A DNA stretch of 45,290 bases from Tepidiphilus sp. J10. Its GTDB lineage: Bacteria; Pseudomonadota; Gammaproteobacteria; Burkholderiales; Thiobacillaceae. The notes under the pieces are model-generated. The model ran no database searches, had not been told where the DNA came from, and worked only from the letters and a program-made list of their open reading frames with translations. Positions 1 to 45,290 of the stretch are shown in pieces; the stretch's first letter is position 1; each line of letters begins with the position of its first letter. Where the stretch lies: assembly GCA_945897865.1 (NCBI GenBank), contig CAMDHJ010000012.1:1-45290 (forward strand), written 5' to 3'. A program made the position numbers and the translations under genes.

Positions 1-236
1 AAAGCCGATGGCTTGAGCTTCTTGCGGGCTTGAGAAAAGGCGCTCTTGGTGACAGCCCGGACAAAGGCAGCCTGATTGCCTAGACGGCCGAAGAAGTCGT
101 CCAGTTCGCTTTGGAGGCCCTTGATGAAGCCTTGGGCAAGGCAGATCACCAGCATGGAGAGTGTCAATGTCCGGCGTCGGGTGAAATCGGTTGCATTGGC
201 ACGATGGGTTGCAATGAACTCATCGGATTCAAGCAT
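1..236 (-). mobile_element. IS4-family transposase, N-terminal part (runs off window)
   Basis: Reading the minus strand from an ATG at 236 gives about 78 residues with no stop before the window edge. They include QGFIKGLQSELDDFF and VTKSAFSQARKKLKP, which match the conserved N-terminal region of IS4-type DDE transposases. The catalytic DDE core would lie outside the window, so activity cannot be judged. The frame stays open upstream to a TGA near 278 but has no other ATG, so 236 is the likely start. The stretch 237-407 between this gene and the next holds no gene; an arm pair at 340-346 and 375-381 (GGGGGTT/AACCCCC) could form a weak hairpin. The inverted-repeat end of the element was not identified. 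Confidence 0.75.
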
Positions 237-407
237 TGCAGCTGTTTCAGCGAATAAGTTGGCATGGAAGTTGCAATGTCATTTTATGATGTATCCTATT
301 GATTAATAACAACATTACGGGAAATATTTTATCACGGCTGGGGGTTTTTGGCTTAACTTAACGGCATTGGGGCGAACCCCCTCTTGTGCGCCATTTACCG
401 GCAGCGG

Positions 408-1871
408 TTACTGCTTGGCAGCCTTGGCACGGACGGCTTGTGCCTGATTCACCAAGTCGACATCGGTGCTCGTCAACTGACTGGCTGTGGCCGTGAAGGG
501 ATGACGACAAACATCAGAAACTTCCGTCTCATCCTCAACGTAATACCAATAGGTCTGATTGGCGTAGTCAGAGCCCCAGTTCTTGTAGCTGATCTCCAGA
601 TTGCTGTAACAGCCATTGGCATCCGCTGCAGCCTTTGCAGGACCCGCGTTGAGCGAATTCAGTTTCTTTGCCAGTGCGGTGCGGAAGGTCTTGCCATGTT
701 TGGCGGCGGCACGGGCCGCAGTCGCTTGCGCCGGACAGGTAATCTCAGTGGTGAATTCATAGTCCGAGTAGCACTTGCGGTTACTGGTGCTGACCGACTT
801 GGTCAGCCACTCGATGAAATTGCCCTGAATAATGCTGCCGCCGGTGACAGCAATCTTGAAGTCATCCCAGACTGCGGGATCACTGGCGGTTTCATCCGGG
901 AACGGGTTATTTTCGTCAAGTTCGAGGATTTTCCCATCCGGCCCCACCGAGAAAGCAATCCAGCCGCGTTCCCTGTCCTGGGCATCATTCGCCAGCGGCA
1001 TATCACCGACGCCACTCAGCAATGCAAAGTTGTCAGCGGTGCTGGCGTTGTCAATCCGGTTGAAATAAGCCAGGCCGGCTTCCCAATAATAGTTGCTGAC
1101 AAGCTGTGATTGCCCACAGGTAATCGAACCGCCATAGCCCCCGTAGCCACCGTAACCGCCATAGTCGTCATATTCATCATAGGAGCAGAGGTTGGAACCT
1201 TTCAGCACGGTTCCGTAAAAACTTGCGCCGCGCATAAGACTCTGTTGAAAGGAGATAGCACCATAGACATCGACATTGCCGGTGGCTGCGGCTTCAGGTT
1301 GGTATCCATAGGCATAGGGTACCAGCGAGAAACTGTCGATCCGCGTTGTGTCGGTGCTGACGATCTTGTTGAAGGTCACCGGGGTTTGCAGCGTCCAGGC
1401 GGCGCGGATCAAGGTGACCGTCATGTTGTTCTGACCTTCGATCAGATTGGCGGAAACATTGACGGTTTCCAGTGCGGTGCGATCTTCGCCACTGCCGGAT
1501 AGTTGCGTCACACGCACCACTGCTTCGCCAGGACTCACGCCTTCCAGGCTGGCGCTGACCGTCCCACCGCCGTCGGGACGCTCCAGCGTGACCGATTTTG
1601 TGGGTTCTCCATAACAGCCATAGTCTTGACAGCTCTGGTTGGTGGCGTCCCACACTTGCACCAGCACTGCGCTCGCGGCGTCATCAATGCGTGCCGCAGA
1701 TGCGCCAGCCGCCGGAAATTCGATGGAAATGCCGACATCGGCTTTAGCTGCCTGCGCCGTTGCTGAGCCGGCAGTACTGCTGCCGCCGTCGCAACCGGAA
1801 AGCATCAGGGCTGGTGTAAGCAGACCCGCCAGCACGAGTGCGGAGATGAGGCTTCGATGAGTTTGTTTCAT
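408..1871 (-). CDS. Large predicted lipoprotein with a Gly-Tyr-rich patch, function unknown
   Basis: A 487-residue protein. The start at 1871 is chosen over an upstream in-frame TTG (1919) because GGAG sits just before the ATG and the lipoprotein signal then begins directly (MKQTHRSLISALVLAG). The lipobox is LSGC, so the mature protein would begin CDGGSS. The residue after Cys is Asp, which in enteric bacteria keeps lipoproteins in the inner membrane. The N-terminal half resembles an Ig-like or pilus-associated adhesin fold (SVTLERPDGGGTVSASLEG), and the middle carries about four GGY repeats flanked by Asp/Tyr. Several cysteines in the C-terminal half could form disulfides. It follows the 875-residue lipoprotein by 44 bases and probably shares its transcript. 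No family could be named. Confidence 0.7.
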   Translation of the reverse strand: MKQTHRSLISALVLAGLLTPALMLSGCDGGSSTAGSATAQAAKADVGISIEFPAAGASAARIDDAASAVLVQVWDATNQSCQDYGCYGEPTKSVTLERPDGGGTVSASLEGVSPGEAVVRVTQLSGSGEDRTALETVNVSANLIEGQNNMTVTLIRAAWTLQTPVTFNKIVSTDTTRIDSFSLVPYAYGYQPEAAATGNVDVYGAISFQQSLMRGASFYGTVLKGSNLCSYDEYDDYGGYGGYGGYGGSITCGQSQLVSNYYWEAGLAYFNRIDNASTADNFALLSGVGDMPLANDAQDRERGWIAFSVGPDGKILELDENNPFPDETASDPAVWDDFKIAVTGGSIIQGNFIEWLTKSVSTSNRKCYSDYEFTTEITCPAQATAARAAAKHGKTFRTALAKKLNSLNAGPAKAAADANGCYSNLEISYKNWGSDYANQTYWYYVEDETEVSDVCRHPFTATASQLTSTDVDLVNQAQAVRAKAAKQ

Positions 1872-1915
1872 GATGTGCTCCATGTTTCGCTGAGTTTGTC
1901 TGAATCGGGCGGGGA

Positions 1916-4543
1916 TCAACGAACGGTCACGTCGACATTGGATGGCGCCGTACCGACCTGCACATTGGTGGAACGCGCATCCGTCAGTGCGCCGTCAGTG
2001 ACGGTCAGTGTGACGATGACCGGCGTGTCTGCGTTGGGCGCGGTGATCGAGCAGGTCGCGCTGCCATTAACCAGTGCCACGTTACAGGCTTCGCCAAGCT
2101 GGAGACCGCTCGGTTGGGTGCTCCAGGTCGCGGTCAGATTGTCGCCATCCGGATCCCATGCGTAGCCGGTAAAGGTCATGGCAGCACCTTTCTCATAGCT
2201 GCTGTTGCCGGCTATCAGATAAGACACATTCGGCTTACGGTTGGCCAATGGCGGCGATACCGTTACGGTTCCCAGCGACGTGCAGCCCTGTTTGCTGGCG
2301 TTATCGGTCAATCCGAGCACCAGCGCGTGGTTGCCTTGCGGCAGCGAAATTTCGGGGTTGGCATTATTGGCAGTGGCATTTCCGTTGGCGACCAGGTTTC
2401 CGGTAAAACTGCCGGAAAGTCCGGTGTCGGTTCCGCCGCTGAAGGTGCCGTCCGCATTGCAGGTTGCCCCGCTCCACACCCGCCATCCAATCGGATAGTC
2501 GTCATCGCTATCCGCGCCGTAGAGATACAACTGGGTGGTGGCAGTGGTATCGCTACCCCGCAGCCGCATGCTGTGGCTATAGGCATAGCCATAGGCATAA
2601 GGCGCACGGTTGGCCAGCACGATGTCGTTCAGCACGACAAGTGTGTTGTTGTCCTGGTTTTCCAGATTGGCAACCGCGCCATTGACCATGAATTTGCCGA
2701 TGGAGGTGAATCCATTGCTGATGTAAACGTCGTATTCGGCGCCTTGCCGGACCTCGGCGCTGAAACTGCCATCGCTGCCGGAGACTGCGGAGAAGCGACG
2801 GTTGCCGCCATAACCATAAACAGATTGGCCGGACTTGGGTGCACCCGACTCATCCAAGACCTGCCCCTCAACAGTTGCCTGAACGGGTGGGGTGATGGTG
2901 ATGTTCTGGGTAGCGCAATTATTGGGCGACGCACCCAACAAGGCAGGATCGATTTCCTTCCACTCTTCGTTGAACCGATCGTAGTAACCCAGTCTTCCCT
3001 CGCGATCCGTTGCACTGTCAGTGGCTTCGGACTGCAACAGCACGGTGATCTTGTAATCGCCGCTGGCGTTGGTGGAGCCGGAGCCGTAGCTGAATGTCTG
3101 CACAGCATCGTTGTCGCTCAAGGACAAATACTGTCCAGCAATTGCCGCGCCGGTATCGCTACGGGTCATCTTGCCCTGGACGCACAATTCCACCGGATCA
3201 GTGAACACCAGCGGGTAGTCCAGATTCCAGTATTGGCGCTGGAAGTTCTCATTGGTCACGTAAATGCGCACATTGAGTTGATTGGCGGCGGCGTAGGAAC
3301 GGAAGTCGGCGGTGTTGATGACTTCATCGCCGTTGTGATCGCCAACCTGAGCCCAAGTGACCATTGAAGAAGCATCACCGTTGTAGTTGCGTACCAGCGT
3401 GCCGATGCCGAACAGATCCCAGCGCCCGGTGTTGGGGTCGTAGGTATAAATCGGCACCTGGAAGCCGTCGCGCGCTTCATCGCCAAGCAGCTCGTCGCGG
3501 GTCGGCGAACCATCATCGTATGCTTTGCGCATAGCCGCGCAGTCGCTGGTGTTGTCTGGAATGGCGACATCTGCTTTTACCGGATCGTTACAGGCATCCT
3601 GCAACAGATTATTCAGAGAACCTTGCGGCAACCAACGGGTGACGATGGTGGGATTAGCCCAATTGACAGCGGCCTTTTTCAGGCCACGCGCCACGCGCGC
3701 CGCTTTAGCCGCAGCGCCGATGTTCTGCCCGCTGTCGTCGGTCAGATTCATATAGTCGAAACCCAGCGAGACGATCCGGATCGGGCGTCCTTGCGCATCA
3801 TTGCGTGAATCCGTATAGGAACCCGGGAAGCGGCGTGCATCGTCGGCATCGGATGAATCGAAGGTCTGCAACTGGGCGCGAATCGAGGTGACGCCGGTTA
3901 ATGTATCCGCCGGGATTTCGATTTCCATGTCCGAGTCTTCTCCAGCCGCTTTTGCCGCCAGATATTGTTTGCCGGCCATCGCCTTGCGGCTACCGTCGCG
4001 CATTCGCACGATGCCCATGACAAAGGAACCCTTGTTGGCGCCGGCAGTGATCGACTCACCGACATTGGCTACGCTGGTGATGACGCTGGACAACTCGGCA
4101 TCGGGAATACGGATGCTTTCGGGCCGGGACGTGAAGTCCACACGGGTGGAATAGTCGGTAAAACCGTCGCGTCTGACGTTCACCACGACATAACCGCCAC
4201 TGGCAAGGTCGCCGTTGGGATCATTCAATGTCAATTCATAACCGCCAACGGCATTGCTGATCACGGTTTGCAAGTCAACTTGCGTGTCATCTGCCTTGTA
4301 CACGCCAACTTCAACCACGGCGTCGGGTACCGCCGCCGCCTTGGCGGCTGCGCCGGCAGCACCCGCAGCGCCGACACCGCCCGCCACGACCACATCGCCG
4401 CCAGCCGGGGCGCCTGCAACAGGATCGTCGTCACCCCCACCAAGACAACCTCCCAGACTCAATAGCCCTGCCAGAGCCAGTAATCTAGCCGTCTCTTTCA
4501 GGCGTAGATTGGTCGGCGAAAGAACTTGCGATCTTGATTTCAT
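1916..4543 (-). CDS. Large lipoprotein with carboxypeptidase-regulatory-like, dockerin-like and PKD-like segments
   Basis: An 875-residue protein; the start is fixed by an AGGAGG site seven bases before the ATG. The signal peptide ends in a lipobox LGGC followed by a Gly/Asp-rich linker. Residues about 55-130 look like a carboxypeptidase-regulatory-type beta sandwich (GGYELTLNDPNG). Around residue 410 is GDHNGDEVINTADF, a calcium-loop pattern like a single dockerin or EF-hand repeat. A second regulatory-like domain starts near residue 550 (VEGQVLDESGAPKSGQ). The C-terminus reads as a PKD or cadherin-like domain (AWDPDGDNLTATWS). This is typical of exported surface proteins. It diverges from gspC across a 508-base gap and precedes another lipoprotein gene. 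A link to the adjacent secretion system is inference from position only. Confidence 0.72.
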   Translation of the reverse strand: MKSRSQVLSPTNLRLKETARLLALAGLLSLGGCLGGGDDDPVAGAPAGGDVVVAGGVGAAGAAGAAAKAAAVPDAVVEVGVYKADDTQVDLQTVISNAVGGYELTLNDPNGDLASGGYVVVNVRRDGFTDYSTRVDFTSRPESIRIPDAELSSVITSVANVGESITAGANKGSFVMGIVRMRDGSRKAMAGKQYLAAKAAGEDSDMEIEIPADTLTGVTSIRAQLQTFDSSDADDARRFPGSYTDSRNDAQGRPIRIVSLGFDYMNLTDDSGQNIGAAAKAARVARGLKKAAVNWANPTIVTRWLPQGSLNNLLQDACNDPVKADVAIPDNTSDCAAMRKAYDDGSPTRDELLGDEARDGFQVPIYTYDPNTGRWDLFGIGTLVRNYNGDASSMVTWAQVGDHNGDEVINTADFRSYAAANQLNVRIYVTNENFQRQYWNLDYPLVFTDPVELCVQGKMTRSDTGAAIAGQYLSLSDNDAVQTFSYGSGSTNASGDYKITVLLQSEATDSATDREGRLGYYDRFNEEWKEIDPALLGASPNNCATQNITITPPVQATVEGQVLDESGAPKSGQSVYGYGGNRRFSAVSGSDGSFSAEVRQGAEYDVYISNGFTSIGKFMVNGAVANLENQDNNTLVVLNDIVLANRAPYAYGYAYSHSMRLRGSDTTATTQLYLYGADSDDDYPIGWRVWSGATCNADGTFSGGTDTGLSGSFTGNLVANGNATANNANPEISLPQGNHALVLGLTDNASKQGCTSLGTVTVSPPLANRKPNVSYLIAGNSSYEKGAAMTFTGYAWDPDGDNLTATWSTQPSGLQLGEACNVALVNGSATCSITAPNADTPVIVTLTVTDGALTDARSTNVQVGTAPSNVDVTVR

Positions 4544-5051
4544 GTTGCCTCCTGTAAACAAGTGGGTGACGAATTTTCAGAACGGGCGAAATGTTGCCGC
4601 GTTCAAAGCGTAGCTGGAAACCGAGACTGAACTGTCTCCATTGGAAGGTCCGGTGAATGCATGCAAGTAGATAATTCGTTGCGAGATTAGCCAGAACAGC
4701 ATCTAGCACCTTGCCAGATAATAAGCATTCGATATCTCATCACTCTTCATTTTGGGCGAGCAACTACTACTGTCAATGTCTATCTCTAAGTAAATTCCCT
4801 TATCTATTACACATCTCTGAAATCCTGAAACCATGACTTCGTTCCACTCGTCGCGATCGGCGCGTTTCGCCAAACGGCAAACACAGGAGTTCCCATTAAT
4901 TGCGCCTGATCAAATCGGCAGCCCTTTCAGCGGTGTTCTATTTCGGTTGCAACATTCTTGGGTTACCCTGCTGGACGTTTAATCACTTTCCCCTGTGCGC
5001 CCGTTCCTTTGGGCGCCCCGCTGGAAAACCATTCTGATTGTCTGATTACAG
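4544..5051. promoter_or_regulatory. 508-base divergent intergenic region between lipoprotein operon and gspC
   Basis: No convincing gene is present. The region is clearly more AT-rich between about 4660 and 4830 than the flanking genes, as expected of a divergent promoter region. Next to the lipoprotein start (4575-4609) is a block that resembles one upstream of the lipoprotein gene starting at 13558 (listed separately). No clear sigma-70 hexamer pair could be placed with confidence. Confidence 0.5.
4575..4609 (-). promoter_or_regulatory. Candidate conserved upstream element, copy 1
   Basis: The plus-strand text starts tttcagaacgggcgaaat and continues to gccgcgttcaaag. A similar block occurs at 13614-13647 upstream of the Ig-like lipoprotein gene; by eye about 24 of 34 positions agree with one gap. 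Both lie 30-60 bases upstream of lipoprotein start codons in the same orientation, so a shared promoter or regulator site is possible. It may be chance. Confidence 0.3.
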
Positions 5052-5897
5052 TTGTCGATACCCTTGACTTCCCGCCCAGCGTGGGCACTTCGTTTACCCA
5101 CTTTCGCGCTGATCGCGGCACTCCTGCTGTTAACCTGGCTGTTGGCGCACTGGACCTGGGTTTTTCTGACGCCACGCCAGCAGGCATCGTCATCTTCCGC
5201 TTCCGCGCCGGCATTGAGCAAAGTGCTGGCCGAAAAAGTGGTGGGCTTGCAACTTTTTGGTGGGACCGCTACCAGCGAGCTCATCGGAGAGTCCGTGCCG
5301 GTGGCTGCGGTTTCCAACATTGGTGTGCGCGGCGTGTATTCGACGCGTGACGGGCGTTCCGGTTTTGCGGTGCTGGTGGTGGATGGCCAGCCGATTTCGG
5401 CAATCACCGGGCAAGAGTTTTCGCCTGGGCTAGTGTTGCAACGGGTGTATCCGGATAGCGTCGAAATTCTGCGCGGCAGTCAGTTGGAGACAGCTCGAAT
5501 GGTGACATCAACCGGAGGGGTCGCGTCGCCTTCTACCCCAACGGGAAGCAGCGACGCCTTGCAAATGACCGTGCGGCAACTGGGCCCTCGCCAATATGGT
5601 TTTTCGCGTACTGAATTATTGGCAATGTTGAAGCGCCCGGATCAGATGGTGTTGTTGGGTCGTTATGGTCCACATCCGCGTGGCGGGGCGGTGCTGGAGC
5701 GGAGCCCGGCGGGCGGCTTGCCGGAAAAACTCGGTTTGAAAGTGGGTGATGTCGTCACCGGAATCAATGGCAAACCCTTGTCGGGTCCGGGCGATGTGGC
5801 ACGCCTTTATCAACTTCTGATCAAAAGTGAGAGAGTCAGCGTGGATGTCTTGCGAGCGGGTAACAAGATGGATTTTGGCCTACAGGTGACCTCATGA
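5052..5897 (+). CDS. gspC: Type II secretion system inner-membrane protein GspC
   Basis: A 281-residue bitopic protein. It has a short cytoplasmic N-terminus, one membrane segment at about residues 14-35 (FALIAALLLLTWLLAHW), a periplasmic homology region around 60-140 (LFGG, GVRGVYSTRDGRSGFAVL) and a C-terminal PDZ domain (GLKVGDVVTGINGKPLSG). GspC links the inner-membrane platform to the GspD secretin and helps recruit substrates. The frame is closed by a TGA at 5043, so the first usable start is the TTG at 5052; a second TTG lies four codons later. The start is therefore uncertain. The stop overlaps the gspD start by four bases (ATGA), implying translational coupling. Confidence 0.88.
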   Translation: MSIPLTSRPAWALRLPTFALIAALLLLTWLLAHWTWVFLTPRQQASSSSASAPALSKVLAEKVVGLQLFGGTATSELIGESVPVAAVSNIGVRGVYSTRDGRSGFAVLVVDGQPISAITGQEFSPGLVLQRVYPDSVEILRGSQLETARMVTSTGGVASPSTPTGSSDALQMTVRQLGPRQYGFSRTELLAMLKRPDQMVLLGRYGPHPRGGAVLERSPAGGLPEKLGLKVGDVVTGINGKPLSGPGDVARLYQLLIKSERVSVDVLRAGNKMDFGLQVTS

Positions 5898-7954
5898 ATC
5901 GAAGCACACGCAGAAACCTGGCTACTTTGGCGTTGTGTCTGATGCTGCCATTCGCCCATGCCGACAGCCGGGTCACACTCAACTTCGTCAATGCCGAGAT
6001 CGATACCGTAGTGCGTGCGATGGGGCAGATCACCGGGAAGAATTTTCTACTCGATCCGCGCGTGAAGGGCACGATCAATATCTCATCGGTGGCGCCGGTC
6101 AGTGCGGACTTGGCCTATCAGATATTGATTTCCTCGCTGCGCATGCAGGGCTTTACCGCAGTGGAAGGCAAGGGCGTGGTGAAAATTCTGCCGGAGGCGG
6201 ATGCCAAACAGCACTACAGCCAGACGTTCGGCAAGGTTGTGAAGAGTGGTGGCGATCAGGTAGTGACTCAGGTTTATCCGTTGCAACACGCTACTGCCGC
6301 GCAATTGGTCACTGTACTCAGACCCTTGATTGCCCCGAACAACGCAGTCTCGGCGTACCCCGGTTCAAACACCTTGGTGATCACCGATTACGCAGAAAAC
6401 CTGAAACGCCTGACCCAGATCATCGAGGCGATCGACAAGCCCAACGATGCCGAATTCAACGTCATCAAGGTCAAGCATTTATCGGCAATCGAACTGGCGC
6501 AGCAGTTATCTCGTCTCTTCGCCGACCCAACCGGTGCACCGGCCGCGCAGGCGCCAGGCAGCGCGTTGATGATTTCCGCCGATGGCCGCAGCAACAGCTT
6601 GCTGGTGCGCACCGACAATCAAGGCAAGCTGGAAACCTTGCGCGCGATGGTGGCGCAACTCGATACGCCCACCGCCGGCATGAGCAATCTGCAGGTGGTG
6701 CATTTGCGCAATGCGGACGCGACCAAGCTGGCGGAAACCTTGCGTGCAGTCGCGGCAGCAGATTCGCGCAGTAGTGCCGGAGTAGCGCCAGCGGGCGGCG
6801 CGCCAGCCACGACCAGCAGCAACGGCGTCACCATTCTGGCCGACGCAGCGACCAATTCCCTGGTCATCAACGCACCGGATCATCTTTACAACAGCCTGCG
6901 CGCGGTGATCGACAAGCTGGATGCACAACGCGCGCAGGTGTTTGTCGAAGCGCTGATTGTCGAAGTCACTAGCGAGAAAGCTGCAGAGTTGGGCATTCAA
7001 TGGCAAGGTCCAATCCTGCAACGTGCCAACGATTTCGCCCTGCTCGGTGGCACTAATTTCGGCACTGGTGGCAATAATCTGCTTGGCCTTTCCTCTGCCA
7101 TCGCCGGTGGCACGGCTTTGCCTTTGCCTAGCCCCGGATTGAATCTAGCCCTGGGCCAAATGATTACGCTGAATGGCGAAAAGGTCACCAGCTTGACCGC
7201 GTTGGCGCGTCTGCTGGAAACCGACAGCGATGCCAATATCCTGTCGACGCCGAACATCCTGACCATGGATAACGAAGAAGCCAAGATTGTCATCGGCCAG
7301 AACGTACCATTTGTCACCGGCAGCTACTCGCAGACCGGCACCACGGGTGCACTTACGAGTCCGTTCAAAACAGTTGAGCGTAAGGACGTCGGCTTAACTT
7401 TGAAAGTCAAGCCGCAGGTTTCCGAAGGTGGCAACGTCAAACTGCAGATCATGCAGGAGGTGTCCAGCGTATTTAATGCGGAGAATCCGGACGGCATCAC
7501 CACCAACAAACGCTCGATAGAAACCACGGTGCTGGTCGGCGATGGCGAGGCCATCGTGCTGGGCGGCCTGATTCAGGACGACGTTTCAAATGACGTCAAC
7601 AAAGTCCCCGGCCTGGGCAACATTCCACTACTAGGGGCTCTGTTCCGGAGTGAGGTGCGCAATCGTAAAAAGACGAATTTGATGGTGTTCCTGCGACCCG
7701 TAGTGGTGCGCACGCAGGAGGCGATGGCTGGCTTGACCGAAAGTCGCTACGACTTTATCCGCAACGTCTATGGCGCTTACCCGATTCAAAAGCGCTGGCT
7801 TTTGCCAGATAACTCGCCTGGCGCATTGCCGGATTTGAAGCTGGACAACATGTTGACCGCCAAACCGGTTGCGTCAAGGGTGGTTGAAACCATCGAACCG
7901 AAGCCGGCCATACCTGCCCAACCGGCGCCTGCTTATCCATTCTGGCCCGACTGA
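5894..7954 (+). CDS. gspD: Type II secretion system secretin GspD
   Basis: A 686-residue outer-membrane channel subunit. A cleavable signal peptide ends near FAHA-DS. The N0 domain follows (VTLNFVNAEIDTVVRAMGQ), then three KH-like N1-N3 repeats, the last interrupted by a Ser/Ala/Gly-rich loop (about 290-310), and the secretin core with VPFVTGSYSQTG and the C-terminal GLIQDDVSNDVNKVPGLGNI signature. The final 90 or so residues are a Pro/Ala-rich tail that could serve as the pilotin-binding S-domain, although no pilotin gene is nearby. It is coupled to gspC by overlap. Eight bases after its stop an ATG opens what looks like the original gspE start, now disrupted. Confidence 0.95.
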   Translation: MNRSTRRNLATLALCLMLPFAHADSRVTLNFVNAEIDTVVRAMGQITGKNFLLDPRVKGTINISSVAPVSADLAYQILISSLRMQGFTAVEGKGVVKILPEADAKQHYSQTFGKVVKSGGDQVVTQVYPLQHATAAQLVTVLRPLIAPNNAVSAYPGSNTLVITDYAENLKRLTQIIEAIDKPNDAEFNVIKVKHLSAIELAQQLSRLFADPTGAPAAQAPGSALMISADGRSNSLLVRTDNQGKLETLRAMVAQLDTPTAGMSNLQVVHLRNADATKLAETLRAVAAADSRSSAGVAPAGGAPATTSSNGVTILADAATNSLVINAPDHLYNSLRAVIDKLDAQRAQVFVEALIVEVTSEKAAELGIQWQGPILQRANDFALLGGTNFGTGGNNLLGLSSAIAGGTALPLPSPGLNLALGQMITLNGEKVTSLTALARLLETDSDANILSTPNILTMDNEEAKIVIGQNVPFVTGSYSQTGTTGALTSPFKTVERKDVGLTLKVKPQVSEGGNVKLQIMQEVSSVFNAENPDGITTNKRSIETTVLVGDGEAIVLGGLIQDDVSNDVNKVPGLGNIPLLGALFRSEVRNRKKTNLMVFLRPVVVRTQEAMAGLTESRYDFIRNVYGAYPIQKRWLLPDNSPGALPDLKLDNMLTAKPVASRVVETIEPKPAIPAQPAPAYPFWPD

Positions 7955-7962
7955 GCTTCATC

Positions 7963-8064
7963 ATGCAGCCGATCGACCCCGTCATTGTCCGCCGCATTCC
8001 TTACCACGCCGCGCGGATGTTGCGTTGCGGGGGTGGCGTCACCAAATTAATGTTTATACAATAA
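7963..8064 (+). pseudogene. Remnant of the gspE 5' end, cut off by the brnTA insertion
   Basis: An ATG eight bases after gspD opens a 33-residue frame that reads MQPIDPVIVRRIPYHAAR before diverging and stopping at 8062. The intact gspE downstream begins MVEILSCDAAIVRRIPYHAAR, so VRRIPYHAAR is shared. At the DNA level 7978-8016 aligns with 8684-8722 with about six mismatches, mostly at third codon positions. The spacing after gspD is what an operon gene would have. The simplest reading is that this was the native gspE start, separated from the rest of the gene by the toxin-antitoxin pair. The divergence between copies points to recombination with a different gspE allele rather than a recent target-site duplication. 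Confidence 0.7.
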
Positions 8065-8065
8065 A
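8053..8065 (+). promoter_or_regulatory. Candidate brnTA promoter/operator palindrome
   Basis: Immediately before the brnT start lies TTTATACAATAAA, a five-base inverted repeat around ACA that contains a TATACA-like -10 hexamer. BrnA-type antitoxins bind palindromes in their own promoter. A matching -35 hexamer at normal spacing was not found, so this is a weak inference. Confidence 0.3.
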
Positions 8066-8069
8066 TGCA

Positions 8070-8339
8070 GTGGGCTACGAATTCGACGCAGCAAAAGACG
8101 AGAGCAATCTCGTTAAGCATGGATTGTCGTTGGCTGATTCCGAAGGCTTTGAATGGGAAACAGCCGTGGTTCGTGAGGACACACGCAAGCAGTACGACGA
8201 GCAACGGTTAGAAGCAACCGGCCTGATTGGTGATCGGCTGCATGTGATGATCTACTGCCTGCGCAGTGATGTCGTTCGCGTCATCAGCCTTCGCAAGGCC
8301 AACCCAAGAGAGGTGAGACGTTATGTCGCTGAAAACTAA
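8070..8339 (+). CDS. brnT: BrnT-family toxin
   Basis: An 89-residue protein read from a GTG at 8070. It begins GYEFDAAKDESNLVKHGLSL, the characteristic BrnT opening (Y-x-W/F-D-x-x-K-x-x-x-N-x-x-K-H), and ends with the family's VRVISLRKANPREVRRY. Characterised BrnT proteins are RelE-fold ribonucleases that inhibit translation and are neutralised by BrnA. The start is set by family length, since earlier ATGs are out of frame or stopped. Its 3' end overlaps brnA by 17 bases, the usual toxin-first arrangement. It lies inside the gsp operon, between the gspE remnant and the intact gspE. A short TTTAT-ACA-ATAAA palindrome just upstream could be an autoregulatory site. Confidence 0.88.
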   Translation: MGYEFDAAKDESNLVKHGLSLADSEGFEWETAVVREDTRKQYDEQRLEATGLIGDRLHVMIYCLRSDVVRVISLRKANPREVRRYVAEN

Positions 8340-8670
8340 ATCGGGTCGCATCGTTCAGGTGCCCACCCCGGAAGAAGACGCTGCCATTAACGCCGGCATC
8401 GCCGCTGACCCGGATGCCCGCGAATTGGACGCTGAATGGTTTGCCCAGGCAAAACCGGCCAGCGAGTTTTACCAGGCAGAAACTTATGCCGCGTTGGTCG
8501 CCATGAAACGCCCACGTGGCCGCCCAAAAGCTGACGAAACGAAAGTCTTTACCGCCATCCGCCTGGATGCAGATTTGCTGGCCGCGTTCAAGTCCACTGG
8601 CAAGGGTTGGCAAACGCGGGTGAATGCCGCGCTCCGCCAGTACATTGCTGAGCACCCGATAAATGGTTGA
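8323..8670 (+). CDS. brnA: BrnA-family antitoxin
   Basis: A 115-residue protein. The C-terminal part (KVFTAIRLDADLLAAFKSTG, then WQTRVNAALRQYI) is the ribbon-helix-helix-like DNA-binding domain of BrnA. The N-terminal part is the acidic, probably flexible toxin-binding region. BrnA neutralises BrnT and represses the shared promoter. A GAGG site nine bases before the ATG, inside the brnT end, supports the start. Its last eight bases overlap the gspE start codon (ATGGTTGA), so the secretion ATPase is now translationally coupled to an antitoxin gene. That coupling is unusual and could tie gspE expression to toxin-antitoxin autoregulation. Confidence 0.88.
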   Translation: MSLKTKSGRIVQVPTPEEDAAINAGIAADPDARELDAEWFAQAKPASEFYQAETYAALVAMKRPRGRPKADETKVFTAIRLDADLLAAFKSTGKGWQTRVNAALRQYIAEHPING

Positions 8671-10156
8671 AATCCTGTCCTGCGACGCCGCCATCGTGCG
8701 CCGCATTCCCTACCACGCCGCCCGCGCGCATGGTGTTGTCGCGGCGCGCCAGGTCGGCGATGCGATCGAACTCTGGGTACGCGAAGGCGCCGGCGTGGCG
8801 GCCTTGTCCGAGGCGCGGCGGGTACTGGCAGCCCCCTTGTTGCCGGTGTTGCTGACGGGGGAAGACTTTGACGCCCGTCTAGCGCAAGCCTATGCGCGTG
8901 AGGAAACCCATGCCGCGCAGATCATGGACGACCTCGAACAGGAGATCGACCTCACTGCGCTCGCACAGGACATTCCGGCCGTCGGTGATCTGCTCGAATC
9001 AGAAGACGACGCGCCGATCATTCGGCTGATCAACGCGCTGCTGGCACAGGGGCTGCGCGAGGGCGCTTCCGATATCCACCTGGAGGCCTATGAAAACCGC
9101 TCCGTAATCCGCTATCGCGTCGATGGCATGCTGCGCGACGTAATGACGCCGCCGCGCCCGCTGCACGCGGCGCTGGTATCGCGCATCAAGGTCATGGCCA
9201 GCCTGGACATCGCGGAAAAGCGTCTACCGCAGGATGGCCGCATTACCTTGCGCGTCGCCGGCCGGCCAGTCGATGTGCGGGTATCGACGCTGCCAACCGG
9301 CCACGGCGAGCGTGTCGTGCTGCGTCTGCTCGACAAACAGCACGGCCGTCTGCAACTCGAAGCGCTGGGGATGAACCCGTCCGTGCTGGCGGGGCTGGAC
9401 AACCTGATCCGCGCGCCGCACGGCATCATCCTGGTCACCGGGCCTACCGGTTCCGGCAAAACGACGACGCTATATGCCGCGCTGTCACGACTCGACGCCA
9501 CCAAGCTGAACATCATGACGGTGGAAGACCCGATCGAGTACGACCTCGATCAGGTCAGCCAGACGCATGTCAATCCGCGCATCGAGCTCACCTTCGCCCG
9601 CGCCCTGCGCGCCATCCTGCGGCAAGACCCTGACGTGGTGATGATCGGCGAAATCCGCGATCTGGAAACCGCGCAGATTGCCGTTCAGGCGTCACTCACC
9701 GGCCATCTTGTTCTGGCCACCTTGCATACCAATGACGCGCTCGGCGCGGTGACCCGCTTGTCCGACATGGGCGTGGAGCCCTATCTGCTGGCCACCAGCA
9801 TGATCGGCGTGCTCGGCCAACGTCTGATTCGCCGCCTGTGTCCTGCCTGCAAACAACCCGCGCCGCTGGATGGCGCGGAGCAGGCCGCCCTGGCGGGGTT
9901 CAACATCAGTCAAGTGATGCATGCCGTCGGTTGCGCCGAATGCAACCACACCGGCTATCGCGGCCGCACCGGCGTATACGAACTGTTTAGCCTGAATGAC
10001 TCCGCCCGCCGTCTGATCCACGACGGCGCCAGCGAAGCCGAACTACGCGCGGAAGCCACGCACAATGGCTGGCTGAGTCTGTACGACGATGGCCTGCGCT
10101 GGGTCGCGGCGGGGGAGACCACGCTGGAAGAAGTCATGCGTGTGGCCAGGGCATGA
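8663..10156 (+). CDS. gspE: Type II secretion system ATPase GspE
   Basis: A 497-residue cytoplasmic motor ATPase that powers pseudopilus assembly. The N1E-like N-terminal domain is short. The ATPase core has Walker A GPTGSGKTTT at about residue 259, an Asp box, Walker B DPDVVMIGEIRD, a His box (LHTND) and a tetracysteine zinc motif (CPAC near 392, CAEC near 424). All key residues are present, so it should be functional. The start overlaps the brnA stop, and its first nine or so residues differ from the remnant after gspD. By eye the codon choice looks richer in G and C at third positions than in gspD, which would fit import of this segment with brnTA; this was not computed. Confidence 0.94.
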   Translation: MVEILSCDAAIVRRIPYHAARAHGVVAARQVGDAIELWVREGAGVAALSEARRVLAAPLLPVLLTGEDFDARLAQAYAREETHAAQIMDDLEQEIDLTALAQDIPAVGDLLESEDDAPIIRLINALLAQGLREGASDIHLEAYENRSVIRYRVDGMLRDVMTPPRPLHAALVSRIKVMASLDIAEKRLPQDGRITLRVAGRPVDVRVSTLPTGHGERVVLRLLDKQHGRLQLEALGMNPSVLAGLDNLIRAPHGIILVTGPTGSGKTTTLYAALSRLDATKLNIMTVEDPIEYDLDQVSQTHVNPRIELTFARALRAILRQDPDVVMIGEIRDLETAQIAVQASLTGHLVLATLHTNDALGAVTRLSDMGVEPYLLATSMIGVLGQRLIRRLCPACKQPAPLDGAEQAALAGFNISQVMHAVGCAECNHTGYRGRTGVYELFSLNDSARRLIHDGASEAELRAEATHNGWLSLYDDGLRWVAAGETTLEEVMRVARA

Positions 10157-10176
10157 TTTACCCCCGCAGCGAAGTC

Positions 10177-10251
10177 CGTAGGATGGGCGAAGCGCAGCGC
10201 GCCCATCGGAACGCACTGATGATGGGCGCGCTTTGCTTCGCCCATCCTACG
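10177..10251. repeat. Near-perfect 31-base inverted repeat (REP/BIME-like) between gspE and gspF
   Basis: The left arm (10177-10207, starting cgtaggatgggcgaagcgca) and the right arm (10221-10251) are reverse complements at 29 of 31 positions, separated by 13 bases. A single related copy lies at 45038-45068, matching the left arm at about 28 of 31. The GTAGGATGGG...CCCATC form is like repetitive extragenic palindromes scattered through many proteobacterial genomes. As RNA it would form a very stable hairpin between two cotranscribed secretion genes and could reduce gspF expression or protect the upstream message. Confidence 0.85.
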
Positions 10252-10270
10252 AAAGGTGATTCAAGCCCAA

Positions 10271-11485
10271 ATGGCCGGATTCCGCTTTGAAGCCATAAAC
10301 GCTGCCGGGGGCCGCGAACGCGGTGTACTGGAAGCCGATACGCCACGTCAGGCGCGTTCGCAGTTGCGCGATCGCGGCTTGATCCCCACACAAATTGATG
10401 TATTGCTGGAAGCAGAGCAAAAGCAGAAAAAAGGCCGCTTGTCTGATCGCGGTCTATCCACTGCCGATCTAGCCCTCGCCACCCGCCAGATGGCGACGTT
10501 GCTGGCGGCGGGTTTGACGATGGAAGAAACCCTCTCCGCCTGCATCGAACAATCCGAATCCACCGCCACCCAGCGCGTACTGGCCGGCGTTCGCGGCGAA
10601 GTGCTTGGCGGCGCATCGTTGTCGCGCGCGATGGCGCGTTATCCCGCCGTGTTTTCCGAGCTTTACCGCACCCTGGTCGCGGCGGGCGAAGACTCCGGCA
10701 AGCTGGGAGGTGTGCTGGAAAGGTTGGCGGATTACATTGAATCGCGCAATGCACTGCATCGCCGCGTCAGCCTGGCCTTCATCTATCCAGCCCTGGTTAC
10801 TACGGTGGCAGTACTGGTGGTGACCGGCCTGCTGACTTATGTCGTGCCGCAAGTAGTGGCGGTATTTGAAAACTCGCATCAGACACTGCCCTTGCTAACC
10901 CAGATACTAATCGGCGCTTCCGGCCTGTTGCGCAGCTTCGGACTCTATCTGCTCGCCGCGTTGATCGGCGCCGCCTTGCTGTTCCGCCAAGCGCTGCGTG
11001 GCGAAGCCTTCCGGCGGCGCTGGCATCTTTTCCTGTTGCGCTTGCCGCTGATTGGTCGCCTGACCCGCAACGTCAACACCGCCCGCCTGACCAGCACTCT
11101 GGCCATCCTTTCCGGCAGCGGCGTACCGCTGCTCCCCGCCCTGAATGCAGCCGCCGGAGTGGTCAGCAACCTGCCGATGCGCAGTGCGGTCGATGAAATC
11201 TACAAAAAAGTCCGCGAAGGCGGCAGCATGAGCCGCGCCATCGCCGCCACCGCCATGTTCCCGCCGGTAATGACGCATCTGGTCGCCAGCGGCGAGAAAA
11301 GCGGGCGCCTACCGGAAATGCTGGACCGAGTAGCCAGCCAGCAAACTCAGGAACTCGACACCCGCGTGCTTTCAATGACCGCGCTGCTGGAACCGCTGCT
11401 GATCCTGGTTATGGGCGGCGTGGTACTGCTGATTGTGCTGGCGATCTTGATGCCGATATTTGAGATGAATCAGATGGTGCGGTGA
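10271..11485 (+). CDS. gspF: Type II secretion system inner-membrane platform protein GspF
   Basis: A 404-residue polytopic protein that anchors the GspE motor. It begins MAGFRFEAINAAGGRERG, the usual GspF opening, so the ATG at 10271 is preferred to the in-frame GTG at 10256 that lies next to the inverted repeat. Two T2SF/PilC-type cytoplasmic domains (LATRQMATLLAAGLTMEETL; TARLTSTLAILSGSGVPLL) are each followed by hydrophobic membrane segments, with a final C-terminal one (LLILVMGGVVLLIVLAILM). It is the last gsp gene here. Pseudopilin genes gspG-K and gspL, gspM and gspN do not follow, so they must lie elsewhere if the system is complete. Confidence 0.95.
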   Translation: MAGFRFEAINAAGGRERGVLEADTPRQARSQLRDRGLIPTQIDVLLEAEQKQKKGRLSDRGLSTADLALATRQMATLLAAGLTMEETLSACIEQSESTATQRVLAGVRGEVLGGASLSRAMARYPAVFSELYRTLVAAGEDSGKLGGVLERLADYIESRNALHRRVSLAFIYPALVTTVAVLVVTGLLTYVVPQVVAVFENSHQTLPLLTQILIGASGLLRSFGLYLLAALIGAALLFRQALRGEAFRRRWHLFLLRLPLIGRLTRNVNTARLTSTLAILSGSGVPLLPALNAAAGVVSNLPMRSAVDEIYKKVREGGSMSRAIAATAMFPPVMTHLVASGEKSGRLPEMLDRVASQQTQELDTRVLSMTALLEPLLILVMGGVVLLIVLAILMPIFEMNQMVR

Positions 11486-11545
11486 GGGTTTATCCCTTGG
11501 AACTGAAGACTGAAATAATTAATATAACTGCTCATCGCAACAAAG

Positions 11546-11570
11546 AAAAAGGCGCCAGCGGCGCCTTTTT
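11546..11570. terminator. Bidirectional rho-independent terminator between gspF and the convergent lipoprotein gene
   Basis: The sequence is AAAAA, then GGCGCC-AGC-GGCGCC, then TTTTT. The six-base GC stem with a three-base loop is flanked by A and T runs, so it can work in both directions. It sits 60 bases after gspF and 24 bases beyond the stop of the minus-strand gene ending at 11594, which is the expected position for both. Confidence 0.9.
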
Positions 11571-11593
11571 CATTTCACCTCAACCTTAAAGTT

Positions 11594-13558
11594 TTACCAA
11601 TCAGCTGGTGAATGGGGAAGTGAACAAGTAGGACTTGCATCCTCCGTTGAGTAAGGCAGGATAATTTTCAGTTCATTGGTTGACTCAGTTGTTCCCGCAC
11701 CAATTACAACTTTCGCTCTCACCCGAGTTTGGACCCAGGAAGAATATTCTTTCTGATAGATCAAAGAGAATGCGGCAACTCCGTTTACGTCAGTGGTCAC
11801 TGTGGACGGAAGAGTACCGGCATTGGCATGTGCGGGCGTCAAGGTTCCATTACCATTCACGTCTTCGCCAGGATCCAAATTATCGTTTTCAGAGAACGAG
11901 TTGTTCAGCACTGTATCCTCACTTGAAAAATTACCCGTATAAGTCGGAGCACAAGTAGTCGGATTTCTTGTGCCTTCATAATATCTCGTTGGGAAAGCCG
12001 ACAAACTCACGACAGCGCCATTTACTGCAGCGCCTGAACTGTCAACCACCAGAACTGACATGGGCAAATTGTAATTGGTATTGTTATTTACCGACTCTAT
12101 TCTCGAAGCCGTACCGAGCGAGACACTGACCGCCAGCGTGTTGACGTTGATTGTTTTTACATCGCAAAGACCAGCGATAGGCGGGATTGCAAGGTTGTCA
12201 CAAGCCGGATTGGTGCCCAACAGGCTGGCCTTGATTTTCAATCCCCCGACAGTTGGTAGAGAGCCGGAATAAAAAGTTGCAATTGCGCGACCATTGCTAT
12301 CTGTATTCAAAATGACTGGTGTGATCTGCTCACCACTTCCAGTCGGATTCATGATTTCAAATAATACCGGTGCATTTCCAACCACATTGCCACCAGGACC
12401 GGTTCGCACTGTAGCCGTCAATGTTGTGCTGGGATTGGTGCCAGCGCTACTCGGCGCAATGTTTGAAACTCCGGCTTGCAGCGTGACATCGCCAGCAGAA
12501 GCAGGTGATGCACTGAGCTGGAATATGCGGTTCAATGTGGCAAGAACAGTATCGTTTACATCAAGTGCATCAATCTGGATGTTTGCTGTTCCTGAGGATG
12601 AACCCGCTGAAAATACTTCATTGACCGGGTCTGAGGCTGCCAGCGTCCTCACTTTTGCACCATTCGACCAAGTACCCAAAGTAGTACTAAAACGAACGTT
12701 TGTTACCGTTATCCCAGAAATTGATGTTGGAACACTCACTGTTACCGGTTGAGTTGCAGCCAAGGTGACCGAGGTTGTAGCGCTTGATGGGTTTGTTACT
12801 GAATATTGAATACCAGGTGCTGAAACAGCGATGCTTGTATTTGCGGATTGGGTGACATTTCCCGTGCTATCCAGCCAATCAGCTGTGACCTGCACATTGC
12901 CAGCAATAGCCGGCGTGTAGGTGATGGTTGGACTTATGCCTCCCGCTAGGGAAGTAACTGTTTGAGAAAGCGTTGTTCCAGCGCCTCCAGTCAAACTGCC
13001 ATTTCCCGCTGGAATTGAAAGCCGCAGAGATTGGCCGCTAATACCCAAACTAGAGGCATCTTCAATTACCACATTCAACGAAACGGGAGTACCGCCGACA
13101 ACAGCGGAATTCGATGAAGGTGTTAATGTTATGGTAGAGCCAATTACTTGAATCGGTATTTGAGCAGTAACACCATTTGGCGAAGATACATTGATAGTTT
13201 CGGTACGATTCGTTTTGTTGGTAGTTCCAGAAGAGAAGGGTATGGTGACAATTCCGGAACTTGAAGAAACGCCAGAGCTAACCCCTAGTTGCCCAGAACT
13301 GGAGGATGTGAATAACAGTGCAACATCAGAAACTGGTGCACGATTAGCATCAAGTACCGTAGCGGTAATCGTGGCTGGATTTAAATTATCCGAATTAACC
13401 GATGTGGCAGATGTAGCCAGCAATAGATAAGTAACTGTTTTCCCGGTTGTTGGAGTCGCACTCCCACCCGCACCGCCGCCACCGCAGCCCGCTAGTATTC
13501 CGCTGATTCCGATGAACCCGGCCAAAAGCAGGCTTTTGATTGTTTTCAAGGTACACAT
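11594..13558 (-). CDS. Lipoprotein with bacterial Ig-like (Big_1/invasin-type) repeats
   Basis: A 654-residue predicted surface lipoprotein. From the ATG at 13558 the signal peptide reads MCTLKTIKSLLLAGFIGISG and ends in the lipobox LAGC followed by GGGG. A GTG eleven codons earlier is the alternative start. The rest is Ser/Thr/Ala-rich with at least three Ig-like blocks of the invasin/Big_1 kind (TATVLDANRAPVSDVALLF near 60; SLNVVIEDASSLGISGQ near 155; MSVLVVDSSGAAVNGAVVSL near 510). The last 120 residues contain DNLDPGEDVNGNG, a calcium-loop-like stretch. Such proteins usually act as adhesins or outer-surface structural components. It shares an upstream block with the 875-residue lipoprotein and ends at the terminator it shares with gspF. 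Its ligand is unknown. Confidence 0.75.
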   Translation of the reverse strand: MCTLKTIKSLLLAGFIGISGILAGCGGGGAGGSATPTTGKTVTYLLLATSATSVNSDNLNPATITATVLDANRAPVSDVALLFTSSSSGQLGVSSGVSSSSGIVTIPFSSGTTNKTNRTETINVSSPNGVTAQIPIQVIGSTITLTPSSNSAVVGGTPVSLNVVIEDASSLGISGQSLRLSIPAGNGSLTGGAGTTLSQTVTSLAGGISPTITYTPAIAGNVQVTADWLDSTGNVTQSANTSIAVSAPGIQYSVTNPSSATTSVTLAATQPVTVSVPTSISGITVTNVRFSTTLGTWSNGAKVRTLAASDPVNEVFSAGSSSGTANIQIDALDVNDTVLATLNRIFQLSASPASAGDVTLQAGVSNIAPSSAGTNPSTTLTATVRTGPGGNVVGNAPVLFEIMNPTGSGEQITPVILNTDSNGRAIATFYSGSLPTVGGLKIKASLLGTNPACDNLAIPPIAGLCDVKTINVNTLAVSVSLGTASRIESVNNNTNYNLPMSVLVVDSSGAAVNGAVVSLSAFPTRYYEGTRNPTTCAPTYTGNFSSEDTVLNNSFSENDNLDPGEDVNGNGTLTPAHANAGTLPSTVTTDVNGVAAFSLIYQKEYSSWVQTRVRAKVVIGAGTTESTNELKIILPYSTEDASPTCSLPHSPADW

Positions 13559-13613
13559 CTTTGTATTCCCCAGTTTCGTTTCAATTGACACGCTGTTGCC
13601 AGATTATTCTAGG

Positions 13614-13647
13614 TTTCAGAACGAGCAAATACGCCGCATTTTGGACG
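13614..13647 (-). promoter_or_regulatory. Candidate conserved upstream element, copy 2
   Basis: The plus-strand text starts tttcagaacgagcaaatacg and resembles 4575-4609. On the minus strand it is followed downstream by TAGAAT (plus positions 13606-13611), a plausible -10 hexamer for the lipoprotein gene starting at 13558. The conserved block would then cover the -35 region, where an activator or alternative sigma factor would act. Confidence 0.3.
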
Positions 13648-13701
13648 AATCGTACCCGACCCAATTAGCCGTTCTATTAATCGTATTCCTTAAAATTCTC
13701 G

Positions 13702-13926
13702 CTACGCCGCCAGCAATTCATGCAGACGCTTAGCCGTATGCTGCTGTACCTCGACAACCTCGAAAAAATCGCGTGGGTAAAGATAATCCTCACCGCTGTC
13801 GTCCACTACTCTAATCATGCCATGGTCATCGACCGGAGCTTGCACTTCGTACAAACGGCCAAGCGTTAAGTCATCGGTAGAAAAGTCACCGTAGCCTTCC
13901 CTTGAGATGCACACCACGAAATTCAT
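13702..13926 (-). CDS. Small acidic protein, function unknown (74 aa)
   Basis: The start at 13926 (MNFVVCISREGY) is preferred to an ATG two codons earlier because AAGGA is then correctly spaced. The protein is rich in Asp, Glu and Val (DDHGMIRVVDDSGEDYLYP), with a short SH3-like or beta-barrel feel (GRLYEVQAPVDD, then DFFEVVEV). No family could be named. The start overlaps the stop of a 44-residue upstream frame by four bases (ATGA), so the two are probably translationally coupled. The arrangement of two tiny overlapping genes resembles a toxin-antitoxin module in layout only; no toxin motif is visible. Confidence 0.6.
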   Translation of the reverse strand: MNFVVCISREGYGDFSTDDLTLGRLYEVQAPVDDHGMIRVVDDSGEDYLYPRDFFEVVEVQQHTAKRLHELLAA

Positions 13927-14057
13927 AGCCATTCCTTTATCTTGAGATTCACCTTGCCGATTCCATGCCGCGTTCTCAACAAAGCGAGATCACGGATGCC
14001 ATTGCCCTGGGCGATGGTTTCAACGCTAACAATTTCTCCGACAATTTCAAATTTCAT
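13923..14057 (-). CDS. Very small protein (44 aa), possibly an internally deleted family member
   Basis: It reads MKFEIVGEIVSVETIAQG, continues with GIRDLALLRTRHGIGK and ends KVNLKIKEWL. From memory, small basic proteins of about 70-80 residues occur in many bacteria with an N-terminus like EIVGEI..IETIA...IRDL and a C-terminus like HGIGKKEFKIK. Here those two ends are joined directly, as if about 25-30 central residues (usually Arg/Lys/Trp-rich) had been lost in frame. The stop overlaps the start of the 74-residue gene. A GATAA...TTATC palindrome (14060-14076) lies three bases upstream of the start. Function is unknown. That it is translated is inferred from the coupling and the family-like sequence. 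Confidence 0.45.
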   Translation of the reverse strand: MKFEIVGEIVSVETIAQGNGIRDLALLRTRHGIGKVNLKIKEWL

Positions 14058-14165
14058 CTGATAACCGAGGCTTATCACCGTTGCGAAGGTAATGACCTGC
14101 TTCCAGCTTTTCCGAACAAACTTAATATCCTGTCTGCCCCAACTAACTCGATTCGCTTGTTCGTG

Positions 14166-15137
14166 TCAATGATGCTTGAAAACGTCTTCCAGCGTGGCGG
14201 CATCCAGGAGGTTTTCAGCCCATTGTTCGAGTTGTTCAAGCGTGGCGGTCTTTAGTCTGGCTTGTGTCTCGGCGGTTGGCGGGCCGAAGCGGTGGGCGAG
14301 GAGGCGGGCGAGCATGGCTGATTCGCCTTGTTGCACGCCTTGTTGCATGCCTTGTTGCATGCCTTGTTGCATGCCTTGTTGCATACCTTTTTCAATGCCG
14401 ATGCGTTCTACCGAGGTGATGTAGGGCATGGTGCGGTTCCTTTCCAGTTGTTCGATGTCTTGCCAGAGCTGCATTTGCAGGTCTTTGGGTACTTGCATCA
14501 TCCAGTCAATGACGCTGAACAGGTCGATGATGCGTTGTTTATCCCAGTTGCGTTCGTAGAGCAGTTTAGCCAGCCGCCATTTTGCTGCAAGCCGTTGGCG
14601 GTCGTCGCCTTTGATTTGCCGGGTAAGCAGGTGGGCGGCGGTGACCAGGGCGAAGGGATTGGCGTCTGCGAGAAGTGCTTCGGTTTGGGGCTGGTAGTCG
14701 AGTAGCTTAACGGTGGGAAATTCGAGGTAGTGTCGGCAGCCGAAGAGTTGGTAGCCATAGCTTTGTGGCTTCCAGTTTTCGCGTTCGTCTGCCAAAACAG
14801 CCAGGCTGGCGATGGGTCGGCGGTATTTGTCGTAGAGACGGTAGTTGTAGGTGAACAGGCGTTCAGCAAAGTTGCCGTCTTGACCGCCCTGCACTTCGAT
14901 ATGGATATAGACCCAGTGTTCGCCACCGTCATGGGTGGCGACCTGGGCGAGTTTATCGATGAGCCGTTTGCCGAGTTCGGCGTCTTTGACGATCTGCGCA
15001 AGTTCCTGGTCGAGAAAGGTATGGCCCCGGTTCCAGTCGATTTGCTTTTCTGCTTCGGGAAAGTAGAACGCGATGAACTCGGGAAAATAACGTGTGACCG
15101 CATCTTTCCAGGGTGTGTCGTAGTCGTCATTGGACAA
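14166..15137 (-). CDS. Rpn-family recombination-promoting nuclease / PD-(D/E)XK-type transposase-like protein
   Basis: A 323-residue protein that begins SNDDYDTPWKDAVTRYFPEF, then has DQELAQIVKDAELGKRLIDK and HDGGEHWVYIHIEVQGGQD. This is the pattern of the Rpn/YhgA-like family, where the acidic residue and the E-V-Q segment form the PD-(D/E)XK nuclease core. Rpn proteins promote RecA-independent recombination, and some act in phage defence. Near residue 255 five tandem four-residue repeats (MQQG x4, VQQG) form a coiled-coil-like linker before a C-terminal DUF4351-like segment (FGPPTAETQARLKTATLEQL). The first in-frame start is a TTG at 15137, with no ATG before the core, so the start is uncertain. 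It stands alone, downstream of pilQ on the same strand. Confidence 0.75.
   Translation of the reverse strand: MSNDDYDTPWKDAVTRYFPEFIAFYFPEAEKQIDWNRGHTFLDQELAQIVKDAELGKRLIDKLAQVATHDGGEHWVYIHIEVQGGQDGNFAERLFTYNYRLYDKYRRPIASLAVLADERENWKPQSYGYQLFGCRHYLEFPTVKLLDYQPQTEALLADANPFALVTAAHLLTRQIKGDDRQRLAAKWRLAKLLYERNWDKQRIIDLFSVIDWMMQVPKDLQMQLWQDIEQLERNRTMPYITSVERIGIEKGMQQGMQQGMQQGMQQGVQQGESAMLARLLAHRFGPPTAETQARLKTATLEQLEQWAENLLDAATLEDVFKHH
14325..14384. repeat. In-frame 12-base tandem repeat (5 units) in the Rpn-like gene
   Basis: There are five adjacent units of gccttgttgcat (the first ends in c) on the plus strand, encoding MQQG repeats on the minus strand. The unit length is a multiple of three, so copy-number changes keep the frame. 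Near-identical units suggest recent expansion by slippage. Confidence 0.9.
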
Positions 15138-15180
15138 CCTTGATCGGCATCGGGCTCAGGCTGCATGGTTAGCCAGCCCC

Positions 15181-17397
15181 TTAGCGACCGCTCAACAAGT
15201 CATCCTGCAATATCCGGGGGGTGAGGAATATCAGCATTTCCGATTTGGTATCGGATTTGCTGTTGCTTCTAAATAAATTCCCCAGGACTGGCAAGTCACC
15301 AAGAAATGGGACTTTGTCGGTGTCGTTGCGCAAGGTTTGTTCGAAGATGCCACCAAGCACAGCGGTTTCTCCGTTATTGACCCTTACCTGAGTTTTGATT
15401 CGCTTGGCGTTGATGGCCACGTTGTCGCCAACCTGGGCCCCACGGGCGTCTTTGGTGACTTCAACATTGAGGATGACCGAATCGTTATTCAATACCTGCG
15501 GATTGACCAGCAGACAAAGCAGCGCATCTTTGAAGGTTGTCGTTGCAGGCGCATTGGCTGAACCGGGGGTGACGACCGGAATCTGTTCGCCTTGAAGAAT
15601 GACTGCGGGGCGTAGATTTGTGGTCACCACTCGCGGGTTGGAAACGATCTTGCCTCGGTTATCCACTTCCAGCGCCTGTAGCTCCAGACTCAGAATAGCG
15701 GCCGTTGATGCATTGAAAATGGTAAATCCCAGGCTGGGTGCACCGGCAGCGCCCAGATTGACGTTGGTCGTTGGCGCTGCGGCGGTGACACCAGTAGTCG
15801 CGCCTACGGCTGAGGTTTCGTAAGTACCCAAACCAAACTTGGTATCGCCACTCTTGCCACTACCCTGGAATCCCAGCTTGGCGCCCAAATCACGGCTGAA
15901 TGTGTCATCGGCGACCACGATGCGCGCTTCGATCATGACCTGCTTTGAAGGCACGTCGACGCCCTTCAGCACTTCTTCGATGGCGGTATGGCGTTCCAGC
16001 GTATCGGTGACAACCAATGTGTTGGTGGTCAGGTCGTGCGACGCGCCGCCACGGTTGGATAACACACGATTGACATTGTTGTTTGAATTCGCTGAATTTC
16101 CAGATTGACCTGAAGTAGTACTTCCGCTGGACCCGCCTGAAGTGACATCGGCCTGGATCCCCGTTGAACTCGGTGAACAAGTAGCGGTTTCCTGGCTTCC
16201 TGAGAGCGATCTGGATTCTCCAGAAATAACCGCCAAAGCCTCATCCGCGCGCAGATAGTTGAGGCGATAACTCCGCGTAGTCAGCGTCTCCAGATCCGCC
16301 AACGATTTCTTGGCTTCCAGTTCCTGCTTTTCCTTGGCCGCGAGTTCATCGCGTGGGGCGATCCAGATCACACTGCCGCTGGCGCGTTTGTCGAGTCCTT
16401 TGGCGCGCATGATGATGTCCAGCGCCTGATCCCAGGGCACATCCTTCAGCCGCAGAGTGACATTCCCGGAGACGGTATCGCTGGCGATGATGTTCAACCC
16501 GGTGAAGTCGGCGATGACTTGCAGCACTGCCCGCACTTCAACATTCTGGAAATTCAGCGTGAGTTTTTCGCCGCTATAGATCGGCTTTTCACTCTTGGCC
16601 AGACTGGGATCGTCAAGCGAACGGATATCCATGACGAACTGATTGCCGGTTTGATGCGCCGAGTAATCCCATCGGCCTTTGGGCGTGACCAGCATGCGAA
16701 CGTTCTTGCCCTGCTCGAAGGTTTCGATCAGTTGCGCCGGGGTTGCGAAATCTGCGACATCCAGACGCCGCTGGAGAGCGCCGGGCAGCGTTGTGTTGAG
16801 AAAATCGACTTGGATGGCGCGACCTTTTTGCTGAATGTCGATGCCGACACCGGGGTCGCTCAGGCTGATCGTGATGCGGCCTTCATTGTTTTTACCGCGA
16901 CGAAAATCGACATCGCGGATACCGTATTCACGTTGGCTGCTTGCTGCCGCAAACTTTGCTGGCGCGCTTGCTGGCATACCGGCATCGGCTTTCATAGTCG
17001 CGCCCTGCAACACAACCAGAATCATGTTGCGATCCTTGCGCAATTCATGGCTGGCCGGCACGTTCAGGTTGAACACGATGCGTGTCCGTTCACCTGCCTG
17101 AACCACCTGGTAATTCTTGATCGTGGCGCTGTTCATCGATTCAACCACGCGTCCGATGCTGTTTGTGGTGTCGGCAAGATCGACGACCAATCGATGCGGA
17201 TTACTGGTCGTAAATGAAACCGGCATGGCCTCGACCGTGTCTTTCATGATGATCTTGATTACTTGGCTTTCATTCGGCCCTTCCGCGACGGAAACCCGGT
17301 TCAGCACATTGGCTGCATAGCCAGGCAAGGCGGCGAAATATGCCAGGCCAGCGACCAAGCTGATCCAGACAGGCATCTTCGATTGATTTGTTTTCAT
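15181..17397 (-). CDS. pilQ: Type IV pilus outer-membrane secretin PilQ
   Basis: A 738-residue secretin through which type IV pili leave the cell. The signal peptide ends near LPGYAAN. Two AMIN peptidoglycan-binding domains (about 30-125 and 160-255) come first, then the STN/N0 region (LTLNFQNVEVRAVLQVIADF, about 278). Next are the N1 domain with a Ser/Gly/Asn-rich insertion (about 405-445, GGSSGSTTSGQSGNSANSNN) and the secretin core with GEQIPVVTPGSANAP and the C-terminal FLGDLPVLGNLFRS signature. It is the last gene of pilMNOPQ and starts six bases after the pilP stop. The aroK-aroB genes that often follow pilQ are absent; an Rpn-type gene lies there instead. Confidence 0.96.
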   Translation of the reverse strand: MKTNQSKMPVWISLVAGLAYFAALPGYAANVLNRVSVAEGPNESQVIKIIMKDTVEAMPVSFTTSNPHRLVVDLADTTNSIGRVVESMNSATIKNYQVVQAGERTRIVFNLNVPASHELRKDRNMILVVLQGATMKADAGMPASAPAKFAAASSQREYGIRDVDFRRGKNNEGRITISLSDPGVGIDIQQKGRAIQVDFLNTTLPGALQRRLDVADFATPAQLIETFEQGKNVRMLVTPKGRWDYSAHQTGNQFVMDIRSLDDPSLAKSEKPIYSGEKLTLNFQNVEVRAVLQVIADFTGLNIIASDTVSGNVTLRLKDVPWDQALDIIMRAKGLDKRASGSVIWIAPRDELAAKEKQELEAKKSLADLETLTTRSYRLNYLRADEALAVISGESRSLSGSQETATCSPSSTGIQADVTSGGSSGSTTSGQSGNSANSNNNVNRVLSNRGGASHDLTTNTLVVTDTLERHTAIEEVLKGVDVPSKQVMIEARIVVADDTFSRDLGAKLGFQGSGKSGDTKFGLGTYETSAVGATTGVTAAAPTTNVNLGAAGAPSLGFTIFNASTAAILSLELQALEVDNRGKIVSNPRVVTTNLRPAVILQGEQIPVVTPGSANAPATTTFKDALLCLLVNPQVLNNDSVILNVEVTKDARGAQVGDNVAINAKRIKTQVRVNNGETAVLGGIFEQTLRNDTDKVPFLGDLPVLGNLFRSNSKSDTKSEMLIFLTPRILQDDLLSGR

Positions 17398-17402
17398 AAC
17401 GT

Positions 17403-17933
17403 CTACTCCTGAAGGGCCAGCGTGGCCTTCGTTTCAGTCCAGTCGCCCACGCCATCCTGGACGGTTTCCCTGAGTTCTATGCTGAGATCGGTGATGCCGA
17501 TGACCAGGCCAAAATTAAGTCCCATGTAATCCCCCTTCTTAACCCGAAAAAGGGTGCTTTCGGGGGTACGGACAAGCGCGAAGCGTTGGTTGTCCTTGCT
17601 GATGGTGCCAACCATGCGCAAGCCGTCGAGTGGAAATTGCTCCAGCGGCCCCTTCGGGCGGCTGAGGTCCGGCTGAAACTCGCCGCCCCCTTTTGCCTGC
17701 TTCAGACTACGTGGCTGAAATGGGTCTGGACTGTCTTCCGGCTCGTAGATAAAGGTTGTCTGTGGTTTGACTTCCGGCAAGGGTTCCAACGCTGGCTGCG
17801 CGGTTGTACCTGTCGTGTCCATGAATTCACGCAGATCTGAATATTGGTCCTGACCGCAGCCCGTCAACAAAACCAGACAAGCCAGCAACAGGGGTGAGAC
17901 TGAACACTTTGCATTGAAACGAGACCGGGTCAT
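17403..17933 (-). CDS. pilP: Type IV pilus assembly lipoprotein PilP
   Basis: A 176-residue inner-membrane lipoprotein that joins the PilN/PilO platform to PilQ. The signal peptide ends in the lipobox LTGC. A disordered Pro-rich linker follows (PLPEVKPQTTFIYEPEDSPD), then the compact beta-sandwich HR domain (LDGLRMVGTISKDNQRFALV, TLFRVKKGDYMGLNFG). The length is normal for the family. It overlaps pilO by four bases and lies directly upstream of pilQ. Confidence 0.94.
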   Translation of the reverse strand: MTRSRFNAKCSVSPLLLACLVLLTGCGQDQYSDLREFMDTTGTTAQPALEPLPEVKPQTTFIYEPEDSPDPFQPRSLKQAKGGGEFQPDLSRPKGPLEQFPLDGLRMVGTISKDNQRFALVRTPESTLFRVKKGDYMGLNFGLVIGITDLSIELRETVQDGVGDWTETKATLALQE

Positions 17934-18553
17934 TTGTTCTCTCCCGCCTGTTTTTGTCTGCGCACTGCGGCCAGCTCGTTTTCATCCAGATACCGATAAG
18001 TCTGCACTCTCGCATCCATGCTCAGGAGACCATCTTTTTGCGGCACCAGATTGACGTCATGCAGCGTCACAATCCGCGGCATTTGGGCAAGATCACTCAC
18101 GAAACCACCGATATCGTGATAAGTGCCACTAACCATGATCGCCACCGGCAAGGTGGCGTAGAAACCAGCCAGGGTCTCGGCCCCCGGTCGAAACAAGTTG
18201 AATTCGAGACCTCGTCCAACGCCGACCTGATTGATATCGGCCAGCAAAGCGTCCATTTGCGAGCGATCCGGCAATTGGCGCAGCATAGCGGCGAGTGATT
18301 GTTCCACCTCGGCCAGTCTGCGTTTGTAGGCTTCGTAATGAAATACCTGGCTTTTCTTGGCAGTGAAACTAGCGCGCAGTGCTTGTTCTTCCGCATGCGC
18401 GGCATCCAGACTCTGTTTCGCGTCCGCCCAGACCAGATACCAACCGCCGGCCAGGATGGCGAAGAACAATACGACCAAGACCACGGCGCGAACCGGTGCA
18501 GGTGCACTCGTGATGTCTTTCAAATCGAGATTGTTGATATCCGACAGATTCAT
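17930..18553 (-). CDS. pilO: Type IV pilus inner-membrane platform protein PilO
   Basis: A 207-residue bitopic protein. The membrane segment is at about residues 22-45 (APVRAVVLVVLFFAILAGGW), then a coiled coil (about 50-95) and a ferredoxin-like periplasmic domain (FYATLPVAIMVSGTYHDIGG). It forms a heterodimer with PilN and aligns the motor with the pilus. Its start overlaps the pilN stop and its stop overlaps the pilP start by four bases each, so the set should be made in fixed proportion. Confidence 0.95.
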   Translation of the reverse strand: MNLSDINNLDLKDITSAPAPVRAVVLVVLFFAILAGGWYLVWADAKQSLDAAHAEEQALRASFTAKKSQVFHYEAYKRRLAEVEQSLAAMLRQLPDRSQMDALLADINQVGVGRGLEFNLFRPGAETLAGFYATLPVAIMVSGTYHDIGGFVSDLAQMPRIVTLHDVNLVPQKDGLLSMDARVQTYRYLDENELAAVRRQKQAGENK

Positions 18554-19131
18554 GGTTTACCCCCCTTCTGCTTCGCTTCCGGGGTCTGGCGAGCGATTTT
18601 TACGTTGAGGGAAAATTCTGAACTGCGCACCGGGCCAACCATGGCTGACTTGACTTCAACCAGAACCGGCTCATCGAACAAATCAGTGGCTTCCAGCGAC
18701 CTCATAAAGGTAGAAACTCGAGCGCTCGATTGAGCATAGCCAGACAAGGCAAGCAGGTCGCCGGACTGCTTGACGCTCTTGAGGTAGAGCCCCTCGGGCA
18801 GACGCCGCATGAGTTCGTCAAACATGACAACCGCTTCACCACGGTTGTTCTGCAAGGTTTCGACGACTTTCTTGCGTTCCAGCAAATCGTCTGTCTTTTC
18901 CTTTAGCTCGGCAATCTCGGCGATCTGTTTGTCGAGTTTGACCATTTCATCTTTGAGGAATGTGTTGCGAGCATCCTGGGCGGTTTTCGCATTCACCAGA
19001 TAGGCTTGACCAGCCGCCACCACAGCGAGGCCCAGCCCAACCACGATGGCGGCAAGAATGGCGAACCAGCGCTGTTGCCGAGCTTTGCGCAGCTGGCGAT
19101 GCGGGAGGAGGTTGATGCGGATCGGGGTCAT
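18550..19131 (-). CDS. pilN: Type IV pilus inner-membrane platform protein PilN
   Basis: A 193-residue partner of PilO. The conserved N-terminal tail MTPIRINLLPHR inserts into a groove of PilM. One membrane segment follows (FAILAAIVVGLGLAVVAAGQ, about 24-43), then a coiled coil and a ferredoxin-like domain (MRRLPEGLYLKSVKQSGDLL). All expected elements are present and the length is typical. It overlaps pilM upstream and pilO downstream by four bases. Confidence 0.95.
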   Translation of the reverse strand: MTPIRINLLPHRQLRKARQQRWFAILAAIVVGLGLAVVAAGQAYLVNAKTAQDARNTFLKDEMVKLDKQIAEIAELKEKTDDLLERKKVVETLQNNRGEAVVMFDELMRRLPEGLYLKSVKQSGDLLALSGYAQSSARVSTFMRSLEATDLFDEPVLVEVKSAMVGPVRSSEFSLNVKIARQTPEAKQKGGKP

Positions 19132-20204
19132 TCTGGATCAAACCTTCGCAAAGCGAGGCCACAAGCCACAAAAAGCGCGGGCGCTTCGGAAGCCAGCTGA
19201 CGCGGCTTGACGTGATTCGAAACGGCCATCTTGGCGAAGGGGTTTGCAATCAGCGTGCTGGTCTGCATCCGACTGTGCACAACATCATCAAGCCCCGGTA
19301 TGGCAGCACAGCCGCCAGCCAACAAAATATGATCCACGCTTTGAAACGAGGTGGCGGAGTAGAACAACTGCAATGCACGCCCGATTTCCTGCGCCACGGA
19401 GTCGAGGAATGGCTGCAAAACTTCCGATTCGTAGCTGTCGGGCAGCAGGCCCTTGCGTTTTGCATCTTCCGCTTCTTCAGACGGCAAATCGAAGCGGCGG
19501 CTGATTTCATTGGTCAGCGCGCTTCCGCCAAGCGCATGTTCACGCTGATAGACGGTTTGGTTGTCGTGCAGGATATTGACGTGCGTGGTGTGTGCGCCGA
19601 CGTCGATGACCGCAATGGTTTGGCCTTTGCCATTGTCCGGTAATTGAAACGCCATCTGCTCATAGGCGGTCAACGTTGCAAAGGCATCAACGTCCATGAT
19701 GACCACTCTTAGACCAACCGCCTCGGCAAGCGCGACCCGCTCTTCAACGCGTTCCCGCCGAGCCAAAACGAGGAGTGCGTCGTTTTCATTCGGGTTCTTC
19801 ACGCTAGAACCAAGAATCTGGTAATCGAGGCTGATGTCACCGAGCGGAAATGATGCCACCTGATTCGCTTCCGCTGTCACCTGGGTATCGATTTCAGCTT
19901 CAGTTGCGCCGCTTGGCAACATGATTTTTTTGGTAATCACAGAGGAGGCTGGCAGGGCCATGACCACATCGCGAGTCCGCGTATCGAGCGCCTTCCAGGC
20001 TTCACGCATGGCGGCCTCCACGACTTCGATCTTGGCAATTGCACCATCCTGAACAGCGTCTCTTGGCAAGGGTGAAATGGCATAGCGCTCGACCCGGCGC
20101 ATGCCTTTGCCACCGTCTGCCAGCTCAAGCATTTTCACTGCTGATGAGCTAACATCAACTCCGATCAGAGGGCGAGAACCTGAGCCCAAAAAAGCAAGTT
20201 TCAA
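19128..20204 (-). CDS. pilM: Type IV pilus actin-like ATPase PilM
   Basis: A 358-residue cytoplasmic protein of the FtsA/actin fold, first gene of pilMNOPQ. Nucleotide-binding motifs are visible: PLIGVDVSSSAVKMLEL (phosphate 1), VIDVGAHTTHVNIL (phosphate 2) and ILLAGGCAAIPGLDDVV (adenosine loop). It binds the PilN tail and links the platform to the motor ATPases. It faces away from the PBP1a gene across 181 bases that hold its likely promoter; this divergent pilM-PBP1a pair is common in betaproteobacteria and gammaproteobacteria. Confidence 0.95.
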   Translation of the reverse strand: MKLAFLGSGSRPLIGVDVSSSAVKMLELADGGKGMRRVERYAISPLPRDAVQDGAIAKIEVVEAAMREAWKALDTRTRDVVMALPASSVITKKIMLPSGATEAEIDTQVTAEANQVASFPLGDISLDYQILGSSVKNPNENDALLVLARRERVEERVALAEAVGLRVVIMDVDAFATLTAYEQMAFQLPDNGKGQTIAVIDVGAHTTHVNILHDNQTVYQREHALGGSALTNEISRRFDLPSEEAEDAKRKGLLPDSYESEVLQPFLDSVAQEIGRALQLFYSATSFQSVDHILLAGGCAAIPGLDDVVHSRMQTSTLIANPFAKMAVSNHVKPRQLASEAPALFVACGLALRRFDPE

Positions 20205-20243
20205 ACAAATTCCCCTTCACAGACACCGACTTCAGGCGCTTAT

Positions 20244-20273
20244 TTAATAATCTGCGTTAAATCCTAGCAACAA
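20244..20273 (-). promoter_or_regulatory. Candidate sigma-70 promoter for pilMNOPQ
   Basis: On the minus strand TTGTTG (plus 20268-20273) and TATTAA (plus 20244-20249) are separated by 18 bases and lie about 40-70 bases before the pilM start in an AT-rich tract. Hexamer matches are moderate. The same 181-base region must also hold the PBP1a promoter, which was not pinned down. Confidence 0.35.
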
Positions 20274-20385
20274 CTCGTTAATATTTACAAGGTTTTTCAA
20301 TTCTTTCAGTTCAGCTTGCCTTGTTCTTCAACTTGATCTTACCCTTGGCCTTACCCAATTAATCCGGTTTCCCCGCGAGCCTGAA

Positions 20386-22722
20386 ATGACCCGTTGGTGG
20401 TACATCCTGCTAGCTTCTGCCGTTGGCATCGTGACATCGGCAGTTGCGATAATAGCCTTAGCTTCCGCAATTATTTATCCAAATTTACCCAGTTTGGATG
20501 CGCTGAAAGACTATCAGCCCAAGCAACCTTTGCGCATCTACACAGAGGAAGGTGCGCTGATCGGAGAATTTGGCGAGGAACGGCGTGCGGTCGTCAGGTT
20601 GAAAGATGCACCCAAAGCATTGCCGCAGGCAATCTTGGCGGCAGAGGACGAACGTTTTTATAGCCATGGTGGCGTCGATACCCTGGGCGTTCTGCGTGCT
20701 GCGTTGTCAAATCTGATGTCACTCGGCGTCAAGGAGGGTGCTTCGACGATCACCATGCAGGTGGCGCGAAATTTCTTTCTTAGCTCGGAAAAATCCCTTA
20801 CCCGCAAGATGAACGAAGCGCTCCTTGCGATCAAGATTGAGCATGCCCTGACGAAGGATGAAATTCTCGAGCTGTACATCAACCATATTTTTCTGGGCCA
20901 GCGTGCCTATGGTTTTGCCGCCGCCGCACAAATCTATTTCGGCAAGCCATTGGCCAAGATCAGTGTCGCCGAAGCTGCGATGTTGGCCGGCTTGCCGAAA
21001 GCACCTTCCGCTTACAACCCGGTGGTCAATCCAACCCGTGCCAGAAGCCGTCAGCTTTACGTACTGGGGCGCATGAAGACACTGGGTTACATTTCCGACA
21101 AGACCTACCAGCAAGCCAAGTCGCAACGCTTGCCAATCAAGTACTCGACGCAGAGTTTTGACGTCGGCGCGCATCATCTGGCTGAACTGGTCAGGCAGCG
21201 TATGTTCGAAAAATATGGCGCGGATATTTATGTCAGTGGCATGAAAGTATTCACAACACTGCGTCTGGCCGATCAGAAAGCGGCACTGAATGGCGTTCGT
21301 CAGGGTATTTTTGAATTCCATCGCAGACGCGGCTATACCGGACCGGAAGGCAGAGTCGAACTACCCGCCGATGAGCCGGATGCCGAAAAGACCATTGAGG
21401 AGACTCTGCTCGGACTCGAAGAAGTCAATGGCATGCTCCCCGCCATCGTCCTTGGCATCAACAAATCACAAATCAAACTGCGTCTGCGCAATGGGGATGA
21501 GGTCGCGTTGGGCAGCAGTGAAGTCAAATTCGCTCAGCGCTTTTTGTCTACCAAAATGGCCCAGAAAAAGCGCCTGACACGCGGCAGTATTGTGCGGGTG
21601 GGGCGGCTGAAGCCCGATGCGGACTGGCAGCTCAACTATCTGCCGCAAGTCGAGGTCGCGTTCATCGCGCTTAATCCAGGCAATGGGGCGGTTCTCGCCA
21701 TGGTGGGGGGGTTCGACTTCGCGCTCAATCAGTTCAACCACGTCACACAGGCCACGCGTCAGGCGGGCTCCAGCTTCAAACCTTTTGTGTATTCGGCCGC
21801 TCTCGAACGAGGCATTACGCCCGCGACCGTGTTCGATGACGCCCCCATTTCGGTTGACCCGGCCGAGACAGGCGGGGTGAGTTGGGAACCGAAAAACTAT
21901 GACGGAACCATGGAAGGTCCGCTTTCGCTGCGCAATGCCTTGGCAAAATCCAAAAACCTGATTTCCATTCGTGTACTGGAAAGAGTCGGCACCGAATTCG
22001 CCCAGCAACACATTGCAAAATTCGGCTTCGACATGCGGCGCATCCCTCCGTATATGACGATGGCGCTGGGCGCAGGGGAAGTGACCCCGCTTTCTCTGGC
22101 GTCGGCCTATGCGGTATTTGCAAATGGCGGCAAGTCGATCACCCCATGGCATCTGTTGCGGGTTACCGACAAGAATGGACGCGTGCTTGAAACCTTTAGT
22201 CCGCCACCGTCCTATCAAGCAATCGATCCGCGCAACGCATTCATCACCACCAGCCTGATGCAGGATGTCATCCGGCGCGGAACCGCAACTGCCGCGCTGA
22301 AACTTGGCCGATCCGATCTTGCCGGAAAAACCGGCACAACGAATGATCACCATGACGCCTGGTTCGCCGGCTTTCAGCCGACACGGGTAGCGGTAGCCTG
22401 GATGGGATATGACAAACCACGGCCGCTGGGTTCGGGCGAGACGGGCGGAGGTACCGCGCTGCCGATCTGGATTCGCTACATGGGAGAAACCCTGCGCAGC
22501 ACCCCAGATTCGCCTTTCGCCATGCCTGATGGCGTCGTCTCGGTCGAGATTGACCCGATTACCGGCATGTCGGTCGAGCCGGGCCAAGGCGTCAATGAAT
22601 ACTTCTATCAGGAATTTTCCCCCGGCTATCAGGCTGAACAAATCGCGGAGCCCGACGCGCTAACGCCAGACCTGCCGCCCGCGGCCCCACTCCTATCCCC
22701 TGTCGAGTTGAGCCCGCAGTGA
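20386..22722 (+). CDS. mrcA: Class A penicillin-binding protein 1A (bifunctional peptidoglycan synthase)
   Basis: A 778-residue inner-membrane enzyme that polymerises glycan strands and crosslinks them. A signal anchor lies at residues about 5-28. The GT51 glycosyltransferase domain (about 50-230) has EDERFYSHGGVD and the QVARNFFLS segment. An OB-like insertion follows at about 300-400. The transpeptidase domain has all three catalytic motifs: SSFK with the nucleophile Ser in 462-465, SKN near 525 and KTGT at 648-651. The C-terminal tail is Pro/Ala-rich. The size is normal for betaproteobacterial PBP1a. It faces away from pilM, and its TGA overlaps the GTG start of the next gene. Confidence 0.95.
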   Translation: MTRWWYILLASAVGIVTSAVAIIALASAIIYPNLPSLDALKDYQPKQPLRIYTEEGALIGEFGEERRAVVRLKDAPKALPQAILAAEDERFYSHGGVDTLGVLRAALSNLMSLGVKEGASTITMQVARNFFLSSEKSLTRKMNEALLAIKIEHALTKDEILELYINHIFLGQRAYGFAAAAQIYFGKPLAKISVAEAAMLAGLPKAPSAYNPVVNPTRARSRQLYVLGRMKTLGYISDKTYQQAKSQRLPIKYSTQSFDVGAHHLAELVRQRMFEKYGADIYVSGMKVFTTLRLADQKAALNGVRQGIFEFHRRRGYTGPEGRVELPADEPDAEKTIEETLLGLEEVNGMLPAIVLGINKSQIKLRLRNGDEVALGSSEVKFAQRFLSTKMAQKKRLTRGSIVRVGRLKPDADWQLNYLPQVEVAFIALNPGNGAVLAMVGGFDFALNQFNHVTQATRQAGSSFKPFVYSAALERGITPATVFDDAPISVDPAETGGVSWEPKNYDGTMEGPLSLRNALAKSKNLISIRVLERVGTEFAQQHIAKFGFDMRRIPPYMTMALGAGEVTPLSLASAYAVFANGGKSITPWHLLRVTDKNGRVLETFSPPPSYQAIDPRNAFITTSLMQDVIRRGTATAALKLGRSDLAGKTGTTNDHHDAWFAGFQPTRVAVAWMGYDKPRPLGSGETGGGTALPIWIRYMGETLRSTPDSPFAMPDGVVSVEIDPITGMSVEPGQGVNEYFYQEFSPGYQAEQIAEPDALTPDLPPAAPLLSPVELSPQ

Positions 22723-23309
22723 GAGATGCACACCCTTCCCATAACCGGGCACGCATTGCCGATCTGGCTGCGCGCTTGATTGCCGAGCATGGCATCCATG
22801 ACTACGCGCTGGCAAAACGCAAAGCTGCACGCAGCCTGGGCTTGCCGGAGGGGCATGGCTTGCCAAGCAACGAGGAAATCGATGCCGCTCTGGTCTATCG
22901 TCAATCACTGTTCGAACCTGAAGAGCAAGCTGCGCTGTTGCATGACCTGCGTCAGCAGGCACTCGCAGTAATGCGGGTTTTCGAGCCTTTCTCGCCTTTT
23001 CTGACCGGCATGGTTGCTTCGGGTGCGGTTTCTGAGCACAGCTTGATCGAACTCGATATCGATGCCGATTCGAGCAAGGATTTTGATCAGTTCCTGGTCA
23101 ATCACAACATCGAATACAAGATCCAGGACAAAGGCGGCCGTGTGGCTTACCTGATCTATTCGGAGCCAACGGATATTCTGCTCAGAATCAATTCAGGAGA
23201 GAGTTTTCACGCTGGCCGCACCCGCTTGAATCGGAGTCAACTTGAAAGATTGATGCAGACGCAAACCCCGCTTGCTGCACCAGCAAGCAGTTTAACGCCG
23301 CAACATTAA
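22719..23309 (+). CDS. Uncharacterised betaproteobacterial protein coupled to PBP1a
   Basis: A 196-residue soluble protein that starts at a GTG overlapping the PBP1a stop (GTGA), implying coupling. The N-terminal half is a helical domain with a conserved look (NRARIADLAARLIAEHGIHD, AKRKAARSLGLPEGHGLPSN). The C-terminal half (GMVASGAVSEHSLIELDIDA, then DSSKDFDQFLVNHNIEYKI) resembles the palm of a minimal nucleotidyltransferase, with Asp-x-Asp in ELDIDAD, though the GS motif is degenerate. Similar proteins are recalled from other betaproteobacteria as hypothetical or nucleotidyltransferase-like. Its role is unknown; coupling to a cell-wall synthase hints at, but does not show, an envelope link. 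Confidence 0.75.
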   Translation: MRDAHPSHNRARIADLAARLIAEHGIHDYALAKRKAARSLGLPEGHGLPSNEEIDAALVYRQSLFEPEEQAALLHDLRQQALAVMRVFEPFSPFLTGMVASGAVSEHSLIELDIDADSSKDFDQFLVNHNIEYKIQDKGGRVAYLIYSEPTDILLRINSGESFHAGRTRLNRSQLERLMQTQTPLAAPASSLTPQH

Positions 23310-23363
23310 TGTATCTATGGTCAAAATGATTTCACTCGCCCCTACGTTCGAATCACACCAACC

Positions 23364-24749
23364 ATGATCCGATTCTTCCGCCATTACATCCCGATGAGCA
23401 TGTTGATGCTCACCGTCGTCGAGTTTCTGGTGTTTGCTTACATCAGTAGCTTCGTGGCGGAACGCTATGCCAGCCAACTGTTAAGCGTCGGGCACGGCGC
23501 TGATTACAAGCCTTGGCTGTTCGCGGCAATACTGACCTTGCTCAATTCTACTTTTGGCCTCTATGACTGGGAGTGGACCAAGGGCTTGAAAAGCTTGTTG
23601 ATAAGAGTCGGCGGCAGTTTTTTTGTCTCGGCTGGCATTCTTGCCTTGGGTGGTCAGTTATTGCAGATGGTATTCCCCGTTGGCACTGAGTATCTGGTCG
23701 GCATGCTGGTCGCCGGACTTGCTTCCGTGCTGATCCGTCTGTTGTTCATGGAGTGGGGCAAAACCGATCTTTTCAAGAAGCGCATCCTGATCCTCGGCAC
23801 CGGTAGCCGGGCTTCCAAAATCGAGGAAATGGTGTCCTCCGGGGAGGCGCAGGGTTTGTACATCGTCGGCTACATGCCGCTTGGCACCTCGCATCATTAT
23901 GTACCGCACGATCGGGTACTCAATGAAGAATACGGCTCGCTGTTCGATACCGCGAGCCGACTCGGCGCCAGTGAAATCGTGGTGGCGGTTAGAGAACGAC
24001 GTGGCGGCGGACTGCCGATGGCAGACCTGCTCGAATGCAAACTGCGGGGTTTGCACATTCTTGATCTGCCCGCCTTCTTCGAGAGACAGACAGGCATCCT
24101 CCCGCTCGAAGCGATCAATGCCAGCTGGATGATTTTTTCCGAGGGCTTCTCGCAAGGCTCGGCGCGCGACGTGGTCAAGCGCTTGTTCGATCTGGTGATC
24201 AGCGGCTCATTTCTGCTGTTTACGCTTCCGATCATGCTACTCACCAGCTTATCCATCCGCATGGAGAGTCGCGGTCCGGTTTTCTATACCCAGGAGCGCA
24301 TCGGTCAATTTGGTCATCCGTTCACCATCTTCAAATTCCGCAGTATGTTTACTGATGCAGAAAAGGATGGATTACCGGTCTGGGCACGCCAAAAGGATGA
24401 CCGCACGACACGGGTGGGTCGCTTCATCCGACGCACACGCATCGACGAACTTCCGCAGATACTGAATGTTTTCCTCGGCCACATGAGCTTTGTTGGGCCG
24501 CGCCCGGAAAGGCCATATTTCGTCAACGAATTGGCCGCGCAAATTCCCTATTACCATGCCCGACATAGCGTCAAACCGGGTATCACCGGCTGGGCGCAAG
24601 TCAAATTTCCGTATGGCGCCAGTGTCGAAGACGCGATGAACAAACTTCAGTACGACCTGTATTACGTGAAAAATCACAGCCTGTTCCTTGACTTGATGGT
24701 GTTGCTGCAAACGACTCAGGTCGTGGTACTGGGCAAAGGGGTGCGTTAG
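23364..24749 (+). CDS. XrtA/PEP-CTERM-type undecaprenyl-phosphate sugar phosphotransferase (TIGR03013-like)
   Basis: A 461-residue polytopic enzyme that loads the first sugar-1-phosphate onto undecaprenyl phosphate to start exopolysaccharide repeat synthesis. Four to five hydrophobic segments occupy the first 130 residues. A Rossmann-like CoA-binding region follows (RILILGTGSRASKIEEMV, about 140). The C-terminal bacterial sugar-transferase domain starts near 265 (KRLFDLVISGSFLLFTLPIM) with the conserved KFRSM, RRTRIDELPQILNVF, GPRPERP and KPGITGWAQ motifs. The subtype is inferred from sequence and from the PrsK and PrsR genes that follow, a grouping known from exosortase-A genomes. The exosortase itself is not in the window. 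Confidence 0.9.
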   Translation: MIRFFRHYIPMSMLMLTVVEFLVFAYISSFVAERYASQLLSVGHGADYKPWLFAAILTLLNSTFGLYDWEWTKGLKSLLIRVGGSFFVSAGILALGGQLLQMVFPVGTEYLVGMLVAGLASVLIRLLFMEWGKTDLFKKRILILGTGSRASKIEEMVSSGEAQGLYIVGYMPLGTSHHYVPHDRVLNEEYGSLFDTASRLGASEIVVAVRERRGGGLPMADLLECKLRGLHILDLPAFFERQTGILPLEAINASWMIFSEGFSQGSARDVVKRLFDLVISGSFLLFTLPIMLLTSLSIRMESRGPVFYTQERIGQFGHPFTIFKFRSMFTDAEKDGLPVWARQKDDRTTRVGRFIRRTRIDELPQILNVFLGHMSFVGPRPERPYFVNELAAQIPYYHARHSVKPGITGWAQVKFPYGASVEDAMNKLQYDLYYVKNHSLFLDLMVLLQTTQVVVLGKGVR

Positions 24750-24886
24750 CAGGAGTTGGTATGCGTGCTTGCGGTTAAACACGCCTGACTGAACAAATCA
24801 GCTAAGCACAACCGCAATAATGCGCCTCAGAAGCACACGACAGCAGGCAATTGCTTTAAGTAATTCATAACGCAAACCGCCCCCCC

Positions 24887-26965
24887 ATGACGCTCGATTC
24901 CTCCGCCAGCATTGCTGCACTCAGTTATGGCCTGGCGGCCGTGGCTTTCGCATTCCTGGCGTTGGCTTCGCGCGGCCGCGATGGCCCGCCTGGCGTACCT
25001 GGCCTGGCGGTGCCCGCCGCCGCCAGTTTCCTCTGGGCAAGCATTCTTTCCCTGCACGCGTTGCTCCGTATTGGGCAGGAGTTTGCCGCGCTGGTAGAAC
25101 TTGGCCGCAATCTGGTCTGGGTCTGGTTTCTCTGGCGCAACCTGAGTGCGCTGCGCGCCAAAAATGAAACAGCCGATACGCTGGCCTTTCTTGGCCGCGG
25201 GCTTGGTGGCCTGGCTGTCCTGGCAGTGGCGAGTCATCTCTTCTCGCTGGCATTTCCAGCAACCAAACTGGGTTACTGGGTCGGGGCGGTCTATCCGGCA
25301 TTGTTTGCCATTGCAGGCATGGTGCTGGTTGAGCAGTTCTACCGCAATTCAAGCGCTCAGGAACGTTGGGGAATCAAGCATCTTTGCCTGGCCTTGGGCA
25401 GCATCTTCGTGTTCGATTTTTATCTTTTTTCGGAAGCAATGCTGTTCACCGCCATTTCACAAGATGGCTGGATTGCCCGCGGCGCGGTGAATGCCTTGCT
25501 GGTGCCGTTGTTGTGGATTTCGCTCCGACGTCGCGTTGTCACGACCGACGTACAACTGGCCATTTCGCATCGCATGGCGTTTCACAGCGCCGCGCTGATG
25601 GGCTCCGGTCTCTATCTCATGCTGATGGCCGCTGCAGGCTATTACATTCGTTTCGCCGGCGGTGAGTGGGGCGCGGTGCTGCAAACCGTATTCCTGTTTG
25701 GCGCCATGCTGGTGCTGTTGCTGGCGGTTTTTTCGAGTGTCATGCGGGCCAAACTACGCGTACTGCTGGCCAAACACTTTTTCCGCTACCGCTACGACTA
25801 CCGCGAGGAATGGCTGCGCTTTACCTCCATGCTGACCGAGGGTGAACCCGGAGCTCAGGTTTACGATCGCAGTCTGCAGGCCATGGCCCGCCTGGTAGAT
25901 AGCCCTGCGGCCGCACTCTGGTTAAAACAGGATGCCGGCCCTGGACTAGGTGTCTATCGAAGGGTTGCACACTGGAATTTTGCTGAGCTGGAAGGCCAGT
26001 TGGAAGAAGGTCATCCGTTTCCAGCGTTTCTCGAATCTCGTCAGTGGGTGTTGGATCTGAAGGACTGCCGGGAGCAGCCCGACCTGCTCGAAGAAACCCG
26101 ATTTCCCAATTGGCTGCTGGCGTGCGACAAAGCCTGGCTGGTGATACCCCTGCTCTGGCATGACAACCTTTCCGGCTTCGTCATACTTGCCAAGTCGATC
26201 AGTCCACCCGGCATGGACTGGGAAATCAACGATCTGCTGAAGACTGCCGCCCGCCAGGCTGCCGCCCATCTGGCGCAAGCTCAGGCTGCGGAAGCTCTTA
26301 CCGTGGCACGCCAGTTCGAATCCTTCAATCGCGCTGCGGCATTTGTCGTGCACGACATCAAAAATCTGGTCGCTCAACTTTCCCTGTTGCTGGCCAACGC
26401 AGAGAAACATAAGCACAAACCGGCTTTTCAGGAAGACATGCTGGCGACCATCGAAAGCTCCGTCGCACGCATGAATCGGATGCTACATAAACTCACCGAT
26501 GAACCGGAGGAAAATGATAAAAGCACCGTTGATCTATGCACCATCCTGGAAGAGGTCATGCATTCGAAACGCGCTTACAGCCTGCAACCCACGCTGCATA
26601 TCGCCGTCAACGGCATGCGAATCAAAGCTGAGCATGATAAGTTGGTCCGAGTCATTGGCCATCTGGTCCAGAATGCGATCGAAGCGACGCCATACACCGG
26701 AAAAGTGGGTGTTACACTCGACAGCGATGATGACTGGGCGGTACTGACCGTCACTGATACCGGTGCAGGTATGGACGCCTCTTTCATCAAGGAACGACTG
26801 TTTCGCCCTTTTGCTTCTACGAAAGGTACGGGAATGGGTATCGGAGCCTATGAATGCAAGGAATATGTGCAAGCGCTGAATGGCAGCATTCAAGTCGCCA
26901 GCACCCCTGGACGCGGAACTCTGTTCACCGTGCGATTGCCATTAATCACTGAATCCAAGCCATGA
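24887..26965 (+). CDS. prsK: PEP-CTERM system sensor histidine kinase PrsK
   Basis: A 692-residue membrane kinase. About eight hydrophobic segments fill residues 5-290, then a GAF-like domain (about 320-450, AAALWLKQDAGPGLGVYRR). The kinase core has the H-box FVVHDIKNLVAQL with phospho-acceptor His489, an N-box (LVQNAIEATP), a G1 box (VTDTGAGMD) and a G2 box (GTGMGIGAYECKEY). This layout and the variant H-box HDIKN mark PrsK, which pairs with PrsR in bacteria that make exosortase-sorted PEP-CTERM proteins. The stop overlaps the prsR start by four bases. The 137 bases upstream hold no clear promoter. Confidence 0.92.
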   Translation: MTLDSSASIAALSYGLAAVAFAFLALASRGRDGPPGVPGLAVPAAASFLWASILSLHALLRIGQEFAALVELGRNLVWVWFLWRNLSALRAKNETADTLAFLGRGLGGLAVLAVASHLFSLAFPATKLGYWVGAVYPALFAIAGMVLVEQFYRNSSAQERWGIKHLCLALGSIFVFDFYLFSEAMLFTAISQDGWIARGAVNALLVPLLWISLRRRVVTTDVQLAISHRMAFHSAALMGSGLYLMLMAAAGYYIRFAGGEWGAVLQTVFLFGAMLVLLLAVFSSVMRAKLRVLLAKHFFRYRYDYREEWLRFTSMLTEGEPGAQVYDRSLQAMARLVDSPAAALWLKQDAGPGLGVYRRVAHWNFAELEGQLEEGHPFPAFLESRQWVLDLKDCREQPDLLEETRFPNWLLACDKAWLVIPLLWHDNLSGFVILAKSISPPGMDWEINDLLKTAARQAAAHLAQAQAAEALTVARQFESFNRAAAFVVHDIKNLVAQLSLLLANAEKHKHKPAFQEDMLATIESSVARMNRMLHKLTDEPEENDKSTVDLCTILEEVMHSKRAYSLQPTLHIAVNGMRIKAEHDKLVRVIGHLVQNAIEATPYTGKVGVTLDSDDDWAVLTVTDTGAGMDASFIKERLFRPFASTKGTGMGIGAYECKEYVQALNGSIQVASTPGRGTLFTVRLPLITESKP

Positions 26966-28332
26966 GTGACAAATCAAGCGACAAAGCCCCGAAAATCTTG
27001 CTGGTAGAGGACGATGTCGGTCTTCAAAAGCAAATCAAATGGAGTCTGGACGACTATGACGTGCTCCCCGCCGGGGATCGCGAATCAGCTTTGGCGCTAC
27101 TGCGCCGCTTCGAGCCGGCCGTCGTCCTTCTCGATCTCGGCTTGCCGCCTGATCCGGATGGCGCGACTGAAGGCCTGGCGACACTGCAACAAATCCTGCA
27201 ACTCTGTCCCAGCTCGAAGGTGATTGTCGTCACCGGCAATCAGGATCGGACCAATGCCATCCAGGCAATCAGCCTGGGTGCTTTCGATTTCTATCACAAG
27301 CCATTCGAAGAGCAGATCCTCAAGCTGATCATCGAACGCGCCTTCCGCGTCTATGAACTGGAGCAGGAAAATCGCGCCCTGACCCAGCGTACCCGTTCCG
27401 AACCCTTGCAAGGATTAATTACCTGCGATCCGGCAATGCTCAAGGTCTGCCGCACGATCGAAAAAGTGGCTCCAAGCGATGCTTCAGTCTTGCTGCTGGG
27501 CGAATCCGGCACAGGCAAAGAAGTCCTCGCGCGTGGCCTGCATGAACTCTCGCCGCGCATCAAGGAGCGCTTCGTCGCCATCAACTGTGCCGCCATTCCG
27601 GACAATTTGCTTGAATCGGAACTCTTCGGTTATGAAAAAGGCGCCTTCACCGGCGCTTCCAAACAAACCGTCGGCAAGATTGAATACGCACATCGCGGCA
27701 CTCTATTTCTCGATGAAATCGGTGATTTGCCGATGTCCTTGCAAGCCAAACTGCTGCGCTTCCTGCAAGAGCGAGTCATCGAGCGTCTTGGTGGCCGTGG
27801 GGAAATTCCGGTCGATGTACGGGTCGTCGCGGCAACCCACCAGAACCTCGCGGAACAGATCAAGTCAGGTCAGTTCCGTGAAGACTTGTTTTATCGCCTG
27901 TCCGAGATTTCTGTGCACATCCCCCCGCTGCGTGAGCGACAAGGTGACAGCTCCCTGTTGGCACATGCCTTTCTTGAGCGCATAGCGCAAACCCAGGGCC
28001 GTAACTTGCGCGGCTTTGCTCCGGATGCTTTACAGGCAATCGAAGCGCATCGCTGGCCTGGCAACGTGCGTGAGATGGAAAACACCATCAAACGCGCCGT
28101 CATCATGTCGGATGGCCCCAAGGTGAACCTGGGCGATCTGGGCTTGACCAGCAATAACAGTAGCGAGAATGAGCCGTTGAATCTTCGTCAGGTGCGTGAT
28201 GAAGCGGAACGCAGTGCCGTGCTCAAAGCGCTGGCACGCTGCAACAGCAGCGTGGCGCAGGCTTCTGAACTACTCGGCGTTTCACGGCCGACCTTGTACG
28301 ACCTGATGAACCGCTTCGGCTTGAAGCAATAG
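26962..28332 (+). CDS. prsR: PEP-CTERM-box sigma-54-dependent response regulator PrsR
   Basis: A 456-residue NtrC-type activator. The receiver domain (about 10-125) has ILLVEDD and VVLLDLGLPP with the phospho-acceptor Asp. A central AAA+ domain has Walker A GESGTGKEV, the sigma-54 contact loop GAFTGA at 227-232, and Walker B LFLDEIGDLP. A Fis-type helix-turn-helix closes the protein (SVAQASELLGVSRPTLYDLM). It would be phosphorylated by the adjacent PrsK and switch on RpoN promoters of PEP-CTERM and exopolysaccharide genes, as described for this family. No matching RpoN site was found in the window, so its targets are probably elsewhere. Confidence 0.94.
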   Translation: MSDKSSDKAPKILLVEDDVGLQKQIKWSLDDYDVLPAGDRESALALLRRFEPAVVLLDLGLPPDPDGATEGLATLQQILQLCPSSKVIVVTGNQDRTNAIQAISLGAFDFYHKPFEEQILKLIIERAFRVYELEQENRALTQRTRSEPLQGLITCDPAMLKVCRTIEKVAPSDASVLLLGESGTGKEVLARGLHELSPRIKERFVAINCAAIPDNLLESELFGYEKGAFTGASKQTVGKIEYAHRGTLFLDEIGDLPMSLQAKLLRFLQERVIERLGGRGEIPVDVRVVAATHQNLAEQIKSGQFREDLFYRLSEISVHIPPLRERQGDSSLLAHAFLERIAQTQGRNLRGFAPDALQAIEAHRWPGNVREMENTIKRAVIMSDGPKVNLGDLGLTSNNSSENEPLNLRQVRDEAERSAVLKALARCNSSVAQASELLGVSRPTLYDLMNRFGLKQ

Positions 28333-28344
28333 GTCAGAGCGGTT

Positions 28345-29223
28345 TCAGGCAGTCAGCAGGCGCAGCGCTTCTTGGTACTTTTCAGCCGTCTGCGCCACCA
28401 CTTCCGCCGGCAATTCGGGTCCGGGTGCCTGTTTATTCCAGCCCGACGCGGTCAACCAGTCACGCACATATTGCTTGTCATAGCTGGGCGGATTTTCACC
28501 GACACGATACTGTTCCAGCGGCCAGAAGCGCGAAGAATCCGGCGTCAAAACCTCATCGATCAAAGTCAGCGTACCTTGTGTATCCAGGCCGAATTCGAAC
28601 TTGGTATCCGCGATGATGATGCCGCGTGTCAGCGCATATTCAGCCGCCTTCTTATACAGGGCAATGGAAGCATCGCGCACCTGCACCGCGACCTCCTTGC
28701 CGAGCAACGCCTGACAACGAGCGAAATTGATATTCTCATCATGCTCGCCAACCGCTGCCTTGGTGGAGGGGGTAAAAATGGGTTCCGGCAGACGGTCTGC
28801 CAACTGCATACGATCCGGCAGGTGTATGCCGCAAACCAGACCGGTTTGCTTATATTCGGCCCACCCAGACCCAACCAGATAGCCGCGCACGATGGCTTCC
28901 ACCGGCAATGCCTTCAGCCGCTTGGCCACCACGGCACGGCCGCTGACCTGCTCCCGTTCATCCGGCGTCACTACCGACTCCGGCGTTTCCCCGGTCAACT
29001 GGTTGGGCATGATGACCGCCAGCTTGGCAAACCAGAAGTCCGCCACTGCGGTCAGCACCTGCCCCTTGCCGGGAATCGGCGTCGGCAGCACGACATCGAA
29101 TGCGGATAGTCGATCCGTGGTGACGATCAGCATGCGTTGGTCGTCAACTGCGTAGATGTCGCGCACTTTGCCTTTGTGGAGTAGCGGCAAGGACTTGATG
29201 GAGGATTCGTATAAGGTGTTCAT
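28345..29223 (-). CDS. purC: Phosphoribosylaminoimidazole-succinocarboxamide synthase (SAICAR synthetase)
   Basis: A 292-residue purine biosynthesis enzyme that joins aspartate to CAIR using ATP. Motifs: [19 protein letters not shown] (ATP-binding strands), [19 protein letters not shown] and the substrate region [19 protein letters not shown]. The start at 29223 (MNTLYESS) fits the family; an upstream in-frame extension is not supported. It is last in the minus-strand carbon cluster, 78 bases after fba with a nine-base-pair hairpin in between, and converges with prsR. Confidence 0.96.
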
Positions 29224-29242
29224 GGGATACCGAAATGAAAGA

Positions 29243-29270
29243 GCCGGTAGCAAGTCTCCTCGCTACCGGC
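29243..29270 (-). other. Hairpin between fba and purC
   Basis: GCCGGTAGC (29243-29251) and GCTACCGGC (29262-29270) form a perfect nine-base-pair stem with a ten-base loop. Read on the minus strand it is followed by TCTTTCATTT, a weak T-rich tail. It could partly terminate the fba transcript or shape purC translation, since it ends about 20 bases before the purC start. Confidence 0.6.
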
Positions 29271-29300
29271 CTTAAGCTAAAAGCTACAAACTAAAACGTC

Positions 29301-30368
29301 TTAGTTGACCTTGGGATCAAGTTCGCCCTTGTCGTAACGCTTCTGCATGTCTTCCAGGCTGTATACCTTGCTGATCTTGCTGGCCATACCGGCAGCTCCA
29401 AAGGCTTCGTAACGCGCCTGGCAGATACCGCTCATCGCTTTGGTGGCGTCCTTCAGGAACTTGCGCGGATCGAAGTTCGACTTGTTCTCGGCCAGATGCT
29501 TGCGAATCGCGCCGGTAGAAGCCATACGCAGATCGGTGTCGATATTCACCTTGCGCACGCCGTTCTTGATGCCTTCAACGATTTCACTGACCGGCACGCC
29601 ATAGGTCTGACCCATGTCGCCGCCGTAGCTGTTGATGATAGCGAGCCAGTCTTCCGGTACCGAGGAAGAACCGTGCATGACCAGGTGCACGTTCGGGATG
29701 CGGGCGTGGATTTCCCTGACGCGGTCGATACGCAACACCTTACCGGTGGGCTTCTGGGTGAACTTGTAGGCGCCATGGCTGGTGCCGATGGCAATGGCCA
29801 GTGCGTCGACCTTGGTCTTGGTGACAAAATCAGCGGCTTCATCGGGGTCGGTCAGCAGCGCGGAATGATCCAGCACGCCTTCGGCGCCATGGCCGTCTTC
29901 TTCGCCGGCCTTACCGGTTTCCAGGGAGCCCAGGCAGCCCAGTTCGCCTTCAACCGAGACGCCGCAGGCATGCGCCAGCTCGGCAACATGCGCGGTGGTA
30001 GCAACGTTGTATTCATAGGTCGAAGGCGTTTTGCCGTCGGTACCCAGTGAACCGTCCATCATCACCGAGCTGAAGCCGGACTGGATGGAGCGGAAGCAGA
30101 TGCTGGGGGAAGCGCCGTGGTCCTGGTGCATACATACCGGGATATGCGGATATTGCTCGATCGCGGCCAGAATCAGGTGGCGCAGGAACGGCTCACCCGC
30201 GTAGGAACGGGCACCGGCGGATCCTTGCAGAATCACCGGGCTGTTGGCGGCATCAGCGGCTTGCATGATTGCCTGCACTTGTTCCATATTGTTGACATTG
30301 AATGCGGGCAGGCCATAGCCATTTTCAGCGGCGTGGTCGAGCAGTTGACGCAGGGAAATCAGAGCCAT
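29301..30368 (-). CDS. fba: Class II fructose-bisphosphate aldolase, Calvin-cycle type
   Basis: A 355-residue zinc aldolase that interconverts fructose-1,6-bisphosphate with two triose phosphates. The start at 30368 follows a GGAG site and gives [19 protein letters not shown]. Motifs: [10 protein letters not shown] with metal-binding His, [20 protein letters not shown] and [13 protein letters not shown]. The length and sequence fit the longer subtype found in cbb operons of autotrophic proteobacteria, although heterotrophs also carry it. It follows pyk by about 40 bases in the tkt-gap-pgk-pyk-fba order. Confidence 0.96.
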
Positions 30369-30408
30369 CTGTAAATCTCCTATTGGGTAAGCGTAAGAGT
30401 GGACGTAA

Positions 30409-31842
30409 TCAAGCTTTTTTGTGTTCGCCGACGCGAACAATCTTCATGGTATTGGTGCCGCCGGGTTTTCCGATCGGCTCACCGATGGTGAGCAGAATCA
30501 GGTCTCCGTTACGGACCGCGCCCCGTCGTCTAAGTTCATCCTCAGCCTCGGACAGCAATTGATCACGTTCGTTAGTCGAAGGACGGAAATTCACCGGGTA
30601 GACGCCGCGGAAGAGAGTGACTTTTCTACGGGTTTCGGTTTCAGGCGTCAAGGCATAGATTGGCACATGCGTACTGATCCGCGACATCCACAATGCGGTC
30701 GAACCGGATTGGGTCATTGCGGCGATTGCTTTGATGTTCAGGTGCATGGCAGTAAAAGCTGCAGACATCGCAATCGCTTCATCTACACGCAAAAAGCCTT
30801 GATCCAGCATGCGATTGCCAAACGTGGCTTCAAGCTCCTTCTCAGCCTCCAGGCAAACCCGATTCATTGCCGAAATGGCTTCCACCGGATACAGGCCGGC
30901 AGCCGTTTCCGCTGACAGCATCACCGCATCGGTACCATCCAGCACGGCATTGGCCACATCGGAGACCTCCGCGCGCGTCGGAATCGGGCTTGAAATCATT
31001 GATTCCATCATCTGGGTGGCAGTGATTACCACCTTGTTCTGCTCGCGTGCGATGCGAATCATGCGTTTCTGCAAGGCTGGCACGGCCGCATCACCGACTT
31101 CGACGCCAAGGTCACCGCGCGCGACCATGATCGCATCCGAGGCGTTGACGATTTCTTCCAAAGCCTCAATGGCTTCGGCACGTTCGATCTTGGCGACAAT
31201 CCAGGCTTTGCCACCCGCAGCGTGCAGCAATCCGCGCGCCAGTTCGACATCGGCAGCCGAGCGTGGAAAGGAGATGGCGAGATAATCCGCCTTGATCATC
31301 GCGGCTGTCTTGATGTCCTCCTTATCCTTCTCGGTCAGCGCGGCAGCAGACAACCCCCCGCCCTTGCGGTTGATGCCTTTGTTGTTCGACAGCACACCGC
31401 CCTGCACGACTTTGCAAAAGACTTCATGGTCATGCACTTCCTCGACCCACATTTCAATGCGGCCGTCGTCGAGCAACAGTGTGGCGCCACGCGCCACGTC
31501 GTTGATCAGTTCTTTGTAATCAAGACCAACCCGGGTCTGGTCACCCAGTTCGCAGGTGGCATCCAAAATGAACTGATCGCCCGGATTCAGCGTGATCTTG
31601 CCATCCTTGAACTTGCCGATGCGGATCTTGGGGCCTTGCAGATCAACCAATACGCCGACTGCGCGACCGCGCGTCTTGGCCAGAGAACGGACCAGTTCAC
31701 AGCGTTGTTGATGTTCTTCCGGGGTGCCGTGAGAAAAGTTGAGGCGGACCACGTCCACCCCACCTTCAATCATTTGGTCCAGAATTTTCGGGTCCGAACA
31801 AGCCGGACCCAGAGTGGCGACAATTTTTGTTCTACGCAGCAT
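30409..31842 (-). CDS. pyk: Pyruvate kinase
   Basis: A 477-residue glycolytic enzyme that makes ATP and pyruvate from phosphoenolpyruvate. Motifs: [16 protein letters not shown] at the N-terminus, [29 protein letters not shown] with the catalytic Lys, and [12 protein letters not shown]. The C-terminal domain is complete ([19 protein letters not shown]). Its size fits an AMP- or sugar-phosphate-regulated bacterial type. It lies between pgk and fba on the minus strand. Confidence 0.97.
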
Positions 31843-31846
31843 GATA

Positions 31847-31929
31847 GTGAGCGGTTAGCGGTGAGCTGTAAGCAGTGATCAACGGGGCAGTCAGGCGGAT
31901 ACGCCCACTGCTGCCCGCTCACCGCTCAC
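31847..31929 (-). other. Palindromic spacer between pgk and pyk
   Basis: Two overlapping arm pairs are present: AGCGGTGAGC (31857-31866) with GCTCACCGCT (31917-31926), and GTGAGCGGT (31847-31855) with ACCGCTCAC (31921-31929). The 91-base gap between pgk and pyk can thus fold in two alternative ways. No T-run marks a terminator. It may act as a message-processing or stabilising structure, or be a decayed repeat element. Confidence 0.55.
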
Positions 31930-31934
31930 GAATT

Positions 31935-33119
31935 TCAGCCGGCAGCCCGTTTCTCCAGAATATCCACAGCCGGCAGAACCTTGCCTTCCAGGTATTCCAG
32001 GAATGCACCACCCGCAGTGGAAATGTAGGACACCTTGTCATAGATGTCGTATTTCTGGATCGCGGCGATAGTGTCACCGCCGCCAGCCAGCGTGAATGCC
32101 TTGGTATTAGCGATGGCCATGGCAATGGCCTTGGTGCCTTCGCCGAACTGGTCGAATTCGAACACGCCGACTGGACCATTCCAGACCACGGTGCCGGCTT
32201 GCATGATGATATCGACCAGTTCCTGCGCCGACTTCGGTCCGATGTCGAAGATCATGTCATCGTCAGCCACATCGTCGGCAGCCTTGCTGACTGCCGGCTC
32301 GGCTGCATCAAATTGCTTGCCGCAAACCACATCGACGGCGATTGGGATGGTGGCGCCACGCGCGGTCATCTTGCTGATCAGCGCCTGGGCGGTGGGGACC
32401 AGATCGTGTTCGCACAAGGACTTGCCAACGTTCTTGCCGGTGGCAGCCAGGAACGTGTTGGCAATGCCGCCGCCGACTACCAGTTGTTCGCACTTCTCGG
32501 ACAATGCTTCCAACACGGTCAGCTTGGTTGAAACCTTGGAACCACCCACGATGGCGACCATCGGCCGCGCCGGGTTGGCCAACGCCTTGTCCAGCGCCAG
32601 CAACTCTTCCGAAACCAGAATGCCGGCACAAGCCGTGGGGGCGAACTGGGCGATGCCGTAGGTGGAAGCTTCGGCGCGGTGCGCGGTACCAAAGGCATCC
32701 ATGACGAACACGTCGCACAGCGCGGCGTATTTCTTCGCGGTCTCTTCGACGTTCTTCTTTTCGCCCTTGTTGACGCGGCAATTTTCCAGCAGCACAACTT
32801 CACCTTCGGCGACATCGAAACCGCCATCGACCCAATCCTTGATCAAGCGTACTGGCTTGCCCAGCTTGGCTGCCATCACATCAGCCACCGGCTGGAGCGA
32901 TACTTCCTGCGTCCACTCGCCTTCAGTCGGACGACCCAGGTGGGAAGTCACCATGACCTTGGCCCCGGCCTTGATGGCATGCTCGATGGTCGGCATGGAG
33001 GCAGTGATGCGGGCATCGGAAGTTACTTTGCCATCTTTGACTGGCACATTCAGGTCGGCGCGGATGAAAATGCGTTTGCCCTTCAGGTCGAGGTCGGTCA
33101 TACGGAGGAATTTAGCCAT
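31935..33119 (-). CDS. pgk: Phosphoglycerate kinase
   Basis: A 394-residue enzyme that transfers phosphate between 1,3-bisphosphoglycerate and ADP. Motifs: [27 protein letters not shown], the nucleotide-binding GGSKVSTKL and the hinge/ATP loop [16 protein letters not shown] site lies just before the ATG at 33119. It follows gap across a 130-base structured spacer and serves both glycolysis and, if present, the Calvin cycle. Confidence 0.97.
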
Positions 33120-33180
33120 TGCAGTTCTCCTGATAAGTTAAGTGGTAAGGGCTGAGCGGGCTCAGGCCTTACAACTCATT

Positions 33181-33245
33181 TGGTGCATGGTCCAAGGTTC
33201 AAGGTTCAAGAAGCAAGGAAAACCCTGCACCATGAACCATGAACC
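33181..33245 (-). other. Structured spacer between gap and pgk with interleaved inverted repeats
   Basis: Four blocks occur in the order A-B-A'-B'. TGGTGCA (33181-33187) is complementary to TGCACCA (33226-33232), and GGTTCAAGGTTCA (33196-33208) is complementary at 12 of 13 positions to TGAACCATGAACC (33233-33245). Interleaved pairing is the topology of an H-type pseudoknot. It starts five bases beyond the gap stop. Each B block is itself a direct duplication. Confidence 0.5.
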
Positions 33246-33249
33246 CGTT

Positions 33250-34248
<999 letters not shown>

Positions 34249-34276
34249 TTATTGCTCCTTGTGATGAAAAACAGCC

Positions 34277-34383
34277 CTGGCAGCGAGCTGGCGTGCAGCA
34301 AGTCGCCAGTGGACCAGGCTTCGGCGCCTTCGGCGCGCAAATGCCAAGCTACTGACCACTCACTCCAGGCTATTCGCTGCCAG
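34277..34383 (-). other. Hairpin-rich spacer between tkt and gap
   Basis: The 139-base gap is bracketed by perfect ten-base arms CTGGCAGCGA (34277-34286) and TCGCTGCCAG (34374-34383). Inside are CTGGCG/CGCCAG (34288-34293, 34304-34309) and GCGCC-TTC-GGCGC (34324-34336). As RNA this would be a branched structure of stacked hairpins with no terminating T-run, so it may be a processing or stability element. Confidence 0.55.
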
Positions 34384-34387
34384 CCAA

Positions 34388-36376
34388 TTACAGAATGCCC
34401 TTGGCCTTGGCAACGACATTCTCCGGTGTGAAACCGAACTCCTTGAACAGTGCCGGGGCAGGTGCGGATTCACCGAAGCGATCCAGGCCAACGACCACGC
34501 CATCGAGACCCACATATTTGTACCAGCCGTCGGTCACACCGGCTTCAATCGCCACACGCTTGATGCCGGCCGGCAACACGCTGGCCTTGTAGGCAGCGTC
34601 CTGTTTGTCGAATTCGTTGGTGGAAGGCATCGAAACGACACGCGCATTGATGCCATCGGCCTTCAGCATTTCCTGCGCCTTCATCGCCAGCTCAACTTCC
34701 GAACCGGTTGCGATCAACACCACATTGGCGGCGCCATCACAATCGGACAACACATAGCCACCCTTGCGGATATCGGCAACCTGAGCATCGCTGCGCTTGA
34801 CGAAAGGCAGGTTCTGACGGCTCAGGATATGGCAGCTCGGACCGTCCTTCTTCTCAACGCTGGCCGCCCAGGCAACCAGAGTTTCAGTGGTGTCGCACGG
34901 ACGCCAGACGGTCATGTTGGGGATCATGCGCAAAGTCGCGGTCTGCTCCACCGGTTGGTGGGTCGGGCCATCTTCGCCGAGACCGATGGAATCATGCGTG
35001 AAGACATACACCACGCGCTGTTTCATCAATGCCGACATGCGCAGCGCGTTGCGGGCATATTCCGAGAACATCAGGAAGGTGCCGCCGAACGGGAACAAAC
35101 CGCCATGCAACGCCATGCCGTTCATGATGTGTGACATGCCGAATTCGCGTACACCGTAGGAGATGTAGTTGCCGCCCGGATTGCGATGCAGCGGATGGCA
35201 ACCCGGCCAGTTGGTCAGATTGGAGCCGGTCAGGTCGGCGGAACCGCCTACGCGCTCGGGCAACGTGGAAACCAGACGCTCAATCGCCAGTTGCGAAGCC
35301 TTGCGGGTGGCAACGGTTTCAGCCTTTTCCAGCGTCGTGGCCAATGCGGCCTGCACACGGCCAGCCCAGTCGGCGGGCAGATCGCCGTTCATGCGGCGGG
35401 TGAATTCAGCGGCCATGTCGGGGAACTGCGCAGCGTACTCGGCGAACTTGTTGTTCCACAGCTTTTCCAGGCCCTCGCCCTTGGTCTTGGCATCCCATCC
35501 GTCGTAGACGTCCTGCGGGATGACGAAGGGTTCGTGGTTCCAGCCAATGTGCTTGCGTGTTGCTTCGATTTCGGCATTGCCCAGCGCAGCACCGTGCACG
35601 TCATGCGTGCCTTCCTTGTTCGGCGAACCCTTGCCGATCACAGTCTTGCAGCAAATCAGGGTGGGCTTGTCGCTGGATTGCTTGGCGTTCTGAATGGCAG
35701 CTTCCAGCGCCACAGCGTCATGGCCGTCAACGTTGGCGACCACGTTCCAGCCGTAGGCTTCAAAACGCTTCGGGGTGTCGTCGGTAAACCAGCCATCAGT
35801 GTGGCCGTCAATGGAAATGCCGTTGTCATCCCAGAACGCGATCAGTTTGTTCAGCTTCCAGGTACCAGCCAGCGCACAGGCTTCATGCGAGATGCCTTCC
35901 ATCATGCAGCCATCGCCCATGAAGACATAGGTGTGGTGATTGACGATGTCGAGACCGGGCTTGTTGAACTCGTGCGCCATCAGCTTTTCAGCCAGCGCGA
36001 AACCGACGGCATTGGTGATGCCCTGGCCGAGCGGGCCGGTGGTGGTCTCGACGCCAGAGGTATAACCGTACTCCGGGTGACCCGGGGTGCGTGAATGCAG
36101 TTGACGGAAGTTCTTCAGGTCATCAACGGTGACGTCATAGCCAGTCAGGTGCAGCAGTGCGTAGATCAGCATCGAACCGTGACCGTTCGACAGGATGAAA
36201 CGGTCGCGATCTGGCCACTTCGGGTTTGCCGGGTTGTGACGCAAATGATGGTTCCAGAGTACTTCAGAGATTTCCGCCATCCCCATCGGGGCGCCCGGGT
36301 GACCGGACTTGGCTTTCTCGACAGCATCCATTGCCAGGGCGCGGATGGCGTTTGCGAGGTCGTTACGTGTTGCCAT
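34388..36376 (-). CDS. tkt: Transketolase
   Basis: A 662-residue thiamine-diphosphate enzyme of the pentose phosphate and Calvin pathways. Motifs: [30 protein letters not shown], the cofactor-binding [13 protein letters not shown]...[10 protein letters not shown], and the pyrimidine-domain [15 protein letters not shown]. The C-terminal domain is present. It is first in the minus-strand tkt-gap-pgk-pyk-fba-purC series, with an upstream region carrying a symmetric operator-like site. A GAGGAAAC site precedes the start. Confidence 0.97.
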
Positions 36377-36577
36377 GTCTTTGTTTCCTCAAAGAAAAAA
36401 CCGAAATCTAGGCCCGGATGGGCAGAAAGTCATGATTATCCCGCAGGCAATTGAGCCTGAGCAAGCCAACGCCCACCGACTCATGCTTGGAGAGATGCGA
36501 AGCAAACCACGCGAACAGGTCATATCACCTTTATGGATGCGGGTTTTAAGCCGCCGCTCCAACAAAATTAAAATATT

Positions 36578-36598
36578 TTTATATTCTCGGACCGAGAA
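36578..36598 (-). promoter_or_regulatory. Operator-like palindrome next to a -10-like hexamer upstream of tkt
   Basis: TTCTCGG-A-CCGAGAA (36584-36598) is a perfect seven-base inverted repeat. On the minus strand it directly abuts TATAAA (36578-36583) in an A/T-rich tract, about 200 bases before the tkt start. This is where a dimeric regulator would cover the region between -35 and -10. The family of regulator cannot be told from the site. The rest of the 295-base gap 36377-36671 shows no convincing gene; an 80-codon minus-strand frame there lacks coding character. Confidence 0.45.
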
Positions 36599-36671
36599 CT
36601 TATAGAAGCCAGCAATGCTGCGCTGCATCAAGGCTTTGCAGCCTATTTTGATTCATTTTCATGCGCATTAT

Positions 36672-37466
36672 TCACACTCCGATCCAGCTTTTCCACTGCC
36701 GTAACAGGTCCGGCGTCAACGCAGCGAGTACTGACCTCGACCAAGGATCCTTACTGACGAAATCGGAGCCATCCAGCGCACATGCCGCGCCCCCCGCCTC
36801 TTTCAGAATCAGACAGCCCGCCGCGTAATCCCAGAGTTTCTGACCGCCATGCAGATAGACATGCAGCCTGCCCGCCGCGATGTAACACCAGTCCAGCGTA
36901 CTGGCGCCCAGATTCCGCTGTGAACTGAATGGATGTTCAAACGCCAGACGGCCGGCAAGCGTGCGGTCGATCCGCTTCAATTCGATACCAGCCATGCATC
37001 GGCTCAACTCGTCAGGCGGCACTTTCAGCGGCAATCGATCGCCATTCATGAAAGCACCCTGGCCTTCGACGGCATAAAATGCCTCATCCGCGCTCGGGTC
37101 ATACACCACACCCAGCACGCTTTTCTGATTTCGCACCAAAGCCACTGAAATGGCGAAAAAGGGCAATCCATTGACGAAATTGCTGGTGCCATCGATCGGA
37201 TCGACACACCAGAAACCTTCATCACCCAGACCCCAGACATCGTGTTGCTCAGCCTCGGTCATCTCCTCGCCGAGCACCGGATAAGGTGCAATCGCCTGCA
37301 ATTTCTTGAACAGCGCCACCTGTGCCACCAGATCCGCCTCAGTCAGCAGACTGCCATCGACCTTACGTTGATGCGCCACCTTCAGATAGCGCGGCATCAC
37401 CTCTTCACGCCCGACCTCACGACAGGCCTCGACCACCTGCTCGACCATCCGGTTCAGATCTTGCAT
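36672..37466 (-). CDS. Inositol-monophosphatase-family phosphatase
   Basis: A 264-residue metal-dependent sugar or nucleotide phosphatase. Motifs: LGEEMTEAE (metal-binding Glu), WCVDPIDGTSNFVNGLPFFA (the family's D-P-I-D-G-T signature) and LWDYAAGCLILKEAGG at the C-terminus. SuhB, CysQ and histidinol-phosphate phosphatase belong to the same fold and cannot be separated by eye; the sequence departs from E. coli SuhB, so no symbol is given. Its start lies four bases from the stop of the thioredoxin-like gene, so the two are probably cotranscribed. Confidence 0.88.
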   Translation of the reverse strand: MQDLNRMVEQVVEACREVGREEVMPRYLKVAHQRKVDGSLLTEADLVAQVALFKKLQAIAPYPVLGEEMTEAEQHDVWGLGDEGFWCVDPIDGTSNFVNGLPFFAISVALVRNQKSVLGVVYDPSADEAFYAVEGQGAFMNGDRLPLKVPPDELSRCMAGIELKRIDRTLAGRLAFEHPFSSQRNLGASTLDWCYIAAGRLHVYLHGGQKLWDYAAGCLILKEAGGAACALDGSDFVSKDPWSRSVLAALTPDLLRQWKSWIGV

Positions 37467-37470
37467 GCGT

Positions 37471-38025
37471 TCAGCTCATCCATTTGATTGAACAGCCCAT
37501 GCTGGGAATCTGCTCGGCCGGGCCAGACTGCGTCTGCGCCACCTGTTTCATGGCCTCGAACAGATCACGCCGCACATCGGCTGGCGCAGATTCCTTGCGT
37601 GATGCATCCAGGCGACCGCGATATTGCAGTTCCAGATTGCGGTTGAAGCCAAAGAAATCGGGCGTGCAGACCGCGCCATAGGTTTTTGCAATGTCTTGCG
37701 AAGCATCCAGCACATAAGGCATTGGAAAACCGAGTTCTGCCGCCAGTAAGCGCATGTTGTCAAAGCTGTCTTCCGGATATTCGGTCGCATCGTTCGACAT
37801 GATCGCAATCGCGCCGATGCCCAAGGTCTTGAGTTCAGCAACATCGCGCACGATGCGATCGATCACCGCCTTGACGTAGGGGCAATGGTTGCAGATGAAC
37901 ATCACCAGCACGCCGTTCGGCCCCGCCACGTCTTTCAATGAATAGGTTTTGCCATCGGTCGCGGGCAACGCAAAATCGGGGGCTTGCCAGCCAAAATCAC
38001 AAATCGGGGTTTCCATGCTTACCAT
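37471..38025 (-). CDS. Thioredoxin-family / AhpC-TSA-like redoxin
   Basis: A 184-residue protein with no signal peptide, so probably cytoplasmic. It opens with GWQAPDFALPATDGKTYSLK (the redoxin entry strand). The active site is FICNHCPYVKAV, a C-x-x-C pair (CNHC) in the place of thioredoxin CGPC. The cis-Pro region follows (YGAVCTPDFFGFN), with an extra Cys. The start at 38025 has GGAG eight bases upstream; a second ATG three codons later is less well placed. The substrate is unknown. It shares a probable transcript with the phosphatase gene. Confidence 0.88.
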   Translation of the reverse strand: MVSMETPICDFGWQAPDFALPATDGKTYSLKDVAGPNGVLVMFICNHCPYVKAVIDRIVRDVAELKTLGIGAIAIMSNDATEYPEDSFDNMRLLAAELGFPMPYVLDASQDIAKTYGAVCTPDFFGFNRNLELQYRGRLDASRKESAPADVRRDLFEAMKQVAQTQSGPAEQIPSMGCSIKWMS

Positions 38026-38143
38026 GCGCCGACTCCGGTTGAACCAAGGCCGGCGATAATATCACCCTGCATACCCCCCGAATCACCAAGCCTTCTTGCC
38101 GGTTTATCTGCCCGCCCGACTCTTGTCCTGAAACGCATCGCCC

Positions 38144-38869
38144 ATGCCTCGTTTTTATTGTGATCTTCCGTTAGCTGTCGGCCGACTGATCGAATTACCC
38201 GATGCAACCGCACGCCACGCGATCGGTGCATTGCGGCTGCGCAGTGGCGATGGGGTTGTTCTGTTCAATGGCGATGGCAGCGAATACCAGGGCACGCTGG
38301 AACAACAAGGCAAAGCCGCCGCAGTTCGACTCAGCGGCCTTGCTGAACCGCAACGTGAATCGAACTTGCGGATCACCCTGGCGCAAGGCATTTCCAGTGG
38401 CGAACGCATGGACCTGACGTTGCAGAAATCGGTTGAGCTTGGCGTTGCCGCCATTCAACCTTTGATGATGCGACGCAGCGTCGTCAAGCTGAGCGGGGAC
38501 AAGACCGAAAAACGCCTGCGCCACTGGCGTGGCATCGTCATTTCCGCCTGCGAACAATGCGGCCGCAACCAACTGCCGCCGGTAGCGGAGATTCAGGATT
38601 TCATGCCCTGGCTGCGCCAAACACCATCCGAGATACAGCGCTATCTTCTCGACCCGGAAGCCAAGCAGAGTCTGCGTAATCTGCCGACGCCAAGCGGCCC
38701 GGTCATGCTTCTGGCCGGCCCCGAGGGCGGGTTCGACCCGGTTGAACGCAACGCAGCAATTGCCGCCGGCTGCATACCGCTGCGTTTGGGGCCGCGTATT
38801 CTGCGTACAGAAACCGCAGCCCTGGCCGCGTTGGCCGCAATGCAGGCGATCTGGGGTGATTTCAAATAA
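38144..38869 (+). CDS. rsmE: 16S rRNA m3U1498 methyltransferase RsmE
   Basis: A 241-residue SPOUT-class enzyme that methylates U1498 of 16S rRNA using S-adenosylmethionine. The N-terminal PUA-like domain (MPRFYCDLPLAVGRLIELPD) precedes the knotted catalytic domain, with SVELGVAAIQPLMMRRSV, ISACEQCGRNQLPPV, LAGPEGGFDPVE and LRLGPRILRTETAALAAL. All family signatures are in place. It diverges from the thioredoxin-like gene across 118 bases and precedes argA by 160 bases. Confidence 0.95.
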   Translation: MPRFYCDLPLAVGRLIELPDATARHAIGALRLRSGDGVVLFNGDGSEYQGTLEQQGKAAAVRLSGLAEPQRESNLRITLAQGISSGERMDLTLQKSVELGVAAIQPLMMRRSVVKLSGDKTEKRLRHWRGIVISACEQCGRNQLPPVAEIQDFMPWLRQTPSEIQRYLLDPEAKQSLRNLPTPSGPVMLLAGPEGGFDPVERNAAIAAGCIPLRLGPRILRTETAALAALAAMQAIWGDFK

Positions 38870-39029
38870 GCTGGCATGCACGCTGGACGCGGCCTTGCCC
38901 AGCGTTTGCATGGAAGTTGCATGGAAAATCTGGCCGAACCAATAAACCCACATATTCCACTCAAGTTTTTCAACTAAATGCCGTAAAAAATGCGTTCAAT
39001 TCAAGGCCAATTCAATCAGGAGATAAGCA

Positions 39030-40349
39030 ATGGCGAAATTGGCTGAAGTGGAATCGACTTCCTTTGTTGAGTGGTTTCGAGCCGCCGCACCCTACATCCA
39101 CGCTTTTCGCGGCAAAACCTTTGTTCTCGCGTTTGGTGGTGAAGCCATGCTGCGCGATGATTTCGTCGATCTGGTCTACGACATCAACCTGCTCAATGCG
39201 CTTGGTGTGCGTTTGGTGCTGGTGCACGGCGTGCGGCCGCAAGTTGAAGAACGTCTGGCCGCCGAAGCCCAATATGTGCAAGGTCGCCGGGTAACCGACA
39301 GTGAGGCGCTGGAACACGTCAAGGATGCAGTCGGCTCGGTACGCGTGGATATTGAAAGCCTGCTCTCGGTCGGCCTGCCAAATACGCCGATGGCCGGGGC
39401 TGACATACGCGTCGCTTCCGGCAATTACGTCACCGCCCAGCCGGCAGGAGTCGTCGACGGGGTTGATCTGCAGTTCACCGGCGAAGTGCGCAAGATCGCC
39501 GTCGCCCCAATTCGCGACCGCCTGAATGCCGGCGAAATCGTGCTGCTTTCGCCGCTTGGCTATTCACCCACCGGCGAAGTGTTCAACCTGACGCTGGAAG
39601 AAGTTGCCACCCAGGCCGCCATCGCGCTGGAAGCCGCAAAACTGGTGTTCATTCTTGACCATGGCGACACCGTCGACGCCAAAGGTCGCCGCATCAACCG
39701 GGTCACCGCCGCGCAAGTGACCAAGCTGTTGCGTGATCTGCCAGACGGCGATATGAAGTTATATCTACCGCATGCCGCGCATGCCTGCAAAAAGGGCGTC
39801 GGTAAAGTGCACCTGATCAGCGCCGATGTTGATGGCGCAGTTTTGATGGAGCTGTTCACGCATGCCGGTGTCGGCACCATGGTCACCCGGCAATCGGTGG
39901 AAAACCTGCGCCCGGCCAACATCGACGACGTCGGTGGCATACTTTCAGTGATCGAACCGCTGGAAGCCGAAGGCATTCTGGTCCGGCGTTCACGCGAACG
40001 CCTGGAACAGGAAGTCGAACAGTTTTTTGTCGATGAACTCGACGGCCGCATCGTCGGCTGCGTTGCGCTGTATCCGTTTCCCGAAACCGGGTCCGGCGAA
40101 ATGGCTTGCCTCGCGGTAGCACGCGAATTTCAGGGTGGTGGACGCGGTGACGCCCTGCTAGCCGCGGTCGAAGAAGCTGCGATCGAACTTGGACTGAACC
40201 AATTGTTCGTTCTCACCACGCGCACCGCGCATTGGTTTATCGAACGCGGATTCATCCAGGGCCAGCCGGAAGATCTGCCGGCCCCCCGGAAAGAGCTATA
40301 CAACTGGCAACGGCGGTCAAAAGTACTGGTCAAGAAGCTCAGCACCTGA
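39030..40349 (+). CDS. argA: N-acetylglutamate synthase ArgA
   Basis: A 439-residue enzyme that catalyses the first step of arginine synthesis. The N-terminal amino-acid-kinase-fold domain (residues about 20-285; TFVLAFGGEAMLRDD, VFILDHGDTVDAKG) is the regulatory arginine-binding part. The C-terminal GNAT domain (about 290-435; CLAVAREFQGGGRGDALLAA) binds acetyl-CoA and is catalytic. This is the classical two-domain ArgA. An AGGAG site lies ten bases before the ATG. Upstream, TTGCATGGAA occurs twice in tandem near 38907-38928; its meaning is unknown. Confidence 0.95.
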   Translation: MAKLAEVESTSFVEWFRAAAPYIHAFRGKTFVLAFGGEAMLRDDFVDLVYDINLLNALGVRLVLVHGVRPQVEERLAAEAQYVQGRRVTDSEALEHVKDAVGSVRVDIESLLSVGLPNTPMAGADIRVASGNYVTAQPAGVVDGVDLQFTGEVRKIAVAPIRDRLNAGEIVLLSPLGYSPTGEVFNLTLEEVATQAAIALEAAKLVFILDHGDTVDAKGRRINRVTAAQVTKLLRDLPDGDMKLYLPHAAHACKKGVGKVHLISADVDGAVLMELFTHAGVGTMVTRQSVENLRPANIDDVGGILSVIEPLEAEGILVRRSRERLEQEVEQFFVDELDGRIVGCVALYPFPETGSGEMACLAVAREFQGGGRGDALLAAVEEAAIELGLNQLFVLTTRTAHWFIERGFIQGQPEDLPAPRKELYNWQRRSKVLVKKLST

Positions 40350-40420
40350 AAGCAAATTCTGAAGACAAACTGCCAAATCAAATCACTCAAATCACCAAAC
40401 ACAAAACCGAAACCCCCTCC

Positions 40421-41269
40421 ATGCGCCCCCTGTGCAACCGGCTTGTTCGCCTAGTATTCTGCGTATTCTCCATCGCGCTGCAGTTCAGCGCGACAAGCGC
40501 ACAAGCAGCGTCCAGTTTCATTCTCGGCGTGCTGCCCATTCACAGTGCACGCGTGCTGAGCGAGCGGTATGAACCGATGCGCCTGTATCTCGAAAAACAC
40601 CTGCAACAACCGGTTCGGATCGAAAGCGCGTCAGATTTCCGGCGCTTTCATGAACGGACCCTGCGCGGTGATTTCGACCTGACCATCACCCCTGCCCATT
40701 TCGCCCGACTCGCCCAAAAGGAAGCTGGCTTCCTGCCCCTGGCCCAGTTTGTGCCCGACCATGACTCGCTGCTGGTGTATGCCGCCGACCGCCCACTGCG
40801 TGATATCAAGGCATTAAAAAATCAGACGCTTGCTGTCATTGACCGGCTTGCCATCACGGTCACCGCCGCCTTGCAACATATCGAAACGCATGGCCTGGTA
40901 GCCGACCGTGACTATCGGGTGATGGAACATCGCACGCATGCCAGCGCAGCGTACTCACTGTTAAGCGGTCTCTCCGCCGCTGCTGTCAGCACTAGTCAGG
41001 GCATGTTGCAGATACCTGAAGATCTGCGCGACAAGATCGTGGTGATGCAGCATATCGCCGACATTCCCGCCTTCTTTCTGATCGCCAAACCCACCACCAG
41101 CAAGCGCCAGGCGGCATACCTGAAGCAAATCCTGCTCGCCTTCCCGGCGGAAGCAGAGGGCATCGATTTTCTTGGCCAAACCGGTTACACCAACCTGACT
41201 CCAGCCAGTGAGACCAACTTGAAACGTGCCGATATTTTCCTCAAGGAAACTCGCAGGGCACTCAAGTGA
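40421..41269 (+). CDS. PhnD-type periplasmic binding protein, likely sensor partner
   Basis: A 282-residue protein with a Sec signal peptide ending ATSAQA-ASS. It follows the PhnD/phosphonate-binding-like fold: FILGVLPIHSARVLSERYEP at the start, FDLTITPAHFARLAQKEAGF in lobe 1, DIKALKNQTLAVIDRLAITV at the hinge and YSLLSGLSAAAVSTSQGML in lobe 2. No ABC permease or ATPase gene is nearby. Instead its stop overlaps the GTG start of a membrane GGDEF-EAL protein, so it probably presents a ligand to that sensor rather than feeding a transporter. The ligand is unknown, and phosphonate is not implied. No strong ribosome-binding site precedes the ATG; longer in-frame starts have no signal peptide. Confidence 0.85.
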   Translation: MRPLCNRLVRLVFCVFSIALQFSATSAQAASSFILGVLPIHSARVLSERYEPMRLYLEKHLQQPVRIESASDFRRFHERTLRGDFDLTITPAHFARLAQKEAGFLPLAQFVPDHDSLLVYAADRPLRDIKALKNQTLAVIDRLAITVTAALQHIETHGLVADRDYRVMEHRTHASAAYSLLSGLSAAAVSTSQGMLQIPEDLRDKIVVMQHIADIPAFFLIAKPTTSKRQAAYLKQILLAFPAEAEGIDFLGQTGYTNLTPASETNLKRADIFLKETRRALK

Positions 41270-44052
41270 AGCACTTTATTCACATGCCGCTGTGGCTGAA
41301 GCTCTCGCTCGCTGGATTATTCATCGAGACGCTGATGCTGGGCCTGCTAGCGATCAGCAATCTGCGCTTGACCGAAGATGAGCTGATCAAAAAAACCCAG
41401 CTCCGGGTGAATAGCGTCATTCCATTGCTCAATGCGGCACTCGGCCCACCGTTGATGCAACGCGACTATGGCACGCTGAAAGAAATACTGGATGCCGCGC
41501 TGGGCAACAATGCCTTCGTTTACCTGACGCTGTTCGACTTGGATGGATTCCGTATCGCAACCACCGGAATCGGAGAAAACGCGCCCTTGCCCGCGCTTGA
41601 TCACACGCTGGGCGAAGAGAATGACGCCGTCTTTGATACCCAAACCCCAATCCGTCTCGGCAACATCGCGTATGGCAATCTGCGATTTGGCATCAGCACC
41701 GCATTCCTCGCTGAAGCCCGTCAACGTGCGCTACGGCAGGGCATTTACGTCGGTCTCGGCGCGGTGGCGATGACCTTTCTGACGCTGACACTGATTGGCT
41801 ACTGGCTGACCCGGCGCCTGCAGCAACTCACCGACGCCAGCCATGCGTTGGCCGACCAGAATTTCGACACCCTGCTGCCCGCCTCTGGGCCAGATGAAGT
41901 CGGCCAACTGGCCAACGCCTTCCGAACCATGTCGCATCAACTGAAAGCGCGGCTTTCTGAATTGCGTGACAGCGAGCAACGCTTCTTCGCCATCGCCAAC
42001 TACACCTACGATCTCGAACTCTGGATCGAGCCCACCGGACGCACGATCTGGGTCAACCCCTCGGTCATGCGAATCACTGGTTATGAGCCGGATGAATGCC
42101 TGAAGTTGCCTGGCTTCCCCCTCTGCCTGATCGAATCGGAAGAACGTCCGGCAGCGGAACAGAATTTTCAGCACGCCTTGCGCGGCTCAACCGGCGAAGG
42201 CTATCAATTCCGCATGCGGCGGAAAGATGGCACGCATTTATGGGCCGCCGCCAACTGGCACTCGATCTACAGCCGGGAAAATCAGTTTCTCGGCATTCGC
42301 GCCAGCATCCGCGACATCTCCGATCTGAAGTCCTCTGAAGCCAAATCCCTCGAATACCTGGCCGGTGCCGAAACCGAACGCGCGCGCCTGAAAGCCCTGC
42401 TCTCGGCGATGAACCTTGGCATTCTGTTCGTCGGCGTCGATCAGCGCGTGATCTATCACAACCCGGCGTTCAACCATATCTGGCAATTGCCGAACGACAC
42501 CGACCTGATCGGCCAGCACGCCAGCCAGATTTTCTTGCTCAGCACCACCAATCTGGCCCAGCCGGAAGCCTATCTGGATTATCTGAACGAAGTCCTGAGC
42601 CAGCCGACCGACGCCGACAGTCATGAAATCAGCATTCGCGACGGCCGCATGATTACCCAATCAAGTTATGCCGTGCGCGACAACGATGCGCGCTTCCTGG
42701 GTCATCTATGGGTATACGAAGATGTCACCAGTGAACGCCAGACCGCCGAGCAGCTACTCTACCTGGCCGAACGGGATTCGCTCACCGGCCTGTTCAACCG
42801 GCACCGATTCAAGATCGAACTCGAACGCATGCTGGTCGAGTCCGGTCGCCAGAACGTCACCTCTGCACTGCTTTATTTCGATCTCGACGAATTCAAGACG
42901 ATCAACGACCACTTCGGCCACACCGCCGGCGATGCCATGCTGGTGCGTGTTGCCGGCGAAGTATCCGGCCTGACCCGACGCAACGAACTGCTGTTCCGTC
43001 TTGGCGGCGACGAATTTGCCATCCTGCTGCCCGCCGCCGACATGCAGCAAGCCGAAGTCCTGGCCGAGCGAGTCGTACACGCCATTGCCCAGATCCCATT
43101 CCGCTTTGAAGGCCAGTTGCTGCATATCTCCTCCAGCCTGGGCATCGCACTTTACCCACTGCATGCGGCGGATCAGGACCAACTGGTCGCCTGCGCCGAT
43201 GCCGCCATGTACCAGGCCAAGCAAGCCGGCAAAAATGCCTGGCGCGCCTATCGCGCCGATCTCGATACAACACCGGAAATGGTCAGTCGACTGTCCTGGA
43301 ACGAGCGCCTTGCCTCTGCGCTGCGCGAAAACCTGTTCGAACTGCATTACCAGGGCGTGTACTTCATCCAGACCGGCAAACTGGGCCACCTGGAAGCCTT
43401 GATCCGACTGCGCGACGAAGTCACCGGCGAATTGGTACCGCCCGGCCTGTTCATTCCGATCGCCGAAAAGAGCAACAAAATCCTTGAAATAGACCGTTGG
43501 GTATTACGTCAGGCGATCCAATTGCTGAGCGAAAAGCCGCATGCGCCCCCGATCGCGGTCAACATCTCCGGCCGCTCCTTCGACGACCCGGCTCTGCCCA
43601 ACTACATCGCCGACCTGTTGCGCCAATATCACGCCGACCCGGCCCGGCTGCTGATCGAAATCACCGAAACTGCAGCCGTATCCGACCTCACCGATGCCGA
43701 ACGCTTCATCGAAGCCTTGAAACAGACCGGCTGCGGCGTCTGTCTCGACGACTTCGGCGCCGGCTTCGCCTCCTTCGCCTACCTGAAACACATCCGTGTC
43801 GACACCATCAAGCTCGATGGCATGTTCATCCGCAATCTGCCAAACGACAGCGAAAACCAGGTCTTCGTACGCGGCATGGTGGAAGTGGCACACGGTCTCG
43901 GCAAAACCACCGTTGCCGAATGTGTGGAAGACGAAGCCACACTGAAACTATTAGCCAAGCTGGGCGTCGACAAAGCCCAGGGTTATCACCTCGACTACCC
44001 ACAAGCCGATCACCCCGCATTGAATACCGTGAATGAGGCAACGCCGACATGA
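41266..44052 (+). CDS. Membrane sensor with HAMP, two PAS, GGDEF and EAL domains
   Basis: A 928-residue protein. Two membrane segments (about 11-30 and 160-180) enclose a roughly 130-residue periplasmic domain. A HAMP domain follows (about 182-235), then two PAS domains (about 240-355 and 375-490). The GGDEF domain (about 500-660) has the intact signature RLGGDEFAI near residue 578. The EAL domain (about 675-920) has LEALIRL, EITETA, DDFGAGF, KLDGMF and VAECVEDE, so the catalytic glutamates and aspartates look present. Both synthesis and breakdown of cyclic-di-GMP are therefore possible, and which dominates cannot be told. It starts at a GTG overlapping the binding-protein stop and ends overlapping the next diguanylate cyclase gene. 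Confidence 0.93.
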   Translation: MKHFIHMPLWLKLSLAGLFIETLMLGLLAISNLRLTEDELIKKTQLRVNSVIPLLNAALGPPLMQRDYGTLKEILDAALGNNAFVYLTLFDLDGFRIATTGIGENAPLPALDHTLGEENDAVFDTQTPIRLGNIAYGNLRFGISTAFLAEARQRALRQGIYVGLGAVAMTFLTLTLIGYWLTRRLQQLTDASHALADQNFDTLLPASGPDEVGQLANAFRTMSHQLKARLSELRDSEQRFFAIANYTYDLELWIEPTGRTIWVNPSVMRITGYEPDECLKLPGFPLCLIESEERPAAEQNFQHALRGSTGEGYQFRMRRKDGTHLWAAANWHSIYSRENQFLGIRASIRDISDLKSSEAKSLEYLAGAETERARLKALLSAMNLGILFVGVDQRVIYHNPAFNHIWQLPNDTDLIGQHASQIFLLSTTNLAQPEAYLDYLNEVLSQPTDADSHEISIRDGRMITQSSYAVRDNDARFLGHLWVYEDVTSERQTAEQLLYLAERDSLTGLFNRHRFKIELERMLVESGRQNVTSALLYFDLDEFKTINDHFGHTAGDAMLVRVAGEVSGLTRRNELLFRLGGDEFAILLPAADMQQAEVLAERVVHAIAQIPFRFEGQLLHISSSLGIALYPLHAADQDQLVACADAAMYQAKQAGKNAWRAYRADLDTTPEMVSRLSWNERLASALRENLFELHYQGVYFIQTGKLGHLEALIRLRDEVTGELVPPGLFIPIAEKSNKILEIDRWVLRQAIQLLSEKPHAPPIAVNISGRSFDDPALPNYIADLLRQYHADPARLLIEITETAAVSDLTDAERFIEALKQTGCGVCLDDFGAGFASFAYLKHIRVDTIKLDGMFIRNLPNDSENQVFVRGMVEVAHGLGKTTVAECVEDEATLKLLAKLGVDKAQGYHLDYPQADHPALNTVNEATPT

Positions 44053-44963
44053 CCCCCTCTGAACTCGCCCACGCCGATAACCTCGCCCGCCTGCATGAAC
44101 TTGACCGAGCCATCGCCCAACATGCGCACTGGCTGGCACGTCTCAACCGGCAACTGATCTGCGGCGGCAATGCCAATCCGGACGATCTCGCCGATGACTC
44201 GCATCTGCGCTGCCAGCTTGGACACTGGTTGCACGGCATCGAAGATGCCCGCGCTGGAGAAGAACCCAGCCATGCCGCGCTGGTAGCCGCGCATCACTCC
44301 ATGCATCGTATCGCCGGCCACCTGTTGCAGGCACAAGCCACCAACCAACCCATCCCCGGCGCCGATTACGACGCATTTGTCGCCGTCGCCAACCGCATCC
44401 GCCAACTGCTGCGACGCAAGGAACAGGAACTGACCGAACGCCTCGGCGCAGTCGACAAACTGACCGGACTCTGGAACCGCCAGGCCGTGCATCTGCGCCT
44501 GGCGGAAGAAATTGAACGCGTACAACGCACTCGCCAACCCTGTGCGATCTGCTTTGTCGATCTCGATGATTTTGCCCAGGTCAACGCCGCGCATGGCCAA
44601 TTGATTGGCGATGAAGTCCTGAAAGGCGTCGCCAGTTTCTTCGCCAAGCACCTGCGTGGTTACGACACCTTGTTCCGGCTAGGTGGTGAGGAATTCCTGC
44701 TCTGCCTGCCGAATATCGACCTCGACCAGGCTGGCGCCCTGATCAATCGCCTACGCGAAGAACTGGCCGCGCATACGTTTGAAGTCGAGACCCAAAAAAT
44801 CCAGTCCACCGCCTCGTTCGGACTAGTCAACCTGGAACCCATCTTCTTTATCGAAGAAACCCTGGAACGCGTCGAACGCGCCCAACTGATCGCCAAATCC
44901 GAAGGCGGCAACCGGGTCTGCATCTGGCATGACGGATTTGAAGCCGAGACGACACAACCGTAA
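44049..44963 (+). CDS. Diguanylate cyclase with N-terminal zinc-binding CZB domain (DgcZ-like)
   Basis: A 304-residue cytoplasmic protein. Residues about 15-95 form a CZB domain with the zinc ligands His25 (HAHW), Cys55 (HLRCQLGHW), His82 and His86 (HHSMH). A linker helix leads to a GGDEF domain (about 135-295) with VDKLTGLWNR and the active-site form RLGGEEF. No RxxD inhibitory site is obvious upstream of GGEEF. E. coli DgcZ has the same two-domain plan, and zinc there represses cyclic-di-GMP synthesis. The ATGA overlap with the preceding gene ties it to the binding-protein and sensor operon. No terminator was recognised after its stop. Confidence 0.93.
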   Translation: MTPSELAHADNLARLHELDRAIAQHAHWLARLNRQLICGGNANPDDLADDSHLRCQLGHWLHGIEDARAGEEPSHAALVAAHHSMHRIAGHLLQAQATNQPIPGADYDAFVAVANRIRQLLRRKEQELTERLGAVDKLTGLWNRQAVHLRLAEEIERVQRTRQPCAICFVDLDDFAQVNAAHGQLIGDEVLKGVASFFAKHLRGYDTLFRLGGEEFLLCLPNIDLDQAGALINRLREELAAHTFEVETQKIQSTASFGLVNLEPIFFIEETLERVERAQLIAKSEGGNRVCIWHDGFEAETTQP

Positions 44964-44990
44964 CTTCAGACCTCCTGATCCCTTGCTCAT

Positions 44991-45013
44991 TGGCAATGGC
45001 AATGGCAATGGCA
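44991..45013. repeat. Short tandem repeat TGGCAA (nearly four copies)
   Basis: TGGCAA is repeated three times followed by TGGCA, in the non-coding stretch after the last cyclic-di-GMP gene. It is slippage-prone, with no evident role. Confidence 0.8.
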
Positions 45014-45037
45014 CAGAAATATTGCGAAAGAACTCAT

Positions 45038-45068
45038 CGTAGGATGGGCCAAGCGTAGCGGGCCCATC
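45038..45068. repeat. REP-like element, single copy
   Basis: A 31-base sequence starting cgtaggatgggccaagcgta and ending gggcccatc. It matches the left arm of the inverted repeat between gspE and gspF at about 28 of 31 positions. A second inverted arm is not present here, so it is a solitary unit. Confidence 0.75.
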
Positions 45069-45111
45069 ACGCTTGGTGCATTGATCCTAAATCCGGCAGT
45101 TGTCCGCCGTG

Positions 45112-45137
45112 GTAGGAGCGTCCGCTTGCGGCGCGAG
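45112..45137. repeat. Second REP-type palindrome at the intron insertion point
   Basis: GTAGGAGCG is followed by a CCGC-TT-GCGG hairpin (45122-45131) and GCGCGAG. The GTAGGAGC...CGCGA form is like extragenic palindromes known from pseudomonads and relatives. It lies just past the presumed 3' end of the group II intron, in what would be the 3' exon. Confidence 0.6.
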
Positions 45138-45143
45138 CGTTGA

Positions 45144-45290
45144 ATCGCGGTAGGGATGCCCATTGCTGAGCACCCCCCGCACAGATCCCGGCGTGCCCAA
45201 TTCGGGCACCGGGCTCCTACCTTGGATGATTGACGGCAAAGCGTGTCTCCGGCCAGGGGTGAATGATGTGGGCCGGTGGCAGCCAGTCGG
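45144..45290 (-). mobile_element. Group II intron, 3' end (domains V and VI and end of reverse-transcriptase gene)
   Basis: On the minus strand a domain-V-like hairpin starts with GAGCCCGG (plus 45209-45216), has a TGCCC/GGGCA inner stem, a two-base CG bulge and CCGGGATC (plus 45184-45191): 33 bases against the usual 34. A domain-VI-like hairpin follows, with GGGGTGC pairing GCATCCC, and an unpaired A at 45151. Seven bases (CCGCGAT) come after this A, so the putative branch point would be the eighth base from an intron end at 45144; ending in AT also fits the AY rule. The protein frame just upstream ends right at domain V. The identification rests on remembered consensus features, not a covariance search. 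Confidence 0.75.
45217..45290 (-). CDS. Group II intron-encoded reverse transcriptase/maturase, C-terminal tail (partial)
   Basis: The minus-strand frame entering from the right window edge reads DWLPPA, HIIHPWPETRFAVNHPR, then TAG (45217-45219). HPWP or HPYP followed by RF/RL is typical of the extreme C-terminus of many bacterial group II intron reverse transcriptases. The stop codon touches domain V, as is common when the protein is encoded in domain IV. Only about 23 residues are inside the window, so the class of intron and integrity of the enzyme cannot be judged. Confidence 0.65.
   Translation of the reverse strand, partial: DWLPPAHIIHPWPETRFAVNHPR

Follow-up and report, generated by a model that had tools for sequence, protein, structure and literature searches.

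The window, the whole 45,290-nt stretch of Tepidiphilus sp. J10 DNA that was analysed, carries a type II secretion operon in which gspC, gspD, gspE and gspF are recognised in this order by their Pfam domains. All features of the operon lie on the + strand. The gspC gene is located at 5052..5897 (T2SSC, PF11356, 2.1e-14) and gspD, encoding the secretin, at 5894..7954 (Secretin, PF00263, 1.7e-50, plus an N0 domain), with its stop codon at 7952-7954. The full-length gene of the secretion ATPase, gspE, occupies 8663..10156 (T2SSE, PF00437, 4.6e-147; GSPE_N1E, PF22341, 1.3e-13), and gspF lies at 10256..11485 (PF00482, 4.3e-60). The best solved relative of the window GspE is 4pht_A, General secretory pathway protein E. 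Two matches to the T2SSG family, the only component sought elsewhere, are located on other contigs of the same genome.

Between gspD and the complete gspE lie a cut-short gspE start and an intact brnT–brnA pair. The cut-short start (7963..8064) begins with an ATG at 7963, 8 nt past the gspD stop, opens MQPIDPVIVRRIPYHAARMLRCGGGVTKLMFIQ and ends with a stop codon at 8062-8064, 5 nt ahead of brnT. This 33-codon open frame is read as a relic of the native gspE start from its sequence, its place and spacing, which are those of the gspE start in relatives, and its counterpart in a second genome, G016. The toxin gene brnT (8070..8339, GTG start) matches PF04365 over the entire profile (4.9e-21, positions 1-77 of 77; 75.3 bits, cut-off 34.5), as does the antitoxin gene brnA (8323..8670) with PF14384 (3.4e-24, 1-68 of 68; 85.4 bits, cut-off 26.1). 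The only sequence match of BrnT to a solved toxin is a weak one (7vd7_A, 7.9e-6), and BrnA matched no solved structure at 0.01; PADLOC returned nothing useful. The last codons of brnA overlap the gspE start by 8 nt (8663..8670). Upstream of brnT, a conserved 13-nt core, GTTTATACAATAA (8052..8064), is kept at most of the other brnTA loci examined and is a candidate -10 element and a candidate BrnA operator.

According to the available text of two reports, brnTA is a toxin-first RNase pair regulated by BrnA (PMC11980606, PMC10714953). The window pair resembles such modules, for example BrnT/BrnA of Brucella, in its gene order, its two Pfam families, its overlapping genes and the conserved element before brnT. 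It differs in its position within a secretion operon, in the relic of the next gene in front of it and in its poor -35 element. Other BrnT-family matches in the window's own genome (G000) are found at C41:1612-1863, C141:9539-9766 and C14:5555-5794, two of them over the cut-off and one under it. Elsewhere in the window, a DUF4351 protein (PF14261, 1.5e-11; 14166-15137, - strand) is encoded next to pilQ. DUF4351 proteins are often transposase-like nucleases.

The insert is bordered by a direct repeat of host sequence, one copy lying in the relic (7974..8015) and the other within gspE (8683..8724), identical at 36 of 42 positions (85.7%). The up/down similarity score is 32, compared with a 99th percentile of 17 for shuffled sequences. 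Such a duplication had been proposed in the first-pass annotation of this DNA and is borne out, except that the second interval given there (8684-8722) is off by 3 nt: the proper partner of 7978-8016 is 8687-8725, identical at 32 of 39 positions. The codon differences over these 39 nt are mostly synonymous, as claimed there (five of seven; two are non-synonymous). A fresh transposon-type target-site duplication is rejected, again in line with that annotation, since 7 of 39 positions differ and the 709 nt between the repeats contain no transposase or integrase gene, being filled by the end of the relic, brnT and brnA.

The offset of the two copies is 709 nt, and 7981 and 8690 both begin codons, as follows arithmetically from the sequence. 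The relic and gspE codons are therefore in register, so that recombination between the copies would leave a single open gspE and the module could be lost cleanly. The earlier expectation that loss of the module must damage gspE thus finds no support.

The gspD–gspE junction with and without brnTA

In six relatives (G003, G013, G021, G017, G002 and G009), gspD is followed by a single gspE start and the repeated segment occurs only once; no match to brnT or brnA was found in the regions fetched from them. In G003, G013 and G021, gspE starts 8 nt past the gspD stop, the same spacing as that of the window relic; G017 and G002 have less space between the two genes, and G009 has more. Apart from that of G009, which is shorter, these starts (five of six) resemble the relic, with an IDP or IDA motif and then a VRRIPYHAAR-like segment. 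The single start in all six bears out the initial proposal that brnTA lies within the gsp operon behind a remnant of the native gspE start. A gspE starting MVEILSC directly after gspD, which had been named as the observation that would speak against this proposal, occurs in none of them. In G021, gspD (L075, near 13547-16796) matches only from about residue 300, and another secretin-like match lies upstream, pointing to a truncation or a misassembly.

Among 23 genomes of the genus, 15 contain a BrnT relative (E 0.001 or better), but a close one (94%) is found only in G016, at the same site, and this is the only other genome of the 23 with the same insertion and a relic. The order there is the genome's own relic, MSQIDPAVVRRTYPRLRECGVAGGIIELLFIQ, brnTA and a gspE starting MADSLPIDPAIVRRIPYHAAR 22 nt after brnA, with no overlap between brnA and gspE. 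The G016 repeat is short, spanning 23 bp at 91%, with one synonymous and three non-synonymous codon differences. Both relics stay open, over 33 codons in the window and 32 in G016 (L079, about 5900-6000), and both end FIQ just before brnT. The open frames persist despite indels between them, which may be due to chance or may reflect a leader kept for translational coupling.

Beyond these two genomes, a DNA search of 117 family genomes, in which only about four candidates per genome were scored, matched relic and module jointly nowhere else; in G460, brnTA (76%) matches the module alone. A search for the gene order at a strict limit of E 1e-20 matched 6 of 399 genomes including the window's own, the best other being 55% identical, in a sample that, as far as listed, did not draw G016. 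Across the 73 loci of a genome-contig scan, gsp genes were found within the fetched flanks only at L079, taken to be the G016 record. Plasmids (82 records) and phages (6 records) gave only matches below 60% identity, and viral contigs yielded 14 BrnA relatives of at most 76%.

There are only two carriers, which counts against the explanation preferred below, and both are draft genomes (the window's own comprises 247 contigs and is 86% complete with 4.7% contamination). An artefact of assembly or binning, or a chance repeat, is nevertheless very improbable, as the order recurs in two independent assemblies that differ in sequence, the modules are contiguous within contigs of 45 kb and 19.7 kb, and the repeat score is far above that of the shuffles.

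Horizontal spread of brnTA at the gspD–gspE site

The modules of the window and G016 are far more alike than their surroundings. For brnT, dN is 0.030 and dS 0.164, and for brnA 0.027 and 0.348. The resulting dN/dS ratios, about 0.18 and 0.08, suggest that both genes are maintained. The dS values of the neighbouring genes are 1.56 (gspC), 1.42 (gspD), 0.74 (gspE) and 0.89 (gspF), and those of core genes 0.69 (tkt), 0.56 (gap), 0.89 (pgk), 1.28 (pyk), 0.57 (fba) and 1.15 (purC). Identical third positions amount to 172 of 203 in brnTA, compared with 1584 of 2531 in the six core genes (p 2.8e-11). The two carriers are not sister species. In a six-gene tree of eight genomes, G016 pairs with G017, and the window clusters with G021, G013 and G003, both at 100/100; rpoB was dropped as a species-tree gene, having a match in 15 of 23 genomes and none in the window's own. 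A clade of window and G016 is rejected for gspD (4e-8), gspE (3.7e-4), gspF (7e-4), tkt (6e-63) and the six joined genes (1e-6). The brnTA genes are thus too alike for the age of the window–G016 split, and the module moved between lineages at this site: brnTA spread horizontally at the gspD–gspE site between non-sister species.

The module might instead have entered once, in an ancestor, by an insertion that duplicated its target into two copies, identical at first and then drifting apart; both carriers would have inherited it vertically, and the other relatives would have lost it cleanly. The junction and module are alike in both, the in-register repeats permit clean loss, and the differences between relic and gspE in G016 are mostly non-synonymous. 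This history is nevertheless unlikely. The dS of brnTA is well below that of the gsp and core genes, at least G017, G003, G013 and G021 would need to have lost the module independently or stepwise according to the six-gene tree, and the differences between the window copies are mostly synonymous (5/7, p 0.025).

Recombination at the locus is well supported, the basis being a module common to non-sister species and much less diverged than its surroundings. The first-pass annotation had proposed recombination with a gspE allele carrying brnTA. This is still the best reading, but the body of gspE is not G016-like. A transfer of the whole gspE from a G016-like donor is ruled out by the trees (window with G016 rejected, p 3.7e-4). 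In the gene trees suggested at that stage, gspD of the window joins G013 (100/99), with a grouping with G003 rejected (p 1.2e-4), and the gspE tree does not settle the place of the window among G003, G013 and G021. By third-position GC content, brnT (0.63) and brnA (0.55) of G016 lie below gspC-F (0.77-0.88), whereas in the window the difference is small, brnT (0.58) and brnA (0.62) being barely below gspC (0.62) within a range of 0.62-0.78 for gspC-F.

The likeness of gspD to that of G013 sits after about position 7000 (0.83 and 0.82, compared with 0.68-0.77). Among gspE starts, those of G013, G017 and G021 are the best matches to the relic; for the downstream copy, G003 and G002 provide the best matches. 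Over the first 21 nt of gspE, the window shares 15 positions with G016 and 5-9 with G003, G013, G021 and G017. The intact gspE start of G016 best matches the relic of the window, which speaks against a simple donor story. The edges favour recombination at the junction, though they do not single out one donor.

Arrival and role of the module

The explanation preferred here, with a probability of about 0.7, is that brnTA arrived joined to a 5' piece of gspE, spread laterally and now rides on the secretion operon as an addiction module. The module would have come linked to the 5' piece of a gspE allele and would have paired with the recipient on the gspE side, while the other junction may be non-homologous or older. 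Recipient and donor pieces would then have come to lie side by side, with the native gspE start reduced to a short relic and gspE read from the second start behind brnA. Homology-facilitated illegitimate recombination involves one homologous and one non-homologous junction. An insert made in this way would end up between a donor part and a recipient part of one gene; for this locus the mechanism is only proposed. The secretion machine is unbroken by the module because the gspE start is present twice.

The overlap of brnA and gspE probably arose later. BrnA of many close relatives ends with HP(I/L) and two or three further residues, often with R last; it ends HPITR in G016 and HPING in the window, where the last codons enter the gspE start. 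At this junction, G016 has 30 nt that the window lacks. The simplest reading of these sequences is that the window lineage lost about 30 nt and that this joined the end of brnA to the start of gspE, which would make the overlap derived and peculiar to the window. Translation of gspE may accordingly be coupled to brnA in the window species only.

The GTTTATACAATAA core is complete (13/13) in the window and G016, and at least 11 of its 13 positions are present at 19 of 23 other loci tried. With a permitted spacing of 15-19, the -35 element of the window scores 3/6 and that of G016 4/6, compared with 5/6 or better at 8 of the 19 other core-bearing loci. A scan for promoters and terminators found no site on the + strand from gspD to gspE; it told little, as it returned no + strand promoter-like site across 4600-11700 either. 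The promoter region thus weakly suggests that the module may depend on read-through. The genes are probably read as one message, with stops and starts that are close or overlapping, and the module would mainly ride on the secretion operon. It would act as an addiction module, selfish or stabilising, that secretion does not require. In L080, L082, L084 and L090, TGTTTATACAA occurs again 35-36 nt upstream of the core, around a TTGAC-like or related -35. The doubled TGTTTATACAA may represent two putative BrnA operators; the window and G016 have only one.

Alternatively, brnTA may serve as a regulator of secretion, BrnA binding upstream and the coupling at the brnA end setting GspE levels and perhaps limiting secretion or phage entry under stress. 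The 8-nt overlap, the conserved core retained 5' of brnT and the maintenance of both genes would fit this role, as would the requirement of a Ralstonia phage for active GspE, stated in the available part of PMC9765573. It is improbable all the same, given that G016 has no overlap, that the -35 is poor in both carriers and that six relatives manage without brnTA. The observation at the locus is sound; control of secretion by the pair is not shown, and the locus cautions that a toxin–antitoxin (TA) pair inside an operon need not regulate that operon.

Repeats flanking other brnTA loci

TA pairs inserted into operons without a functional link are described in the accessible text of PMC7167474 for relA-mazEFG and dinB-yafNOP, and the ccd pair between folA and apaH is another in a host operon; their integration mechanism is called unelucidated there. 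The brnTA pair of the window is like these in lying between co-directional host genes and being absent from many relatives with an undisturbed operon. Here, the start of the interrupted gene is doubled and re-founded, and the site is common to two species. The insertion of restriction–modification systems is accompanied by target duplications that are long (about 100 bp) and variable (PMC3874152), an idea extended to post-segregational systems (PMC3031569), as far as the available parts of these sources tell. Long, variable direct repeats of host sequence at the insert edges and no transposase inside are shared with that type of insertion; what differs from it, as these parts describe it, is that a TA pair is inserted and that the copies often look like diverged alleles and less like one duplicated target (5 of 7 codon differences are synonymous in the window, 1 of 4 in G016). 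Among titles and abstract openings of the open-licence literature on brnTA or other TA pairs in connection with secretion-system operons, gspE, target duplication or homology-facilitated illegitimate recombination, no report of this arrangement was found. What is new and most useful is how the edges of the insertion are built: the locus provides a two-species case with both edges readable, to which a survey adds host-gene repeats at the edges of other brnTA loci.

A first set comprised 127 loci, 118 of them with a BrnT match, 110 distinct and 108 with enough flank. Of these 108, 14 (including the window as L070) show a direct repeat scoring 45 bits or more between the upstream and downstream flanks, compared with 13 of 941 random positions (p 4e-8). 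In a second set (90 loci, 88 with flanks), the repeat is found at 13 of 88 loci and 11 of 672 random positions (p 2.5e-7); the two sets share places (L368/L047 and L360/L054, and also L289/L058, of which L058 was dropped from the first set). Repeats abutting the module occur at 9 of 88 brnTA loci and 10 of 1400 random positions (p 3e-7), where 36 of 160 strand choices were ambiguous and were set by a motif. The random hits cluster in few loci, namely 5 of 56 under the loose rule and two under the abutting rule. HicA loci, used as a control, are also raised under the loose rule (8/69, random 17/456, p 0.01) and give 2/67 and 5/900 (p 0.08) under the abutting rule, with no significant difference between brnT and HicA under the latter (p 0.12). 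Without a clear separation from this control, the pattern may not be special to brnTA.

Fifteen loci of the first set and eight of the second were inspected. To judge by their sequences, the repeats at L065, L087, L228, L080 and L118 look dispersed or intergenic. In the readable cases, named from Pfam and beyond this by the analyst's reading, the repeats involve the 3' end of a ComM-like Mg-chelatase gene (L339; 269 columns, 95.5%), mfd (L380; 186 columns, 88%), polA (L359; 61 columns, 84%), ispH/LytB (L117; 91 columns, 93%), an ABC ATPase gene (L045, 31 columns, 94%; L047, 64 columns, 86%), an amidohydrolase gene (L343; 284 columns, 79%), an amino-acid-kinase-family gene (L048; 92 columns, 86%) and hicB (L241; 198 columns, 88%, with an incomplete brnT). 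In each, one copy stays part of a long open frame, which at L045 and L047 reaches the fetched edge.

Eleven pairs, picked for a repeat lying in a readable gene and including the same kind of gene from two genomes of the genus (L045/L047), were compared by codon. Their copies show 89 synonymous and 41 other differences (51 and 32 without L343), where the neutral share is about 0.28. The synonymous excess is significant alone in 5 of the 11 pairs (the window, L339, L380, L343 and L241) and not in the other six. By the analyst's estimate, about half of the differences would be synonymous if a relic drifted next to a gene under constraint. An excess above this level therefore points to diverged alleles, mainly at L343, L339 and L241 and weakly in the window. 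The codons of five of the eleven pairs thus look as though the module had brought a donor allele along.

A more general idea, put forward only tentatively and rated as rather doubtful, is that brnTA, and perhaps TA pairs more widely, spread without a recombinase by means of a linked fragment of a conserved host gene. Pairing would place the module at the edge of that gene, which would stay intact because its donor and recipient parts are complementary, and what is left over would be seen as an imperfect flanking repeat. The gspE case would then be one of a series with mfd, polA, ispH, the ComM-like gene, the ABC ATPase gene and the amidohydrolase gene. Doubled edges at other loci with this type of gene pair give a hint of the way in which these modules get into genomes; if they are general, the repeats mark donor and recipient, which makes the route of TA integration testable. 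A further observation concerns L241/L147, where brnTA occurs in a Glaciimonas record and a viral contig: the brnT match is partial (residues 52-85), and the start of hicB is repeated on both sides of the remnant.
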